Shown: positions 1 to 64,000 of the stretch, one piece after another | Numbering within the stretch: the stretch's first letter is position 1 | Layout of the letters: every line of letters starts with the position of its first letter | Source of the DNA: Polyangiaceae bacterium | GTDB taxonomy: Bacteria > Myxococcota_A > Polyangia > Polyangiales > Polyangiaceae | Direction: 5' to 3' | NCBI GenBank assembly: GCA_025937835.1 | Contig: JAICQO010000027.1 | Span: 1-64,000, forward strand | DNA: 64,000 bases | The notes under the pieces: model-generated | The model's input: the letters and a program-made list of their open reading frames with translations, nothing else | Told to the model about the DNA's origin: nothing | The model's database searches: none | Program-made: the position numbers and the translations under genes

Positions 1-6
1 CGGACC

Positions 7-1353
7 GTGCGCGAGATGAAGGCGCTCGTGCTCGAGAAGCGGGGGGCCGAAGCAGGTGAGCCGCTCGAAGCCGAAGCCGAGCTGCGCACGCTGACGCTCA
101 CCGTCCCGCGCGAGGACGCCTGGTGCTTCGAACAAGCAAAGCTGCTCGGCCGGCACCTGGGAGAGCGGACCCACGCCGACTTCCTGCTCGGCTTGGTCGC
201 CGAGTCGACCAGCACCTTGTGCAGCGAGCTGCCGAGCAACGCGATTGAGCTAACCGACGACGAGGCCACGGCCCCTCAGCGCGCCTGGGAGCTCGAGCTC
301 GCACGCATGCGGACCGAAGCAGAAGAGCGCTGCGAATCCCACTTCCGTCGCAGCCCCGAGCCACGTCCGCACGTCGAGCCGCTGCTCTGGCCCGAGCAAC
401 CGGAGGCCGTCGATCGGCAGCTACGCGAGCTCTCGCGCGAATTGGTGGGCCGCGAGGTCGCTTTTGGGCGTGCGCTCGAGGCCTTCTTTGCGGCCGACGG
501 CTGGCGGCGGCTTGGTTATGCGACTGCAGCGCAATACGCGCGTGAGCGTCTGGGCACGAGCTTGTCCTCAATCAAGGCCAAGCGACGACTCGTGAAACGC
601 CTGGGCCAGCTCAGATTTCTGGCCGACGCCGTGGACCGCGGCGAACTCGGCTACGAAGCAGCGCGACTTGTCGCAGAGGTTGCGACCGGCGATACGGTCG
701 AGGGCTGGGTGACGCGCGCCACCGAGCGCACACTGCGCCACTTGCGCGAAGAGATCGATTCGGCCGAGCTGCTGGCGAGGTGGTCCGAGAGCGCTGCCGT
801 GCTTCCGCCGAGCGACGCCGAGGTGCGGCGCGTGCAAGATCTGGAGCGCGCCGTGGTTTCGGGCCAGATTTCTGCGCCGCCCGCGTTGCCGCCAAAGACA
901 GGTGCGCCGTCGGCGACCGTCACCCTGCACCTTCGCGTGAACGCCGACACTGCTCGGGATTTCCGGCACTGGGAGGCCATTTATCTGCGCCATCGCGGGT
1001 CCGCCCTGCGTGACACGACCTTCCTGCGCTTCGCTTGCGAGCTCTTCCTGGAAACGTGGCGCCCGCGCGGTTCCGGCGTGGAATACGCTCACATCTACGA
1101 GCGCGATCGACACCGCTGTCAGAGCCCGTGTTGCGGGCGCCGCGACGTCACGCCGCATCACCTCCGCTTCCGCTCGCACGGCGGCGACGACTCGGACGAC
1201 AACCTGACCAGCCTCTGCACCTGGTGCCACCTCGAGGGCATTCATCGAGGACAGATCTCTGCGACGCCTCCCGCGTCCAACATCCGCTGGACGTTCGGGC
1301 GCAGCCCACACACCGTGGTCGAGGGCAGGCGCCGAACGCGGGCGAGCGACTGA
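7..1353 (+). CDS. HNH endonuclease domain protein (probably 5'-truncated by the window edge)
   Basis: The last 90 residues hold an HNH/McrA-type nuclease fold at about 359-413. It begins YERDRHRC and continues with a CxxxCC cluster (C371, C375, C376), HH at 384-385, H391, N399, the pair C404/C407 and H408. The Cys pairs look like a structural zinc site and the His/Asn residues form the nicking centre. The preceding ~350 residues are mostly helical and charged, as in the long HNH proteins common in myxobacteria, whose role is unknown. The GTG at position 7 is only the first start inside the window, so the true N-terminus may lie upstream. No partner methylase is visible, so a restriction role cannot be claimed. 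The gene ends 7 bp before an inverted hisD fragment. Confidence 0.8.
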   Translation: MREMKALVLEKRGAEAGEPLEAEAELRTLTLTVPREDAWCFEQAKLLGRHLGERTHADFLLGLVAESTSTLCSELPSNAIELTDDEATAPQRAWELELARMRTEAEERCESHFRRSPEPRPHVEPLLWPEQPEAVDRQLRELSRELVGREVAFGRALEAFFAADGWRRLGYATAAQYARERLGTSLSSIKAKRRLVKRLGQLRFLADAVDRGELGYEAARLVAEVATGDTVEGWVTRATERTLRHLREEIDSAELLARWSESAAVLPPSDAEVRRVQDLERAVVSGQISAPPALPPKTGAPSATVTLHLRVNADTARDFRHWEAIYLRHRGSALRDTTFLRFACELFLETWRPRGSGVEYAHIYERDRHRCQSPCCGRRDVTPHHLRFRSHGGDDSDDNLTSLCTWCHLEGIHRGQISATPPASNIRWTFGRSPHTVVEGRRRTRASD

Positions 1354-1360
1354 TGAGACC

Positions 1361-1453
1361 TCAACCGCGGGTTCGGATCTCGACTGCGCGGGCGTGCGCT
1401 TCGAGCCCCTCGGCGCGGGCGAAGGTCGCGATCGCGTTGCCTTGCTCGCCGAG
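1361..1453 (-). pseudogene. Inverted fragment of the hisD 3' end (last 30 codons plus stop)
   Basis: Read on the minus strand, this segment encodes the 30-residue C-terminus of histidinol dehydrogenase, from LGEQGN to VEIRTRG and the TGA stop. It is identical in protein to the end of the complete hisD at 12227-12319. By direct base comparison only 3 of 93 positions differ (GAA/GAG, ACT/ACC, CGG/CGC) and all are synonymous. Weaker resemblance may continue to about 1472. No start codon or dehydrogenase body is present, so it cannot make a functional enzyme. The synonymous-only pattern suggests a remnant of another functional hisD copy, from paralogy or transfer, rather than a fresh copy of the local gene. 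Confidence 0.8.
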
Positions 1454-1590
1454 CGTCGCGGAGGTGTCCGCCCAAAGCGAAGGCGCGCTCCGAGCTCGAG
1501 GACGACGAGTGCGGTCGAACCGAAAGCGGTTGCGTCGAACGGGCTGCAACGAACCCAACAGCTTCGACACGCGCGAACGAGAAGGGGCGC

Positions 1591-3300
1591 TCAGTCGGGG
1601 AGCCGGGCACGGAAGGCTCGCCCGCGCTCTCCGGATAGAGTGGACCGAAGCCTGCCGACAATGAAGCGCCCGTCGGCGGAGAGTCCGAGGGAATTGTCGT
1701 ACGTGTCCTCGTCCAGAATGGCTCCGGTCTCGCTCAGAAGCTCGAGGACCAGCTGCAGCCCCGAGTCCGGCTTCCACACCTTGTTGGTCAACAGGGCGGT
1801 GCTCCCGTCGGCGCTCAACGCTTTCACGCCAAAGCCGGTAGGACCGGTGCTCTCGTAGTCCGCACCCAGACTCTCAGCGGTGGCCCCGCGCCAAATCACG
1901 CCGTAGGCGACGCCGTCTTTTTCGGCGCGACCGCCGATGATGGCTCCGTCTCTGGAAACCGCTTTCGCTGCAGGATTGACCATGCCAGGGGGCGCCTCAA
2001 GTTCGACGACGCCAGAGCCCGACACCCACTTGTAGGCTCGAGAGGTGCCACCGGTTTCTGTATAGCCGACAACCACGCTGCCGTTTCCGCTGATCTCGAC
2101 GGCAGTGAACGGGATTGACTGAATCCCCGAGACCGTTCGCCGGCTGCCGTCGAAGAGGATTTCAGCGGCGCCATCGTCGGAGAACAAGAGTGGTCCGTTC
2201 CCGTTGTTGACCAAGCCGTTCCCTTCAGTCCACCGAAAAATATAGTTGTCCTCCGCGTCCATCCTGGCCCAGCCGACTACTACGGCTCCATCCGCCGTCA
2301 CGTCCATCGCAGTCGACGGACCTTCTGCTTGATCCAGGAGGCGGATCCCCGCCGACGCCGTCCACCGAAATGCGTCATAGCCGCCCGCCCGGGTTTTGCA
2401 CACGCCGATGACGACGGAGCCGTCGGCGTTCGCCAGGTTTCCCTCACAACGGTCGTAGCCGGGCGGCGGCGCGCCCAAATCTTCGACCACCGGCGTGCAA
2501 TCCGTGCCCGTAGTCCCGGGCGCGCATTCACAGCGATAGCCGACCGCTTCGCCGATGCACGTGCGGTTCGCCCCACACGGATTCGGTGAGCAGGGATTGC
2601 CGGCTGGAGCGCCCGCTTCGTTGCCCGAGCCCGCCATACCATCGGTTGACGCCGAACCCGCCGCGCCTCCCGCATCGTTGGAGCCACCGCTCGCATTCGA
2701 GGTGCCACCGCTCCCACTCGGAGCTCCGCCGGACCCATCATCGACGCAGGCGCCCGACACGCAGCCACCCTCGCACTCCTCCCGCTCCAACGTGACGAGG
2801 TCAGGCCCGCACACGACGCGCTCGTTGTCCTCGCAGAAAGCCGCGCCGGGCGCGACTCGCTCGCAGCCGGGAGCAATCGTCGCGCAGTCCGCTTCAGCGG
2901 AGTCACACAACTCGCCGCGCGCGCAGGTCTCAGCGACGAGCCAGACGCCGCCACTGCACTCGAGAATAGTCGAATCGGCCGCGGCCGCGCATCGACGGTC
3001 CCCTTCGCCGGAACAGGGGTCGCCAGAGTCCCCTCCCGCTTCGCCGCCGCTCCCCGTCGGAGCGGCACCCGCCGTCGGAGCCGCGCCGGCCGCCCCCGCC
3101 TCGCCCCTGTTCGGATTGTTGGTGGCGAAATTCAGGCCGCCCGCGCCGATGCTACTGGAACCGCCGGTTGACGATGGCGTCGTCGTGCAGGTCCTGGTTT
3201 CGAGACAGTTGGCTTCTCCGCAGCTCGGGAGGGCGCTGCTAACCAACGCGGCACTGGCGAGACCCGGGAACAGAATGCGAGATTGGATGCGGTGGTACAT
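1591..3300 (-). CDS. Lipoprotein with an EGF-like module and HAF-type repeats
   Basis: A signal peptide ends in the lipobox LPSC (C27), so it is probably an outer-membrane-anchored lipoprotein. Residues ~28-235 are Cys-containing and Gly/Ser/Ala-rich linkers. Residues ~235-268 form an EGF-like module (CSPNPCGANRTC then CECAPGTTGTDC). The rest (~270-569) contains HAF-type extracellular repeats, recognisable by recurring ADGSVVIG/NGSVVVGY/DGRFIVG strands next to AFRW/AYKW/AFRA elements, which probably form a beta-propeller. The ATG at 3300 puts the lipobox at the expected distance. It lies in the same direction as the Cys-repeat lipoprotein upstream. Substrate and partners are unknown; a surface adhesion or recognition role is an inference from the EGF and propeller modules. 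Confidence 0.8.
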   Translation of the reverse strand: MYHRIQSRILFPGLASAALVSSALPSCGEANCLETRTCTTTPSSTGGSSSIGAGGLNFATNNPNRGEAGAAGAAPTAGAAPTGSGGEAGGDSGDPCSGEGDRRCAAAADSTILECSGGVWLVAETCARGELCDSAEADCATIAPGCERVAPGAAFCEDNERVVCGPDLVTLEREECEGGCVSGACVDDGSGGAPSGSGGTSNASGGSNDAGGAAGSASTDGMAGSGNEAGAPAGNPCSPNPCGANRTCIGEAVGYRCECAPGTTGTDCTPVVEDLGAPPPGYDRCEGNLANADGSVVIGVCKTRAGGYDAFRWTASAGIRLLDQAEGPSTAMDVTADGAVVVGWARMDAEDNYIFRWTEGNGLVNNGNGPLLFSDDGAAEILFDGSRRTVSGIQSIPFTAVEISGNGSVVVGYTETGGTSRAYKWVSGSGVVELEAPPGMVNPAAKAVSRDGAIIGGRAEKDGVAYGVIWRGATAESLGADYESTGPTGFGVKALSADGSTALLTNKVWKPDSGLQLVLELLSETGAILDEDTYDNSLGLSADGRFIVGRLRSTLSGERGRAFRARLPD

Positions 3301-3472
3301 GAGAGCCCCTGTGGCGAGGTCGAGATGACCCGCGATGTCGCCTCTATCGGTCGCCAGCTCCGGCTGGTTGCGTTGGAAGCGTCACGACGTCAATAGGAAG
3401 CTCAACGGCGCAATTCCGACCGCCCCTGGCCTCCCGCTTCCGTCAGAGCTCGACGTGCCGAAGAAGCGCATC

Positions 3473-3501
3473 GGGCGCTCAGCGTGAACCACGGAGCGCC
3501 C
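3473..3501 (-). terminator. Hairpin downstream of the Cys-repeat lipoprotein gene
   Basis: A perfect 8-bp inverted repeat (GGGCGCTC / GAGCGCCC) with a 13-nt loop lies 28 bp beyond the minus-strand stop at 3530. Position and stem strength fit a transcription terminator, but no clear U-tract follows, so it may be Rho-assisted or only an mRNA-stabilising hairpin. Confidence 0.45.
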
Positions 3502-3529
3502 GATTATCAGCCGATCTGAACGCCGGAGC

Positions 3530-4867
3530 TCAGTCGTCCATTTCGCACATGCCGTCGTGGCAGATCTCGCCAGTGGTGCAGACGTCACCGCCCCCGCAGT
3601 TGCGCTCGCTGACGCCGCAGTGCGCTTCGTCCGTCATCGGATCGATGCAGCCTCCGGGGGAGGGCGTGCTGCACCACACCTGGCCCGCGGCGCAGCAACG
3701 TCCGTTCGTGCACAACGGCGTCGCTCCGGTGCAGCTATTGCCGTCGTCCGACATATCCGTGCAGCCGGAAGCAGAAGCGCCGCAATGCGCTTCGTCGGTC
3801 AGCGGGTCGATGCAATTGCTGTCGCAGCACACGTTCTCGGTTCCGCCGCAGCTCTTTCCGGCGGGGTTGTTACACGCCGCGCCACCACCCGCGCCGCAGA
3901 AGGCCTCGTCGTTTTTCGGATTGATACACTCGCCGTCGCAAAAGACCATACCCCCGGCGATATTGCAGCAGACCCCTTCCACGCAGTTCCAGTCGCTCGC
4001 ACACTTCTCGCCGTCTGTGCCGTCGGTGTTGCAGCTGCCGCTCGCACCGCACCAGGCCTCATCTGTCATCGGATCGATGCACTGGCCTTTGCAGGAGATG
4101 GGTGTAGCGGCGGGGCAGCATTCACCGGCGCTGCAGTTCTCGGTGCCCGCTGTGCAGTCATCGCCGTCAGTCTCCGGTGAATCGCATGCACCCTCCGCAC
4201 CGCAGTAATCCTGGTCCAGAAGCGGATCGACGCAGTCACCTTCGCAATTAATCCAGCCATTCAGGCAACACTTGCCGTTCTGGCACGTCTCGGTGCTGTC
4301 GTTGCAGTTGTTGCCGTTCGTGGCGGTGGTGCACGAGCCGGATGCGCCGCAGTAGTCCAGGTCCGTGTCCGGATCGATGCAGTTGCCCTTACAGACGATG
4401 TAACCGGATTCGCACGAACCCCCGCTGCCACCTTCGCCGGCGGAGCCGCCCTCAGCCCCACCAACGCCACCGTCACCACCGCCGCCGGACATGGCGCCAG
4501 CGCCGCCCGCGCCCGCCATTCCGCCCTCGGGGCTGCCACCGGTGCCGTCGTCTCCGCCGGTCGCGGACATGCCGCCGGTTGCTGGTGAGCCACCTTCGGG
4601 CTCGGGGTTGCCGCCAGTATTGTCGCTGCCGCCACTGGTCGAGCCGCCCGTCGGCGCATTGCCGCCCTTCGAGCCGCCGGTGTTTGTGCCCGCGGTGCCA
4701 CCGGTCCTGCCGCCGGAGCCGCCCTTGGCGCCGCCGGAGCCACCGCTGGCCTTGCCGCCGCTGCCGCCGACGTCATCGCCGCCGCCATCATCGTCTCCAC
4801 AGCCGGGCGCGATCAGCGCCAGCAGGGCAAACGTCGCCACTACGGTCCCAATTCGAATTGTTCGCAT
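3530..4867 (-). CDS. Lipoprotein with Gly-rich stalk and six Cys-rich CIDPxTD repeats
   Basis: A type II signal peptide ends at C23 (LIAPGC). Residues ~24-148 are an almost pure Gly/Ser/Thr/Asn stalk. From ~150 to the end there are six repeats of ~45-50 residues, each built around C-[IV]-[DN]-P-x-x-D-x-x-x-C-G-A-x-x-x-C, preceded by CxGxC and usually followed by a CC pair. With more than 40 Cys, extensive disulfide bonding outside the cytoplasm is likely. The ATG at 4867 is chosen over the GTG at 4873 because a GGAGGG lies 8 nt before the ATG but only 2 nt before the GTG. Such Cys-repeat lipoproteins are frequent in myxobacteria and have no assigned function. Confidence 0.8.
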   Translation of the reverse strand: MRTIRIGTVVATFALLALIAPGCGDDDGGGDDVGGSGGKASGGSGGAKGGSGGRTGGTAGTNTGGSKGGNAPTGGSTSGGSDNTGGNPEPEGGSPATGGMSATGGDDGTGGSPEGGMAGAGGAGAMSGGGGDGGVGGAEGGSAGEGGSGGSCESGYIVCKGNCIDPDTDLDYCGASGSCTTATNGNNCNDSTETCQNGKCCLNGWINCEGDCVDPLLDQDYCGAEGACDSPETDGDDCTAGTENCSAGECCPAATPISCKGQCIDPMTDEAWCGASGSCNTDGTDGEKCASDWNCVEGVCCNIAGGMVFCDGECINPKNDEAFCGAGGGAACNNPAGKSCGGTENVCCDSNCIDPLTDEAHCGASASGCTDMSDDGNSCTGATPLCTNGRCCAAGQVWCSTPSPGGCIDPMTDEAHCGVSERNCGGGDVCTTGEICHDGMCEMDD

Positions 4868-5012
4868 GTACACAACCCTCCGAGGCCCTTCCGCCTCAAG
4901 AAACGTTCGTTTCGACTACGGCGGGCGTTTCAGGGCGTCAATGCGATAAACGGATCGCCCGGGAGCGGCCGAGATTGCGAGTGACGCCTGGCCGCGATAG
5001 GGACGGGGCCGG

Positions 5013-6311
5013 ATGATCCCTCGCTACACCCCCAAAGAGTTCGCGGAACTGTGGTCGGACGCGACCCGCTTCGCCATCTGGCTCGAGGTCGAGCTCGCCG
5101 CCTGCGAAGCCATGGAATCGGCGGGGCTCGTGCCCGCCGGCACGGCCGCGACGCTGCGCGACAAGCAGCTGACCCTGGATTCAAGCCGGATCCTGGCGAT
5201 CGAGGAGACGACCCGGCACGACGTGATCGCGTTTCTGACGCACGTCGAGGAGCTCGCGGGGTCACCTGCGCGCTGGCTGCACCGCGGGATGACGTCGAGT
5301 GACGTTCTCGATACCAGTCTCGCAATTCTGCTGGTGCGGGCCTCGGACTCGCTGATCACGCGCCTGGACGGCCTGGTGGAAGCGCTGGCCAAGCGGGCTC
5401 GTGAGCACGCCCGGACCCCGATGATCGGCCGTTCTCATGGCATCCACGCCGAGCCGACGACCTTCGGCGTGGCTCTGGCCGGTCACCTCGCCGAGATCAA
5501 GCGCGGGCGGCTGCGGCTGCAGCGGGCGCGGGAAGAAATCGCCGTGGGCAAGATTGCCGGCGCGGTCGGGACCTACGCGCACCTGTCGCCCGAGATCGAG
5601 GAGCGCGCCCTGGCTCGCCTCGGTCTGAGGCCGGAGACCGTCTCCACCCAAGTGGTGGCGCGGGACCGCCACGCGGCGTTCTTCTCGGCGCTCGCGAGCG
5701 TGGCCGCGGGCATCGAGCGCCTGGCGACCAACGTGCGCCACTGGCAGCGCACCGAGGTCGGGGAGGCGGAGGAGCGTTTCAGTGCAGGCCAAAAGGGCTC
5801 CAGCGCAATGCCGCACAAGCGCAATCCAATCCTGAGCGAAAACCTGTGCGGCCTGGCTCGCGTGGTGCGCGCCGCTGTGTTGCCGGCGCTCGAGAACGTC
5901 GCGCTCTGGCACGAGCGAGACATCTCGCATTCGTCCGTCGAGCGCATGCTCGCCCCCGATGCGACGGCCACGCTCGCGTTCATGCTCGACCGAGCGCGCT
6001 CGCTGGTCGAAGGCCTGGTCGTGTACCCGGCACGATTGAAGGAGAACCTCGATCGCACCGGCGAGCTCTTCTACAGCGAAGCCGTGATGATCGCGCTCGT
6101 CGGCAAAGGCCTGCCGCGGCAGCGCGCCTACGAGATGGTTCAGCGCAACGCGATGCAGGTGTTCCACGGCAACGGCGTGTTCCGCACGCTGCTCGGACAA
6201 GACCCCGACATCGGTGCGCAGCTCACGCCGGCCGAGCTTGACGAGTGCTTCGACCTCGAGCACGCGCTGCGCTTCGCGGACGAGCTCGTGGCGCGCGCGA
6301 TCGCCAGCTGA
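5013..6311 (+). CDS. purB: Adenylosuccinate lyase
   Basis: The enzyme catalyses two beta-eliminations in purine synthesis: SAICAR to AICAR plus fumarate, and adenylosuccinate to AMP plus fumarate. The fumarase/aspartase superfamily signature [10 protein letters not shown] is at about 263-272. TSSDVLDT at ~94-101 and [14 protein letters not shown] near 139 supply the other two conserved regions of the composite active site formed by the tetramer. The length (432 residues) and the start [15 protein letters not shown] are typical of the short, Bacillus/Thermotoga-like PurB class. The MPHKRNP variant distinguishes it from argininosuccinate lyase and fumarase. trmH follows after only 8 bp and is probably cotranscribed. 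Confidence 0.96.
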
Positions 6312-6319
6312 TCCGGACG

Positions 6320-7009
6320 ATGGAGCGCGACGACCAGGACGCGACGGCGCCAGAGACTGGACCCGCGTTTCCGCCGGGCTGGGACGCCGAGCGCGTGATC
6401 GCATTGCTGGAACCGATGTCGCTGGACGAGCGGCGGGCTCGGCTCACCGAGGTAGTCTCGGCGCGGATTTCGAGCGTGACGTTGCTGTTCGACGCGCCGC
6501 ACGACCCGCACAACGGCGCGGCCGTGCTGCGCTCGTGCGATGCGTTCGGGATCCCCGAGCTGCACGTGATCCCGCGCAACGAGTCGTTCCTGTTCGGAAA
6601 CCGTGTCGCCAAGGGCAGCCCGCGCTGGGTGGATGTCGTGACGCACCGAACACCGGAGCTCGCGGCGCAGGCGCTGCACGCGCGCGGCTTCACGCTGGTC
6701 GCGGCCGAGGCGCAGGGCGACCTGGTGATGGACGACCTCGCCACGCTGCCGAAGGTCGCGATCGTCCTCGGCAACGAGCACGACGGGCTGTGCGAGGCGC
6801 TGCGCGCCGCCTGCGATCGCTCGGTGCGGATCCCGATGCGTGGCTTCGTCGAGAGTCTGAACGTGAGCGTCGCGGCCGGCGTACTGCTCGCGGCCGCGAC
6901 GCGCGGGCGCACGGGAGACCTGCCGCCCGAGCAGCGCCGTCACTACTACGCGCGCTGGCTCGTGCGCTCGGTGCCGCGCGCGGAAGAGATACTGAGGGCG
7001 GCGCGCTAG
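6320..7009 (+). CDS. trmH: TrmH-family tRNA (guanosine-2'-O-)-methyltransferase
   Basis: This SPOUT-class methyltransferase most likely makes Gm18 in the tRNA D-loop using S-adenosylmethionine. All three SpoU motifs are present: DPHNGAAVLRSCDAFG (~63-78), IVLGNEHDGL (~150) and ESLNVSVAAGVLLAA (~177-191), the last closing the trefoil knot that binds AdoMet. The product is 229 residues, like E. coli TrmH, and keeps a C-terminal extension after the knot. The ATG at 6320 is chosen because the reading frame upstream of it overlaps purB and looks unlike the family. A different tRNA or rRNA target cannot be excluded from sequence. Confidence 0.88.
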   Translation: MERDDQDATAPETGPAFPPGWDAERVIALLEPMSLDERRARLTEVVSARISSVTLLFDAPHDPHNGAAVLRSCDAFGIPELHVIPRNESFLFGNRVAKGSPRWVDVVTHRTPELAAQALHARGFTLVAAEAQGDLVMDDLATLPKVAIVLGNEHDGLCEALRAACDRSVRIPMRGFVESLNVSVAAGVLLAAATRGRTGDLPPEQRRHYYARWLVRSVPRAEEILRAAR

Positions 7010-7095
7010 CCTGGCCCACGCGCTTGCGGCACAATCCTCTTCCAACCGGCGCATCTCGCGAGCACAACGTGATCGTGGGGAATGTGATCACCGCC

Positions 7096-7217
7096 CTCGG
7101 CAACGCGCTGCGCGCGAGCCCCTGTGAGGTTTACGCGGCTGATATGCGCGTCCGCGCTCGGCAACGCGCTGCGCGCGAGCCCCTGTGAGGTTTACCCGTC
7201 CGATATGCGCGTCCGCG
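7096..7217. repeat. Two tandem copies of a 61-bp intergenic repeat
   Basis: Copies at 7096-7156 and 7157-7217 start CTCGGCAACGCGCTGCGCG, continue through CCCTGTGAGGTTTAC and end with GATATGCGCGTCCGCG. They differ only in a short patch around GCGGCT versus CCGTCC. A third copy seems to begin at 7218 (CTCTGCAAGCG) and decays at once. The unit length is not a multiple of three and the region lies between the trmH stop and the end of the convergent permease gene, so it is non-coding. The rest of 7010-7296 holds nothing else I recognise. Confidence 0.85.
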
Positions 7218-7296
7218 CTCTGCAAGCGCCCTTCTACTATCCGGACGCGAGCGTGTCGTGCTCGCCCTCTGAAGGTGTTTCGCTAGCGCTCAGTTT

Positions 7297-8211
7297 TCAG
7301 GCCGCTCGTGGCGCGTCGAGGTCGACCACGGCGCGCTCGAGCTCGCGCTTCTTTTCGCGGTTCTCGCGGCTTCGCCGGACGCCATAGACGATACCGACGA
7401 TGGCGCTGACCACGCCGGCCGTGGCGACGATCGGAGTCGAGGCCCCGAGCAGCTTGAGCGAGGACACGAGCAGCACGACCATCAGCGCCGGGCGGATCAC
7501 GTGGTCCGGGGCGCGCGTCGAGAACAGGGCCCCGAAGAATACGCCCGGGATGCTGCCGACCAGGATCGAGGCGCTCAGGCCGAGCTTGAAGTCGCCGAAC
7601 AAGAGGTGGCCGATCGCGGCCGAGCTGACGAGCGGGATCGCCTGAACCAGATCGGTGCCGACCAACTCGGACAGCTTGATGCGCGGGTAAAGCATCATCA
7701 GCAGCACGATCATCAGCGAGCCGGACCCGACCGACGTCACACCGACGACCAGCCCACCAACGATGCCGATCAGCAACGTGGGGAGCGGACGGACCTCGAG
7801 CGGGCTCACGGTCTCGTTGTTCCGGCTGCGGCGCTGGAGCAGCGGTCGCGCCAGTAGACCCGCAACCACCACCAGCAGCGCGATGCCGAGCGAGTGCTTG
7901 ACGATGCCCTGCAGCGCCGCTTCGCCACCCAGGGACTTCAACAAGAGGACCCCGATGAAGGCCGACGGGATCGAGCCGAGCATCAGCCACAGCACCAGCC
8001 GGCGGTGGACGGTGCCGCGCTTCCAGTGCACGGCGCCGCCGACCGGCTTCATGATCATCGACGCGACCACGTCGCTCGAAACGGCGGCCAACGGCTGGAT
8101 CCCGAACAGAAGTACCAGGATCGGCGTCATCAGCGCGCCGCCCCCCATCCCGGTCAGCCCCACCACGAAACCGACTCCGAGGCCGGCCAAGGCAACGGTC
8201 AGGTCAATCAC
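7297..8211 (-). CDS. TauE/SafE-family sulfite/organosulfonate exporter-like permease
   Basis: A 304-residue hydrophobic protein with about eight membrane segments. The two halves each start with the family's Gly-rich repeat: GLTGMGGGALMTP near residue 20 and GVTSVGSGSLMIV in the middle, the internal duplication typical of TauE/SafE (PF01925) permeases. A soluble loop of Arg/Asn residues separates the halves and the C-terminus is cationic and cytoplasmic. Family members export sulfite, sulfoacetate or other small anions. No sulfur-metabolism gene is adjacent, so the substrate is open. The gene runs divergently from the bactofilin genes across a 128-bp spacer. Confidence 0.85.
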   Translation of the reverse strand: MIDLTVALAGLGVGFVVGLTGMGGGALMTPILVLLFGIQPLAAVSSDVVASMIMKPVGGAVHWKRGTVHRRLVLWLMLGSIPSAFIGVLLLKSLGGEAALQGIVKHSLGIALLVVVAGLLARPLLQRRSRNNETVSPLEVRPLPTLLIGIVGGLVVGVTSVGSGSLMIVLLMMLYPRIKLSELVGTDLVQAIPLVSSAAIGHLLFGDFKLGLSASILVGSIPGVFFGALFSTRAPDHVIRPALMVVLLVSSLKLLGASTPIVATAGVVSAIVGIVYGVRRSRENREKKRELERAVVDLDAPRAA

Positions 8212-8339
8212 GGCCGGGACAATAACTCATTTTCCCTATCGGGACAGTAGATAATTGTCGGACCGGTGGGGTTTCGGGCCCTCGCGCCGCGCATTGTTGC
8301 CCAACGGCGGGCGGTCATGTAGCGTCGCGCCCGCGTCGG
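8212..8339. promoter_or_regulatory. Divergent promoter region between permease and bactofilin genes
   Basis: This 128-bp spacer must carry the promoters for both directions. Its most AT-rich part, about 8221-8263, contains AATAACTCATTTTCCC, an imperfect palindrome CCCTATCGGG and a TATC-N9-GATA dyad. These are plausible operator or promoter elements for the permease, but I cannot assign a regulator or exact -10/-35 hexamers. Confidence 0.35.
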
Positions 8340-8702
8340 ATGGCAAGGCTTTCCACGGAACAAAGCGTGCTCGGAGCTGGAACCCGCGTTACCGGCCGAG
8401 TGACCGGTGACGGCAGCGTGCGCCTGGACGGCTCGCTCAAGGGCGATGTCCAAATCACGGGTGCGGCCGAGATTGGCGCGGGCGCGACGGTCGAGGGCAA
8501 CGTCCACGCCGAGGCGGTCGAGGTTTCAGGCTCACTGATCGGCGACGTCTCGGCGAGCGGTCCGATCGCGGTGCGCTCGGGCGCGCTCGTGCGCGGCGAG
8601 CTCAAGGGTGCGGAGGTCTCGATCGAGCCCGGTTCTCGTGTCTCGGTTCGGATCGACACCGAGCTCGAGCTCGATCTCGGCGCTGCCCCGCGCCGTCGCT
8701 GA
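8340..8702 (+). CDS. Bactofilin (polymer-forming cytoskeletal protein), first of three
   Basis: A 120-residue protein made almost entirely of the bactofilin (DUF583, PF04519) right-handed beta-helix. It shows short repeating strands of the pattern G-x-V-x-G-[DE]-[GV], such as [20 protein letters not shown] and GATVEGNV, each rung about 17-18 residues. Bactofilins self-assemble without nucleotide into filaments that serve as scaffolds for cell-wall enzymes, polar ParABS placement or motility machines. This copy has short termini, so it is a core-type bactofilin. Two more bactofilin genes follow in the same direction with 30-bp and 3-bp gaps, resembling the bacNOP arrangement of Myxococcus xanthus. 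Confidence 0.88.
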
Positions 8703-8732
8703 GGCAGCTGACGACTTTCTGGAGATAGCGAC

Positions 8733-9047
8733 ATGGCAGGCACGGTGATCGGTGAAGGGCTGAGTATCGAAGGCGACCTCACGAGCGACGAAGAGGTCGT
8801 CGTGCACGGCACGGTGCGCGGCAAGCTCACGACCAGCGACGCGGTCACGGTCGGCGGCACCGGCTCGGTGCAGGCCGACGTGTCGGGCTCCAGCGTGAGC
8901 ATCGCCGGACAGGTCACGGGCGACGTCACGGCGCAGGAGCGCATCGATCTTCAGGCCGGCGGGCGCCTCGTGGGCGACGTCAAAGCTTCGCGGTTCACGA
9001 TCGCCGACGGTGCCTCGTTCAAGGGCAACGTCGACATGGAGATGTGA
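8733..9047 (+). CDS. Bactofilin, second of three (minimal core)
   Basis: At 104 residues this is the smallest of the trio and consists of the beta-helix core alone ([20 protein letters not shown], then VTGDVTAQE and [11 protein letters not shown]). A GGAGATAG motif stands just upstream of the ATG. Cores without tails can co-polymerise with longer paralogues, so this subunit may fill or regulate a mixed filament; that is inference. The next gene starts 3 bp after its stop, which indicates translational coupling. Confidence 0.88.
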
Positions 9048-9050
9048 TCG

Positions 9051-9647
9051 ATGTCTCCGGGCTCGGTCATCGGTCGGGGCGCCGTCGTGCGCGGCAACGT
9101 GCGCGGCGAGGGCAGCCTCGAGATCCTCGGGCGCGTCGAGGGCGACGTGAACGTCAGCGGCGACGTCGTGCTCGGTGAGTCGGGCGTCGTGCGCGGTAAC
9201 GTCAGCGGCGTCGAGCTCAGCATCGCCGGCACCGTGCAGGGCGATCTGCGCGGCAGCCAGAGCGTGCTGCTCGAGCGCGGCGCTCGCGTGGTGGGCGATC
9301 TGTCCGCGCCGCGCATCGGAGTCGCGCAAGGTGCGCTGGTGCGCGGAACGGTGCGCACGGACGGCGAGCCGGCGCTCGCGGGTGCCGCCCGGCGCGGAGC
9401 TCAGCTCCACGCTCCGCGGCCCGCGCCGGCCGCTGCGCCTCCCAAGCCTTTCGTCGTGAAAGAAGCGCCGAAACCGCTGGTTTCCGAAGAGCCGGAAGCA
9501 GAGGCGCCGAAGCCCGAGGCGAAGCACGAGCCCAAGCCCGAAAAAGAGAAGGAGTCTTCTCCGCGCGAACGGGAGCGGCCGCCCGCGCCGGTCGTCCCCG
9601 CGCTCGGCAAGGGCGCGAAGGCGAAGAAGAAGCGCCGCGAAGCGTGA
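9051..9647 (+). CDS. Bactofilin with long charged Pro/Lys/Glu-rich C-terminal tail, third of three
   Basis: Residues 1-~105 are a bactofilin beta-helix ([45 protein letters not shown]). Residues ~115-198 form a disordered tail rich in Pro, Ala, Lys and Glu, ending in a Lys/Arg cluster ([12 protein letters not shown]). In M. xanthus BacP a comparable basic tail recruits partner proteins, so this subunit probably links the filament to membrane or DNA-associated partners. The trio shares one direction and tight spacing, consistent with one operon. The outer-membrane-type gene at 9669 follows after 21 bp. Confidence 0.87.
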
Positions 9648-9668
9648 GTTTCGGTTAGTCTCGCTCGA

Positions 9669-10376
9669 GTGCGGCTCTGCCGAATCCCGCTCGGTGCTCT
9701 GCTCGTACTCTGTGTTTCGACGCTCGCGTCCGCTGCCGAGCCGGAGCGACGCACGCTGAAGCCGGACGAGATCGAGGGCTGGCTCGAGCGCCCGAGCGGC
9801 GATACGACCCCGCTCGATCAGGGGCTCGCCGACGACGCGGAAGCGCCGCCGCCTCCGCCACGCCACCACGGCGTGTTCGTCGAGTCGGGGCTCTCCGCCA
9901 GCGGTCACCTCGGCACGCTCAAGAACATCTCCCCCGTCGCGCCGACCTTTTCCTTGAAGGTGGGGATCGAGCCGCTGCGCTTCGCCTTGATCTTCGTGGA
10001 AGGCGAGCTGACCGTCTCCAACACCAGCTACGCGCGCACCCCCCCGCCGCCGCGGACCTATCACCTGTACAACCTGGGTGCCGGCGCCCGCTTCACGGTC
10101 GGCTTCGGGACCAGCATCGGCGCGTTCGCCGAGGGTAGCCTCGGCTTTTCCCGCGTCAGCGAAGACGTGCTCGGCGTCTACGGTTACCTGGACGCAAACG
10201 AGCTCAACCCGTACTTCGGGGGGCGCCTGGGCGTCGAGTGGTACCCGACCAATCCTCACCTGGCGCTCGGGCTGGGCGGGGGCGTGCGGTCCTACGCTGC
10301 CGGCTTGACCCGGGAGCGCAGCTCGGAACCCGCGCTCGCCTGGTCGTTCGGACCACAGATCAGCTACCGGTTCTGA
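9669..10376 (+). CDS. Putative outer-membrane beta-barrel protein
   Basis: A signal peptide (hydrophobic [16 protein letters not shown]) precedes a short charged linker (~23-70) and then alternating amphipathic strands with Gly/aromatic girdles up to a terminal YRF. The last residue is Phe, the usual BAM-recognition signature of outer-membrane barrels. About 235 residues would fit an 8-stranded barrel. The start is a GTG at 9669; no better in-frame start gives a complete signal sequence. Its position 21 bp behind the bactofilin trio suggests cotranscription, but no direct functional link is visible. It could equally be a general OmpA/W-like porin of unknown function. Confidence 0.65.
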
Positions 10377-10413
10377 GCCGAAGAGGGCCGCAGGATTGAT
10401 CTGGGGCTTGCGT

Positions 10414-10433
10414 CTTGCCCCGGCTCGGGCAAG
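10414..10433 (+). terminator. Possible terminator hairpin after the beta-barrel gene
   Basis: A 7-bp inverted repeat CTTGCCC / GGGCAAG with a 6-nt loop lies about 40 bp after the stop at 10376 and is followed by AAATCCC. There is no U-tract, so this is a weak call. Confidence 0.3.
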
Positions 10434-10466
10434 AAATCCCGGTCCCTGCGAAAGGGTCGGCAAGAC

Positions 10467-11032
10467 TTGGATAGCGATCTGGCTGAATCGATAGCTGCCC
10501 TGAAGAAGGCTTTCGAAGTGAGGCGCGTCGCCGTCCGCTTCGGCAACGCCGACGCCGCACTGGTAGAGTCGCTCCGAGGCAAGCTCAGGATCCCGCGCCG
10601 TTACCGCGAGTTCTTGCTCGCGTGTGACCCGCTCGACGTCGAGACGCGCACGCCCGCCGAGCGCGTCCGGCTGTTGTCCGCGGAAGGCCTGGCTGCGGAG
10701 CAAAAAGAGGCGACCAACGGCTGGCGCTCGAGCTGGGTCGTGATCGGCCACAGCACGCTGCTCGGCGATCCGTACTTCCTCGACACCTCGAGCCCCGACG
10801 CCGAAGGCGACTGTCCCGTGTACACGGCGATGACCGGCACGGAGCAATGGAAGCCGCGGCTCTGTGCCTCGAGCTTCGCGATGTTCCTCAGGATCCTCGC
10901 GGTCGGCATGGAGGTCGCGAAGGGCTTCCCGGAAGAGAACGTCGACATGGACGACGAGCAGGTGTTCCGCGAGTCGCTCGGTCCGCGCATCCGCGAGTAC
11001 GACCCAGCCGCGCTCAAAGCCGGACACTGGAC

Positions 11033-11036
<4 letters not shown>
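10467..11036 (+). CDS. SMI1/KNR4-like protein
   Basis: The 189-residue product shows the SMI1/KNR4 (SUKH) pattern. It has an early [22 protein letters not shown] segment, a central [12 protein letters not shown] and DPYFLDTSS with the family's small-acidic turn, and a Trp/Phe-rich end ([12 protein letters not shown]). SUKH domains often act as immunity proteins against nuclease toxins, but many are solitary and of unknown role. The likely start is TTG at 10467 ([12 protein letters not shown]). Its TGA overlaps the hisD ATG (ATGA), so the two are probably translationally coupled. No toxin gene is adjacent. Confidence 0.7.
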
Positions 11037-12319
<1,283 letters not shown>

Positions 12320-12328
12320 GCGCGCAGC

Positions 12329-13303
12329 TCAGCCCGCGGAGACCAGATACCCGCGCTTGATCAGCCCCTCGATGCGCTGAGCGGTCTCGAGGTCGTGCTC
12401 CGGCGTCGTGTCGAGGACGGCCTGGATGTTCGCCGAGTTCACGGCCAGATCGAGCAGATCCAGCTCTTCGGGCGCGAGCTGGCGCAGCGAGCCGCGCAGG
12501 GGGGAAGCCATGGCGAGCCGCGAAGTCAGCGGCGGCAGGCGGTTCTTCACCTCGGCGAACTCGTCCTGGCGGCGGAAGCCTTCCATCAGGATTTCTTGCG
12601 CGTTGGCGTCCATCGGCTGCGCGATCTCGCGGGGGTCGGGCGGCTCGAGCTCGAACACGCCTTTGGTCCAGCCGAGCATGCGGTACGCCGCCTTGCGTCC
12701 GCTGATCGTGGAGTGGTCGTCGATCTCGGCGTGAGCGATCAGCCCGCCCTTCAACAGGATGCGCCCGCTCGCGCCCTCGACCCGCAAGATCAGTACGCCG
12801 TCTTTACGCGAGGTGCCGAACAGCTGCAGCAAATCCGGAAGCGGGATCTCCTCGAGGCTGCCGCTCATGCGCGGGGCCTCCTCGCCGGCCTGGCGCATGT
12901 TCTGGCGGGCGTTGTCCCGAGCCTGGGCCTGGGCTTCGGCGGTGTCGCCGCGCTCGACCGTGGCCACGACCTTGAGGATGCTCGTGCCGATCAGGATGCG
13001 GTCGCTCTCTTTGAGCGTGGCCCGCTGGATTTTCTCGCCGTTGATGAACGTACCGTTGGTCGAGCCGAGGTCCTCGATGGTGATGACCCCGTTCGTCAGC
13101 AGGATCCGCGCGTGGCGGCGCGACACCATTTCCTCGACGAGCACCATGTCGAGCTCGCTCGAGCGCCCGATCACGATCTCTTGCCCCTCGGTCAGGGGAT
13201 ACTCGCCGCCCTGGTACTTGCCGGAGATGAACCGGAGCGCCATCCGCGACCCGGAGGACCGGGTGTTCGCAGAGCCAGTCGGGCGGGCAACCTTGCTCGG
13301 CAT
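12329..13303 (-). CDS. FHA domain plus DUF4388 (PATAN) signalling protein
   Basis: Residues ~25-110 form an FHA phosphothreonine-binding domain with the expected IGRSSELD, SRRHARI and DLGSTNGTFING motifs. Residues ~145-260 form a DUF4388/PATAN domain (MSGSLEEIPLPDLLQLFG, GRILLKGGLIAHAEID, AYRMLGWTKGVFEL). A short Leu-rich tail follows. FHA domains read Ser/Thr-kinase output and PATAN domains occur in gliding and two-component regulators, so it is likely a cytosolic adaptor. The ATG at 13303 is used; the ATG at 13243 (MALRFISGKYQGG) is a strong alternative because the domain starts there. It lies downstream of the split histidine kinase on the same strand. Confidence 0.85.
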   Translation of the reverse strand: MPSKVARPTGSANTRSSGSRMALRFISGKYQGGEYPLTEGQEIVIGRSSELDMVLVEEMVSRRHARILLTNGVITIEDLGSTNGTFINGEKIQRATLKESDRILIGTSILKVVATVERGDTAEAQAQARDNARQNMRQAGEEAPRMSGSLEEIPLPDLLQLFGTSRKDGVLILRVEGASGRILLKGGLIAHAEIDDHSTISGRKAAYRMLGWTKGVFELEPPDPREIAQPMDANAQEILMEGFRRQDEFAEVKNRLPPLTSRLAMASPLRGSLRQLAPEELDLLDLAVNSANIQAVLDTTPEHDLETAQRIEGLIKRGYLVSAG

Positions 13304-13417
13304 AGTGTGTGCTTGATTCGCTGGAACGACTGGGTCCCGATGGAGACCCAGAGGCCGCTAGCATAGGGCCCCGCGACAAGCCGAGGCAAGGGACAGGCCA
13401 TCACTCGGTCCGGCGGA

Positions 13418-14404
13418 TCATTCGGCCGGCCGCGGCCGGAGCTCGGCATTCGCAGTTCCGCGCTCCGTTGCCGAACGGGGCTGGGGGAGCGGCTCGCTGG
13501 CCGTGGGCAGGACCACGGTGAACGTAGAACCTGCCCCGGTGTGGGAGGTCACCTCGATCCGACCGCCCATTTCCTCGACCACGCGCTGGCTCACGGCAAG
13601 CCCGAGCCCGGTCCCGGTCGGCTTGGTCGTGAAAAACGGCACGAATAGCTTGTCCAGCACGTGGGGCGCGATGCCGGGGCCCTGGTCGCGGACGTTGATC
13701 TCCACCCACTCCGGCGGGTCGTTTGGCGAGGCGGCTCCGACCTTCTCTCTCGCGCGCACCGAGACGCGCACTTTGCCGGTGCCGCCCATCGCCTGTTCGG
13801 CGTTGCGGATCAGGTTGATCAGCACCTGCCGGAGTTGTTCGGCGTCGGCGCGCACGAGCGGGACATCGTCCGGCAGATCGCTGCTATCGAGCTCGAAGTC
13901 CTTGTCGCGCTCGGAGGCCAGCACGGTCAGCGTGCGCCGCACCACGGCCGAGGCGCTGACGGCGCCGAGCTGCCCTTTCGACGGCCGCGCGTAGTCGAGC
14001 ACGGAGCCCACGACGCGGTCCAGGCGCTCCACCTCTTCGAGGATGATGCCGACGAACTCGCGCTCCGAGGCGTCGAGCCGGCCCCCGCTGTCGCCGAGCA
14101 GCTGGGCCGCCCCCTTGATCGCGCCGAGTGGGTTCTTCACCTCGTGCGCGAGACCCGCGGCCATCTGCCCGAGCGCCGCCAGCCGATCCCGCTCTTGCAA
14201 CCGGAGGTGCTGGCGGGAGTTTTCGATGACCACGCCCATCTGCGTCGCCAGCGCCTCGAGCAGCGCGATCTCGTCGGGTGAGAACGCGTCGCGCACGCGA
14301 TCGTCCACCACCAGCAGGAAGGCCTCGAGCTCGTGGTCTTCGCCGTACACGCCCACACACACGCCTTGCTTGAAGGCCCCGAGCACCTCGGCGGTCGCGA
14401 GCAC
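13418..14404 (-). CDS. Histidine kinase, catalytic part (3' portion of an amber-split gene)
   Basis: This part holds the end of a GAF domain (~1-65), the HisKA dimerisation helix with phospho-acceptor H87 (AGLAHEVKNPLGAIKG), and the HATPase_c domain: N-box LINLIRNAEQAM, G1 DQGPGIAP, F-box FVPFFTTK and G2 GTGLGLA. It is in the same frame as the sensor part upstream, separated only by a TAG at 14459-14461 and 18 sense codons. The listed GTG start lacks a convincing ribosome site. If translated alone it would be a soluble, unsensored kinase. Otherwise the pair is one PrsK-like membrane kinase that is a pseudogene, a sequencing error or a read-through case. No cognate regulator is adjacent. Confidence 0.75.
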   Translation of the reverse strand: MLATAEVLGAFKQGVCVGVYGEDHELEAFLLVVDDRVRDAFSPDEIALLEALATQMGVVIENSRQHLRLQERDRLAALGQMAAGLAHEVKNPLGAIKGAAQLLGDSGGRLDASEREFVGIILEEVERLDRVVGSVLDYARPSKGQLGAVSASAVVRRTLTVLASERDKDFELDSSDLPDDVPLVRADAEQLRQVLINLIRNAEQAMGGTGKVRVSVRAREKVGAASPNDPPEWVEINVRDQGPGIAPHVLDKLFVPFFTTKPTGTGLGLAVSQRVVEEMGGRIEVTSHTGAGSTFTVVLPTASEPLPQPRSATERGTANAELRPRPAE

Positions 14405-14458
14405 GCGCTCGTGCGGCTCCGCCTCGCGCCCGAGCCCGATCCGGCGTCGATCGACGAT

Positions 14459-15550
14459 CTAGTGGGCGAGCTCTTCGAACGACACCGAAGGCGCCGAGTC
14501 GAGGCGCTCGACCAACGGGTGCGCGGTCGCGACCTCGATGTGCGGTGGCGCGGCCGGGCCGAAGGCGGCCTTGAGCTCGAAATCCCGCCCGGAAACGTTG
14601 CGGACGTAGAGCGCTGCGCCGGTTGCTCGGCGGGACGACTCCAGCGCCGCGAGCACCACCTCCTGCATCTCCTTGATCTCGAGCACGTGCACGAGGTCGC
14701 GCCGCGCCCGCGTCACGGCGCGCTCGAGATCGACGCGCTCGCGGAAGAACACCTTGTGGGTGTAGCGCTCCGCGCCCTCGCGCAGCGGCTCGAACAGCAC
14801 CAAGATCACGATCGCCGCCAGGATCGCGCCGAGGTACATGGTCTCGAAGCCGCCGAACAACACCACGAACACGTAGAAAATGCCGGCCAGGGCGAAGGCC
14901 AGCGCGGTCGAGACCAACAGCTGTCCGAGGATGTCGTAGAGGTCTACCAGCCGCTCGCGGATCAGCGACTCGGAGAGCACGAACAAGAAGACGATGCTGA
15001 GCACCGCGCTCACCGGCGGCAGGGGCACGCCGATGAACCACAAAAAGTCCGCGAGGCTGAAGGCGGCCGCCAGCGCGCCGATCAGCACCAAAAAGCGAAC
15101 TCGGCGTTGGATCGCGCGCGAGCCGCTGCGCTCGCCCCGCACGGCGAGCGTGGTCAGGCCCGCCGCAATCAACCCGAACACATAGAGAAACACGACCCCG
15201 CGCACGATCCCGTGGCGGTGCTCGGTGAGGACGAGCACCAACATCGGCACGGCCAGCGCACCCGCCACGCGGAGCAGCACGAAGCGGCGCCCGCTCTGCG
15301 GGACGATGGCCTCGAACAGGTGCAGCGCGAACTGGGGCAGAAGCACCGCGAGCACGGCAGTGGAGCGCTCCCACACCGCGCCGCGACCGCTGTGGTACTG
15401 CCACTGCGCGAGGTACCAGAGCCCCACGTCACCCGCGAGCGCCGCAAACAAGACCTGCGCGCGCCGCGGGCGTCCGCGTAGCAGAATGGACACTGCGATC
15501 GCGAGTGCGAGCACCCCGCAGAACAGGGACGTGCGGGTCCGGAGATCCAC
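14459..15550 (-). CDS. Histidine kinase, membrane sensor part (5' portion of an amber-split gene)
   Basis: From a GTG at 15550, about nine hydrophobic segments (~8-265) form a polytopic sensor. They are followed by a linker helix and the first half of a GAF domain (ATGAALYVRNVSGRDFELKAAFG) that stops abruptly at FEELAH-TAG. Directly after the stop the same frame continues IVDRRRIGLG and then completes the GAF fold in the kinase part. This architecture (multi-TM, GAF, HisKA, HATPase) matches PrsK-like kinases of the XrtA/PEP-CTERM systems. The truncated sensor alone lacks any output domain. Confidence 0.75.
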   Translation of the reverse strand: MDLRTRTSLFCGVLALAIAVSILLRGRPRRAQVLFAALAGDVGLWYLAQWQYHSGRGAVWERSTAVLAVLLPQFALHLFEAIVPQSGRRFVLLRVAGALAVPMLVLVLTEHRHGIVRGVVFLYVFGLIAAGLTTLAVRGERSGSRAIQRRVRFLVLIGALAAAFSLADFLWFIGVPLPPVSAVLSIVFLFVLSESLIRERLVDLYDILGQLLVSTALAFALAGIFYVFVVLFGGFETMYLGAILAAIVILVLFEPLREGAERYTHKVFFRERVDLERAVTRARRDLVHVLEIKEMQEVVLAALESSRRATGAALYVRNVSGRDFELKAAFGPAAPPHIEVATAHPLVERLDSAPSVSFEELAH

Positions 15551-15666
15551 ACTGGAACATTACCACCAAACCGACGCCTACCTGCGGCTTCGCACTCACC
15601 CGCACAGGCGGGTAGGCTGAAGCTGCCCGTCTAACCTGCTAGCCTCGAAGCCCCTTAGGAGGCTCG

Positions 15667-18600
15667 ATGACCCGCAGGACCCCCTGGCTTTTTGCCGCGC
15701 TGCTGGTGCTCCCGACGCTCGTCGGTTGCGCCGAAGAGCGCGCCCCGATCAATCGGGTGCAAGCCAACGCGCTCGACAAGCAGTTTTTCATCGGAGAGCT
15801 GCAAAACCCGTCGGACGATCCGGAGTTTTACTGGCGCAACTTCGTCGTCGACGGCTCCGAGTCGCAATCGCTCGTGGGCATCGGCTCCTGGAGCGGCGTG
15901 GACCGCATCCGCTGGGACATCCAGGAAAACCTGCTGGTGGCTCGCAAATCCTACGCCGTTTCGCCCGGCGCGGACGACAAGGGAGACGCGGGCCTGCCCG
16001 ACGGCACGGTGGTCGCGGCGTACCGGATCGACTCGCACTTCGACATCCTGCGAGATTACAACCCGCAGACCGGCGAAGAGCTGAACGTCATCGACGAGAA
16101 CACCTCCGATCGCCCCTGGTACGAGCGGCGCTACTTCCGCGCGGACTGGTCGATCAACCTCGTCGAGACCCCGATGTGGTTCGACATGTTCTTCGGCAAG
16201 GTGTTCGGTGACATCAAGGTCACGCCGCTCGCCTACTACGTGGGCGATCCGTCGCACCCGGACGCGCCGCATTTCGAGGCCGACAAGGGCTACTTCGACG
16301 TCACGTCGAAGTTCTGGGTCGAGCCGGAGCATTTCAACGTGCCCTGGACGCCGAGCGGTACGATCCCGCAGTGCGTTCTGGTCGGCCTCTACACGGGCAG
16401 CGCGGTCGACAGCTGCGATCCGCAAGAGGCCGTCGTCCGCAGCTCGTACTTGAAGGTCAGCGAGGTCGACGGCGACGGCGATTTCGAGCCGCTCGACAAC
16501 TCTCGCGCCGCGCTCGACGTGATCGGCAACCCGGGCGGGCTCGGCAACAGCTACACGGTGGGCATCGTCACCCCGCAGCGCATCGCGTGGGATCCGCAGT
16601 ACGGCTACACGGACGCCGGGCTGCGCCGCTACATGCACGTCCACGACATCTGGAAGAAGAGCCACCAGACCACGGGCTCGTGCCAGACGCCGGGCACGGC
16701 TTGTGAAAACGGCGGCACTTGCCTGCCCTCCGGCACGTGCTCCGTTCCCTGCAACCACGACGCGCTCGGCGACGCCAACGGTAACGGCACCGACGACCAG
16801 TGCGAGAACGGGGACACCGGGTACACCGGCGCCGAGGGCTCGCAGTGCAGCGCGCGCAACCGCTGCACCATCCCCTACCGCGACCGCGAGGTGAAGACGG
16901 TCGGCTACTGGGTGAACCCGGACATGCCCGAAGCGCTGCTCGACACCGTCGATGCCCAGGGCAACTTCGTGAGCCGCGGCCCGAACGAGGACATCATCCA
17001 CACCTGGAACCAGGCCATGCGCTTGGCCGTCGCCAACGCGCGCGAGGTGGAATGCCGCCGCACCGGCGGTGAGCGCAGCGCCTGTCACGCCCAGTTCTTC
17101 GAGCTGGCGGAAGACGGCAGCGATCGCGTCGAGATGGTGAGCTTCGGCGGCTGGGGCATCCCGCAGCCGAAGCTGGACAAGGACGTGCTCACGCTGTGCC
17201 ACAACCCGGTGCGCGCGTACGACGATCCGCTTTGCGGCGAGCCCGGGTACAGCGCGCGCGTCGGCGACCTGCGCCACAATTTTCTTTTCTATTGGCCCTA
17301 CGCCTCGAGCGCGCCGTGGGGAGGCATCGGCAACTGGAGCGCCGATCCCACCACCGGTCAGATCCTCGGCGCCTCGGCCACGACGATGGGCCGCTCGGCG
17401 ACCATGTCCGCGGCGCAGGTCCGCGACATCTTGATGGTCGCGAACGGCGAGCTCTCGTTCTCCGACGTGATCCAGGGCGAGACGGCCACGCGCTACGAGC
17501 GTGAGCTGCGCGACGGCCGCAAGCCCGAGACCTTCACGCAGCAAGAGATCGACGAGCGGATCGCGCGCATCGACGCGACCCACGCCGCACAGCAAATCGC
17601 CCCGTCGACCGCGCCGATGGAAGACCTGTCCGAGGCCTATCGTCAGGAGCTGCTCGGGCGGGCCTCGCGCAAGGCCGTGCTCGGTCAGGCCACGCCCATG
17701 CAACAGCAGTACGACACGCTGGCCAAGGCGGTCGCCAAGACGCCGGCGGGTGCGTCGCTCGTGAACCCGAACTGGGCCGTGGATCTGTTCGCCGCGCTCC
17801 CGCAGTCGCTCGGCAGCGACTCCGACGACATGCTCTCTCCGCTGCTCGGGGCCGATCCCGGCAAGGTCGAGGACTACCGCAAGCTCATCGAGCACCGGAT
17901 GCACATGCGCGGCGTGTGCTTCTCGGACACGCAGCTCGCAGGCAACGTCGGCAACACCGACGTCCAGAGCGTGGCCCGCTATTTCAAGGAAAAGTACAAC
18001 GACGACTTCATCCGTGAGACCACGGGCGAATCGGACCCGGCGGCGATCTCCAAGAAGCGCGCCGACCTGATCTACGAGCAGCTCTGGAAGGAGAGCTACA
18101 AGGGTATCCAGCTCCACGAGGTCGGGCACTCGCTCGGGTTGCTCCACGAGTTCGCCTCGTCGTACGACTCACCCAACTACAACCCGCAGTACTGGCAGCT
18201 CCGCACCGCCGAGGGCGCGAGCACCCAGAGCTGCGCGGGGCGGCCGCGCGGCGCCGACGACACGTGCATGGGGCCGCGCTACCTCGACCCGGAGACGGAC
18301 GACGAGCTCGGTCGCGCCGATGAATCCCGTCCGGGCATCAACTACTTCGCCCACACCTCGACGATGGAGTACCAGAACGAGCGCTTCTTCGAGAACGTGG
18401 GGCTCGGCCAGTACGACACGTTCGCGATGGGCGCGCTGTACGGCCGGGTGCTCGAGGCGTTCGACGAACGCGCGATGCCGGTCGATCGCCAGTTCGGCTT
18501 CTCGCTCCGCAGCTGGTCCCAGCTGGTCGAAGACAACATTTACGTGCAGAAGCGAACGAATCTGTTCGGCGAGCGCGAAAACGCGGCGACCCGCGTCCAC

Positions 18601-20202
18601 TACACCGAGCAAGCGCGGTTGATGAACGTCTTCGACCCGAGCCGCTGCCGGCCCGCGACCGAGGAGGAGAAGGCGCGCGCCGAGTGGCGCATCGTCCACG
18701 GCAAGGTCTGCCAGGGACCGGCAAAGGATCACGCCGCCTGGAACGACTTCGAGTCCGGGCTGCTAACGGACGAGGCGACGGCGGACGGCTGGCAAGCCGT
18801 GAAGTGGCGGGTGTCGCCCAACGCCAAGGGCATCGCCGCCGACAGCATCCGCTGGCCCTACCGCTACGGGACGACCGACAACGCCTACGTCCACACCAAC
18901 CCGAGCGATGCGGGCGCCGACATTTACGAGACCACGATCGAGACGATCCGCAAGTACGAGTACTCGTATCCATTCTCGTATTTCCGCCGCCAGCGCCGCG
19001 ATTACTTCTATCCGACGCTGCCCGGGCAGACCGCGTATCGCTTCTTCGAGCGCTTGCGCTCGTTCCACTGGCAGGTCGCGAGCTCCAACGCGCAGCTGGC
19101 TGCGAGTGGCGCTTTCCAGACCGCGGCTCAGAGCGACGACTGGCACCGGCCCGCGCTGATGGCCGAGTCGGCCCTGTTCGACACGCTGGTGCGCGCGCTG
19201 TTGATGCCGCAGGTCGGTCCCTACAACACGCAGATCATCGGCATCGACGCGGACCGCACGCTCTTCGATACCGATCCGGCCTCTGCACGCGCGCCCGACT
19301 TCACGCTCGACGCTTCCGTCGCCCGCTACGTCGATCCGGACTACGACAGCACGCCGGCCGGGGGCGGCTCCTGGGAATACACGGACTGGATCACCCGCAC
19401 CGGCTTCAGCTTCGAAAAGTCGCTGGCGGCGCTGGCCCTCGCCGACGGACGGCCCAACCTGATGACGATCAGCCGCGAGAACTACCTCGACGGTCGCGAT
19501 CCCTACATCAACTTCCGCAGCGATATGCCGAAGGCGATCGATCGGCTGCTCGGCGGTCTGCTCGCGAGCGACTGGGAGTCCGTCGCGCCGTACATCACGG
19601 ATGTCGCGAACCCGGAGGTCGCGCTGCTCGACTTCGGCGCAGACGCCCCGGCGCGCCCGCGGGGTAGCACGCTCGTGTTCCCGAACCTCGGCTACCGGCA
19701 GCAGGTCGGCGCGCTGGTGTTCTCGCACATCTTCGCCCGCCTCAACACGGATCTGACACTCGCCAATAAGCTTCGGATCTGGGTGGACGGCCTCAGCGGC
19801 GAGCTCAACATCCCCGAAGCCCAGCAGATCCGCTTCTACAACCCCGAGAGCGGCATCACCTACGTCGCGCGACGCTTCGGCGATGACGAGATCGACGGCA
19901 AGCTGGTGGACCAGGGCATCGGTTCACGCATGCTGGCGCACGCCAACGCGCTGCTCGCCGGGAGCCACGGGCGCAAGGGCGCCTACACGGCCGTGCTCGA
20001 CGAAAACAACGAGCCCGTGGTCGATGAGTTCGGCGTGCCCGAGCTCGAGCTCGACGAAAATGGCGAGCCCCAGCTGGTCGGCAGCGTGGCGACCATCGCC
20101 GAGTACCGCAAGTACGTGGGACTGCTCGACGCGGCGGTGCAGATCGCGCGAGTCGTGGGCTACGGGCCCTTCAACGGGCTGCCGTCCGGCGACGACGAAT
20201 GA
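15667..20202 (+). CDS. Very large zinc-metalloprotease lipoprotein (1511 residues)
   Basis: A short signal peptide ends in LVGC (C21), so the protein is a lipoprotein, probably surface or periplasmic. The gluzincin/metzincin-like site HEVGHSLGLLHEF lies at 817-829 (HExxHxxGxxH, H817, E818, H821, H827). A Cys-rich EGF-like insert at ~338-395 (CENGGTCLPSGTC, then CSARNRC) precedes a segment resembling propeptide/inhibitory regions. The C-terminal ~650 residues have no motif I recognise. AGGAGG stands 4 nt upstream of the ATG. Homologous giant metalloproteases are known from predatory myxobacteria, which suggests a role in prey or matrix protein breakdown, but the substrate is inference. Its last 43 bp overlap the end of nadD on the other strand. 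Confidence 0.8.
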   Translation: MTRRTPWLFAALLVLPTLVGCAEERAPINRVQANALDKQFFIGELQNPSDDPEFYWRNFVVDGSESQSLVGIGSWSGVDRIRWDIQENLLVARKSYAVSPGADDKGDAGLPDGTVVAAYRIDSHFDILRDYNPQTGEELNVIDENTSDRPWYERRYFRADWSINLVETPMWFDMFFGKVFGDIKVTPLAYYVGDPSHPDAPHFEADKGYFDVTSKFWVEPEHFNVPWTPSGTIPQCVLVGLYTGSAVDSCDPQEAVVRSSYLKVSEVDGDGDFEPLDNSRAALDVIGNPGGLGNSYTVGIVTPQRIAWDPQYGYTDAGLRRYMHVHDIWKKSHQTTGSCQTPGTACENGGTCLPSGTCSVPCNHDALGDANGNGTDDQCENGDTGYTGAEGSQCSARNRCTIPYRDREVKTVGYWVNPDMPEALLDTVDAQGNFVSRGPNEDIIHTWNQAMRLAVANAREVECRRTGGERSACHAQFFELAEDGSDRVEMVSFGGWGIPQPKLDKDVLTLCHNPVRAYDDPLCGEPGYSARVGDLRHNFLFYWPYASSAPWGGIGNWSADPTTGQILGASATTMGRSATMSAAQVRDILMVANGELSFSDVIQGETATRYERELRDGRKPETFTQQEIDERIARIDATHAAQQIAPSTAPMEDLSEAYRQELLGRASRKAVLGQATPMQQQYDTLAKAVAKTPAGASLVNPNWAVDLFAALPQSLGSDSDDMLSPLLGADPGKVEDYRKLIEHRMHMRGVCFSDTQLAGNVGNTDVQSVARYFKEKYNDDFIRETTGESDPAAISKKRADLIYEQLWKESYKGIQLHEVGHSLGLLHEFASSYDSPNYNPQYWQLRTAEGASTQSCAGRPRGADDTCMGPRYLDPETDDELGRADESRPGINYFAHTSTMEYQNERFFENVGLGQYDTFAMGALYGRVLEAFDERAMPVDRQFGFSLRSWSQLVEDNIYVQKRTNLFGERENAATRVHYTEQARLMNVFDPSRCRPATEEEKARAEWRIVHGKVCQGPAKDHAAWNDFESGLLTDEATADGWQAVKWRVSPNAKGIAADSIRWPYRYGTTDNAYVHTNPSDAGADIYETTIETIRKYEYSYPFSYFRRQRRDYFYPTLPGQTAYRFFERLRSFHWQVASSNAQLAASGAFQTAAQSDDWHRPALMAESALFDTLVRALLMPQVGPYNTQIIGIDADRTLFDTDPASARAPDFTLDASVARYVDPDYDSTPAGGGSWEYTDWITRTGFSFEKSLAALALADGRPNLMTISRENYLDGRDPYINFRSDMPKAIDRLLGGLLASDWESVAPYITDVANPEVALLDFGADAPARPRGSTLVFPNLGYRQQVGALVFSHIFARLNTDLTLANKLRIWVDGLSGELNIPEAQQIRFYNPESGITYVARRFGDDEIDGKLVDQGIGSRMLAHANALLAGSHGRKGAYTAVLDENNEPVVDEFGVPELELDENGEPQLVGSVATIAEYRKYVGLLDAAVQIARVVGYGPFNGLPSGDDE

Positions 20203-20756
20203 GCGTACAGCCCTTCGGCGCGCGCATACTCGAGCGCGCGCCGCGGGACCAAAAGCTCGAGCTCCGCGCGTGCGGCCGCGTCGGGCCGGGCGAACAGCGC
20301 GCGCACGTGCGTCGACGACACCGCCGGCAGCTCCACGCCCGGGACGGGCTGTGAGGAGCCGGAGCGCCCGATCACGAACAGCGGGGCGAGCCGCGACACC
20401 TCCTCGAAGCGATGCCAGCGCTGGACCTCGCCGAGCAAGTCGGCGCCGATCACCAGCCGCAGCGCGTGGCCCGGGTAGCGACGGCCGAGCGCCTCGAGCA
20501 AGTTCAGGGTGCGGCTCGGCCGGGCAAGCTCGGACTCGAGCCGCGACACCTCGATCTGCTTCAGGTCCCCGAAGGCGAGCTCGCACATCTTGACGCGGTG
20601 CTCGAAGCTTTCGAGCCTCTTGTCGAAGGCGTGCTCATACACGGGAACCACCAGCAGCCGCTCGAAAGCCCCCATCGACAGCGCGTAGGCCGCGGCCATC
20701 ACGTGCGCGACGTGGGGGGGATCGAAGCTACCTCCGAAGACACCGAGCGTCGGCAT
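20160..20756 (-). CDS. nadD: Nicotinate-nucleotide adenylyltransferase
   Basis: NadD transfers AMP from ATP to nicotinate mononucleotide, giving deamido-NAD in NAD synthesis. The nucleotidyltransferase signature GVFGGSFDPPHVAHV (~5-19) carries the HxGH-like PPHVAH element, and SSTHVRALF near residue 157 is the ISSTxVR motif. The ATG at 20756 gives a 198-residue product of normal length; the frame stays open upstream to 21749 but that part is not NadD-like. It converges on the metalloprotease gene with a 43-bp overlap and is divergent from the Fe-S/FAD gene with a 24-bp spacer. Confidence 0.92.
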   Translation of the reverse strand: MPTLGVFGGSFDPPHVAHVMAAAYALSMGAFERLLVVPVYEHAFDKRLESFEHRVKMCELAFGDLKQIEVSRLESELARPSRTLNLLEALGRRYPGHALRLVIGADLLGEVQRWHRFEEVSRLAPLFVIGRSGSSQPVPGVELPAVSSTHVRALFARPDAAARAELELLVPRRALEYARAEGLYAHSSSPDGSPLKGP

Positions 20757-20780
20757 CGCTCGGGCAGTGTAACCTGAGCC

Positions 20781-21983
20781 ATGGGGTTCCGTCGCGTCCC
20801 TCTCACCCACCGCGTCGAGTTCCTCCACGACGGGGACTTGCTCGAGGCAGAACGCGGACAATCGCTGGTCCACGCGCTGGTCGCCGCCGATCGTCTGCTG
20901 CTCGCGCGGAGCACGAAGCTGCACCGCCCGCGCGGGCCTTTCTGCCTGCGCGCGGCCTGCGACGGCTGCTCGATGCGCGTCAACGGCGTGCCCAACGTGC
21001 TCGGCTGCCGCACCCGGGTGTACGGCGGCGAAACCGTCGAGACGCAGAACGTGCTCGGCTCGCGCGAGGTCGATCTGCTGTCTGCCACCGATTTCTTGTT
21101 CCCGCGCGGGATGGATCCGCACCGGCTGTTCGCGGGCGTGCGGGTAGCCTCGACGGTCGTGAACAAGCTCGCGCGGCGGATCGCCGGCCTCGGCAAGCTG
21201 CCGGACGAAGCCGCACCCGTGACGGAAGCCAGGCGTCGCGAGGTCGACGTGCTGATCGTCGGCGGGGGACAGAGCGGGCTCGAGCTCGCGGCGGCGGAGG
21301 GCAGCCGCGCCGTCTTGCTCGACGATGGCCTCGAGCTCGGCGGCAAGCTGCGGCTGCTCCGCCCCGAAACGGCTCGTGTCTTGGGGGTCGAGGCGCGGGC
21401 TGCCGGGGCCGAGCTCTTCTCGGGAATGACGGCTCTCGGCGTCTACCGCGAGGGAGACGCCCCGAGTGGAGCGCTGTCGGTGCTCGCGGTTCAGGGTGAG
21501 CGCGTCACGCTGTTTCGCACGCGGCGGCTCTTGCTTGCGACCGGCTGTCACGACGCGGTACCGCGCTTCGCGAGCGGCGAGCTTCCGGGCGTCTTCAGCG
21601 CCCGCGCCGCCCTCGAGCTCGATGCCGGCAACGTCGTGCCGGCTCTGCGCATCGCGCTGGTCGGACGCGGCCCGCTGCTCGACGCCTGCGCCGAGCGCTT
21701 CGCACGCTACGTCGTTGCCCGCATCGAAGACGCCGAGCGCGTCGAACACGCCGTCGGGACGCTGGCCGTCCGCGGCCTCGTGGTGCGCACCGGAGGCGGC
21801 AGCGAGCGCATCGACGCCGGAGCGGTGATCTTCGACGGCACCCCCTCACCTGCGTTCGAGCTCGCGGTTCAAGCGGGCGCTCGCACCGAGTTCCGCCCCG
21901 GCACCGGCTACGTCCCCGTCCTCGATGCAGACGGCCAGGCAGCACCCGGCGTCTACTGCGCCGGCAGCATGACCGCCGCCTAG
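20781..21983 (+). CDS. [2Fe-2S] and FAD-binding oxidoreductase, sarcosine oxidase alpha-like
   Basis: The N-terminus (~10-95) is a plant-type ferredoxin fold with Cys ligands C55, C60, C63 and C76 (CLRAACDGC, then GC), similar to Fer2_4 of the heterotetrameric sarcosine oxidase/hydrogen-cyanide synthase A family. A Rossmann FAD site VLIVGGGQSGLELAAAEG follows at ~155-170. A second nucleotide-binding region lies near 285-300 (RIALVGRGPLLDACAE). At 400 residues it lacks the folate-binding aminomethyltransferase domain of true SoxA, and no SoxB/D/G genes are nearby. It is therefore probably a stand-alone dehydrogenase or electron-transfer protein of unknown substrate. Confidence 0.78.
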   Translation: MGFRRVPLTHRVEFLHDGDLLEAERGQSLVHALVAADRLLLARSTKLHRPRGPFCLRAACDGCSMRVNGVPNVLGCRTRVYGGETVETQNVLGSREVDLLSATDFLFPRGMDPHRLFAGVRVASTVVNKLARRIAGLGKLPDEAAPVTEARRREVDVLIVGGGQSGLELAAAEGSRAVLLDDGLELGGKLRLLRPETARVLGVEARAAGAELFSGMTALGVYREGDAPSGALSVLAVQGERVTLFRTRRLLLATGCHDAVPRFASGELPGVFSARAALELDAGNVVPALRIALVGRGPLLDACAERFARYVVARIEDAERVEHAVGTLAVRGLVVRTGGGSERIDAGAVIFDGTPSPAFELAVQAGARTEFRPGTGYVPVLDADGQAAPGVYCAGSMTAA

Positions 21984-22705
21984 CGCTCGATCAACGTGCC
22001 GAACAAGCCCAGCCCGCCGGCGATGAACACGGCGTCGAACACGCCGAGCAGCCGGAAATAATCGCCGAGCTCCGAGAGCGGCACGCCGGAGAACAGCTCG
22101 CGCGTCGCGGCCACCGCCGCGAGCAACGTCGGAGTGAGCAGCGGGAACAACACGACCGCGAGCAGTAGATCGCGCGCTTGCGTGCGCACCGTCATCGCGC
22201 CGAACAGCGTGCCCGACGCGGCGACCCCCGGCGTCGCCACCAGCGCGATCGCCAGCACGCCGGGGCCCACCTCGAGCAGATCGAGCGCAAACAAGAGCGC
22301 CGCGGCGGGGATCACCACCAGCTCGATCACCAGCAAGAATCCGAGCACGCCCAGCGCCTTGCCCGCAAAGATCGCGCTCCGCGACAGCGGCGCGACCAGC
22401 AGGCCGTCGAGCGCGCCCTCTTCCCGCTCGCGCTGCCAGGTCTTTCCGAGCGCCAGCACGGCAGCGAAGCTCACGCTCAGCCAGATCACGCCCGCTGCCA
22501 CCATCCGCGCGTTGGCCGGCCCCCCGTAGAACGAGAGCGACGCCAGGATCACCACCAACAGCGCGAAGAAGCCGGAGCTCACCACGACCTCGCCGGTCGA
22601 CAGCTCGATCGCCAGATCCTTGCGCAGCACCACCAGCGCTTGCTCGAACCAGCTCGGGCGGCGCGCCGCGCCGAGGCTCGGGGCAGACGCGGTCGCGGTG
22701 GTCAT
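21980..22705 (-). CDS. ccmB: CcmB-like heme exporter/ABC permease subunit
   Basis: A 241-residue protein with six predicted membrane segments. The CcmB pattern is clear: LRKDLAIELSTGEVVVSSGFFALLVVIL at the start, the cytoplasmic motif KTWQREREEGALDGLLVAPLSRSAIFAGK, and PLLTPTLLAA. CcmB with CcmA, C and D forms the ABC system of cytochrome c maturation system I. No ccmA or ccmC is adjacent, so its operon is split or the partners are elsewhere. Its stop overlaps the end of the Fe-S/FAD gene by 4 bp (convergent). It starts 79 bp from a divergent WYL regulator gene. Confidence 0.85.
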   Translation of the reverse strand: MTTATASAPSLGAARRPSWFEQALVVLRKDLAIELSTGEVVVSSGFFALLVVILASLSFYGGPANARMVAAGVIWLSVSFAAVLALGKTWQREREEGALDGLLVAPLSRSAIFAGKALGVLGFLLVIELVVIPAAALLFALDLLEVGPGVLAIALVATPGVAASGTLFGAMTVRTQARDLLLAVVLFPLLTPTLLAAVAATRELFSGVPLSELGDYFRLLGVFDAVFIAGGLGLFGTLIER

Positions 22706-22784
22706 CCTCTGCCGTATAGCATCGCGAACACGGGAATAGGATCCCGGCTTTGCCGAACTGTCAGGATCCTGTCAGCTTTAGCGG

Positions 22785-23441
22785 ATGCGCCGCACCGAAC
22801 GACTGTTCGCGATCGCCGAGTACCTGCGCGGGCGCCGCACGGGCGTCACCGCCGAAGCCCTGGCCGAGCGCTTCGGCGTCACGATCCGCACCATCTACCG
22901 CGACCTCGACGCACTCCGCGACGCTTCGCTGCCGGTGGGCGCCGAACGCGGCCGCGGCGGCGGCTACGCCCTGGATCGCAGCTACAGCTTGCCGCCCGTC
23001 AACTTCACGGCACGCGAGGCGGCGCTGCTGGTCGCGCTCGGCCGCTTCGCGATCAACACGCGCCTGCTCCCGTTCACCGACACGCTCGAGTGTGCGCTCG
23101 ACAAAGTGCGCGCCGCGCTGTCTACATCCGCCCAGCGCGAGCTCTTGACGCGCCTGAAAGAGCTGTCGTTCCACGGCGTCCCCGCGCTTCCGAGCAAGAA
23201 GGCCGTGCGTGTCGCCGTGGAGCGCGCCTGGTTCGAGCAGCAGCCGCTGCGCATCACCTACGTCGACGGCAACTTCATCGAGAGCAAGCGCGACGTGCGC
23301 GTCGAGGGCGTGCTCATGGACCGCCACGAGACGCGCGTCGACACCTTCGAGCCCGCCACCGGCGAACGCCGGCATTTCCGGCTCGACCGCATCGTCCACG
23401 CCGAAGTCCTGCCCCTCGAACCCAGTCAACGGCCCGGCTGA
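22785..23441 (+). CDS. HTH-WYL (YafY-type) transcriptional regulator
   Basis: Residues ~1-60 are a DeoR-like winged helix-turn-helix (RTGVTAEALAERFGVTIRTIYRDLDAL). A central linker follows, and the C-terminal ~110 residues are a WYL domain (PLRITYVDGNFIESKRDVRVEG, HFRLDRIVHAEV). WYL domains bind small ligands or nucleic acid and control stress, metabolism or defence genes. No target gene can be named; the divergent ccmB across 79 bp is the closest candidate. Confidence 0.85.
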   Translation: MRRTERLFAIAEYLRGRRTGVTAEALAERFGVTIRTIYRDLDALRDASLPVGAERGRGGGYALDRSYSLPPVNFTAREAALLVALGRFAINTRLLPFTDTLECALDKVRAALSTSAQRELLTRLKELSFHGVPALPSKKAVRVAVERAWFEQQPLRITYVDGNFIESKRDVRVEGVLMDRHETRVDTFEPATGERRHFRLDRIVHAEVLPLEPSQRPG

Positions 23442-23807
23442 TCTGTAACGGCGTGGACGGCGCTTGACGATTGGATGCAACAGGAAGACGGGAAGACGGG
23501 AAGGTCAGATTTTTTTGGGGGTAACGATGCGCGGCGCGAGTCGACGGGGGTCTAGGCGTTTCAACGCTTGGCTACGAAGCCTCTGGGTCGCTCTGCGCAA
23601 ATAAAAAGTCTCTACTCCGGCCTTCTTTTCTTACCGCGTTCCTGTTCAAAAAAATCTGGCACCGACACGTGTCCGACGCCTTAGTGGCGGGAAGAACCGG
23701 GTTCGGCTCATGCGAGCATACGAATTCCGATCGAGCGATTTTCGACGGCGAATCCTGGTTCGTGGCGCTTGCAAGGAGTCGCGGACTCCCGCATCTTCGA
23801 TCTTCGG
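23442..23807. other. Gene-free stretch upstream of the VWA lipoprotein
   Basis: 366 bp without a credible gene. It is lower in GC than its surroundings in places and contains GACGGGAAGACGGGAAG, a T7/G4 run, an A7 run and the inverted-repeat element annotated separately. The last ~100 bp must hold the promoter of the VWA lipoprotein gene; no confident -10/-35 pair is visible. Confidence 0.6.
23506..23658. mobile_element. Possible non-autonomous element (153 bp, 12-bp terminal inverted repeats)
   Basis: CAGATTTTTTTG at 23506-23517 and its exact reverse complement CAAAAAAATCTG at 23647-23658 bound a 153-bp segment with no protein signal. The T-rich ends stand out in this GC-rich sequence. Similar T-rich ends border REP/RAYT-type elements and small MITEs, so a decayed or non-autonomous element is plausible. 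No target-site duplication is evident and no transposase is present. Confidence 0.4.
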
Positions 23808-26243
23808 ATGGCAAACGGGACTCGTGTGCGGGTGTTCGATCGGCTCGTGGTGGCGTTGGCCGTCGCCGCTGCGCTCGGAGCGTGCGGCAAGACTCGCTCG
23901 GCGGATGACGACGACGAAAGCTCGTCCGGCGGCAGCACGGCGGAGGCCGGCGCCGCGGATGCGGGGGCTCCGGATGGCGTCGGAGGAGCCACGAGCAAGG
24001 GCGGAGCCCCGAGCAACCGCGGTGGAACGCCGCCCGTCGTCGGCGGGACCTCCGCTGGAGGCGCCTCGGCCGGTGCGGGTCCGACGACCCCACCGACCAC
24101 CGGTGGCACACCAGAGATTCCGCTGCGCCTCGAGCGCATCGCGCCGCAGAGCCCGGACAAGCTCGACGTGCTGTTCATGATCGACAACTCGCGCTCGATG
24201 GCGGACAAGCAAGCGGTCCTGCAGGGCGCGATCCCGCGCTTCGTCCAGCGGCTGATCGCCCCCCCCTGCGTGGACGAAGCCGGGGTCGAAACCGGCGAGT
24301 TCGCGGCGAACGGGCAGTGCTCCGACGGCGTGCCCGAATACACGCCGATCCGTGACATCCATTTCGGCATCGTCACCTCCAGCCTCGGCGACATGGGCAG
24401 CGGTGACGCCTGCACGCCCGGCACGGCGATGCTCGACGACAAGGGCTGGCTGCTTCCGAGCGTGCGCGAGGGTCTCGCGAGCTACGAGGACCAAGGCTTT
24501 TTGGCCTGGGATCCCGACGGCCAGAACAATCCGCCGGGCAGCGCCGACGCGCTCGAGCTGGTTCGGAATTTCACCGATCACGTGACGGCGGTCGGCGAAG
24601 CCGGCTGCGGCTACGAAGCCACGCTCGAGGCCTGGTACCGCTTCTTGATCGATCCGGAGCCACCCGAGCTCGTAACCAAGGGGACCAACGAGCAATCCAT
24701 CGCCGGCTCCCCGTCGAAGACGCTGCTCGCGCAGCGCGCCGCGTTCCTCCGCCCGGATTCGGTGGTGGCCGTGGTGATGCTGACGGACGAAAACGACTGC
24801 TCGATCATCGACTATGGGCAGGGTTGGATCGTCGCTCAACAACAAGGCGGAAGTTTTCTCCTCCCGCGCGCGACCAGCGCTTGTAGCGTAGACGCCAACG
24901 ACGAGTGCTGCTTCTCGTGCTCGTCGTCCAACGCCGGTGTGCCGCCTGGTTGCACCCCGCCCGCAAACGACGCGGAGTGCCAGAAGGGCCAGCTCCCGAT
25001 GGCCGAAGAGCACCCGAACCTGCGTTGCTTCCAGCAGAAGCGGCGCTTTGGCTTCGACATGCTGCAGCCGCTCTCGCGTTACGTGGCCGGGCTCACCGAG
25101 CCGCGCATCGTCACGCGCAGCGACCAAGTCGTGCAGAACCCACTCTTCGATTCGCCGACTGGCATCCCGATGCGCGACCGCTCGATGGTGTTCCTCGCGG
25201 GCATCGTGGGCGTGCCCTGGCAGGACATCTCCGACGAAGCGAGCTGGGAGAGCGGCGCCGGGCTCCGCTTCTTGAGCTACGACGAGCTGGTCGCGCAGGA
25301 TCGCTGGAGCTGGATCCTGGGGACTCAGAGCGAGCCGCCTCTGGACGGCTTGATGTTCGAGTCGGACCGAGACCGCACCACCCTCGTGAACGTTCCGCAG
25401 GAGCATCCAGCCGGGAGTGCAGTCGGCGGCAAGCTCGTCGCGTCCTCCTCGACAGCTCGCGGAAACCCCATCAACGGTCACGAGTCCAACATTCAAGACG
25501 GGAGCGATCTCCAGCTCGCGTGCACCTTCGAGCTCCCCGCACCGCTCGACTGCAACCAAAATGAAGTCTGCGATTGCAAGGAAGACGACGAGCTCTACAA
25601 CCGCAGCATCTGTGAAGGCCCCCGGCAGACTCACGCCAAGGCTTACCCCGGCGTCCGCCAGCTCGAGGTCCTGCGCAGCCTCGGCGAAATCAGCGGTAAC
25701 GCCGTGGTCGCCTCGGTCTGCCCCAAGTACCCGGTGTCGGAAGAGCCAGGGCTCGACGCGAACTATGGCTACACCCCCGCGCTCACCGCGCTCACCGAGA
25801 GCATGAAGAAGGCGTTCCACGCCGAGTGTCTGACCGAGCCGCTCCAGCAGGACGCCGAGGGACGCACCGAGTGCCGCCTGCTCGACGTCACGCGCCCTGA
25901 AGACGGCCGCTGCTCCTGCGACGACGACTACGGCCGCTCCGACCCCGGCGACGTCAGCCTCGAGCGAGCCCGGCTCGGCGACACGGGCGAGCTCTGCATC
26001 TGCGAGGTTCACCAGTACGAAGGCGCGGAGCTCGAGGCGTGCCGCAACCAGCTCGCGGAGCCGGCCCCCGTGGGCTTCTGCTACGTCGATCCCGAGCCCG
26101 GCCCCGGCGAAGCCCCGGACTCGACCGCAGTCCAAACACGCCGCGCGCTGGTCGCGAACTGCCCGCCCAGGGCTCGGCACCTACTGCGCCTGTCGGTAGG
26201 CGTTGCCTCGTCGGAAGCGAACCTGTTCGTTTCGTGCCGCTGA
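23808..26243 (+). CDS. Large VWA-domain lipoprotein
   Basis: A signal peptide ends in ALGAC (C26), followed by a Gly/Ser/Ala-rich linker to ~105. A von Willebrand factor A fold begins at ~120 with the MIDAS motif DNSRS (D126) and later VVVMLTDENDCS. The C-terminal ~400 residues are Cys-rich (CCFSCSS, CDCKEDD, CSCDDDYG). VWA proteins bind metal-dependent protein ligands; in myxobacteria such lipoproteins are numerous and their ligands unknown. The ATG at 23808 is preferred over the upstream TTG at 23769 because it places a normal signal peptide at the N-terminus. This gene is about 34 kb from the four-gene VWA array and lacks that array's C-terminal GW-Cys pattern. Confidence 0.8.
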   Translation: MANGTRVRVFDRLVVALAVAAALGACGKTRSADDDDESSSGGSTAEAGAADAGAPDGVGGATSKGGAPSNRGGTPPVVGGTSAGGASAGAGPTTPPTTGGTPEIPLRLERIAPQSPDKLDVLFMIDNSRSMADKQAVLQGAIPRFVQRLIAPPCVDEAGVETGEFAANGQCSDGVPEYTPIRDIHFGIVTSSLGDMGSGDACTPGTAMLDDKGWLLPSVREGLASYEDQGFLAWDPDGQNNPPGSADALELVRNFTDHVTAVGEAGCGYEATLEAWYRFLIDPEPPELVTKGTNEQSIAGSPSKTLLAQRAAFLRPDSVVAVVMLTDENDCSIIDYGQGWIVAQQQGGSFLLPRATSACSVDANDECCFSCSSSNAGVPPGCTPPANDAECQKGQLPMAEEHPNLRCFQQKRRFGFDMLQPLSRYVAGLTEPRIVTRSDQVVQNPLFDSPTGIPMRDRSMVFLAGIVGVPWQDISDEASWESGAGLRFLSYDELVAQDRWSWILGTQSEPPLDGLMFESDRDRTTLVNVPQEHPAGSAVGGKLVASSSTARGNPINGHESNIQDGSDLQLACTFELPAPLDCNQNEVCDCKEDDELYNRSICEGPRQTHAKAYPGVRQLEVLRSLGEISGNAVVASVCPKYPVSEEPGLDANYGYTPALTALTESMKKAFHAECLTEPLQQDAEGRTECRLLDVTRPEDGRCSCDDDYGRSDPGDVSLERARLGDTGELCICEVHQYEGAELEACRNQLAEPAPVGFCYVDPEPGPGEAPDSTAVQTRRALVANCPPRARHLLRLSVGVASSEANLFVSCR

Positions 26244-26289
26244 GCTGCTGCATGCGAAAAACCGAGAGCCGGAGTATGCTCGCGCCCCC

Positions 26290-26808
26290 ATGCAGGAGAT
26301 CCGAGTCGATCACACCCTCGAATGCAGCGAAGACGTGTTCTGGGATCGAGTTTTTCTCGACGAAGAATACAACCGCGGCCTGTTCGTTCAGAATCTGAAG
26401 TTCACGTCGTGGCGCGAGCTCCGGCGTGAGACGCGCGACGGCCTTTTGCACCGCGTCGTCGAGGCCGTGCCGCCCGTCGGCGAAGTGCCCACGGCGCTCA
26501 AGGCGGTGATCGGGCAGGGCGCCGGCTACGAGGAGCGCGGAGTACTCGACCGCGCCAAGAAGACCTACAAGATCCAGGTCGTCCCGAACCGGCTCGCCGA
26601 CAAGGTCGACGTAAAGCTCGAGATCTCGACGTCACCCGCGGGCGATGGCCAATGCCGCCGCAGCGTGCGCGGCACGATCAGCGCCAAGATCCCGCTCGTG
26701 GGCGGGATCCTGGAGAAGAAGCTGCTCGCGGATCTCGAGAAGAGCTACGCGAAGAGCGTCGATTACACGAACCGCTTCGTGAAAGACAAAGGCCTGACGG
26801 CGCCCTAG
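26290..26808 (+). CDS. DUF2505-like (START-fold) protein
   Basis: A 172-residue soluble protein with no signal peptide. The start pattern VDHTLECSEDVFWDRVFLDEEYNRGLF and the closing KIPLVGGILEKKLLADLEKSYAKSVDYTNRFV resemble DUF2505, a START/SRPBCC-like lipid- or ligand-binding family common in actinobacteria and myxobacteria. The ATG at 26290 is chosen because the frame upstream overlaps the VWA gene and is not conserved-looking. The ligand is unknown. Confidence 0.7.
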   Translation: MQEIRVDHTLECSEDVFWDRVFLDEEYNRGLFVQNLKFTSWRELRRETRDGLLHRVVEAVPPVGEVPTALKAVIGQGAGYEERGVLDRAKKTYKIQVVPNRLADKVDVKLEISTSPAGDGQCRRSVRGTISAKIPLVGGILEKKLLADLEKSYAKSVDYTNRFVKDKGLTAP

Positions 26809-26821
26809 AGCGCCGCGCGCC

Positions 26822-27283
26822 TCAGCCCTTCTTCTTGGCCTTCTTCGCGGGCGCCTTCTTGACGGGCGCCTTCTTGGCCGGGGCCTTCTTGGCCTCGGCC
26901 GCGGGCGCCTTCTTCACGGCCTTCTTCTTCGGCGCTTCGGACTTGGTCTTCGCCTTGGCGCGGCGATCGGCGGTCTGGTGAGCGTCGAGCAGGCGCGGCA
27001 GCGGGTACTGCTCGAGGCGCGCCTTGTAGCCTGCGTCCTTCGTGCGCTTTTCGAGCTCGAGGATCGCGGCGATCAGCTTGTCGCGGCTGCCGAAGCGCTG
27101 CTTCGCGTCGCTCAGGATCGCGTGCAAGCGGACGAGCTTGCCGTTCGCGACACGGGCAAGCCCCTTCTCGGAGTTCACCCGGTCGATCCAGAGATCGGCC
27201 GTCGCCAGCTTCTGAACGGCTTCGACGAGCTTCTCTTTGGACTGGAAAGAGTCCTTGACCAGGCGGAGGGGCTGCTTCTTCAT
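26822..27283 (-). CDS. Small protein with histone-H1-like Lys/Ala/Pro tail
   Basis: The first ~105 residues are helical and charged without a domain I recognise (KLVEAVQKLATADLWIDRVN...). Residues ~108-153 are a low-complexity tail of KKAPAKKAPVKKAP units ending KKAKKKG, like eukaryotic histone H1 and bacterial H1-like proteins. Such tails bind DNA or RNA non-specifically. It is convergent with the DUF2505-like gene, 13 bp apart. A nucleoid-associated function is inference. Confidence 0.7.
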   Translation of the reverse strand: MKKQPLRLVKDSFQSKEKLVEAVQKLATADLWIDRVNSEKGLARVANGKLVRLHAILSDAKQRFGSRDKLIAAILELEKRTKDAGYKARLEQYPLPRLLDAHQTADRRAKAKTKSEAPKKKAVKKAPAAEAKKAPAKKAPVKKAPAKKAKKKG

Positions 27284-27538
27284 CGTTCGTCTCCCGGCCG
27301 TTTTTACCGGCTCAAGCGGGGCGCCCTTGTAGCAACGAGCCGCGATCCTGGCAACCAGAGCCGGCGGAGTCGCGCGTTGAAGCGGTTTTCTCCACGCTGC
27401 GCCGCCGCCGCGGAGCCCCTACCCGTAACCCCGCGCCGGACCCGCCGCCTATCGCCGCGAAATCGGCCGAATTGCGGCGCGGACGGGACCCGTCAGCCAG
27501 GGTGACTCTGCCCGCCCCTCGTGGTACTCGCGGGCCCC

Positions 27539-28972
27539 ATGAAGCCTCGGCTTCGCTTTGCTCCTTCTCCCAGCGGCTATCTGCACATCGGCGGCGCGCG
27601 CACGGCGCTCTTCAACTGGCTGTGGGCCCGCAGCCAGGGCGGTACGTTCGTGATGCGTGTCGAGGACACGGACCAGGAACGCAGCAGCATCGAGAGCGTT
27701 CGCGCCATCCTCGACGCTTTCCGCTGGCTCGGCATGGACTGGGACGAGGGCCCCGAGGTCGGCGGTCCCCACGGCCCGTACTTCCAGAGCGAGCGCAAGC
27801 CCATCTACAAGGAGCTCGTCGAAGGCCTGATCCGCGAGGGCAAGGCCTACCGCTGCTACTGCACCAAGGAAGAGCTCGACCGGCAGCGTGAGCAGCTGAA
27901 AGCCCGGAACCCGAAGGCAGCGTTCGTCTACCCGGGCACCTGCCGAGATCGCACGGACCAACCGGATCTCCCGCACGTGGTGCGCTTCAAGACCCCGCGT
28001 GAAGGCTCGACGGAGTTCGTGGACAAGGTGTTCGGCGCGATCAGCACCCCGAACGCCGCCCAGCAAGATTTCGTGCTGGTGCGCACCGACGGTTACCCGC
28101 TCTACAACCTGGCGGCGACGATCGACGACCACCTGATGGACATCACGCTGGTGGCGCGCGCGCGCGACCACATCGGCAACACGCCGCAGCAGCTGCTCTT
28201 GTACCGCGCCTTCGGCTGGGAGCCGCCCGAGTTCGCGCACTTGCCGATGATGCTGTCGCCGCAGGGCGACAAGCTGAGCAAGCGTCACACGGCCGTCTCG
28301 GTTCAGGAGTACCGCGACCGCGGCTTTCCTCCGATGGGCGTGCTCAACTACATCGTGCGCTTCGGTTGGTCGTTCGGCGATCAGGAGATCTTCGGCAAGC
28401 AGCAGCTGATCGAGGCTTTCGGCTGGGACCGCGTCGGCAAGGGCGACGGTAAGTTCGACGACAAGAAATTCGCCGACGTCGCGTTCGAGCACCTGAAGCG
28501 CGAAGACCTCACGTCGCTCGACGAGTACGCGAGCTCCGTGAAGCCCTTCCTCGACGCGCGCGGTCTCACGGACGTGCCCGAAGCCGCGCTGAAGGCCGCG
28601 ATCCCCGGGATCCGCGAGCGCGCCCGGACGCTGGTCGATGCCGCGAACGACCTCGACTACTACTTCCGCGAGCCGCCGGAGCTCGACGACAAGGCGCGCC
28701 AGAAGTTCCTCACCAAGGAGGCCGCGCCGCGGCTCGAGGCCCTGGCCGAGACACTGTCCACCGTCGAGCCGTTCACCGCGGACGCCCTCGAAGCGCGCGC
28801 CAAGCACTGGGCCGAGCAGCAGGGGTTGAGCATGAAGGACTTCGCTCAGGCCGCCCGCGTGGCGCTGTCCGGGCGGAGCGCGAGCCCGCCGCTGTTCGAC
28901 GTGATGGTCGTTCTCGGTCGTGAGCGCACGCTCGCCCGGCTCCGACGGGGTGCCGAGCTCGCCAAATCCTGA
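27539..28972 (+). CDS. gltX: Glutamyl-tRNA synthetase
   Basis: A class I synthetase that charges tRNA-Glu (and in many bacteria without GlnRS also tRNA-Gln). The HIGH signature is FAPSPSGYLHIGGARTALF (6-24) and the KMSKS equivalent is KLSKRHTAV at about 245. The length of 477 residues and the C-terminal anticodon-binding helical domain are normal. The ATG at 27539 fits the family start (MKPRLRFAPSPSG). A CPBP protease gene follows 5 bp after the stop. Confidence 0.96.
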   Translation: MKPRLRFAPSPSGYLHIGGARTALFNWLWARSQGGTFVMRVEDTDQERSSIESVRAILDAFRWLGMDWDEGPEVGGPHGPYFQSERKPIYKELVEGLIREGKAYRCYCTKEELDRQREQLKARNPKAAFVYPGTCRDRTDQPDLPHVVRFKTPREGSTEFVDKVFGAISTPNAAQQDFVLVRTDGYPLYNLAATIDDHLMDITLVARARDHIGNTPQQLLLYRAFGWEPPEFAHLPMMLSPQGDKLSKRHTAVSVQEYRDRGFPPMGVLNYIVRFGWSFGDQEIFGKQQLIEAFGWDRVGKGDGKFDDKKFADVAFEHLKREDLTSLDEYASSVKPFLDARGLTDVPEAALKAAIPGIRERARTLVDAANDLDYYFREPPELDDKARQKFLTKEAAPRLEALAETLSTVEPFTADALEARAKHWAEQQGLSMKDFAQAARVALSGRSASPPLFDVMVVLGRERTLARLRRGAELAKS

Positions 28973-28977
28973 CGCCG

Positions 28978-29976
28978 ATGGCGCTGCTGTCGGTCGTCGA
29001 GTCCCTGGGCACCTGGGTCGCGGCTTTCAGCGCGCCGCCGCCCTCGTCCGGGCTCACGCCGCTGAAGAGCGTGTCGTGGTGGTCGAGCCTGAGCGGGTTC
29101 CCGCCCTTCAAGGCATTGCTGCCGATCCCGATCCTGCTGGCGATCACGCCGATCTTGCTGTGGTTCTTCAAGAAGAGCTGGTTTCAGATCAACGACGAGG
29201 CGGAGCGCGAGCGCGCCGTCAGCAGCTCGGTCCAGGATTTTCGGCCGTTCGTGTGTTTCGCGCTGACGGCGGTGATCCTCACCATGCAGGAGTACTACGG
29301 CGGGCGCGATTTCTTCGCGAGCACGCTGCGGCCGGTGCTCGAGGCCTGGGAGGAAAATGGCCACGCCTGGCTGCGAATGGCCATGTACGACGAGCTCTAC
29401 GGCTACGCCTGGTGGGTGTTTGCGCGCGTGTTCGGCTACGTCGTAGTGCCGATCGTCACCTGGAAGATCCTGTTTCCGCGCGATCGGATCGTGGACATGG
29501 GGCTCCACGTCCGGGGCTTCCTCGATCACCTCTGGCTTTACGCGCTGTGTCTCGCCGTCGTGCTCGGCGCGCTGTTCATCGTCGCGCGTGAGCCCGACTT
29601 CGGCACCTACTACCCGTTCTACAAGCAGAGCTCGCGCAGCTGGTCCGACTTCCTCGCCTGGGAGGCCATGTATTTCCTCCAGTTCCTGGGCCTCGAGTTC
29701 TTCTTCCGGGGCTGGATGCTACAGGCGCTGCGACGCGCGCTCGGGGCCTCGGCCATCTTCGCCATGGCGCTGCCGTACTGCATGATCCATTACGGCAAGC
29801 CTTACCTGGAGACGCACGGCGCCCTCGTGGCCGGCGTCGTGCTCGGCACGATGGCGATGCGGACGCGCAGTATCTACGCGGGGTTCCTGGTCCACGTGGC
29901 CGTGGCTTTCACGATGGATTACCTCGCGCTGCTGCGCCGCGCCGCGCTGCCGACGGTCTGGTTCCCGGGCTCCTAG
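28978..29976 (+). CDS. CPBP-family intramembrane metalloprotease-like protein
   Basis: A 332-residue polytopic membrane protein. The C-terminal half carries the CPBP (Abi/CAAX protease) pattern: LGLEFFFRGWML, then ALPYCMIHYGKP with the metal-binding His, and GFLVHVAVAF. In the first motif only the second of the two usual Glu residues (EExxxR) is present, so catalytic activity is uncertain. CPBP proteins process prenylated or peptide substrates, or act in bacteriocin immunity. It starts 5 bp after gltX and is probably cotranscribed. Confidence 0.78.
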   Translation: MALLSVVESLGTWVAAFSAPPPSSGLTPLKSVSWWSSLSGFPPFKALLPIPILLAITPILLWFFKKSWFQINDEAERERAVSSSVQDFRPFVCFALTAVILTMQEYYGGRDFFASTLRPVLEAWEENGHAWLRMAMYDELYGYAWWVFARVFGYVVVPIVTWKILFPRDRIVDMGLHVRGFLDHLWLYALCLAVVLGALFIVAREPDFGTYYPFYKQSSRSWSDFLAWEAMYFLQFLGLEFFFRGWMLQALRRALGASAIFAMALPYCMIHYGKPYLETHGALVAGVVLGTMAMRTRSIYAGFLVHVAVAFTMDYLALLRRAALPTVWFPGS

Positions 29977-30056
29977 TTCGTGTCCGCGAGTCACCGAAAC
30001 CACTCAGCCCCGGCACGACGCCCCCCGAAAAATCGACTATATTGCCGCCCCATCCA

Positions 30057-32045
30057 ATGAACGGCGCCAAGCTCTCCGTCCTCGACGCAGCCCTCGATGT
30101 CTCGCGACGCCCGGCCCAGGGCGAAAAACAAAACGGGACCAACGACTGGAGCACGGAGCGCGCAGCTCAGCGCTACCAGATCCAGGGCTGGGGCGCGCCC
30201 TACTTCCACGTGAACTCACGCGGCAGGGTCGAGGTGACGCCCGATCCCGAGCGCCCGCAGCGCATCGATCTGTACGATCTCACGAAGGAGCTGAACGCGC
30301 GCGGGCTCGAGCTGCCGCTCTTGATCCGCTTCCCCGACGTGGTCGGTCACCGCATCCAGCGCATCAACCAGGCGTTTGCCAAGGCGATTCAGGAGTACGA
30401 CTACGCCGGCATCTACCGCGGCGTGTACCCGGTGAAGGTCAACCAGCAGCGCCACCTCGTGGAAGAGATCGTGGAAGTGGGGCGTCCGTTCCACTTCGGT
30501 CTCGAAGCGGGCTCGAAGCCGGAGCTCTTGATCGCGCTGTCCGCGATGAGCGACGTCGGCGGTCTGATCATCTGCAACGGCTACAAAGACCGGCAATACA
30601 TCGAGACCGCGCTGCTCGCGCAGAAGTTCGACAAGACCGTGATCGTCGTGCTCGAGCGCCAGGAAGAGCTCGATCTGGTGTTCCGCGCCTCGGAGAAGCT
30701 CGGCATCCGGCCGCTGCTCGGCGTGCGCGCCAAGCTCTCCACCAAGGGCGTGGGGCGCTGGGCGGATTCGGCGGGCGACCGCGCCAAGTTCGGCCTCAAC
30801 AGCTCCGAGGTGGTCGAGGTGGTCGATCGCCTGACCGAGCGCGGCATGCTCGACTCACTGCAGCTCCTGCACTTTCACATCGGCAGCCAGATCTCGAGCA
30901 TCATCCCGATCAAGAACGCGATGCAGGAGGCGTCGAACATCTACGTGGAGCTCGCGAAGATGGGCTGCAAGATGGGCTACCTCGACATCGGCGGCGGCCT
31001 GGCCGTCGACTACGACGGGTCGAAGACGGACTTCCACGCCTCGAAGAACTACCAGCTCCAGGAGTACGCGGCCGACGTGGTCGCGCACATCCAGGCCGCG
31101 TGCGCCAAGGCGGACGTGCCCGTGCCCACGATCGTCAGCGAGAGCGGGCGCGCGATCGCCGCCCACCACTCGGTGCTCGTGTTCGAGGTGGTGGGCCGTC
31201 AGGAGGTGCGCTTCGGAGAGCCGCTCGAGCCGAAGCCGGACGCTCACCGCCTGCTCAAGGAGCTCTACGAGACGTACCACGGCATCCAGCCGAAGAACGT
31301 GCAGGAGAGCTACCACGACGCGAGCCAGGCCAAGGAAGAGTCGCAGAGCCTGTTCAAGTACGGCTACCTATCGCTGCGCGAGCGCGCCCAGGTCGAGCGT
31401 CTGTTCTGGAACTGCTGCGAGAAGATCCAGCAGACGCTACGCCGGCTGAACTTCGTGCCCGAGGAGCTCAAGCACCTCGATCGCACCCTGGCCGCCATCT
31501 ACTACTGCAACTTCTCGGTGTTCCAGTCGGCGCCCGACATCTGGGCGATCGATCATCTGTTCCCGATCATGCCGATCCACCGGCTGGACGAGGAGCCGCA
31601 GGTGTCGACCACGCTCGCCGACCTCACCTGCGACAGCGACGGCATGATCGACCGCTTCATCGACGTCGAAGACGTGCGCAGCTCGCTCGACGTGCACCAC
31701 CTCAAAGAAGGCGAGAACTACTACCTCGGCATGTTCCTGAACGGCGCGTATCAGGAAATTTTGGGGGATTTGCACAATCTGTTCGGCGACACGCACGCCG
31801 TGCACGTCGCGCTCACCGACGACGGCGGCCACCACGTGCGGCACGTGATCAAGGGCGACAGCGTCTCCGAGGTGCTGCGCTACGTGGCTTATCAGCCCGA
31901 TGAGATGGTGGACGCCGTGCGCCGTCAGGCGGAGCGCGCCGTGAGCGCGGGCCGACTCACGAACGACCAGCTCCGGACACTGATGCGGCACTACGAAGAT
32001 TCACTGCGCTCGTACACGTACCTGACCGGCGACGATCAGGTCTGA
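30057..32045 (+). CDS. speA: Biosynthetic arginine decarboxylase
   Basis: A PLP-dependent fold-III enzyme converting arginine to agmatine, the first step of the agmatine route to putrescine. The PLP lysine lies in the family segment YRGVYPVKVNQQ (~125-133). GLEAGSKPEL, LHFHIGSQISSI and the Gly-rich YLDIGGGLAVDYDG phosphate-binding motif follow. 662 residues is the usual length for the SpeA class. The ATG at 30057 is chosen; an in-frame TTG 15 nt earlier is possible. No speB is in the window. Confidence 0.94.
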   Translation: MNGAKLSVLDAALDVSRRPAQGEKQNGTNDWSTERAAQRYQIQGWGAPYFHVNSRGRVEVTPDPERPQRIDLYDLTKELNARGLELPLLIRFPDVVGHRIQRINQAFAKAIQEYDYAGIYRGVYPVKVNQQRHLVEEIVEVGRPFHFGLEAGSKPELLIALSAMSDVGGLIICNGYKDRQYIETALLAQKFDKTVIVVLERQEELDLVFRASEKLGIRPLLGVRAKLSTKGVGRWADSAGDRAKFGLNSSEVVEVVDRLTERGMLDSLQLLHFHIGSQISSIIPIKNAMQEASNIYVELAKMGCKMGYLDIGGGLAVDYDGSKTDFHASKNYQLQEYAADVVAHIQAACAKADVPVPTIVSESGRAIAAHHSVLVFEVVGRQEVRFGEPLEPKPDAHRLLKELYETYHGIQPKNVQESYHDASQAKEESQSLFKYGYLSLRERAQVERLFWNCCEKIQQTLRRLNFVPEELKHLDRTLAAIYYCNFSVFQSAPDIWAIDHLFPIMPIHRLDEEPQVSTTLADLTCDSDGMIDRFIDVEDVRSSLDVHHLKEGENYYLGMFLNGAYQEILGDLHNLFGDTHAVHVALTDDGGHHVRHVIKGDSVSEVLRYVAYQPDEMVDAVRRQAERAVSAGRLTNDQLRTLMRHYEDSLRSYTYLTGDDQV

Positions 32046-32109
32046 CCGGCGCTTCTCGGTTCGCGTAAAAATGCGCTCGCTCCGGCGGGCGCCGAAAAGG
32101 AGTCCTCGC

Positions 32110-33081
32110 GTGCGAAACAACGCAACTTCTGTGGGTGTGTTTGGCTGGCTCGCTCTGGCAGCCGTATCCGTCGCCTGCAGTGAAGACGACGCCCCCCCGC
32201 GAGAAGACCCGTGCACGAACTGCGCGACCGGCGGAGTCACGGGCGGGGCGCCCAACGCGACGGGCGGCGCTTCGACCGGAGGGGCCGCGACGGGCGGGGC
32301 CGCGACGGGCGGCAAGGCGACCGGAGGCAGCGCGACCGGAGGCAGCGCGACCGGAGGCAGCGCGACGGGCGGGGCCGGCACGGGCGGCTCGGCGGCAGGC
32401 GGAGCAGCCACGGGCGGCGCCTCGGCCACCGGCGGCAGCGCGAGCGGCGGAATCGCCGGCGCGGGTTCCGGCGGGGTCGGCGGCGGCAGCTCCGGCATGA
32501 CGGGGAGCGGTGGCGGCTCGGCCGACGCGATGATGAACTTCTTCGTCACGAGCGACTCGAGCAAGACCGCAAACCTCGGCGGGCTCGAGGGCGCTGACAT
32601 GCGTTGCCAGATGCTGGCAGCGGCCGTCGGTCACGGCGCCAAGACCTGGCGCGCTTACCTCAGCACCGAAGAGCCGGCCGTGAACGCGCGGGATCGGATC
32701 GGCGACGGCCCCTACATCAACTCGAAGGGCGCCGAGGTCGCGGCCAGCAAGGACGCGCTCCACATGCGCACCGGTGACGCCGAGTTGTTCCTCGACGAAA
32801 AGGGCAACCGCATCAACGGGCAGTGGATGGGTTCGCCAACGCCCAACGAGCACGACATTCTCACGGGGACGCTCGAAGACGGCACCGTTTCGAAGGGTAT
32901 GACCTGCGACGACTGGACGGGCACGAGCGGCATGTCCCAGGTCGGTCACTCCGACGGGCTCGGACCGATGATGAACTCGGCCGAGCCGTATTCGATCTGG
33001 AACGGCTCGCACACGGGTCAGTGCGGAAACACGCAACCCGGTGGTGGAGCGGGCAAACTGTATTGCTTCGTGGGGCCGTGA
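32110..33081 (+). CDS. Lipoprotein with TGGSA-repeat stalk and DUF1554-like domain
   Basis: Signal peptide with lipobox SVAC (C23). A ~120-residue stalk of Gly/Ala/Ser/Thr repeats (units of TGGSA/TGGAA) leads to a C-terminal domain starting at FFVTSDSSKTANLGGLEGADMRC. Its AGAD-type motif, TWRAYLST and final Cys residues resemble the DUF1554/collagen-NC10-like lectin fold seen in many myxobacterial and leptospiral lipoproteins. The GTG start at 32110 has AAAAGGAG 7 nt upstream, whereas the ATG at 32071 has no ribosome site and would add Arg-rich residues before the signal peptide. Ligand unknown. Confidence 0.78.
   Translation: MRNNATSVGVFGWLALAAVSVACSEDDAPPREDPCTNCATGGVTGGAPNATGGASTGGAATGGAATGGKATGGSATGGSATGGSATGGAGTGGSAAGGAATGGASATGGSASGGIAGAGSGGVGGGSSGMTGSGGGSADAMMNFFVTSDSSKTANLGGLEGADMRCQMLAAAVGHGAKTWRAYLSTEEPAVNARDRIGDGPYINSKGAEVAASKDALHMRTGDAELFLDEKGNRINGQWMGSPTPNEHDILTGTLEDGTVSKGMTCDDWTGTSGMSQVGHSDGLGPMMNSAEPYSIWNGSHTGQCGNTQPGGGAGKLYCFVGP
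32318..32368 (+). repeat. 15-bp tandem repeat inside the lipoprotein stalk
   Basis: Units of ACCGGAGGCAGCGCG follow each other about three times within a longer run of degenerate TGGxA codons (about 32268-32460). It encodes the flexible stalk and is a likely site of length variation by slippage. Confidence 0.75.
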
Positions 33082-33105
33082 CGGCACGGTGCGGTGCGAG
33101 CAGCT

Positions 33106-33486
33106 TTAGAACGGTTCGAAGCAGTCGTAGTTGCGCTGGCGAGCGATGCGGCCATCGCGGAACTCGAAGAAGATCGCGAAGTGAGCGCGGAGCTCGGTGC
33201 CGTTCTTGAGCTTGCCGCTCCAGTCCGCCTCGATCGCGGCGCTGTTGCCGCTCGAGATCACGTTCGTGACCTCGTAGTGTTGCTCGTCGAGCAGCGCGCG
33301 CCCCTTGTCGACGCGCTCGAGCAGCGTGCGGAGATCACTCTTCTGCCCGTTGGGGTTCAAGCGATTCGGCAGCTCGAGCTGCTCGGCGTCCTCCGTGAAG
33401 AACGCCGCCATCTCCGAAGCGGGTGCGAGGCGCGCCAGCGCCCCCAGGTACTCGCGCACGAGTTGAAGATTGCCTTCCGCCGACAT
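33106..33486 (-). CDS. NTF2-like (SnoaL-type) protein
   Basis: 126 residues with the NTF2/SnoaL pattern: an N-terminal helix pair (LQLVREYLGALARLAPASEMAAFFTEDAEQLELPN), a central strand with EADWSGKLKNGTELRAHFAIFFEFRDGRIARQRNYDCFEPF. The cone-shaped fold hosts enzymes and ligand-binding proteins; the active-site residues are too variable to assign a reaction. Convergent with the upstream lipoprotein gene across 24 bp. Confidence 0.75.
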   Translation of the reverse strand: MSAEGNLQLVREYLGALARLAPASEMAAFFTEDAEQLELPNRLNPNGQKSDLRTLLERVDKGRALLDEQHYEVTNVISSGNSAAIEADWSGKLKNGTELRAHFAIFFEFRDGRIARQRNYDCFEPF

Positions 33487-33725
33487 GCTGCTCGAGACCT
33501 CGGAACAGAGGCTAGGACCGCGAGGCGGTGTGCGGAAGCGGTCATCTCACCCCGCCGCACCAGTCGTTCTGCCGTGCGTGTAACCAATTGAATTTACTAC
33601 CGTTTTCGGCGTGACCCAGCGAATGCGACCACAGCCGCGCTTTTTGTGGTTCTTCGGGAACAACGACGAGAGCTCTCGGTTTCCCCTCCAGCCCAGGCCG
33701 ACAGCTCGTTATCATTCGAGCCAGT

Positions 33726-34382
33726 ATGCCTCGCTCCCTCCAACGCATGTCCTTCCCCCGTCCAATGGGCAGAAGGCTCCCGAGAGCGCCGGCCTGGGCA
33801 TTAATCTTCCTCGGCGCCCTGACCTGTGTAGCGGGCAACAGCGCAACCGCTTCCGCAGCCGACATCTATCGCCAGGTGGGCCCCGACGGCGTGATCAGCT
33901 TCACGACGAAGAAGCAGACCGGCAGCCAGCTCTACGCGAAGGGGAAGAAGACCAACCCCGCGCGCATGCCGGGCGATGGCTCTCCCGAGCGCTTCAGCCG
34001 CTACGACGCGCACATCCGCGAGGCCGCCACGCTTTATCAGATCCCGGTCGAGCTCGTGCGCGCCGTGATCCGCGTGGAGAGCGACTTCGACCCCCGCGCC
34101 GTATCGCCGAAGAACGCGCGCGGCCTGATGCAGATGATCCCGGCCACGGCCGAGCGCATGATGGTGACGGACGTCTTCGATCCGCGCGAGAACATCTTCG
34201 GCGGCACGCGCTACCTGCGAGTGCTGGCCAACCTGTTCAACGGCGACATCGAGCTCACGATCGCCGCCTACAACGCCGGCGAGGGCGCCGTGATGCGCTA
34301 CGGCGGCATCCCGCCCTACGCAGAGACGCAGGACTACGTCACGCGCGTGCTCTCGTACTACCGACAATATCGAACGCAGTAA
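33726..34382 (+). CDS. Lytic transglycosylase (SLT domain)
   Basis: A secreted peptidoglycan-cleaving enzyme. An N-terminal hydrophobic segment with AxA-like end (TASAA) exports it. A short DUF4124-like segment (DIYRQVGPDGVISFTTKK) follows. The SLT domain at ~95-210 has the catalytic Glu in RVESDFDP, then PKNARGLMQMIPATA and AAYNAGEGAV, all typical of goose-lysozyme-like transglycosylases. It cuts the MurNAc-GlcNAc bond, forming 1,6-anhydroMurNAc. The start at 33726 gives an unusually long N-region; 33750 (MSFPRP) is an alternative. Confidence 0.9.
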   Translation: MPRSLQRMSFPRPMGRRLPRAPAWALIFLGALTCVAGNSATASAADIYRQVGPDGVISFTTKKQTGSQLYAKGKKTNPARMPGDGSPERFSRYDAHIREAATLYQIPVELVRAVIRVESDFDPRAVSPKNARGLMQMIPATAERMMVTDVFDPRENIFGGTRYLRVLANLFNGDIELTIAAYNAGEGAVMRYGGIPPYAETQDYVTRVLSYYRQYRTQ

Positions 34383-34422
34383 CTCGATCGCACCGGGGAT
34401 TGACCGCGCGCGCTAGCGGACA

Positions 34423-34926
34423 ATGACTTCGGTCATGCCCCACCCTGCCCTCGTCAAGCCAGCCCTCGATCCGGGCACGCTCCCCGCGCGCACCAGCTCC
34501 GGCTATCCCGAGCCCTTCCGGTCACGCGTTGTGCCTCGGGAGAAGCGCGGCCTCGGCGACGCGCTCGGCCTGACCAAGATCGGCATCAACCTGACGACGC
34601 TGCCGCCCGGCAAGGAGTCGTCGATGCGCCACCATCACACGCTCGAAGACGAGTTCGTGTTCATCCTGGAAGGCGAAGTCGTGCTCCGCACCGACCAGGG
34701 AGAGCAGCTGCTCACGGCCGGGACGTGCGCCGGCTTTCCCGCGGGCAGCGGGGACGGCCATCAGCTCGTGAACCGCAGCGACCGGCCTGCTCGTTACCTC
34801 GAGCTCGGCAATCGCGACCCGAACGACGTCGCGGTCTATACGGACGTCGACCTCGCTTACAGCAAGCTCGGCCGGGACGGCCGTCCCGCGCCGACTTATT
34901 CGCGCAAGGACGGCACGCCCTACTGA
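34423..34926 (+). CDS. Cupin-domain protein
   Basis: 167 residues with a single cupin barrel. Motif 1 includes RHHHTLEDEFVFILEGEVVL (three His and Glu ready to bind metal), and motif 2 is GFPAGSGDGHQLVN. The acidic/aromatic C-terminus (DLAYSKLGRDG) resembles bacterial cupins of the XRE-linked/unknown class. Enzymatic role and metal are unknown. Its stop lies 9 bp from the convergent HPF-like gene. Confidence 0.82.
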   Translation: MTSVMPHPALVKPALDPGTLPARTSSGYPEPFRSRVVPREKRGLGDALGLTKIGINLTTLPPGKESSMRHHHTLEDEFVFILEGEVVLRTDQGEQLLTAGTCAGFPAGSGDGHQLVNRSDRPARYLELGNRDPNDVAVYTDVDLAYSKLGRDGRPAPTYSRKDGTPY

Positions 34927-34934
34927 CGCGGGCC

Positions 34935-35273
34935 TCAGCCGGTCATTTCCCGCAGCGTGGCGCGGGGGCGCTCGCGGCGCCGCTCGAGCTGGCGGTTCAA
35001 CGCGGCCGTGAGCTTCGGAACGGCGAGCCGGAACGCGTGTTCCTCGCCCTCGGCCCGCGCTTCGACGACGAGCGGGTGCTGACCGGCGATGGTGACCTGA
35101 ATCCGACACGCGGTGTCGTCCCCGCCCTTCGGGCCGTTCAGGTCTTCGAACCGAACTGCGACGCGCTCTATACGCGCGTGATGGCCTCTGAGTATCGCGG
35201 CCAGTCTGTTTTCGATGAACGTTTGAAAACCAGCTCCGAGGGTTCGGTCACCGTGCACGAAAAACGCCGTCAT
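34935..35273 (-). CDS. HPF/RaiA-like ribosome-associated protein
   Basis: 112 residues fit the short S30AE (HPF/YfiA) fold. The helix LGAGFQTFIENRLAAIL and strand VAVRFEDLNGPKGG precede CRIQVTIAGQHPLVVEARAEGEEHAFRLAVPKLTAALNRQLERRR. Short HPF proteins bind the 30S subunit and promote 100S dimers or hibernation. The match is by pattern only; the usual full-length RaiA/HPF of this genome may lie elsewhere. Confidence 0.65.
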   Translation of the reverse strand: MTAFFVHGDRTLGAGFQTFIENRLAAILRGHHARIERVAVRFEDLNGPKGGDDTACRIQVTIAGQHPLVVEARAEGEEHAFRLAVPKLTAALNRQLERRRERPRATLREMTG

Positions 35274-35322
35274 GTTTGGCCAACCCAGCCCCCGAGGAAT
35301 TCATTCCAAAGAGTGGTGCTGC

Positions 35323-37581
35323 TCAGAAGGCCGCGTTGCCGCAGCTCAGGCCCTGCATGGTAGGGCTCTCGAGCTTCAAGGTGGCGAGAGGTGTGCCGAG
35401 GTCCGACACGGCGTTGGCTTCGATCCCGCCGTAAGAAACCGAGTAAACGGTGTCTTCGAAGAAGACGCCACGCCGGACGGCGCCGTCGTAGTAGCCGCCG
35501 CAGTAGCCGTAGAGCCCGTTTTCCTGGGTCGCGAGCAGCGACGAATGTTCGACGCTGCCAAGCTTTTGGATCCCGGACTCGACATCGACGTGGAACACCT
35601 CGAGCGCGCTCGACGGACCGTCTGCGGTCGCGCCGTAGCCGTACTGCCGGACGTAGGGGAACGCGAGCAGCTTACGATCCTCGAAGTAGGTGAAGGCCTT
35701 GTGGTTCTGCGCCGCTTCGGTCGTGGCGTACTCGCCGCCGTCGTACACGTACTTGTGCTGGAGCAGCGGCTTCAGCGGGTCGGTCACGTCGAAGACCTGA
35801 ATCGAGATGCCGTACCAGTAGCCGTCATCGGTGTGCTGGTGGCCCGTGTCGTCGGTCTCACGCCCGATCGTGAGCAGGTGCGTGGCGTCGAGCGGGCGCA
35901 TGTACTCGCTGAAGCCGGGGATGTGTAGCTCTCCGAGCACGGTGGGGTTCGCCGGGTCGTGCAGATCGATCACGAACAGCGGATCGGTGACGTGCCAGGT
36001 GACGACGTAAGCCATGTCCCCGACGAAGCGCGTCGCGTAGAGCTGCTCTCCGGGCGCGATCTCGCCGGCTTTGCCCTCGATTTCGAGCCCGCCGTCGCGA
36101 CTTGCGAGCACGTGCACGTGCGTCACCTGATTCTGTTTGCCGTCGTTGCGGTAGGGGCCGGAGCGGAGCTCGTTGGTGACGATGCGCACGTGGTCGGCCG
36201 TGGCGTCGAGCGCGAACTGGTCCGGCGCAGAGCCCGGGACGCTGCCCGAGCCCGTGTACACTGGCGCGCCGTCCTCCCCGAAATCGAAGCGGTGAACGTG
36301 CGTGGCGTTCAGCGTCTCGGCTGGGGCCGAGCTCGAGTCATCGACAAACGGGGCTTGGCGCAGACTCCAAGGAGCGATGAAGGCGTTGCTCGCTACCACC
36401 ATCGAGCTCGCGTTGCCGTAGACGAGCTCGGCGGAGCCGACGATGGAAAGCCGGCTCGGCGCGCGCGCCGGTGCCGCGAGGTCGAACGTGACGAGCTCGG
36501 TCATGCCGAACTCGGTGCTGCCCTCGGTCGGAACGTAGAAGTCGGCGCATGCCGTGCTCGCCGCCTGGACACCCGCGTCGGTCTTGGTGAACGACAGCGG
36601 GACCCAATCCGCGTAGCTGGTGCGCTCGATCGCAGCCTGATTTTTGAGTCGCAGCGCCTCCCAGGCCTGGATCTGTTCCGCGTCGGAGGGTGCGCCGTCG
36701 CCCGTCGCGTAAACCGGCGCGTAGTCGAGCACGGGGCCGTGCGCACCGCCTTGAAGGACGACACGCACCTGATCCTCGATGCGCCGTGACGACAGATAGG
36801 CGCCTTCGAAGTAGAGCTCGCGGGTCACGTTGGCGGTATCGCCTTCGAGCTCGAGCACCGTGACCTTGGTCAGCCCGTTGGCGAACAATCCGCCGCCGGC
36901 GCCGGGCGCGATCCCGAGGTCGGCCGCCGGAAACACCGCGCTGTCGTAGGCGTCGCTGTACGCCCCGCGCGGCGTGAGGCCCGCCGCGCGGTAGACGGCG
37001 CTGCCATCCGTTCGTGAAAACACGATCGCCTGCTTGTCCGTCACGAACATCTCTCGAGGCTCACCCTCGATATCGATCCCGGAGGCCAGAGACAGGTTCG
37101 CCGCCGGCCAAGCGTTGACTATCAACAGCCGTTGACCGTGCAGCACGTAGAGCCGCGTCCCGACCGCCTTGACGATGTCGGCTTCGTCGACGCCCTTCAC
37201 CTGCGTCTCGGTCTCCGAATGGGCGGGCGTGGGGGACTCGGCGGCGGCGTCTCCCGCGGCCGGCGCGCCCGGTGGCGGCGCATTGCCCGGCCCTCCGCCG
37301 GGCACCACGAGCACGGTCCCGCGCCCCCGGTACGTGTATCCCTCTTTAACGGCGCGGATCTCGGCGTCGATGCGTCGATTCATCTTCGAGCTCGCGTCCG
37401 CCCGGAGCGAGGCCGTCAGCTCGTCGCAAGAGCCCGTGCGTTCGAGCGCGACCTTCGTGGTGCCGATCCGGGGCGTCCCCTCGTGCTCGGCCGATTCCGG
37501 TCCGGAGCTCCCCGCCTCGCACCCGATGTTCAGCAGCAGCACCGTCGTCCCCAATCCGAACCACGCGCGTGTCTTGCCCAT
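35323..37581 (-). CDS. Secreted beta-propeller lipoprotein
   Basis: Signal peptide with lipobox NIGC (C21). After a ~100-residue Pro/Ala linker, the sequence ETQVKGVDEADIVKAVGTRLYVLHGQRL begins the Beta_propel family (PF09826) and the domain runs to the end. This family occurs in bacteria and archaea as secreted or membrane-anchored propellers of unknown function, often near peptidases. The 752-residue length is normal for the family. The gene is minus-strand, convergent-free at its 3' end and starts 128 bp from the WYL regulator end. Confidence 0.83.
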   Translation of the reverse strand: MGKTRAWFGLGTTVLLLNIGCEAGSSGPESAEHEGTPRIGTTKVALERTGSCDELTASLRADASSKMNRRIDAEIRAVKEGYTYRGRGTVLVVPGGGPGNAPPPGAPAAGDAAAESPTPAHSETETQVKGVDEADIVKAVGTRLYVLHGQRLLIVNAWPAANLSLASGIDIEGEPREMFVTDKQAIVFSRTDGSAVYRAAGLTPRGAYSDAYDSAVFPAADLGIAPGAGGGLFANGLTKVTVLELEGDTANVTRELYFEGAYLSSRRIEDQVRVVLQGGAHGPVLDYAPVYATGDGAPSDAEQIQAWEALRLKNQAAIERTSYADWVPLSFTKTDAGVQAASTACADFYVPTEGSTEFGMTELVTFDLAAPARAPSRLSIVGSAELVYGNASSMVVASNAFIAPWSLRQAPFVDDSSSAPAETLNATHVHRFDFGEDGAPVYTGSGSVPGSAPDQFALDATADHVRIVTNELRSGPYRNDGKQNQVTHVHVLASRDGGLEIEGKAGEIAPGEQLYATRFVGDMAYVVTWHVTDPLFVIDLHDPANPTVLGELHIPGFSEYMRPLDATHLLTIGRETDDTGHQHTDDGYWYGISIQVFDVTDPLKPLLQHKYVYDGGEYATTEAAQNHKAFTYFEDRKLLAFPYVRQYGYGATADGPSSALEVFHVDVESGIQKLGSVEHSSLLATQENGLYGYCGGYYDGAVRRGVFFEDTVYSVSYGGIEANAVSDLGTPLATLKLESPTMQGLSCGNAAF

Positions 37582-37709
37582 GCCGGAGCGCTAGCAATTC
37601 CTCTGCCAGCTCTTCCCCAAGCGATTTCGCCGGGTTGCCCTGTGGGGGCGCCCAGACTGCTGGCACTACCTGAGCCAGGCCCCTGATCGAGCCGCCGCAA
37701 TCGTCGGCG

Positions 37710-38771
37710 CTAGCTCTTCGCCTTGCGGGCTTTCGTCGGGGTCGGGCCCTGATAGCGCTCGAGCGCGCCTTCGAGCTCGGCGCGGACGGCTTCCACGAGC
37801 TCCGGCGGCTCGACCACGCGCGCGCGCTTGCCCCACTCGAGCACCCAGCTCGTGATCTGCAGCAGGTTGCCGATCGTGAGCGTGAGGCGGACGCCGCCGC
37901 CGGGTAAGCCCTGAAGCTTTTGAGAAGCGTGGACCTTGCGCACGCGGATGTACTCCGCAGCTGCTGCGTCGAAGTCGATCACTACTTTTTTGGGCGTGGG
38001 GCTCTTCCAGATCCCGAACTCGCCCTGGAAGTACTCCTCGACGTTGAAGTCGGACGGGAGCTCGAAGCGCTCGGTGGCCGCGCATTCCGTATCGCGCATG
38101 CGATCGAGCACGAAGGTGCGCACCTCGCCGCGCGCGACGTGATAGCCGACCGAGTAAATCGAGTCGCGGTGCAGGACGAGCGCGTAGGGGTGGATGGTGA
38201 TCCGCTCTTCCGCTGCCTTGGTCGCGCTGCGGTAGCTCAGCGTGAGCGGGCGCAGATCCGACACGGCCTGGAACAGGTCGTCGAGCTCCTGGGTCTTCTC
38301 CGCGTAGTTCTTGGGTGCGTGCGGGAGATACAGGAAGCGATCTTCGAGGCGTGCGTCGGCGAGCCCCGCGTTCGGACCGCGGCCGGGGCGCTGGGCGAAC
38401 GCCAACAGCTTGTTCACGGCCAGATCGATCTCTTCGAACAGCGTCGAGCCGCGCATCGGCTCGAACAGACGCCGAGCGGCGAGCAGCGCATAGGCCTGGG
38501 TGCGGCGCAGCTCGACCTTGCGAGCGACCTCGCCCGAGCGGATCTTCCAGACCAACGCGCCCCCGCCGCGCGTCGGCGTCGACTCGAGCTGGTAGTCGCG
38601 GGCGATCTCGGGCAGGTAACGGCGCAGCGTGCGGACCGTGACCTGCAGCGCCTCGGCGAGCTCGTAGAGCGTGAGGCCCCGCGGGTGGCGCTCGAGCAGC
38701 TCGCGCACGCGGTCGACGCGCCGGTGTTGTGTGAACTTGCCGCTCGGGCGGCCGCGCGCGGCCTTGGTCAC
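37710..38771 (-). CDS. HTH-WYL transcriptional regulator
   Basis: Residues ~10-75 form a winged HTH (RGLTLYELAEALQVTVRTLRRYLPEI). The middle and end contain a WYL domain (ITIHPYALVLHRDSIYSVGYHVARGEVRTFVLDRMRDTE) and a WCX extension. The GTG at 38771 is used because the frame further upstream overlaps the phosphorylase gene and has no HTH features; a GGAG lies 8 nt before it. It is divergent from the pyrimidine phosphorylase gene with a 45-bp spacer, so it may control that gene, but this is inference. Confidence 0.85.
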   Translation of the reverse strand: MTKAARGRPSGKFTQHRRVDRVRELLERHPRGLTLYELAEALQVTVRTLRRYLPEIARDYQLESTPTRGGGALVWKIRSGEVARKVELRRTQAYALLAARRLFEPMRGSTLFEEIDLAVNKLLAFAQRPGRGPNAGLADARLEDRFLYLPHAPKNYAEKTQELDDLFQAVSDLRPLTLSYRSATKAAEERITIHPYALVLHRDSIYSVGYHVARGEVRTFVLDRMRDTECAATERFELPSDFNVEEYFQGEFGIWKSPTPKKVVIDFDAAAAEYIRVRKVHASQKLQGLPGGGVRLTLTIGNLLQITSWVLEWGKRARVVEPPELVEAVRAELEGALERYQGPTPTKARKAKS

Positions 38772-38816
38772 CGGGGTGGCTCCATCTGGTATACGGTCCG
38801 CCGAGGATACTCGCTC

Positions 38817-40120
<1,304 letters not shown>

Positions 40121-40124
<4 letters not shown>

Positions 40125-42148
40125 TGCACGCGTTGGCCGGGCTTCGCGCCGGCGTCCGGCGCTAGCACGAACACCTCTTTGTCACCGGGGCCGGCCGCGA
40201 CGACCATGCCCTCGCTCAGGCCGAAGCGCATCTGACGCGGCGCCAGGTTCGCCACCATCACCACCAGGCGCCCGACCAGCTGCTCTGGGTCGTAGGCCGC
40301 CTTGATTCCGGCGAACACGTTGCGCGTCACACCGCCGCCGAGGCTCAGCGTCAGGCGCAAAAGCTTCTTGGCTTCGGGCACGGGCTCGGCGGCGACCACG
40401 CGCGCCACGCGCAGATCGACCTTGGTGAAATCGTCGATCGTGCACTCGGGGGCGAGCGGCTCGGCGGCGAGCGCGGCGCCGTCGTCGGCGGGCTCGGTGG
40501 GGGCGTCTGCGACGGGCGTGGGCTCGGGCACCACCAGGGCTTCGAACTTCTTGGGATCCATGCGTTCCATCAGGTGCGAAAAGGCCGCGACCGGGGTGCC
40601 GGTGAGCGGGGCGTTGGCGTCGTCCAGGCTCTTTATCGGAGCGCCGAGCAGCTTCTCCGTCGCTTCCGCGAGGCGCGGCAGCACGGGCGTCAGGTACACG
40701 ACGATCTGCCGGAACAGGTTCAGAACGACGCTCGAGACGTCCTGCACGTCCTTCGCGCGTGCGGGATCCTTCTTGAGCTTCCACGGCTCCATCCGGTCCA
40801 CGTACTCGTTGGCGCGATCGGCGAGCGCCATGATCACGCGCATCGCGCGCGCGAAATCGAAGACCTCGTAGGCGTCGCGGATCTCGGTACCGGCCTCGAC
40901 CGCGGCTCGGAACAGCCCGCCGTCGTCGGGGTACTCCGCCGAGAGCCCGGTCTTCTCGAGGAAGCGCGCCGAGCGGCTGGCCAGGTTCACCACCTTGCCG
41001 ACGAGATCGGAGTTGACCTTGGCGGACAGCTCCTCGGGGTTCAGATCGATGTCCTCGACGCGCGCGCTGAGCTTGGTCGCGTAGAAATAGCGGAGCTGCT
41101 GCGGATCGAGCCCGGCGTCGAGGTAGCCGCGCGCGGACACCAGCGTGCCCTTCGACTTCGACAGCTTCTCCCCGCGCATGTTGAGGAAGCCATGCACCTG
41201 GATCCGGTCCGGCAGGTTGTAGCCCGCGGCGCGCAGCATCGACGGCCAGAACAGCGTGTGGAAGTAGGTGATGTCCTTGCCGATGAAGTGGACGACCCGG
41301 GTGTCCGGATCCTTCCACCAGTCCTCGAGCTTCTCGCCATGCTTTTCACACCATTCCTGGGTCGAGGCCATGTAGCCGATCGGCGCGTCGAACCAGACGT
41401 ACCAGTACTGACCGGGAGCGTCCGGGATCTCGAAGCCGAAGTACGGCGCGGGGCGCGACACGTCCCAATCGCGCAGCGGCTCCGCCAGGAAGTGACCCGC
41501 GATGTAGTTGGCGATCTCCGGCTGTAGCCGCCCCGGAGTCTGCGTCCAGCCCGTCAAGAAGTCGTGCAGCGGCTCGAGCGTGACGAACAGGTGCTGCGCG
41601 CTCCGCACCTCGGGGCGGGCGCCGCTCAGCGTGCTCACCGGGTTCACGAGCTCGACCGCCGAATAGGTGCTGCCGCACTTCTCGCAAGAGTCGCCGTATT
41701 GATCCGGCGTACCGCAGCGCGGGCAGGTGCCCTTCACGAAGCGATCGGCGAGGAACACGCCTGCCTGGGGATCGAACAGCTGCGTCACCTCGCGCTCGAC
41801 GACGCGCCCGGCGCTGCGCAGCGCCTGCCACAGCTCGCCGCACAGCTTGCGGTTCGCGTCTGAGTGCGTGCTCCCGAAATGGTCGAAGGCCACGTCGAAG
41901 CCGGCGAAGTCCCGCTGGTGCGCCTGGCTCATCTCGCCGATCAGGGCTTCTTCGGTCCGGCCCTCTTTGCGCGCGCGGATCATGATCGCGGTGCCGTGGG
42001 TGTCGTCGGCGCACAGATAGATGGCGCGACGACCGGACAGCTTCTGGAAGCGCACCCAGATGTCGGTCTGAATGTATTCGACCAGGTGCCCGAGGTGAAT
42101 GTGTCCGTTCGCGTAGGGTAACGCGCTCGTGACCAAGATTTTCGACAT
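40121..42148 (-). CDS. metG: Methionyl-tRNA synthetase
   Basis: A class I synthetase charging tRNA-Met and initiator tRNA. HIGH is [12 protein letters not shown] (10-21). A CxxC zinc knuckle is at [17 protein letters not shown] (~143-159). KMSKS is [10 protein letters not shown] near 329. A C-terminal EMAP/Trbp111-like tRNA-binding domain (~575-675, [35 protein letters not shown]) gives the E. coli-type dimeric form, 675 residues. The lipoprotein gene upstream ends 21 bp before this start and is probably cotranscribed. Confidence 0.96.
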
Positions 42149-42169
42149 GATGAGCTGCCGCGCGGGAGT

Positions 42170-42922
42170 CTACGGCACTTTCACGGGACCCGGAAGCGCG
42201 GCGCCGCTGCGAACATGGCGCACGACCTCTTCGACGAGCCGCTTGTCGTACTCCTCGCAGTCGGCCGTGACCTCGCCCATCGAAGCGCCGCGGCAGTTCT
42301 TGCGGCGCGCCTCGTAGGTGGCGCCAATCTCCGGTTCCGCCTCCAGTGCAGTGCGCATGTCGACGCTGAGGCGCTTCCACTCGACGCGCGAGTGGCGGAC
42401 CTGGCGGGGCGGCGTGGTCGAAAAGTCGCCGTCGTGGATCGTGGCGCACGAGCCGTTCCAGCGCAGCACGTCGTAGCCGGACTGATCGTTGATCCGCATC
42501 TCGCCGGTGTTGTTGCGGCGGCGCAGCGCGATCACCTCTTCCCCCATCTCCATGCGCTCACCGAGCAGCGACATGCCGCCCGAGGCGTTGAAGGGCTCCG
42601 CGCGCGCCCGCATGTAGAAGCGCTGCCAGGGCGTGCCGGGCTTGAACATGTGCAGGGCGACGTCCGGGTAGATGTCGTTGCAGAGCTTGTTGACCCAGGT
42701 CGTGGGCGGCAAGCACTCGCCGCGCTGCTTTCGCTTCGAGCAGCGCTGCGGGATCTTGGCGCGAACCTCTGCCGCTGCTCGCCGCTTGCCCCGTCTGCCC
42801 TCGGAGCCCGAGTTCTTGGCGGTAGCGTGAGCCGTTTCCGGGCTCGGAGCGCTCTCACTGGCGCCGCCGCACCCGAAGAGGACCGAGCCTCCGAGGAGAC
42901 CAACAACCATCAACCAGCGCAT
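42170..42922 (-). CDS. Hypothetical lipoprotein upstream of metG
   Basis: A signal peptide ends in LFGC (C18). A short Lys/Arg-rich linker is followed by a ~190-residue domain with five Cys (CSKRKQRGEC, CNDI, CATI, CRGA, CEEY) and no family I recognise. It contains WVNKLCNDIYPDVALHMFKPGTPWQRFYMRARAEPFN, which looks like a compact, disulfide-bonded periplasmic fold. The ATG at 42922 (MRWLMVVGLL) is taken as the start since earlier in-frame codons give an Arg-rich N-terminus before the hydrophobic core. Confidence 0.7.
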   Translation of the reverse strand: MRWLMVVGLLGGSVLFGCGGASESAPSPETAHATAKNSGSEGRRGKRRAAAEVRAKIPQRCSKRKQRGECLPPTTWVNKLCNDIYPDVALHMFKPGTPWQRFYMRARAEPFNASGGMSLLGERMEMGEEVIALRRRNNTGEMRINDQSGYDVLRWNGSCATIHDGDFSTTPPRQVRHSRVEWKRLSVDMRTALEAEPEIGATYEARRKNCRGASMGEVTADCEEYDKRLVEEVVRHVRSGAALPGPVKVP

Positions 42923-43109
42923 TCCGCGCGAAGCAAAGCGCTCTCGCACCGCGGTGTCAATCGGTCGCGCGGCCCGTTTGCTGCTCCGAGCGCGACCGGT
43001 CGCGCCGATTGAGGAAACATCCACCCGAGCAGTCCGACGCGACCGCGATAATTTCGACCAGCGAAGAATCTTGCGTCGAACCCCGCTCTTCGCCACGCTG
43101 GGTCTCGTC

Positions 43110-43958
43110 GTGGGACTGCTTCAAGGAAAAGTCGCGATCGTGACAGGTGCCGGAAACGGCATCGGCAAAGCTACCGCGCTGGCCCTCGCCCGCGAAGGCG
43201 CCCGCGTCGTCGTCAACGACGTCGGTGGCACGCGCGACGGCAGCGGCGAGGCCTCCTCGGCTGCCGACGCCGTGGTCGAAGCCATCCGCGCCGCCGGCGG
43301 CGAGGCCCGCGCCAACTACGATAGCGTCGCGACCGCCGAGGGTGCCCGCGCCATCGTCGCTGCGGCGCTCGACGGCTTCGGCGGCCTGGACGTGCTGATC
43401 AACAACGCCGGCATCCTGCGCGACAAGACACTGCTGAAGATGGACCAGGCGCAGTGGGACGCGGTGCTCGCCGTGCACCTGACAGGCACGTTCCTGTGTC
43501 TGCAGGCGGCGGCGAACGCCATGAAAGATCGCGGGACCCGGGGCAGCATCGTCAACACCACCAGCGTCTCGGGCCTGCTCGGCAATTTCGGCCAGGCCAA
43601 TTACTCTGCCGCGAAGGCCGGCATCTACGGCTTGACCCGCACCGCGTCGATCGAGCTCCAGCGTTACGGCATCCGTGTCAACGCGGTCGCGCCGATCGCC
43701 AAGACGCGCATGACCGAGGACCTGCCGATGTTCCAGAAGATCGACGACTCGCTGTCGCCGGAGCACATCGCCCCTGCCCACGTGTTCCTCGCGAGCGAGC
43801 TGTCGAAGGACGTGAGCGGAGCCGTGCTCGCGGTCGCGGGCGCGCGCATCAGCGTCTACAAGGTCGTCGAGAGCGCCGGGAAGTACAAGGATACCGAGCG
43901 CGGGCCGTGGACACCCGAAGAGATAGCCGAGCACTTCGAGGCGATCAGCAAGATCTGA
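43110..43958 (+). CDS. SDR-family oxidoreductase (3-hydroxyacyl-CoA dehydrogenase-like)
   Basis: Classical short-chain dehydrogenase: Rossmann TGAGNGIG (12-19), NNAG (~95), Ser in NTTSVSG and the YxxxK pair YSAAK (~167). The NDVGGTRDGSGEASSAADAVVEAIRAAGGEA segment with an insertion after the second strand is typical of the HSD17B4/MFE-2 and FabG-like R-specific hydroxyacyl-CoA group. It likely oxidises 3-hydroxyacyl-CoA or a related alcohol with NAD(H). The start is GTG at 43110 (VGLLQGKVAIVTG). It is not part of an evident operon. Confidence 0.85.
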   Translation: MGLLQGKVAIVTGAGNGIGKATALALAREGARVVVNDVGGTRDGSGEASSAADAVVEAIRAAGGEARANYDSVATAEGARAIVAAALDGFGGLDVLINNAGILRDKTLLKMDQAQWDAVLAVHLTGTFLCLQAAANAMKDRGTRGSIVNTTSVSGLLGNFGQANYSAAKAGIYGLTRTASIELQRYGIRVNAVAPIAKTRMTEDLPMFQKIDDSLSPEHIAPAHVFLASELSKDVSGAVLAVAGARISVYKVVESAGKYKDTERGPWTPEEIAEHFEAISKI

Positions 43959-43983
43959 TCTATAACCCCGGCCGCGAGCGGAT

Positions 43984-45486
43984 ATGAGCAGCGGACCAAC
44001 GCCCCCCACCCCCGCTCCGGATCCGCCCCCGGAAACCCAGGCGATTCAGCGGCGGATCCGGCTCGGTGCGCTGGCGCTCGGGGCGCGTTCGATCCTGCAG
44101 CAGCTGACGACGCTGGTAGCCAACGTGTACCTCGCGCGCGTGCTCACGCCCGCGGACTACGGCGTGTTCGCGATCGTGCAGTTCGCGATGCAGTTCTTCG
44201 TGGTGTTCGGGGACGTGGGGCTCGGTCCCTCGCTCGTGCAGAAGAAGGAGACGCCGAAGCAAGAAGAGCTGTCCACGGTGTTCTGGTTCCAGCTCGGCCT
44301 GTCGCTCGGCGTTTTGGCAGTGATCTTCGTGGCCGCGCCGTTCGTGCTCAGGCTCTGGCCGGGGTTGCCTCGGGGCACGGAGTGGCTGTTGCGCGGGCTC
44401 GCGCTGACGTTCCTGTTCACGGTGCTGAAGGTCGTCCCGTCGCTGCTGCTCGAGCGCAACCTGCGCTTCGGGCGGATCTCGATGATCGAGTTTTTCGGCA
44501 CCGTCACCTTCTACGCCACGGCGGTGATCCTCGCCGCGCGCGGCGCCAACGCCGCCTCGCTGGTCCTGGCTTCGGTGGCCCAGGCCGGGTTCGTGGCGAT
44601 CACGCTCAACCTGGTCCAGCGCTGGCGGCCGAGCTTCGTGTTCGATCGTGCAGCGCTGCGCGGCATGCTGAGGTTCGGCGTGAATTACCAGGGAAAGGTC
44701 GTGATGAGCCTGGTCAACTCGTCGGTCACGCCGCTGGTCGGCGGCATTCGCCTCGGCGAGTACGGGCTCGGGATCGTGAACTTCGCCCACAACACGGCCT
44801 GGTTCCCGGTGCAGCTGGTCTACATCATGGGCCGGGTTTCGTTCCCCGCCTTCAGCCGCCTGCAGCACGATCAAAAGGCGCTCGCCGCCGAGATCGAGCG
44901 CACGATCGTGGTCTGCGCCACCGCCACGCTGTTCTTCGTGGGGCTGTGCCTCGGGATCGGGCCGCGGTTCGTCGACATCATCTATTCGGCCAAGTGGTTG
45001 CCGGCGTTTCCCGCGCTGTACGTGTACTCGCTGGCGATAGCGATCGGCTTCCTGTCGCCGATCGTGGCCTCCGCGCTGGACGCGCTCGGACGGCCGCAGA
45101 TCGTATTCCGGCTGTCCATGGCCTGGAGCGTGATCAATTGGGTGTCGGTGGTGATCGCCACGGAGTTCGCGCGCACGCCGCTGGCGTTCGGGCTCGGCTA
45201 TTCGGTCCACGTCGTGCTCGGCAACCTGGCAGTGGTCCTGATCTTGCGCCGCGTGTTGCCGGAGGCGCGGCCGATCCGGCGCTTGCTCCCCGCAGCGCTC
45301 GGCTGCCTGCTGATCGCGGGGATCGGCCGTTTCTTGCTGTATCCCTGGCTGCAGGGAGGCGTGAGCCTCACCCTCGGGATCTTGGTCCTGGCCGCGGCGT
45401 TCCTCGGGCTCAACCTGCTGCTCGACCCCGCGCTGGCCTCGACGCTGCGCGCGGTGCTGAAAAAGAAGCCGCCGCGTCGAGCCTGA
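43984..45486 (+). CDS. Polysaccharide flippase (MOP/Wzx-like)
   Basis: 500 residues with about 12-14 membrane segments and the MOP-superfamily start ARSILQQLTTLVANVYLARVLTPADYGVFAIVQFAMQFF. This is the Wzx/RfbX-like group that moves undecaprenyl-linked oligosaccharides across the inner membrane for O-antigen, capsule or exopolysaccharide. GDVGLGPSLVQKKE is also characteristic. Neighbouring glycosyltransferase and rmlCD genes support a surface-glycan locus. It runs convergent to the glycosyltransferase gene, 7 bp apart. Confidence 0.88.
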   Translation: MSSGPTPPTPAPDPPPETQAIQRRIRLGALALGARSILQQLTTLVANVYLARVLTPADYGVFAIVQFAMQFFVVFGDVGLGPSLVQKKETPKQEELSTVFWFQLGLSLGVLAVIFVAAPFVLRLWPGLPRGTEWLLRGLALTFLFTVLKVVPSLLLERNLRFGRISMIEFFGTVTFYATAVILAARGANAASLVLASVAQAGFVAITLNLVQRWRPSFVFDRAALRGMLRFGVNYQGKVVMSLVNSSVTPLVGGIRLGEYGLGIVNFAHNTAWFPVQLVYIMGRVSFPAFSRLQHDQKALAAEIERTIVVCATATLFFVGLCLGIGPRFVDIIYSAKWLPAFPALYVYSLAIAIGFLSPIVASALDALGRPQIVFRLSMAWSVINWVSVVIATEFARTPLAFGLGYSVHVVLGNLAVVLILRRVLPEARPIRRLLPAALGCLLIAGIGRFLLYPWLQGGVSLTLGILVLAAAFLGLNLLLDPALASTLRAVLKKKPPRRA

Positions 45487-45493
45487 GCGGCGC

Positions 45494-47017
45494 TCAACGC
45501 TGAGCGCGGAGGACCTCGGCGAGCTCGGCCCAGAGCGCCGGATCGGTCGTCGCGAACACGGGCGTGCGCGGCAGACGCAGGGCGAGCGCGGCGCGCAGGG
45601 ACTCGTCGTCCGTCAGCACGGCGTCGAAGCAGCGCAGCGGCTCGGCGCCTTCTTCGGAAACCGGCTCCGTGTCTCGCGTGACGAAGCGGAACACCTTCAA
45701 GTGCCCGGCGCTGCGCCGCGCTTCAGCGAGCAACTCCGGCGCGTCTTCGTGATCCCAGACGAGCAGCGCACCGAAGCGCGCGACCGCCGAGGAGCGCAAG
45801 AAATCAGAGACCGGCGGCGTGTACGGCGGATACAGGACCTCGATGCCGCGACGTTGAAGCGCGTCCTTCGCGGCGCTCGGATCGTGCCCGGGTGACCACA
45901 CCGTGACCTGGAAGCCCGCAGCATCGGCGGCGAGAGCAGCCAGCGCGCTCCTGGCGTCTGGCGTGATCGGAGCCCCGGAAAGCAGCAGCAGTCCCGGCGC
46001 GCGCCTTCGATCGGCAGCGCTGAAGTTGCGCGTTTCGGGCGGCGCGTGCCCGTTCAGCACTTCCGACCAGCGCTCCAGGAACTTCTTGCGGTTGGCGATC
46101 AGGTGCTTGCTCGGCGTCCTGGCCTGCCCCTTGCTCTTGACCTTGCCGTGAGTGAGCCCCTCGAAATGCACGATCGTGGTCGCCGGCTGGTAGATGACCT
46201 CGTAGCCGGCGCGCCGCACCCGGAACGCGAGATCGGTGTCTTCGTAGTACGCGGGGGCGTAATGCTCGTCGAACCCGCCGAGCTCGTCCCAGACGGCCTT
46301 CGGGATCACCGCGCAGGCGGCCGAGCAGTAGTCGACGCGACGCGCGAAGGAGTATTCGGGGCGGGTCGGATCTTTCGTGCGCCCGTAGTGGCTGGTGGTG
46401 CCGTCGCGAAACGCCGTCGCTCCCGCCTCCTGCAGCCGGCCGTCGCCGAACAGGAGCTTGGCACCGACGAGCCCCGCGCGTGGAAAGAGCTCGAAGCTCT
46501 CGAGCATCGGCGAAAGCCAACCCGGAGTGAGCAACGTGTCGTTGTTGAGCAGACACAGGTAGCGACCGCGCGCCTGCCGGGCGGCGCCGTTGCAGGTCCG
46601 CAAAAAACCCAGATTCTCCGGATTTTCGACGACGCGAATTCCGCGAACGCGAGCCAGCATCTCACTCGTGCGATCCGGGGAGCGGTCATTGGCGACGATG
46701 ACCTCGAAGGACTTACCCGCTGGAGTTTCGGCGAGCGAGCGCAGGCAAGACCAGGTCGTCGCGAGCTGCCCGTACACGGGGATCACGATGCTGACCTCCG
46801 GCTGCTCGGAGGCCGGCAGTGACAGCTCGCTCTGCTCGATCTCGCGCCACGCCTCGGCTTCAGCCAGTGGAAGCGGAAATCGCGCCCGCGTGTGCCAGCG
46901 CCATTGGGAGCCCACGAATGCAGACAGCCTCGATTTCGCCGCCGCCACGGGCCTCGGTCTTCGGCCGCCGCCCGGGTTTCGCGCGCGTCTCACCATGTCC
47001 GTCTGCGGGAGTCGCAT
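45494..47017 (-). CDS. Family 2 glycosyltransferase with a C-terminal second domain
   Basis: The N-terminal half (~75-310) is a GT2 GT-A fold: VSIVIPVYGQLATTWSCLRSL, VANDRSPDRT, and the metal-binding NNDT motif, with ED of YEDTDLAFRVRRAGY as catalytic base region. The C-terminal ~150 residues (GLLLLSGAPITPDARSALAALAADAAGFQVTVWSP) resemble the start of a GT-B/GT4 Rossmann domain without a complete donor-site, so it may be a partner or inactive domain. It probably adds sugars to a polysaccharide. ATG at 47017 is used; 46996 is an alternative. Divergent from rmlC. Confidence 0.87.
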   Translation of the reverse strand: MRLPQTDMVRRARNPGGGRRPRPVAAAKSRLSAFVGSQWRWHTRARFPLPLAEAEAWREIEQSELSLPASEQPEVSIVIPVYGQLATTWSCLRSLAETPAGKSFEVIVANDRSPDRTSEMLARVRGIRVVENPENLGFLRTCNGAARQARGRYLCLLNNDTLLTPGWLSPMLESFELFPRAGLVGAKLLFGDGRLQEAGATAFRDGTTSHYGRTKDPTRPEYSFARRVDYCSAACAVIPKAVWDELGGFDEHYAPAYYEDTDLAFRVRRAGYEVIYQPATTIVHFEGLTHGKVKSKGQARTPSKHLIANRKKFLERWSEVLNGHAPPETRNFSAADRRRAPGLLLLSGAPITPDARSALAALAADAAGFQVTVWSPGHDPSAAKDALQRRGIEVLYPPYTPPVSDFLRSSAVARFGALLVWDHEDAPELLAEARRSAGHLKVFRFVTRDTEPVSEEGAEPLRCFDAVLTDDESLRAALALRLPRTPVFATTDPALWAELAEVLRAQR

Positions 47018-47097
47018 CCCGCCGCACTGGCTGTCAAGCGCGACCGGCCAGGCCGCCCGGAGCGTGCTAAGTCGCCGAGCCTCGGCGGTAGCAGTCC

Positions 47098-47643
47098 ATG
47101 GAGTTCATCCCACAGACCCTTCCCGGCTTGATCCTGATCAAGCCTCGGGTGTTCACCGACCCTCGCGGCTTCTTCATCGAGACCTACCAGCATGAGCGCT
47201 ATGCCGCCGCGGGCATCGAGGTCCGGTTCGTCCAGGACAACCACTCGAGCTCGAAGCGCGACACGCTGCGGGGGCTGCACTACCAATCGCAACCCGGGCA
47301 AGCCAAGCTGGTCCGGGCTGCGACCGGGCGCATCTTCGACGTCTGCGTGGACATCCGCCGGGAGTCGCCGACGTTCGGCAAGTGGCACGGCGTGTACCTC
47401 GACGCCGAGCAGCACCATCAGCTCTACATCCCGATCGGCTTCGCACACGGCTTCTGCGTGGTGAGCGAGGTGGCCGAGGTGCTGTACAAGGTCTCGAACC
47501 CGTACGACGGCAAGACCGAATGCACGATCGCCTGGAACGATCCAGAGCTCGGCGTGGAGTGGCCCGTCGCTGATCCGATCCTGTCGGCGCGGGACGAGCA
47601 GGGCGAGTCGTTCGCAAGCTTCGCACGCCGGATGCGCGGATGA
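47098..47643 (+). CDS. rmlC: dTDP-4-dehydrorhamnose 3,5-epimerase
   Basis: RmlC (RfbC) epimerises dTDP-4-keto-6-deoxyglucose at C3 and C5 in dTDP-L-rhamnose synthesis. Diagnostic parts are the start FIPQTLPGLILIKPRVFTDPRGFFIETY, the NHSSSKRDTLRGLHYQ segment with the catalytic His, and IPIGFAHGFCVVSE with the second His. 181 residues is standard. The rmlD ATG overlaps its stop (ATGA), so the two are coupled. rmlA and rmlB are not in the window. Confidence 0.95.
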   Translation: MEFIPQTLPGLILIKPRVFTDPRGFFIETYQHERYAAAGIEVRFVQDNHSSSKRDTLRGLHYQSQPGQAKLVRAATGRIFDVCVDIRRESPTFGKWHGVYLDAEQHHQLYIPIGFAHGFCVVSEVAEVLYKVSNPYDGKTECTIAWNDPELGVEWPVADPILSARDEQGESFASFARRMRG

Positions 47644-48536
47644 CGCGCGTCTGGTTGGCGGGCGCGCGCGGCATGCTGGGTCACGCGCTCGCCCGGGAGC
47701 TCGAGCGGCGTGGGGTTGCCTGCGTTTCGACCGATCGCGAGCTCGACATCGCCGACGAAGCGCAGGTGCTCGCGTTTGCGCGGCGCGAGCGCCCGTCCCT
47801 CATGATCAACGCCGCAGCCTACACGCAGGTGGATCTGGCGGAGACCGAGCGCGAGGCCGCGTTCCGCGTCAACGGTCTGGGAGCCGGAGTGATTTCGCGC
47901 GCCGCGCTCGAAATCGGGGCCGCGCTGGCGCACGTGTCGACGGACTACGTGTTCGGCGGCGAGGGCACCACGCCTTACTCGGAGACGGCAGCCACCGCGC
48001 CGCGCGGCGTGTACGCCCAGAGCAAGCTCGAGGGAGAAGAGCTCGTGCTCGAGACCGCGCGCGCGGGCGGGCGCCCCTACGTGGTCCGCACCTCCTGGCT
48101 GTTCGGCCTTCACGGAGCGAACTTCGTGAAGACCATGGTCAACCTGATGCGAGACCGCGACGAGGTCCGCGTCGTGTCCGACCAACACGGCAGACCGACG
48201 TTCACCGAAGATCTCGCCGAAGCCTTGCTCGCGCTGCTCGGTCTCGGAGGCGAAACGGCAACCGAGCCCGGCGTGTACCATTTCGCAAACGCGGGCGAGA
48301 CCAGCTGGCACGGCTTCGCTGTCGCCATCCGCGAGGCGTGCCTCGCCCAAGGCCTGACGCTGCGGGCCGAGCGCGTCGTAGCCGTGACTACCGCGGAATT
48401 TCCGCGCCCGGCACCGCGCCCGGCGTACTCCGTACTCGACACGGCGCGGATCGAGGCCGCGCTCGGCAAACCGCCGCGTCCCTGGCGCACCGCGCTCGAA
48501 GAGTACCTAAGGCGCGAGTTCGCGAATCGGGGCTGA
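47640..48536 (+). CDS. rmlD: dTDP-4-dehydrorhamnose reductase
   Basis: RmlD reduces dTDP-4-keto-rhamnose to dTDP-L-rhamnose with NAD(P)H. The Rossmann GARGMLGHAL (~8-17), MINAAAYTQVDLAE, the catalytic STDYVFGG and YAQSKLEGE (YxxxK) are all present in the expected order, and RTSWLFG is typical. The 298-residue length is normal. With rmlC it supplies L-rhamnose for a surface glycan. The end overlaps the symporter gene by 30 bp on the opposite strand. Confidence 0.95.
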   Translation: MTRVWLAGARGMLGHALARELERRGVACVSTDRELDIADEAQVLAFARRERPSLMINAAAYTQVDLAETEREAAFRVNGLGAGVISRAALEIGAALAHVSTDYVFGGEGTTPYSETAATAPRGVYAQSKLEGEELVLETARAGGRPYVVRTSWLFGLHGANFVKTMVNLMRDRDEVRVVSDQHGRPTFTEDLAEALLALLGLGGETATEPGVYHFANAGETSWHGFAVAIREACLAQGLTLRAERVVAVTTAEFPRPAPRPAYSVLDTARIEAALGKPPRPWRTALEEYLRREFANRG

Positions 48537-49796
48537 GTCCTCGGCTCGAGCCGCGCCCCGGTCGAGCAAGATCGACAGCACCATGTCGCTCAGAACGTTG
48601 GTGACGGACCTGCCGCGGGCGATGATCCAATCGACCGTGAGTAACAGCGGCAAGATTTCGATCGGCAAGCCGACGGTGTTGAGCACGAGCGCGAGCGAGA
48701 CGAAGCCTGCCTCCGGCACACCGGCGACGCCCATCGCGGCCACCATGCACACGAAGGCGACCAGCGCTTGCTGGGGGATGGACAGCGGAATGCCGCTGGC
48801 CTGCGCCACGAACAGCACGGCCATGCCCTCGTACAGGATGATGCCGTCGTTGTTGAAGTTGGTTCCGACGCAGGCGCCGAGCGCCGACGCGGACTTCTTC
48901 ACGCCGAGCCGGTCCAACGCGCGGAGGGTGATCGGCAGGGTGGCCAGGCTGCTGTTGGCGCCGACCGCGTAGGCCATCGGGACCTTCGCTTCTCGCCAGA
49001 AGCGCGCGAGCGGCATGCGCGCCACGACCAGCAACCAGATCTGATACGTGATCAGCGGGTGCAGGATCAGGCCCGCCACGCCGACCAGCACGTAGACGCC
49101 GAGGCCGCGGAGCGGGGCGTAGCCATGCTCCCCGACGGAGCGCGCCACGACGCCGAACACGGCGAACGGGATCAGCTTGATCACCCAGCCGAGCACGACC
49201 TCCATCGCGCGCAAGAGCGCGTCGACGGCGTCTTCGATGGCGACAATGCCCGGAGCCCCCGCAGCGAGCCGTTCATTGCGGACCGTGCGCAGCGCGGCGC
49301 CGACGAGGACGGCGATCAGCACGATCGCGAGCACCGTGTTCTCCACGAACGGCTCGACCAGGCTGTTCGGCACGACGCCCCCGACGACGCCCATCAGGTC
49401 GACCCTCTTGTTGGCGAAGGCCGCGATCTCTTCCGGTTTTGCGGGGACGAACCCGGCCAGGCTCCGGCCCGGCTGGATCAGGTTCGAAAGCAATAGACCG
49501 AACCCGAGGGCGATCGCCGCGTTGAGCGTGGCCCAGAAGAACAGCCGCAGCGCGGCGCGCGCCTGGACCTCGGTCTTCAGGATCGCCTGGACGATCGACA
49601 GGAACAGCAGCGGGGCAGCGGCCGCCTTGATCAATTGGATCACGAGCTTGCCGATGTCGCCCAGGCGGTTCGCGTCCCTACCGAGGATCGGCCCGAGCAC
49701 GAGCCCGATGACGATGCCGGTCACGATCTGCAGGTGGAGCGGAAACCTGGGCTTCGCCTCCCTGTTTGCCACAGCTCCAGCGTCCCGGTCCGCCAT
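48507..49796 (-). CDS. Dicarboxylate/amino acid:cation symporter (DAACS family)
   Basis: 429 residues, about eight to ten transmembrane segments with re-entrant loops. The Ser-rich loop 1 NSSLATLPITL (~277) and GTNFNNDGIILYEGMAVLFVAQASG, the P-type re-entrant loop, are the DAACS/GltP signature region. Members import glutamate, aspartate or C4-dicarboxylates with Na+ or H+. The exact substrate cannot be fixed from the sequence. Confidence 0.9.
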   Translation of the reverse strand: MADRDAGAVANREAKPRFPLHLQIVTGIVIGLVLGPILGRDANRLGDIGKLVIQLIKAAAAPLLFLSIVQAILKTEVQARAALRLFFWATLNAAIALGFGLLLSNLIQPGRSLAGFVPAKPEEIAAFANKRVDLMGVVGGVVPNSLVEPFVENTVLAIVLIAVLVGAALRTVRNERLAAGAPGIVAIEDAVDALLRAMEVVLGWVIKLIPFAVFGVVARSVGEHGYAPLRGLGVYVLVGVAGLILHPLITYQIWLLVVARMPLARFWREAKVPMAYAVGANSSLATLPITLRALDRLGVKKSASALGACVGTNFNNDGIILYEGMAVLFVAQASGIPLSIPQQALVAFVCMVAAMGVAGVPEAGFVSLALVLNTVGLPIEILPLLLTVDWIIARGRSVTNVLSDMVLSILLDRGAARAEDSAPIRELAP

Positions 49797-49894
49797 CGGC
49801 TCGATTCTATTACGGTGCGCGATTTTCCGGGCCGAATTGCTGTTGGCGACCCCGGGTGTTAGCTTTCGCGGACGGCCGGGAGCGGCCGGCCGAC

Positions 49895-51622
49895 ATGCCG
49901 CGCGACGCGCACATCCCGCTGTTTCTGTGGATAGCGACCGCGGTGCTCATCCACCTGTTGAGCGGCGGCGGCGCCGACAAGGTCTCGGACTGGTTCGAGG
50001 AGAGGCTCGAGCTCCGGCGCTTCGCCGAAGGAGTGCAGAGCTACGTCAAGACCCGCAACGAACCGACCATCGAAGTGACCTTCGACTCGGAGGAGCCGCT
50101 CGAGCCGCCCCCCGCCCCGAGCGAGACTCCGGACGATCCAGCCAGCGTTCCGGAAGAGAGCGCGGAGGACGCGCTCGCCGAAAAGCAGCCGGCGACCGCT
50201 CCCGAGGATCGCGCCGAGCCCGAAGAGCAGCAACCGAAGGCCGAAGTGAAACCGCCCGAGCCCGAGAAGAAGGCGGAGCTCACCGAAGAGCAGCAGAAGG
50301 CAGCGCAGGAGCTGATGCTCCAGAAGAAGATCTCCGTGCGCCAGCACGTCGAGGACAAGAACCAGGCGGACAACCCCGACGCGGAGTTTCTCGGCGAGCA
50401 CAACAACAAGGTGCGCGAGCAGACCCAAGCGCGGATCACCTCGAACGACGAGAACGATCCGAAGCCAACGCCGGGTGCGAACGCGGGCGGCATCGGCGAT
50501 CAGCCGGGCAACGCCACCGAGACCCGCGTCGCGAGCAACGAGGACCGGCCGGGCGAGGACGCGCGCGCGCCGAGCGACGACCCCGCCAAGGAACAGCCGA
50601 ACCCCAGCGAGACTCCGCCGAACGCCGGCGCGGCAGCGGCCCCGATCCAAGAGCACGTGGCCAAGGCGCAAACTGGAGTCGCCAAAGGCGCCGATAAGCC
50701 GGAGGAGACCGCCGCGCCGGGAACGCCCACCCCCGGCTCCAAGGGGCAGGAGGCTTCGAAGGCAGATCCGGGAGCACCCGAGCTCGTGGCCTCGAACCAG
50801 GGCCAGACGCAGGTCGAGCGCGCACGGGAACAAAAAGCGGAGCAGGCCGGGCGGCGCGCGCAGCGCAAGCGCACGCTGCCGCGCCAGAAGGTTCGCGGCT
50901 ACGACGGCTTGCTCGGGCTCGGCGCCTCGGGCACCACGGCCAACGGCATCAACCTGAACCTCACGCCGGGGCTGGCACGCGACGCGATCGGCATGGATCA
51001 GCTGTCGCGCGAGCGCCGCGCCGACGGCGCACGGCGCAAGAGCCAGCACCTCGGCTCCTGGAAGACCGCGGGGCTCGAGCGCTGGCGCAGCGCGATCGAG
51101 AACTACACCCCGAGCGTGAAGCCTGGCAATCAGACCGCGCTCAACACGGCGCGCGCCCCGTTCGCGACCTACCTATCGGTGATCCACAACCGGTTGCACC
51201 CGATCTTCGCAGACTGGTATCTGTCGAGCCTCGACAGCTTGCCCGCGAACCACCCGCTCAATCGCGCCGATCTCAACATGAGCATCGAGATCATCCTGGA
51301 CGAGGACGAGGGGCGGATCGTGAAGCTCGGCGTGACCAAGGCCAGCGGCGTCACGATGTTCGACGTGGCCGCGCTCGATTCGACCGAGCGCGCCGCGCCG
51401 TTCGGCCGTCCGCCGCGCGAGATCGTCTCGCCCGACGGCCGCGTCTACCTGCACTGGGAGTTCCACCGAAACCCGGCGATCGCCTGCACCACGTACAACG
51501 CGCGGCCCTACATCCTGAAGGGACAGCCCAAGCCCGCGCCGGTGACGCCACCGGGACCGCGGCGCGACGACGGCGGCGAATCCGAGCGCCATGGATCCAT
51601 CGATGCCCCGCGGCGCTTTTGA
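49895..51622 (+). CDS. TonB-like energy transducer with long acidic linker
   Basis: One N-terminal transmembrane segment (IPLFLWIATAVLIHLLSG, ~7-25) is followed by a ~370-residue Pro/Glu/Lys/Ala-rich linker. A C-terminal globular part (~430-575) contains SVIHNRLHPIFADWYLSSLDSLP and a TonB_C-like strand pattern (SIEIILDEDEGRIVKLGVTKASG). The architecture is that of TonB/TolA-type proteins linking the inner membrane to outer-membrane receptors. No exbB/exbD is near. The ATG at 49895 is used because it precedes the membrane segment directly. The next gene starts at the base after its stop. Confidence 0.78.
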   Translation: MPRDAHIPLFLWIATAVLIHLLSGGGADKVSDWFEERLELRRFAEGVQSYVKTRNEPTIEVTFDSEEPLEPPPAPSETPDDPASVPEESAEDALAEKQPATAPEDRAEPEEQQPKAEVKPPEPEKKAELTEEQQKAAQELMLQKKISVRQHVEDKNQADNPDAEFLGEHNNKVREQTQARITSNDENDPKPTPGANAGGIGDQPGNATETRVASNEDRPGEDARAPSDDPAKEQPNPSETPPNAGAAAAPIQEHVAKAQTGVAKGADKPEETAAPGTPTPGSKGQEASKADPGAPELVASNQGQTQVERAREQKAEQAGRRAQRKRTLPRQKVRGYDGLLGLGASGTTANGINLNLTPGLARDAIGMDQLSRERRADGARRKSQHLGSWKTAGLERWRSAIENYTPSVKPGNQTALNTARAPFATYLSVIHNRLHPIFADWYLSSLDSLPANHPLNRADLNMSIEIILDEDEGRIVKLGVTKASGVTMFDVAALDSTERAAPFGRPPREIVSPDGRVYLHWEFHRNPAIACTTYNARPYILKGQPKPAPVTPPGPRRDDGGESERHGSIDAPRRF

Positions 51623-52642
51623 ATGGAGAGCGTGACACCTGCGAGAGAGAGCACGCGCCCGGGCCTGTCGCTGGTCGCGTTCCTCGCCGGAGCGTGGCTC
51701 GCCGCGATCGGCGCGCGCGCGCTGTCCCCCGCGCTGCCCGGCTCGGCGATCGGCATCGCGGATCTGATCCGCTCGACGCAGTTCGGCGCGGCCTGTGTGA
51801 GCCAGCTCGTCGCGGCCGGCGGCATCGCGCTGTGCGTGCGCTTGCTGGGCGTGGTGCTGCCGTTGCCGGGCCTCGGTGTCGGGCTGCGTCTGGTGTCGGC
51901 ACCCGCCACGCTCGCCGTCGTGGCCCTGGTGGTGAGCTCCGCGACGCGACCGCTCGAGCCCGAGCTCACGTTCGTGCTCGCGGCAGCCTTACCGCTGGTG
52001 CTGCTGTGCCCGGTCGTGCTGCTCGGGTCCGCGAAGAAGACACGCCTCGCCGCGCTGATCCTGATCGCCGCCGGGCTCGCCAGCGCGCTCGAGCTCACGT
52101 GGTTCGAGCTGTCTCGGCGCGGCATCGGGGTCGGCGCTTCCTGGCCGGGGTGGCCGATCGACTTGCTCGACTTTGCAGCGGCGGTTCTGTCGATCGTGCA
52201 GTGCGCCCGGGGTCGGCGGCGCGCCGGCATCGCGCTCGCCGCGTTCCTGTTGCTGGCGTTCGTTCCCTCCTGGCTCGCTCGCCACGGGGCGACGCCGGGC
52301 GCCTCCGGCTGGGAAGTGCTGCTGTACCGGAGCCTCGAAGCTCTGCGCGCGCCGGCCCTCACCCAGGCCGGCATCGTGGGTCACGCTCTCGCGCTTTCAC
52401 CGTTCGCCGCGAGCCTCGTGTTGTTTCGGCTGAGCTGGTTCGGTGACGAGCTGTGTGTGGCGCTCGGCCTGTGTCTGCTCGCTCGCGCGGTTCCGGGTGC
52501 GCCGATCGCCACGCTGTTCGGCGCAGCCGCCAGCCTGCTCACGATCCGCGTCTTCTACGTGTCTTTCCGGCAGGGTTCGGGGGCGGCAGCCACCGGCAAG
52601 GCGGCGGGGACCCCCTCACCCGCTGCTTCAGCGTCGACCTAG
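51623..52642 (+). CDS. Polytopic membrane protein of unknown function
   Basis: 339 residues with roughly eight or nine hydrophobic segments and no recognised family motif. Gly/Ala/Leu-rich helices alternate with short Arg-rich cytoplasmic loops (CARGRRRAG, GSAKKTRLA). The start ATG follows the stop of the TonB-like gene without a gap (TGA-ATG), so the two are almost certainly translated from the same mRNA, hinting that this membrane protein works with the transducer. The 3' end has a strong terminator. Confidence 0.7.
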   Translation: MESVTPARESTRPGLSLVAFLAGAWLAAIGARALSPALPGSAIGIADLIRSTQFGAACVSQLVAAGGIALCVRLLGVVLPLPGLGVGLRLVSAPATLAVVALVVSSATRPLEPELTFVLAAALPLVLLCPVVLLGSAKKTRLAALILIAAGLASALELTWFELSRRGIGVGASWPGWPIDLLDFAAAVLSIVQCARGRRRAGIALAAFLLLAFVPSWLARHGATPGASGWEVLLYRSLEALRAPALTQAGIVGHALALSPFAASLVLFRLSWFGDELCVALGLCLLARAVPGAPIATLFGAAASLLTIRVFYVSFRQGSGAAATGKAAGTPSPAASAST

Positions 52643-52656
52643 AACCCCGCGAAATC

Positions 52657-52680
52657 AGAGGCCAGGATTGGCCTCTTTTA
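52657..52680 (+). terminator. Rho-independent terminator
   Basis: A perfect 8-bp inverted repeat AGAGGCCA / TGGCCTCT with a GGAT loop is followed directly by TTTTA, 15 bp after the stop at 52642. It closes the TonB-like/membrane-protein operon, and separates it from the response regulator gene. Confidence 0.8.
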
Positions 52681-52730
52681 CCAGTCACTTGTTCAGGTAG
52701 AGCGTCGCTGGTAACGTTTCGCGCGGCCTG

Positions 52731-53156
52731 ATGAGCACAACGCCTTACAACGTCCTCGTCGTCGAAGACGACCCCGGGGTGCTCAAGGCACTGCGCCGCA
52801 AGCTCGGCCAGTCCGGTCACACCATCTCGACGGCGACCAACTGCGAAGCGGGCCGAGCGCTCCCGGGCCCGTTCGACTTCGCGATTTTGGATCTGGAGCT
52901 GCCCGACGGCAACGGCGTGGAGCTCGCCGAAGAACTACTGGCAGAATCTCGGATCGCTCAGGTCGTGTTCTACACGGGCTGCGCCGATCGGCTGCTGCTC
53001 GCCCGCGCGGGGCGCCTCGGCCTGATCGTGAACAAGAATCAGAGCGTCGAGGACATGCTGCAGATCGCCTACCAGGCGCTCAACCCGCCGGTCAGCGAAC
53101 GCCACGAGACCGGGCGCTGGCGCGTCCCCGAACGCCGCCGCGAACAGTCGCGGTAG
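52731..53156 (+). CDS. Single-domain response regulator
   Basis: 141 residues: a CheY-like receiver with acidic pair E12-D13-D14, phospho-acceptor D54 (FAILDLELPDGNG), the conserved Thr in FYTGC near 82, and Lys in VNKNQSVEDM near 108. A short basic tail follows and there is no DNA-binding output domain. Such stand-alone receivers relay phosphate between kinases or act on motility or kinase complexes. No cognate kinase is adjacent. Confidence 0.85.
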   Translation: MSTTPYNVLVVEDDPGVLKALRRKLGQSGHTISTATNCEAGRALPGPFDFAILDLELPDGNGVELAEELLAESRIAQVVFYTGCADRLLLARAGRLGLIVNKNQSVEDMLQIAYQALNPPVSERHETGRWRVPERRREQSR

Positions 53157-53299
53157 TTGTGTTTTTGGGTTGGGCGGCTGAAAGGTCGCGCGTCTCTCGT
53201 GACAGTGGCCAGGCCGCGCCCGGCCTCGCCGGGATTCTCCTGGAATTGGCCGCTCGTGATGATCGTGATCTGCTCTTGCCAGGATTTCTGGCAGGGGTG

Positions 53300-54208
53300 C
53301 TAGCGCTCAGCGAAGACCGCGAGAGAGCCGAGCACGACGACCAGATAAGGCATCGACGCGAAGAACACGCGGCGCGCCCAGCGGCGCTCGTTCTTCGCGG
53401 CAAGCCCCGCGGTCGCGAGCGCCAGGAACGACAGACCCGAGCCGAGCGCGACGATCGCGTAGGCCCAGCTGGCCAGGCCGAGCCCGATCGGCAGCAGGCT
53501 GACGAGCACGAGCGCGAGCGCGTAGATCGCGATCTCGATCTTGGTGCGGCGAACACCGTGCACGACCGGCAGCACCTTCATGCCGGCGCGCGCGTACTCC
53601 TCGCGGCGGAAGATCGCGATCGCGAGGAAGTGCGGCAGCTGCCAGACGAACAGGATCCAGAACTGCATCCAGGCCAGCGCCGACAGCGAGCCCATCACGC
53701 TTGCCCAGCCGATCAGCGGTGGCAGCGCGCCGGGCACTGCGCCCGCCCACAGCGCGAGCGGGGTGACGCGCTTCAGCGGCGTGTAGATCGCGACGTAGCT
53801 CACGAGCGCGAGGAGAGTCAGCAACGCCGGCAGCAGGCTGACGAACGCTCCGAGCAGCGACAGCCCGAACACCGCGCTCACGCCCGCATAAACCAGCACC
53901 ATCTCCGGTGACAGCCGCCCCGTCGGCAGGGGCCGCACGCGGGTCCGGGACATCAGCGCGTCGGTGTCGCGCTCGAGGTACATGTTGAGCGAGTTCGCCG
54001 AAGCCACGACCGAGACCGTGCCGAGCGTCGCGAGCAGCAGCTTGCCCCAATCCGCGTGCTCGGGCGCCGTGAGCGCGCCGGTCAGAAGCGTCACGGTGAC
54101 CAGCCCGGTCACGCCCGGCTTGGCGAGCTCCACGAACGCGCCGAGCGCTCGGGGTTGGGTGACCGGCTGAGTAGAGCGTTCGTGCGCGAGTTGGCTGGGG
54201 ATGGCCAT
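53300..54208 (-). CDS. ctaB: Protoheme IX farnesyltransferase (heme O synthase)
   Basis: CtaB/CyoE adds a farnesyl group to heme B to give heme O for haem-copper oxidases. The prenyltransferase signature NMYLERDTDALMSRTRVRPLPTG (~85-107) is the NxxxDxxxD region. About eight or nine transmembrane segments and 302 residues are typical. The start codon comes directly after the tatA stop, so the genes are coupled. Confidence 0.93.
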   Translation of the reverse strand: MAIPSQLAHERSTQPVTQPRALGAFVELAKPGVTGLVTVTLLTGALTAPEHADWGKLLLATLGTVSVVASANSLNMYLERDTDALMSRTRVRPLPTGRLSPEMVLVYAGVSAVFGLSLLGAFVSLLPALLTLLALVSYVAIYTPLKRVTPLALWAGAVPGALPPLIGWASVMGSLSALAWMQFWILFVWQLPHFLAIAIFRREEYARAGMKVLPVVHGVRRTKIEIAIYALALVLVSLLPIGLGLASWAYAIVALGSGLSFLALATAGLAAKNERRWARRVFFASMPYLVVVLGSLAVFAER

Positions 54209-54442
54209 TCAGGAATCGCTGTCGTCGGATCGGGAGGCGCTGGATTCACCCTTGGCCGGAAGCAGCTTCGGGGGGCTCTCCTCGACCTGAGGAGGCTGGG
54301 GCTTTTCGGCGGGAGGATCCGGCTCGCGCCGAGCCTTTCGGTAGCCGCGGACCCCGTCGCCGAGGCCCTTTCCGATCGCAGTGAGGCGGTCGCCGCCCAG
54401 GAAGAGCACGATCAGAATCGCGATGATTATGAGAGAAAACAA
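54209..54442 (-). CDS. tatA: Twin-arginine translocase subunit TatA/TatE
   Basis: 77 residues: one short N-terminal membrane helix (MFSLIIIAILIVLFLGG), the hinge GGDRL, an amphipathic helix (AIGKGLGDGVRGYRKA) and a charged, Pro-rich tail. This is the standard TatA/E layout; the membrane helix lacks the FG before the hinge but has GG. It forms the Tat pore for folded proteins. tatB/tatC are not in the window. It abuts ctaB. Confidence 0.85.
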   Translation of the reverse strand: MFSLIIIAILIVLFLGGDRLTAIGKGLGDGVRGYRKARREPDPPAEKPQPPQVEESPPKLLPAKGESSASRSDDSDS

Positions 54443-54669
54443 TCACGCCACGGGGGCTGTCGGGAGCGTGCGTACCATCGGGCGCCCGTACGGGCAACGA
54501 CCGAACGCCGGCCCGGCCCCTGGGACTGACGGATGTCTGCCCGCGCGGCTGGAATCGGCCCGAGCAGCGGCAAAGCCGAAAGGGTTCCCGCCGAAAAGAT
54601 CGATGATATCCTCGGGGCGTTCGTCCGGCGGAGGTGATTGGGAGCCTCGGGACGGGCCGAGGTCGTCCA

Positions 54670-55293
54670 ATGCGCTTGGTTGCTTCAGTTCTGGCTCTCT
54701 CGGCATTATCGGCAGGGGTCGCCACCACCACGATCGCCCGCGCGGACGACCAGCCGGACCCGACCGGCAAGGGCATCGCCGGCGGCATCCTGCTCGGGGC
54801 GGAGGTCGTGCTCGCGGTCGAGGCGGCCATCGATGTCGAGCCAGCGTGGGCCTACGTGGTCGGCGGTCTCGCTGGCGCCGCGGGCGGCGGAGTCGCGGGT
54901 TACTACATCGAACAGGACGCGAATCCCAAACTCCCTCTCTTGATGTTGGCGAGCGGCATGGCGCTCGCGATTCCGACCACCGTGGCTGTCCTCAGCGCGA
55001 CCGCCTACGAGCCGCCGAACGACTACGTCGAGGACGAGAAACCGTCGGACGAGCCCGTGGCAGATCCGCCACGACCGGTGGGAGCCGCGCCTACTTCAGG
55101 CGCGGTTCGCCGACGTCCTGCCGCGAGTCATCGCGGCGTCGTTCCCGCGCTGATCGACGTCGAGCCCGAACGCGTCACGCTCAGCGTGCCCGCCGTCGAG
55201 CTGCGCGACGTGTACTCGAAGAAAGAGATCGCGACCTTCGGACTCACTCAGGCGACAGAGGTGCGCATACCTGTGCTGAGCGTCGTGTTCTGA
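54670..55293 (+). CDS. Exported protein with glycine-zipper-like hydrophobic core
   Basis: The start MRLVASVLALSALSAGVATTTIARA is a signal peptide with a type I cleavage site after ARA (~25). Two Gly/Ala-rich hydrophobic stretches (GGILLGAEVVLAVEAAI and VVGGLAGAAGGGVAGYYI) follow, then a third (LMLASGMALAIPTTVAVL). The C-terminal ~60 residues hold beta-strand motifs (ERVTLSVPAVELRDVYS, VRIPVLSVVF). No family recognised. The ATG at 54670 is chosen to place the signal peptide at the N-terminus. Divergent from tatA. Confidence 0.7.
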   Translation: MRLVASVLALSALSAGVATTTIARADDQPDPTGKGIAGGILLGAEVVLAVEAAIDVEPAWAYVVGGLAGAAGGGVAGYYIEQDANPKLPLLMLASGMALAIPTTVAVLSATAYEPPNDYVEDEKPSDEPVADPPRPVGAAPTSGAVRRRPAASHRGVVPALIDVEPERVTLSVPAVELRDVYSKKEIATFGLTQATEVRIPVLSVVF

Positions 55294-55366
55294 GCAAGGC
55301 CACCCGGCCTATTCGCACTTACTACAGCGACGAAGTCCTTTCCTTCGGCGACAGCATGCCGTTAGC

Positions 55367-57163
55367 ATGAAGCGTCGTTTGCGCGTTCCAGCACCGCGCG
55401 ACGCACTCATGACCATGGCACAGCCTGCTGCGCAGAAATCAGCGAACACGGTCCGCAGTCGACGCGGTGACGATCCGGCTCTCGGCAAGGTCATTGCCGG
55501 CCGATACCGGCTCGAGTCCCGCATCGGCGAAGGCGGAATGGGCATCGTCTATCGGGCCCGCCACGTCCTCATCGACCGCGTCGTGGCCGTCAAATTGATC
55601 CGACCGGACCTGCGTGGGGAGACCCATCTGCGGGCGTGGATGCTGCGCGAAGCGCGCGCCGCCAACCGCGTCGATCACGCGCACATCATCGACATCCACG
55701 ACATCGGCGAGACCGACGAGGGGGAGCTCTACCTCGTGATGGAGTACCTGGTCGGTACCCCGCTGTCGTCGGAGCTCGCGCGCGGGCCCCTGCCGCTGGC
55801 TCGCGGCGTCGACGTGCTGGAGCAGATGGGCGCCGCGCTGACCCGCGCGCACGACCTCGGCGTCGTCCACCGCGACTTGAAGAGCGACAACATCCTGCTC
55901 ACCCAGCGCGGCGGTCGCAAAGACTTCGTGAAAATCCTGGACTTCGGGCTGGCTGCGCTCGCGCACGACCCGCGGCTGGCTCCGAAAGGCGCGGTCTTCG
56001 GAACGCCGGAGTACATGTCCCCGGAGCAGGCCCGCGGCGAACAAGCGGGGCCGCACTCGGATCTGTACGCGCTCGGCGTGTTGTTCTTCGAGATGCTGAC
56101 CGGGCAATTGCCGTTCCGCGCGAGCGATCGCGACACCTTGCTCGAGATGCAGCGCACGGCTCAGGCGCCGCGCCCATCGTCGGTGCGCAAGGACTGTCAC
56201 CCGGTCGCCGAGCGCATCGTCCTCAAGCTGCTGGAAAAGGATCCGCGGCGGCGCTACCGAGACGGCCACCATCTGCTCGAAGAGCTGAAGGCGTTGCAGC
56301 GCTCGCTGCCCAGCACGTCGTGGGAAAAAGAGGGAACCTCCGGCGACACCACGCAGCAAGCGCCGCCTCCGCCCCCGCCCCCCAAGACACCGGGCGTCCC
56401 GGAGTGGGGCACGCGCGCGGGTCTGTTCGCGCGCATGGTCTCGCGCGCCTACCCGGCCGCGAACGCGCCGGAAGAGGTGTCGCAGGCGATCAACACGCTG
56501 TGGGAGGTCTCTGCCAAGGGCAACGCGCTCGAGGGCGAGGTCGCGAGCCTCACACGCAAGCTCGAAGCGCTCGAGCGCCGTGGTCGCGCGCTGCGCGCCG
56601 AAATCGGGCGCAAGGTGGAGGAGCTCGCCCAGGAAGAGTCGCGCGTGCTGCGCGAGGCCTCCGCCTACGGCGAGGAGGAAGAGGCAGCCCGCCGCGAGCT
56701 CGCGCAGGCGCAGCAGAGCGCTCAGGACAAGGTGGCGCAGGCCAACCAGGCCGAGCGCAACGGCAGCGGCAGCCGCGCCATCTACGAACAGGCCGGGGCC
56801 GCGAGCGCCATGGTCGACGCGCAGCGCCAGTGGCTGAAAACGCGCGAATCGCGGCGTCTCGCCCGCGAGGCGACCGCAGCGGACCTGCGCCGGCAAATCG
56901 AGGAGCTCCGTGCCCAGCTCGCCCGCTACGCCGAAGCGCTCGAGGAAGATCTCACGAGCGGCCGGGAGAAGGTCGCCGTGCGTTCGCGCGAAGGGTTGAA
57001 GTTCGAGAAGGCGTTCCTCGACTCGTCCCAGGCGCTGACGCGGCATCTGAAGGGCAGGCCCGAGTGTCGCGACCTCATGGCGGAGCTCCTGGCCATGAGC
57101 GGAGCGGAGGCCGAGGCCAACTCGCTGTCCCCCTCCCCGGCTCGTCCGGCGGAAGGTGTGTGA
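55367..57163 (+). CDS. Cytosolic Ser/Thr protein kinase with coiled-coil tail
   Basis: Eukaryotic-type (Hanks) kinase at ~45-320: glycine loop IGEGGMGIVYRA, VAIK-like VAVKLIR, HRDLKSDNILL, DFG, and GTPEYMSPEQARG. After a Pro-rich linker, residues ~355-560 are predicted coiled coil (LRAEIGRKVEELAQEESRVL, LRRQIEELRAQLARYAEALEEDL). There is no transmembrane segment. Such kinases phosphorylate FHA-type partners; this window has an FHA protein but no direct link. The ATG at 55367 is used; 55409 (MTMAQPAAQ) is possible. The Rieske gene start overlaps its stop. Confidence 0.92.
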   Translation: MKRRLRVPAPRDALMTMAQPAAQKSANTVRSRRGDDPALGKVIAGRYRLESRIGEGGMGIVYRARHVLIDRVVAVKLIRPDLRGETHLRAWMLREARAANRVDHAHIIDIHDIGETDEGELYLVMEYLVGTPLSSELARGPLPLARGVDVLEQMGAALTRAHDLGVVHRDLKSDNILLTQRGGRKDFVKILDFGLAALAHDPRLAPKGAVFGTPEYMSPEQARGEQAGPHSDLYALGVLFFEMLTGQLPFRASDRDTLLEMQRTAQAPRPSSVRKDCHPVAERIVLKLLEKDPRRRYRDGHHLLEELKALQRSLPSTSWEKEGTSGDTTQQAPPPPPPPKTPGVPEWGTRAGLFARMVSRAYPAANAPEEVSQAINTLWEVSAKGNALEGEVASLTRKLEALERRGRALRAEIGRKVEELAQEESRVLREASAYGEEEEAARRELAQAQQSAQDKVAQANQAERNGSGSRAIYEQAGAASAMVDAQRQWLKTRESRRLAREATAADLRRQIEELRAQLARYAEALEEDLTSGREKVAVRSREGLKFEKAFLDSSQALTRHLKGRPECRDLMAELLAMSGAEAEANSLSPSPARPAEGV

Positions 57164-57540
57164 GCAGCGTCCGGATCTACGTCCCCGATCTCGACACGTT
57201 GAGCCACGGCGAAGCGCGAGTCTTCCGCTTCCGTCGCCGAGCCCGCGCCGTGGAGGGCTTCGTGTTGCGCGTCGAGGCTGCGCTGGTCGCCTACGCCAAC
57301 GTCTGCCCGCACTGGTCGGTGGACCTCGACATGGGCGTGGGACGCTTCTGGGATCCCGAGAGCCAGCGGATCTTTTGCATGAACCACGCGGCGCTATTCG
57401 ACCCAAGGACGGGCGTGTGCGTGCGCGGCCCGTGCCTCGGCGATTCGCTCGAACCGTTCGAGCTCGAAGCCGAGGGCAGCGGAGCCTGGGTCACGGTGCC
57501 CGACGCTGAGCCAGACCCGGTCTCCGATCCGCGTCCCTAG
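57160..57540 (+). CDS. Rieske [2Fe-2S] protein
   Basis: 126 residues with the Rieske motifs CPH (VCPHWSVDLD) and CxxH (FCMNHAALFDPRTGVC), giving Cys2His2 coordination of the [2Fe-2S] cluster. The short form without a transmembrane helix or catalytic domain suggests a soluble electron-transfer or ring-hydroxylase-type ferredoxin. The GTG at 57160 overlaps the kinase TGA (GTGA), so the two are translated together. A redox link to the kinase is a guess. It overlaps the next gene tail-to-tail by 4 bp. Confidence 0.85.
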   Translation: MSSVRIYVPDLDTLSHGEARVFRFRRRARAVEGFVLRVEAALVAYANVCPHWSVDLDMGVGRFWDPESQRIFCMNHAALFDPRTGVCVRGPCLGDSLEPFELEAEGSGAWVTVPDAEPDPVSDPRP

Positions 57541-58076
57541 CCAGAAAGTCTGGCCGACAGGAACGAGCGCAGCTTGACCAGGCTCTTCTGATCGCGGAAG
57601 AAGCTCGGGGTCTCGAAAGACTCCGCCCAGCTCTGGATCTCGCGCACCAGCTCGGCGCGTTGCTCCGGCTCGGCGAGCAGCTGCTCGACGCTGCGCCCGC
57701 GGACCGGCTTCGACTCGAGCGCGGCGACGTAGCTTTCGAGGCGCCCGTAATCGGCGTCCAAGAACTCCCGGATCAGGCCGGCCTCACCCGCCAGGCGCTG
57801 AGCCACCCCGCCGGGATCGGCGCCGGCGCTCGCGTCTCCGGCTCCGGCCAGCGCCACGCGGAACACGAACGCATCGTCGAGGAACCCGAGGTCCTCGAGC
57901 CCGTCGGGGATCAGGTCGATCGACTTGAACAGGTAGTTCAGCGCGTTCGCCGCCGCGCGCCGAGCCGGCTCTGCCGGAGCGCTCTCGAGCACCTGGCACA
58001 AGGCGCGGGCGTCGTCCGCGAGGGAACGCAGCCACTCGGGAAAGGACTCGAGACACCGAGAATCGAGGGACGTCAT
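57537..58076 (-). CDS. DUF1232-like protein
   Basis: ~179 residues. The segment AANALNYLFKSIDLIPDGLEDLGFLDDAFVFRVALA (~42-77) is the DUF1232/YkvA-type pattern (hydrophobic, LIPD). The rest is helical and charged. Members are small membrane-associated proteins of unknown function. The ATG at 58076 (MTSLDSRC) is preferred; 58097 adds seven residues. It converges with the Rieske gene. Confidence 0.72.
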   Translation of the reverse strand: MTSLDSRCLESFPEWLRSLADDARALCQVLESAPAEPARRAAANALNYLFKSIDLIPDGLEDLGFLDDAFVFRVALAGAGDASAGADPGGVAQRLAGEAGLIREFLDADYGRLESYVAALESKPVRGRSVEQLLAEPEQRAELVREIQSWAESFETPSFFRDQKSLVKLRSFLSARLSG

Positions 58077-58155
58077 GGCGAAAGCGCGGGCTAACACCGC
58101 CTGAAACCAGAGCCAAGCCCAAACGTGCCGCGCTCTGCGAGAGCACGAGCGCTCG

Positions 58156-59382
58156 CTACTGGATCGTTTTGCAGCCGTACACGACGTCGACGCGCTTGGC
58201 GCCGTTGGTCTGGATCTCTTCGCAGAGCGGCCCCGACAGCCGGATCACTGCAGGCGACGCGCCCGTGTCGAGCTCCCAACCCGAACCGTCGTCCTCTTCC
58301 GGACGGATCGGCGTACAATCCACCGCGACGTTCACGAGGCTCGGGGCGGGCGGCTCACGCTCGAGCTCCACCTCGCACGAGCGCACGAGCTGCTCGGTGA
58401 TGTCGCGGAACACACTGGTGAGCCCCTCCACCCCGCCGCTCGCGTCCACCGCGTAGTAAGACGGCGGAGCCTCGGGGTTCGCGACGCCGCCCGCATCGGC
58501 GAAGGCGTCGAGGTACTCGGCGTAGTCCTCGGTGCCCGGTATGCCGACCACGAAGGTGGGGATCCCGGCGTCGCGCAAGGCCTCGATTTCACCGGTTACC
58601 GACTCGTCATCGACGCAGAACTCGCCGTTGCCGTCGCAGCAGTTGGCGAGGCTGCACTGGTTGTCGAGGTTCGCGGTACAGCGATCGGCGTCGCACTCGA
58701 GGTCGTAGTTGCAGTTGGGCCCGCCGTCGGTCGCGAGCACGACGTAGGTATCACCCTCGAGTGTTGCTGCGGTCAGGTACTCGCGAGCCCGGCGCAAGGC
58801 CTCCGCCGTCGGCGTGCCACCCCCGGGCGGCGTATTGCCCAACAAGGAAAGGATCTTGCCGACGCTCTCCGTACCGGGAGCGACCGGAACGTTCACGGCG
58901 GCCTCCCCCACCTCCAAAAGGCAGCAGTTCTTGCCGCAGTTTCGCTCGGGGATCGCGATCTGCCGTGAGTATGGGTAAAGCACCAGCCCGAGGTTCAAGA
59001 TCGGCGCCGCCTCGTTCAGCACCTCGTCCAGGGCCTGCACCAGCGCGTCCCATTTGTTGGCGTCGAAGCCCTCGGGTTCGTCGGTCATGCTGCCGGACTT
59101 GTCGATCACGAGCAGCAGATTCACCGTCTTGAGCTCGGCCCCTAGGGTCATGCCCCCACAGTCGGTCAGACCGGCAAATTCCTCGCATTCGGAAGACGGC
59201 ATACCCGTGTCTCCGGAGCTGCCCGTACGCCCACCCACCGTGACGACGCTGCCCGTACCTCCGGTCGCCGACGGCCTGTCCGTGTTCTGAACCTGGGAGT
59301 CGTCCGCTTCGTCGCTGCAGGCGGAAACCGCTGCAAACGCCGAAATAAGCGCCGACGCTGCGAGCCATTTGCCGAAACGCAT
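58156..59382 (-). CDS. VWA-domain lipoprotein, first of a four-gene array
   Basis: Signal peptide with lipobox VSAC (C22) and Ser/Thr linker. The VWA fold begins near residue 85 with MIDAS DKSGSM and has the later VVLATDGGPNC. The C-terminal ~95 residues share with the other array members a pattern of CEVELE, then ..VDCTPI..GW (WELDTG), then LCEEIQTNGAKRVDVVYGC. ATG at 59382 is chosen; a GTG 6 nt upstream lies closer to an AGAGGAG and is an alternative. Its function as metal-dependent adhesin or receptor is inference. Confidence 0.83.
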   Translation of the reverse strand: MRFGKWLAASALISAFAAVSACSDEADDSQVQNTDRPSATGGTGSVVTVGGRTGSSGDTGMPSSECEEFAGLTDCGGMTLGAELKTVNLLLVIDKSGSMTDEPEGFDANKWDALVQALDEVLNEAAPILNLGLVLYPYSRQIAIPERNCGKNCCLLEVGEAAVNVPVAPGTESVGKILSLLGNTPPGGGTPTAEALRRAREYLTAATLEGDTYVVLATDGGPNCNYDLECDADRCTANLDNQCSLANCCDGNGEFCVDDESVTGEIEALRDAGIPTFVVGIPGTEDYAEYLDAFADAGGVANPEAPPSYYAVDASGGVEGLTSVFRDITEQLVRSCEVELEREPPAPSLVNVAVDCTPIRPEEDDGSGWELDTGASPAVIRLSGPLCEEIQTNGAKRVDVVYGCKTIQ

Positions 59383-59629
59383 TCGCACCAAGCTCCTCTG
59401 ATAATCCGGTTCGTCGCGAACGACGCCGCCCTTGCGAGCGGTGTCGTCACACAAGCTACCGCCTTCGTCAGCTCATCGCAATTTGCCTGATGCATCGAGA
59501 CTCAGACGTATCGTACATGAACCGCCGCCCCCCACAGTCGCGCCGAACTTGCGACCGAGTCCAGCACACGCACACAAATCCTCGGTCATGGATGGGACGT
59601 ACGGGAATTATCTGTCATCGTACTTCGTC

Positions 59630-60883
59630 ATGGTGTTTCGGCGCACGGTACTGGCTTCGGCTCTGGTCTTCGTTACTGGCTGTTCTTCGGACGATGGCTC
59701 GTCTTCTGGCGACGGCGGCGGCCCTCCTCCCGCGCCGACGACGGGCAACACCTCACCGATTGGCAACCCCGGAGCGCCCGGCACTCCCGGCACTCCCGGC
59801 ACTCCCGGCGCTCGCAACGGCGGTACGCAGCCGCTGACTCCGACCCAGGTGAGCCAGATCGAGTCGGGCGCATGCGCGGGCTGGAAAGCCGAGGTCGAGT
59901 CGCTTCCCGCGCTGATTCAGCTGGTAATCGACGTCAGCGGTTCGATGGACGATCGCGCGCCGGGCACCGGCAACCGCAACAAATGGGTCGTGACGCGAGA
60001 CGCGCTCCGAGACGCGATCAGCGGCTTGCCCGCCGAGACCGGCGTCGGCGCGCTCTACTACCCGAACCGAGACACCCAGCGCGCCATGCAGGCGCGCGAC
60101 GTCAGCCAGTGCGTGCGCGTCGAAGACATCATCCCGGTGGGTATCCTCGGCGCCAACGGCGATGCCAAGCGCGAGGAGCTCCTGAGCTCGCTCGGCGAGC
60201 CGAACCCGCGTGGTTCGACGCCGACTCACGACGCTTACAAGTACGCCTTCGACAATGGGTTGAATCCCTCACGGCTGTCGGGTGAGCGCTACATGCTGCT
60301 CATCACCGACGGCGCGCCGACGTTCTCGCAAGGCTGCGTCGGCGACGGCCAGACGCCCGTCGCCACCAATCCGATCATCGAAGAGGTGAAGCGCGCCCAC
60401 GCCGCCGGCGCCAAGACCTTCATCATCGGCTCTCCCGGTAGTGAAGAGAGCATGGACGGCAAGGACGCGCGCCCCTGGCTGTCGAAGGCAGCGATGGAAG
60501 GTGGGACCGCCACCGCAGGCTGCAGCGAAAACGGCCCGGATTTCTGCCATTTCGACATGACCGAGAGCTCGGACTTCGCGGCCGCCCTGAAGGACGGCCT
60601 CGCGCAGATCGCAGGTCAGGTCGTGTCGTGCGCGTACTCTCTGCCGCCGGCTCCCGCGGGCCGCACCATCAGCACCGAGTCGATCAACGTGATCGTGAGC
60701 GGCAGCGGCGGCGACGCCGAGCTCGTGCTGCGCGACGACAACGGCGACTGCAACGAGGGCTGGCAGCTCGTCAACAACCAGGTCGTGCTCTGCGACGCCA
60801 CCTGCAACCGCGCCAAGGAAGACCTGGGCGGCAAGGTCGCGTTGCACTTCGGCTGCGGCTCGAACGTGCTCCCGATCGAGTGA
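59630..60883 (+). CDS. VWA-domain lipoprotein with collagen-like GTP-rich linker, second of array
   Basis: Signal peptide with lipobox VTGC (C18). Residues ~25-60 include GAPGTPGTPGTPGA, a collagen-like triplet run. The VWA domain has MIDAS DVSGSMDD (~100) and LITDGAPTFS. The C-terminal ~85 residues carry the shared CAYSLPPA, GDCNEGWQLVNN, LCDATC, and LHFGC pattern. The ATG at 59630 begins directly with the signal peptide (MVFRRTVLA); 59588 (MDGTYG) is less likely. It is divergent from the first gene and convergent with the third. Confidence 0.83.
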   Translation: MVFRRTVLASALVFVTGCSSDDGSSSGDGGGPPPAPTTGNTSPIGNPGAPGTPGTPGTPGARNGGTQPLTPTQVSQIESGACAGWKAEVESLPALIQLVIDVSGSMDDRAPGTGNRNKWVVTRDALRDAISGLPAETGVGALYYPNRDTQRAMQARDVSQCVRVEDIIPVGILGANGDAKREELLSSLGEPNPRGSTPTHDAYKYAFDNGLNPSRLSGERYMLLITDGAPTFSQGCVGDGQTPVATNPIIEEVKRAHAAGAKTFIIGSPGSEESMDGKDARPWLSKAAMEGGTATAGCSENGPDFCHFDMTESSDFAAALKDGLAQIAGQVVSCAYSLPPAPAGRTISTESINVIVSGSGGDAELVLRDDNGDCNEGWQLVNNQVVLCDATCNRAKEDLGGKVALHFGCGSNVLPIE

Positions 60884-60893
60884 TGCGAGCCGC

Positions 60894-60953
60894 GGGCTCC
60901 GCGCTTCACCGCGGAGCCCGGCTCACCTGAGCTCCGCGCTTCACCGCGGAGCC
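60894..60953. terminator. Two repeated GC hairpins between convergent VWA genes
   Basis: Hairpin 1 (60894-60919) pairs GGGCTCCGCG with CGCGGAGCCC across CTTCAC. Hairpin 2 (60931-60952) repeats the core GCTCCGCG / CGCGGAGC with the same loop; the 23-bp core recurs at a 35-bp spacing. They lie in the 75-bp gap between two convergent stops, so a bidirectional terminator is likely, though no U-tract is seen. The identical loops are unusual and suggest a duplicated element. Confidence 0.6.
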
Positions 60954-60958
60954 CTGGC

Positions 60959-62221
60959 TCAGCGGAGCCCGATGATCGGCTGACAGCCGAGGCGCACGTC
61001 GACGCGACCTGCGCCGAAGCGGGAACAGGTGCAGGGGCACACGTTGATGCGTGTGCTCAGGCCGAGAGCGCTGAAGTACCAGCCGCCGTTCGGCTGGATG
61101 TCGCAGTCGGCGGAGGAGTCGACCCTTGGAATCTCTTCGGGCTCGCCCGAGCTCTCGGGCGTGTAAACGACCTGCACGCGGTCGGGGTCGATTTCGAGGT
61201 CGGGATCGGGCGAATCCGGCACCTCGAAGCTGCAAGCGAGCTGCGCGGAGCTGATGTTGAGCAGGACATCCACGAAGTCTTCGGCGATGTCCGCCGAGTC
61301 GACCACGAACGCCGACTTAGAGCCGCCGGCGCGGGCGATGCCCTCGAGGTTCTGCGTGCCGTCGAGGCCGATCACGTAAGTGCGCACGCTCGGATCGTCC
61401 TCCGCCGCAGCGCGCGCTGCGTCCGCGACCTCGGCGATGCCGCCCGCCTCGCACTGCGTGGGATAGCCGTCGGTGACGAGCACCACCATCGATGCGCGCT
61501 CGGGGTTGTCCCGCGCCCAGTCCTGAGCATGGGCAAGCGCGCCTTCGAGCGCGGGCAGCGTGGGCGTGACGCCGCCGGGGATCGTGTCGTCGATCGCCTG
61601 CAAGATGTCCTCGCCGACCTCGGACAGGAGCCCGATCTCGACCTCGGGGTCCGCGTAGTTGTCGGGGTTGCAGTCGATCTCGTCGTCGCCGTTCTGCGTC
61701 TTGCCGAAGAAGCCGATGCCGGCGCCGATGTCGCCCGCGTCCGGCGAGGCCACGAACGCCTCGACGGCCTCGCGGATCGCCTCCCAGCGCGTGAGGCCGG
61801 TGTCACCGGCGGGCTCGTTCATCGAGATCGAGCGGTCCATCATGATGTAGAGGTCCACCGGCAAGGCCGTGGCCTCCTGCGAGATGCTCTGGCAGACGGA
61901 CGAATCGCCGCCCGAGCCCGCGAGCGGCGCGTCCATCGGCACGCCGGGGCAGCCGGGGCCTTGGTTCGTCGAGCCGCCGCGCGACGAGGCCCCGCCCTGT
62001 CCGGTTGCACCCGTTGCGCCGGAGCCGCCGGTGTTCTGCATCCCGATGAACGTGCCGCCGGTGGGGGCGGCGACCTTGCCGCCAAGCTCGCTGCCGTCAT
62101 CGTCTTCGCTGCAGGCCGCCGCGCCGAACACGGCGCAGAGCGCGAGGGCGGCTCCGCAGGCGAGCCGGCGGCGTGGGCGAAGCGAGCTCCGCGATGCGGG
62201 CGTACTTCTCGGATCGGACAC
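60959..62221 (-). CDS. VWA-domain lipoprotein, third of array
   Basis: Signal peptide with lipobox AAAC (C37), preceded by a Ser/Arg-rich N-region. After a Gly/Ser linker the VWA domain shows MIDAS DRSISM (~120) and VVLVTDGYPTQC. The C-terminal region has ACSFEVPDSP, DCDIQPNGGWYFS, NVCPCTC and VDVRLGC, the same pattern as its neighbours. The GTG at 62221 (MSDPRSTP) is taken because GGAG stands 8 nt before it; upstream in-frame GTG at 62242 is possible. ~420 residues. Confidence 0.82.
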   Translation of the reverse strand: MSDPRSTPASRSSLRPRRRLACGAALALCAVFGAAACSEDDDGSELGGKVAAPTGGTFIGMQNTGGSGATGATGQGGASSRGGSTNQGPGCPGVPMDAPLAGSGGDSSVCQSISQEATALPVDLYIMMDRSISMNEPAGDTGLTRWEAIREAVEAFVASPDAGDIGAGIGFFGKTQNGDDEIDCNPDNYADPEVEIGLLSEVGEDILQAIDDTIPGGVTPTLPALEGALAHAQDWARDNPERASMVVLVTDGYPTQCEAGGIAEVADAARAAAEDDPSVRTYVIGLDGTQNLEGIARAGGSKSAFVVDSADIAEDFVDVLLNISSAQLACSFEVPDSPDPDLEIDPDRVQVVYTPESSGEPEEIPRVDSSADCDIQPNGGWYFSALGLSTRINVCPCTCSRFGAGRVDVRLGCQPIIGLR

Positions 62222-62328
62222 GAACTTCGCTCCGTTGATCACGCGGTTAATCGTACGCTCGAACAGACGGCTCCGCCAAGACCGCAAAGCGGTTCCGTAC
62301 GTGGAGCGGAGCTGCGCCGAAGTGCGAC

Positions 62329-63639
62329 TTATTCGGGGACGAACGCGCCGCAGGGGAACCAGATGTCGACACCCGTCGCACCCTGCTGGATCTGCTGGCA
62401 CGCGCTGCCGTCCACGACCACCTGGCCCTGACCGTTCAAGTGCCAGCCGTTGGGGTCCATGTAGGTGAGGTCCATCCCGTCGATCGTGACGCGACCCATC
62501 GTCGCGGCGTTCAGGTTCACCTTGCCGTTCAGATCGAACACGCAAGCCCGGACGCCGCTGATGATCGTCTCGAACGCGTCGGCGAGCTGCGACGGGTCGT
62601 TCGCGGGGTAGAACCGATTCATCGCGTCCTCGACGGGGAACCCTTGGCCGAGGTTGGCGATGCGCCGAAGGTGCTCTTCCGTCACGTCGCTCCCGACGCT
62701 GATCACGAAGGTCGGGATGCCCGCCTCGTATGCGGCCTGAATCGCCGCTTCCGACGCGCGCCGTCCCTCAGCCCTGGCGTTGTCGTTGCCGCACATGTTG
62801 GGGTCGCCGTCGGTCGCAAGCACCATCACGCGCGGTCCGGGGAAGGTGACCGGATCGAGCGCCTGGATCTTAGGCCAAATTGCGGCGACGCTTTCGCCGG
62901 TCGGGGTGGAACCGAGGGGTTCAGTCGCGGCGTACACCGTCTGGATTCCCGCGAAGTTGTTGAGGGCGATCGGCACCTCGACCAACACCGGGCACGAGGT
63001 GGGCGCGGCGCCGCTCGAACCGCCCGCGCTCGGGCTGCCGCCGAGACCGCCGCCACCGCCATCGCCCCCGCCGCCATTTCTCCCGCCGCGCGGAGGGAAG
63101 AACCCGCCGCCCCCCATTGGCCCGGGGCTGGTGTACATCGTCAGGCCGAACCGCACCTGCGTCTCGAGCATGGGCAGCAAGCCCGTTGCGGGGTCGGTGA
63201 GCGCCGTGCGGACCGTGTCCCAGCGCGATGCCGCGCCAAACTCCTCGTCCATGCTCAGCGAACGATCGACGATCAACATCACGTTCGGCGTCTCTTGCTT
63301 GAACATGACGTTGGCCGAAGCGCAGCCGCCGCCGACACCACCGCCGCCGCCTTGTGGACCCGTGGGGATGTTCGTGACGTTGCCGGTGCCCGTGCCGGGC
63401 GGGGGCGGCGCGCCAGCACCGCCGGAGCCTCCGCCGGCCCCGGTCAGCACGTCCGTGCAGGTGCCGGTGGACCCGCAGACTTGACCCGGGTTGCAATCCT
63501 GGTTGCCCGTGCAGGTCTTGACCTGGGGACCACCCGCGATGGTGACGCCGTTCGAACTGTCGCCGCCGCAGGCCGCAAACAGCCCGGCGATGAGGGCCAG
63601 ACCGCTGACGCCCTGCAGAGCCCTAAAGTTCAGGTTCAT
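62329..63639 (-). CDS. VWA-domain lipoprotein, fourth of array
   Basis: Signal peptide with lipobox FAAC (C24). A Cys-bearing segment (CTGNQDCNPGQVCGSTGTC) and a Gly/Pro linker precede the VWA fold: MIDAS DRSLSMDEE near 120 and VMVLATDGDPNMC. A Gly-rich insertion (~205-240) lies within the domain. The C-terminus follows the shared pattern (ACVFDLN, NGWHLNGQGQ, ACQQIQQGATGVDIWFPC). The ATG at 63639 has GGAGGT 6 nt upstream. The ~107-bp gap to the third gene and same direction suggest cotranscription. Confidence 0.84.
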   Translation of the reverse strand: MNLNFRALQGVSGLALIAGLFAACGGDSSNGVTIAGGPQVKTCTGNQDCNPGQVCGSTGTCTDVLTGAGGGSGGAGAPPPPGTGTGNVTNIPTGPQGGGGGVGGGCASANVMFKQETPNVMLIVDRSLSMDEEFGAASRWDTVRTALTDPATGLLPMLETQVRFGLTMYTSPGPMGGGGFFPPRGGRNGGGGDGGGGGLGGSPSAGGSSGAAPTSCPVLVEVPIALNNFAGIQTVYAATEPLGSTPTGESVAAIWPKIQALDPVTFPGPRVMVLATDGDPNMCGNDNARAEGRRASEAAIQAAYEAGIPTFVISVGSDVTEEHLRRIANLGQGFPVEDAMNRFYPANDPSQLADAFETIISGVRACVFDLNGKVNLNAATMGRVTIDGMDLTYMDPNGWHLNGQGQVVVDGSACQQIQQGATGVDIWFPCGAFVPE

Positions 63640-63957
63640 CGTGATACCTCCGACGCTCCGCACGGCAAAGTCAGGCAATGTTTCATCGACACGATCGCTT
63701 GCACCGGCCCGGGAGTGAGCTGGCTTCGCATGCACCGAATAGTGGTCTATCGACCGGTTATCAGGCTCGCACACCGAAGTTTCGGCGCCGGACTTCGGTA
63801 GCATGCACCGTTTTACCCAGGGGCGCCGTACCGAAAGCCATGGAACGGCGCCTAAATCACCCTGACGGGCGAGCGCGAATTCCTTCCGGCAGTAATTGTC
63901 TTCTTTGGCGGCAATCCATTGCCGCCCGCGTGATCGAATCTGCCTCGATCGAAAAAC
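63640..63957. other. Gene-free stretch upstream of the fourth VWA gene
   Basis: 318 bp without a credible coding region. It must hold the promoter of the minus-strand VWA gene. It contains a 7-bp inverted repeat CCGAAGT / ACTTCGG (63774-63798, 11-nt loop) and two exact copies of GCATGCACCG at 63728 and 63801 around it. These could be a terminator or operator; nothing else recognisable. Confidence 0.5.
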
Positions 63958-64000
63958 TCAGTGCACCGAGGCAGACTTCCACTTGATGTTGCAGCCGATA
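63958..64000 (-). CDS. C-terminal fragment of a possible thioredoxin/peroxiredoxin-like protein (cut by window edge)
   Basis: Only the last 13 codons lie inside the window on the minus strand and end ...IGCNIKWKSASVH-TGA. The GCNIKWK motif resembles the C-terminal end of AhpC/TSA-like thioredoxin-family (Prx-like) proteins. The gene body is beyond the right edge, so the call is tentative. Confidence 0.45.
   Translation of the reverse strand, partial: IGCNIKWKSASVH

Follow-up and report, generated by a model that had tools for sequence, protein, structure and literature searches.

What kind of protein is encoded by four adjacent lipoprotein genes that combine varied VWA heads with a common Cys-bearing tail, and what is that tail? 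The genes, here called A to D, occupy positions 58156-63639 of the window (the whole stretch of 64,000 nucleotides analysed) and are listed with their tails in Table 1. The initial annotation of four lipoproteins, three on the minus strand and one on the plus strand, agrees with the coordinates, strands and domains found here. Genes A and B diverge from starts that lie some 250 bases apart, B and C are convergent, and the gene immediately upstream of C is D, which shares its strand. No recognised adhesion or motility genes adjoin the array, and promoter and terminator scans of the region returned nothing informative. Also in the window are a Ser/Thr protein kinase gene whose product has a long coiled C-terminal part (55367-57163) and, after it, a Rieske-like ferredoxin ORF (about 57160-57540). 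Judged from their sequences, A-D are probably lipid-anchored, metal-dependent MIDAS adhesins of the CglB/Bd0875 kind, located at the cell surface.

Table 1. Genes and tail modules of the array (positions refer to the window).
Feature	Position	Strand	Remarks
Gene A, CglB-like VWA lipoprotein	58156..59382	-	408 aa; mature form 17 Cys (1 lipid Cys + 16)
Tail module of A, single-Cys type	58159..58380	-	Tail profile; AF2 model
Gene B, VWA lipoprotein	59630..60883	+	417 aa
Tail module of B, C-x(3)-C type	60626..60880	+	Tail profile
Gene C, VWA lipoprotein	60959..62242	-	~427 aa, GTG start assumed
Tail module of C, Cys-pair type	60962..61237	-	Tail profile; AF2 model
Gene D, VWA lipoprotein	62329..63639	-	436 aa
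Tail module of D, single-Cys type	62332..62547	-	Tail profile

All four proteins are built in the same order: a signal with a lipobox Cys, a low-complexity Gly/Ser/Pro linker, a VWA domain and the tail. The lipoboxes end in AVSAC (A), FVTGC (B), GAAAC (C) and LFAAC (D). The MIDAS reads DKSGS in A, DVSGS in B, DRSIS in C and DRSLS in D, is followed in each case by TPT and TDG motifs, and is intact in almost all of the roughly 70 relatives aligned. The Pfam VWA/VWA_2 models match A, C and D above cut-off and B weakly, below it. With that one sub-cut-off match, the lipobox, Gly/Ser linker and VWA domain with intact MIDAS first described for the four proteins are all present. D has two additions: a small Cys motif follows its lipobox, and its VWA region holds a Gly-rich insert. 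None of the four proteins has a match in PHROGs.

The tail is 72-92 residues long in A-D and bears Cys and GW. Across 11 members from the window's own genome, a Cys, a GW and two further Cys are invariant in the tail alignment. The closing motif is V-x-[VIL]-x-[FYL]-[GP]-C; the extra residue that had been placed before [GP]C is absent. A regular expression (C, GW, C, V-x-hydrophobic-x-aromatic-[GP]-C), written after A-D had been seen, has four matches in the six frames of the window, exactly A-D, and a tail profile detects own-genome tails left out of its building at E-values as low as 3e-15. The common tail order holds in all four; the Cys pair that the initial annotation had ascribed to every member is found in B (CDATC) and C (CPCTC) only, A and D having a single Cys at that place, which defines two tail types. 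L067, on contig C128 of the own genome, carries tandem tails (VWA-tail-tail), and L090, from another genus (contig C152 of genome G112), repeats the whole unit (VWA-tail-VWA-tail), indicating that the tail is a module and goes together with a head as one unit. The tail is without a Pfam model, Pfam gives no credible match in the tail regions of A-D, and a comparison with PDB sequences gave no convincing relative.

Among NCBIfam models, the best non-generic match for A-D is NF033757 (CglB), with E-values of 3.7e-26 for A (92.1 bits), 5.5e-13 for D (48.7 bits), 4.9e-4 for B (19.2 bits) and 7.1e-4 for C (18.7 bits). These scores are below the 200-bit cut-off of the model, so we do not class A-D as CglB orthologues; the cut-off is reached in none of 284 sampled genomes of the phylum, where the top score is 101 bits. 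The highest CglB score in the genome belongs to A, which aligns to model positions 84-282 and 315-388 of 402. Residues 341-420 of D, tail included, align to positions 306-386, and model positions of about 306-390 land on the tails of D, L002, L006 and L008. Nearly all proteins that the CglB model pulls from other genomes carry the tail according to the tail profile. Together, the landing of the model's end on the tails and the tails on its catches identify the tail as the C-terminal part of CglB-like proteins. The tail is therefore a separate module that lacks a Pfam model, as proposed at the outset, without being altogether unknown, since it lies within the C-terminal end of NF033757.

CglB, the adventurous gliding motility lipoprotein of Myxococcus, is described as a surface VWA adhesin that is recruited by the Glt complex at focal adhesions (PMC13104615, PMC12288465); its distribution was called very restricted in 2011 (PMC3169522). 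With CglB of Myxococcus, A-D share the lipoprotein nature, the VWA domain with a DxSxS...T...D MIDAS and a region after the VWA domain that contains the tail. They differ from it in scoring below the cut-off, in having many paralogues per genome and in lacking linkage to gliding genes. One could suppose that A-D belong to a gliding-specific set, in which alternative CglB subunits serve one Glt/Agl machine, each on another substrate. The rank of A among the CglB matches agrees with this, as does a Glt-like cluster at C132:7837-30640 of the own genome (L122, L123), which encodes a GltC-like protein (260 bits), a 1272-aa protein, a GltE-like protein (89 bits), a GltG-like protein (325 bits) and a 3820-aa TPR protein, all Glt scores being below the NCBIfam cut-offs. 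Outside the window's class, a GltC homologue is present in 52 of 55 tail-bearing genomes as against 126 of 219 tail-less ones, a count in which kinship among genomes is ignored. On the other side, GltC/E/G core genes are found in non-gliding bacteria too (PMC3169522), the Glt cluster has no array gene nearby and no array gene adjoins Glt genes, and the number of copies, up to 38 per genome, exceeds the obvious need of a single machine. We consider a gliding-specific set unlikely. Coupling of A-D to gliding is possible on this comparison, and A would be the best candidate for loading onto the Glt machine as CglB does. A second GltG-like gene lies at C174:77787-79181 of the own genome, and the GltJ family is represented there by partial matches only.

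Exported proteins with disulfide bonds are expected to have an even number of Cys. Of the 67 head-plus-tail proteins aligned, 63 agree with this, a result that has a chance of about 6e-15 if odd and even are taken as equally likely and the rows as independent, which relatives are not. Members with six Cys have them at alignment positions 18, 92 and 167 or 186, plus three in the tail. As the head then contributes two Cys and the tail three, C18, just before the VWA domain, would be the natural partner of the third tail Cys. A bond from one tail Cys to a position outside the tail is thus probable, and the universal candidate for that position is C18, which lies on the strand preceding the VWA domain. 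The AF2 models made for the head-plus-tail parts of A (351 aa, 38-sequence alignment, pLDDT 87.4) and C (328 aa, 29-sequence alignment, pLDDT 87.8) each contain a VWA head preceded by a strand and followed by a beta tail. The two tails, compared by the order of their elements only, are similar: strands, a helix and a last strand.

The heads of both models align to many VWA structures at Z 18-21, and the top fold matches in the PDB include the pilus-tip adhesins PitA, SpaC, Mfa5 and PilB of S. sanguinis; SpaC was also found by sequence search. These adhesins have the VWA/MIDAS head fold in common with A-D but sit on pili, whereas A-D are short lipoproteins with another C-terminal part. The fold matches also include BatB (3ibs) and NorD (9qh8). 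VWA domains also serve complex assembly and metal insertion, which counts against reading A-D as adhesins, and those of the BatA/NorD/CoxE kind act in complex assembly. A-D might accordingly be envelope lipoproteins of another sort, with a VWA domain for complex assembly or a tail that is a secretion or sorting signal. A partner gene recurring at the paralogue loci is absent, however: only generic kinases and regulators recur around the loci in the own genome and around 14 foreign loci. The tails of the own genome always adjoin a VWA head, they stand in tandem or internally in L067 and L090, and they hold an odd number of Cys, with pairing apparently to the strand that precedes the VWA domain; none of this would be expected of a pure sorting tail. 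A non-adhesive role is, on balance, improbable.

The second known system to which A-D can be compared is the pair Bd0875/Bd1483 of Bdellovibrio bacteriovorus, MIDAS-family lipoproteins with a lipobox and disulfides (PMC11003981). The N- and C-terminal parts of the chain together make up their small beta domain, into which the MIDAS domain is inserted; this small domain has a conserved Tyr/Trp, and productive prey entry needs the MIDAS residues of Bd0875 (PMC11003981). Going by the published description only, A-D resemble them in the lipobox and the VWA/MIDAS head and probably also in having a small beta domain and disulfides. The tail of A-D fits the small beta domain of that description, and its invariant W fits the conserved Tyr/Trp. 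By analogy, A-D might be prey-binding adhesins like Bd0875: the order of parts matches the one described for Bd0875/Bd1483 (PMC11003981), myxobacteria are predators, and D and other members have inserts in the head region. Prey binding as the specific role of A-D is nevertheless unlikely, about on a par with the gliding-specific set.

The array is not a product of recent tandem duplication, an origin that we rejected because each member belongs to another clade. In a tree of 22 proteins, A falls near L002, D with L008 and L006, B with L066, and C in the Cys-pair clade. The arrangement is kept in the second genome of the genus, G297, one of whose contigs matches QGUH01000438 (MAG ZC4RG46). A single contig there has the tail of C, then B, A and the same kinase gene that stands beside the array in the window; a different contig carries D together with part of C. 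A, B and D each have a one-to-one counterpart there, and C is seen in part. Separate clades and an arrangement that is kept in the genus indicate that the array consists of old paralogues that were gathered together rather than of a fresh or hypervariable amplification. A scan of genome contigs found no relative with C as query and four loci only with D-type proteins. In other genera the B-type gene stands alone at 13 of 14 foreign loci, some of which are cut by contig ends. In a different genus, L128 (contig C240 of genome G402) is another cluster of four tail-bearing genes, with a B-type gene among them.

These comparisons bear on the suggestion, made together with that of a surface adhesin, that A-D are a kin or prey recognition family. 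A kin or self recognition array, in which the choice of cells that adhere to one another depends on polymorphic heads carried by conserved tails, would accord with the varied heads and the common tail, and polymorphic adhesins such as TraA do serve kin recognition in myxobacteria (PMC12288465). The age of the paralogues and their separate clades argue against such an array. The VWA domains of A, B and D are 63-66% identical to their G297 counterparts and the tails 64-67%; rapid evolution is thus not concentrated in the head. These identities fall between those of the kinase neighbour (86%) and of two other neighbours (50%). Single counterparts with head and tail equally conserved are not what a hypervariable array would show. 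TraA (NF033759) is a myxobacterial envelope protein active in cell-cell contact, the receptor for outer-membrane exchange and kin recognition; its sole match in the own genome is partial, of 30 bits and outside the array, which itself has no resemblance to TraA. Of the original suggestion, the adhesin-like VWA lipoproteins stand and kin recognition is weakened; we regard it as very improbable, the least probable of the readings considered here.

As for the number of such proteins, the own genome (6.9 Mb in 227 contigs) contains 18 tails in 17 proteins, each tail behind a VWA domain. L011 of the same genome is a further VWA protein, cut by a contig end, and L021 (contig C115) is a VWA lipoprotein without a tail that ends right after the VWA domain. 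Tails are found in all 41 genomes of the family sample, with 1-38 matches per genome. In the sample of the phylum, the window's class is represented by 105 genomes, of which 100 have at least one tail, as against 55 of 274 outside it. Thus almost every genome sampled from one myxobacterial class has a CglB-like architecture with a definable tail, frequently with at least ten copies. A-D themselves are of a known kind, the MIDAS lipoprotein adhesins of CglB/Bd0875 type; as far as the literature surveyed shows, the scale of the paralogue expansion seems to be new, and so does the tail as a defined module. The tail, with its Cys set and GW, offers a handle for naming a Pfam domain and for finding CglB counterparts in distant species.

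If A-D are surface adhesins as we propose, the lipidated Cys would anchor each protein in the outer membrane, presumably exposed to the outside, and the flexible Gly/Ser/Pro linker would keep the head away from the membrane. Ligand binding by the VWA head would depend on a divalent metal held at the MIDAS. As the base of the head, the tail would be a small beta domain braced by disulfides, one of them probably to the Cys that is invariant on the strand preceding the VWA domain. The differing heads would probably grip different ligands, such as a substrate, a polysaccharide, or the surface of prey or of a sister cell. A-D are one part of a large set of paralogues scattered over the genome. Should these be working adhesins, myxobacteria would have a large repertoire of lipid-anchored MIDAS adhesins whose ligands, among them soil surfaces, polysaccharide, prey and sister cells, could be tested singly. 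A bolder proposal is that the class carries an interchangeable CglB-like focal-adhesion repertoire, with many MIDAS heads, one disulfide-locked base and one Glt machine. We think it rather doubtful, somewhat more so than a role confined to gliding or to prey; if true, a moving cell could grip different substrates or prey.

A small Cys motif (e.g. CTGNQDCNPGQVCGSTGTC) lies at about residues 40-62 of D and occurs also in L008 and L021 and inside the head region of L069-L071. Recurring as it does in linkers and near or within VWA domains, it looks like a mobile mini-module.
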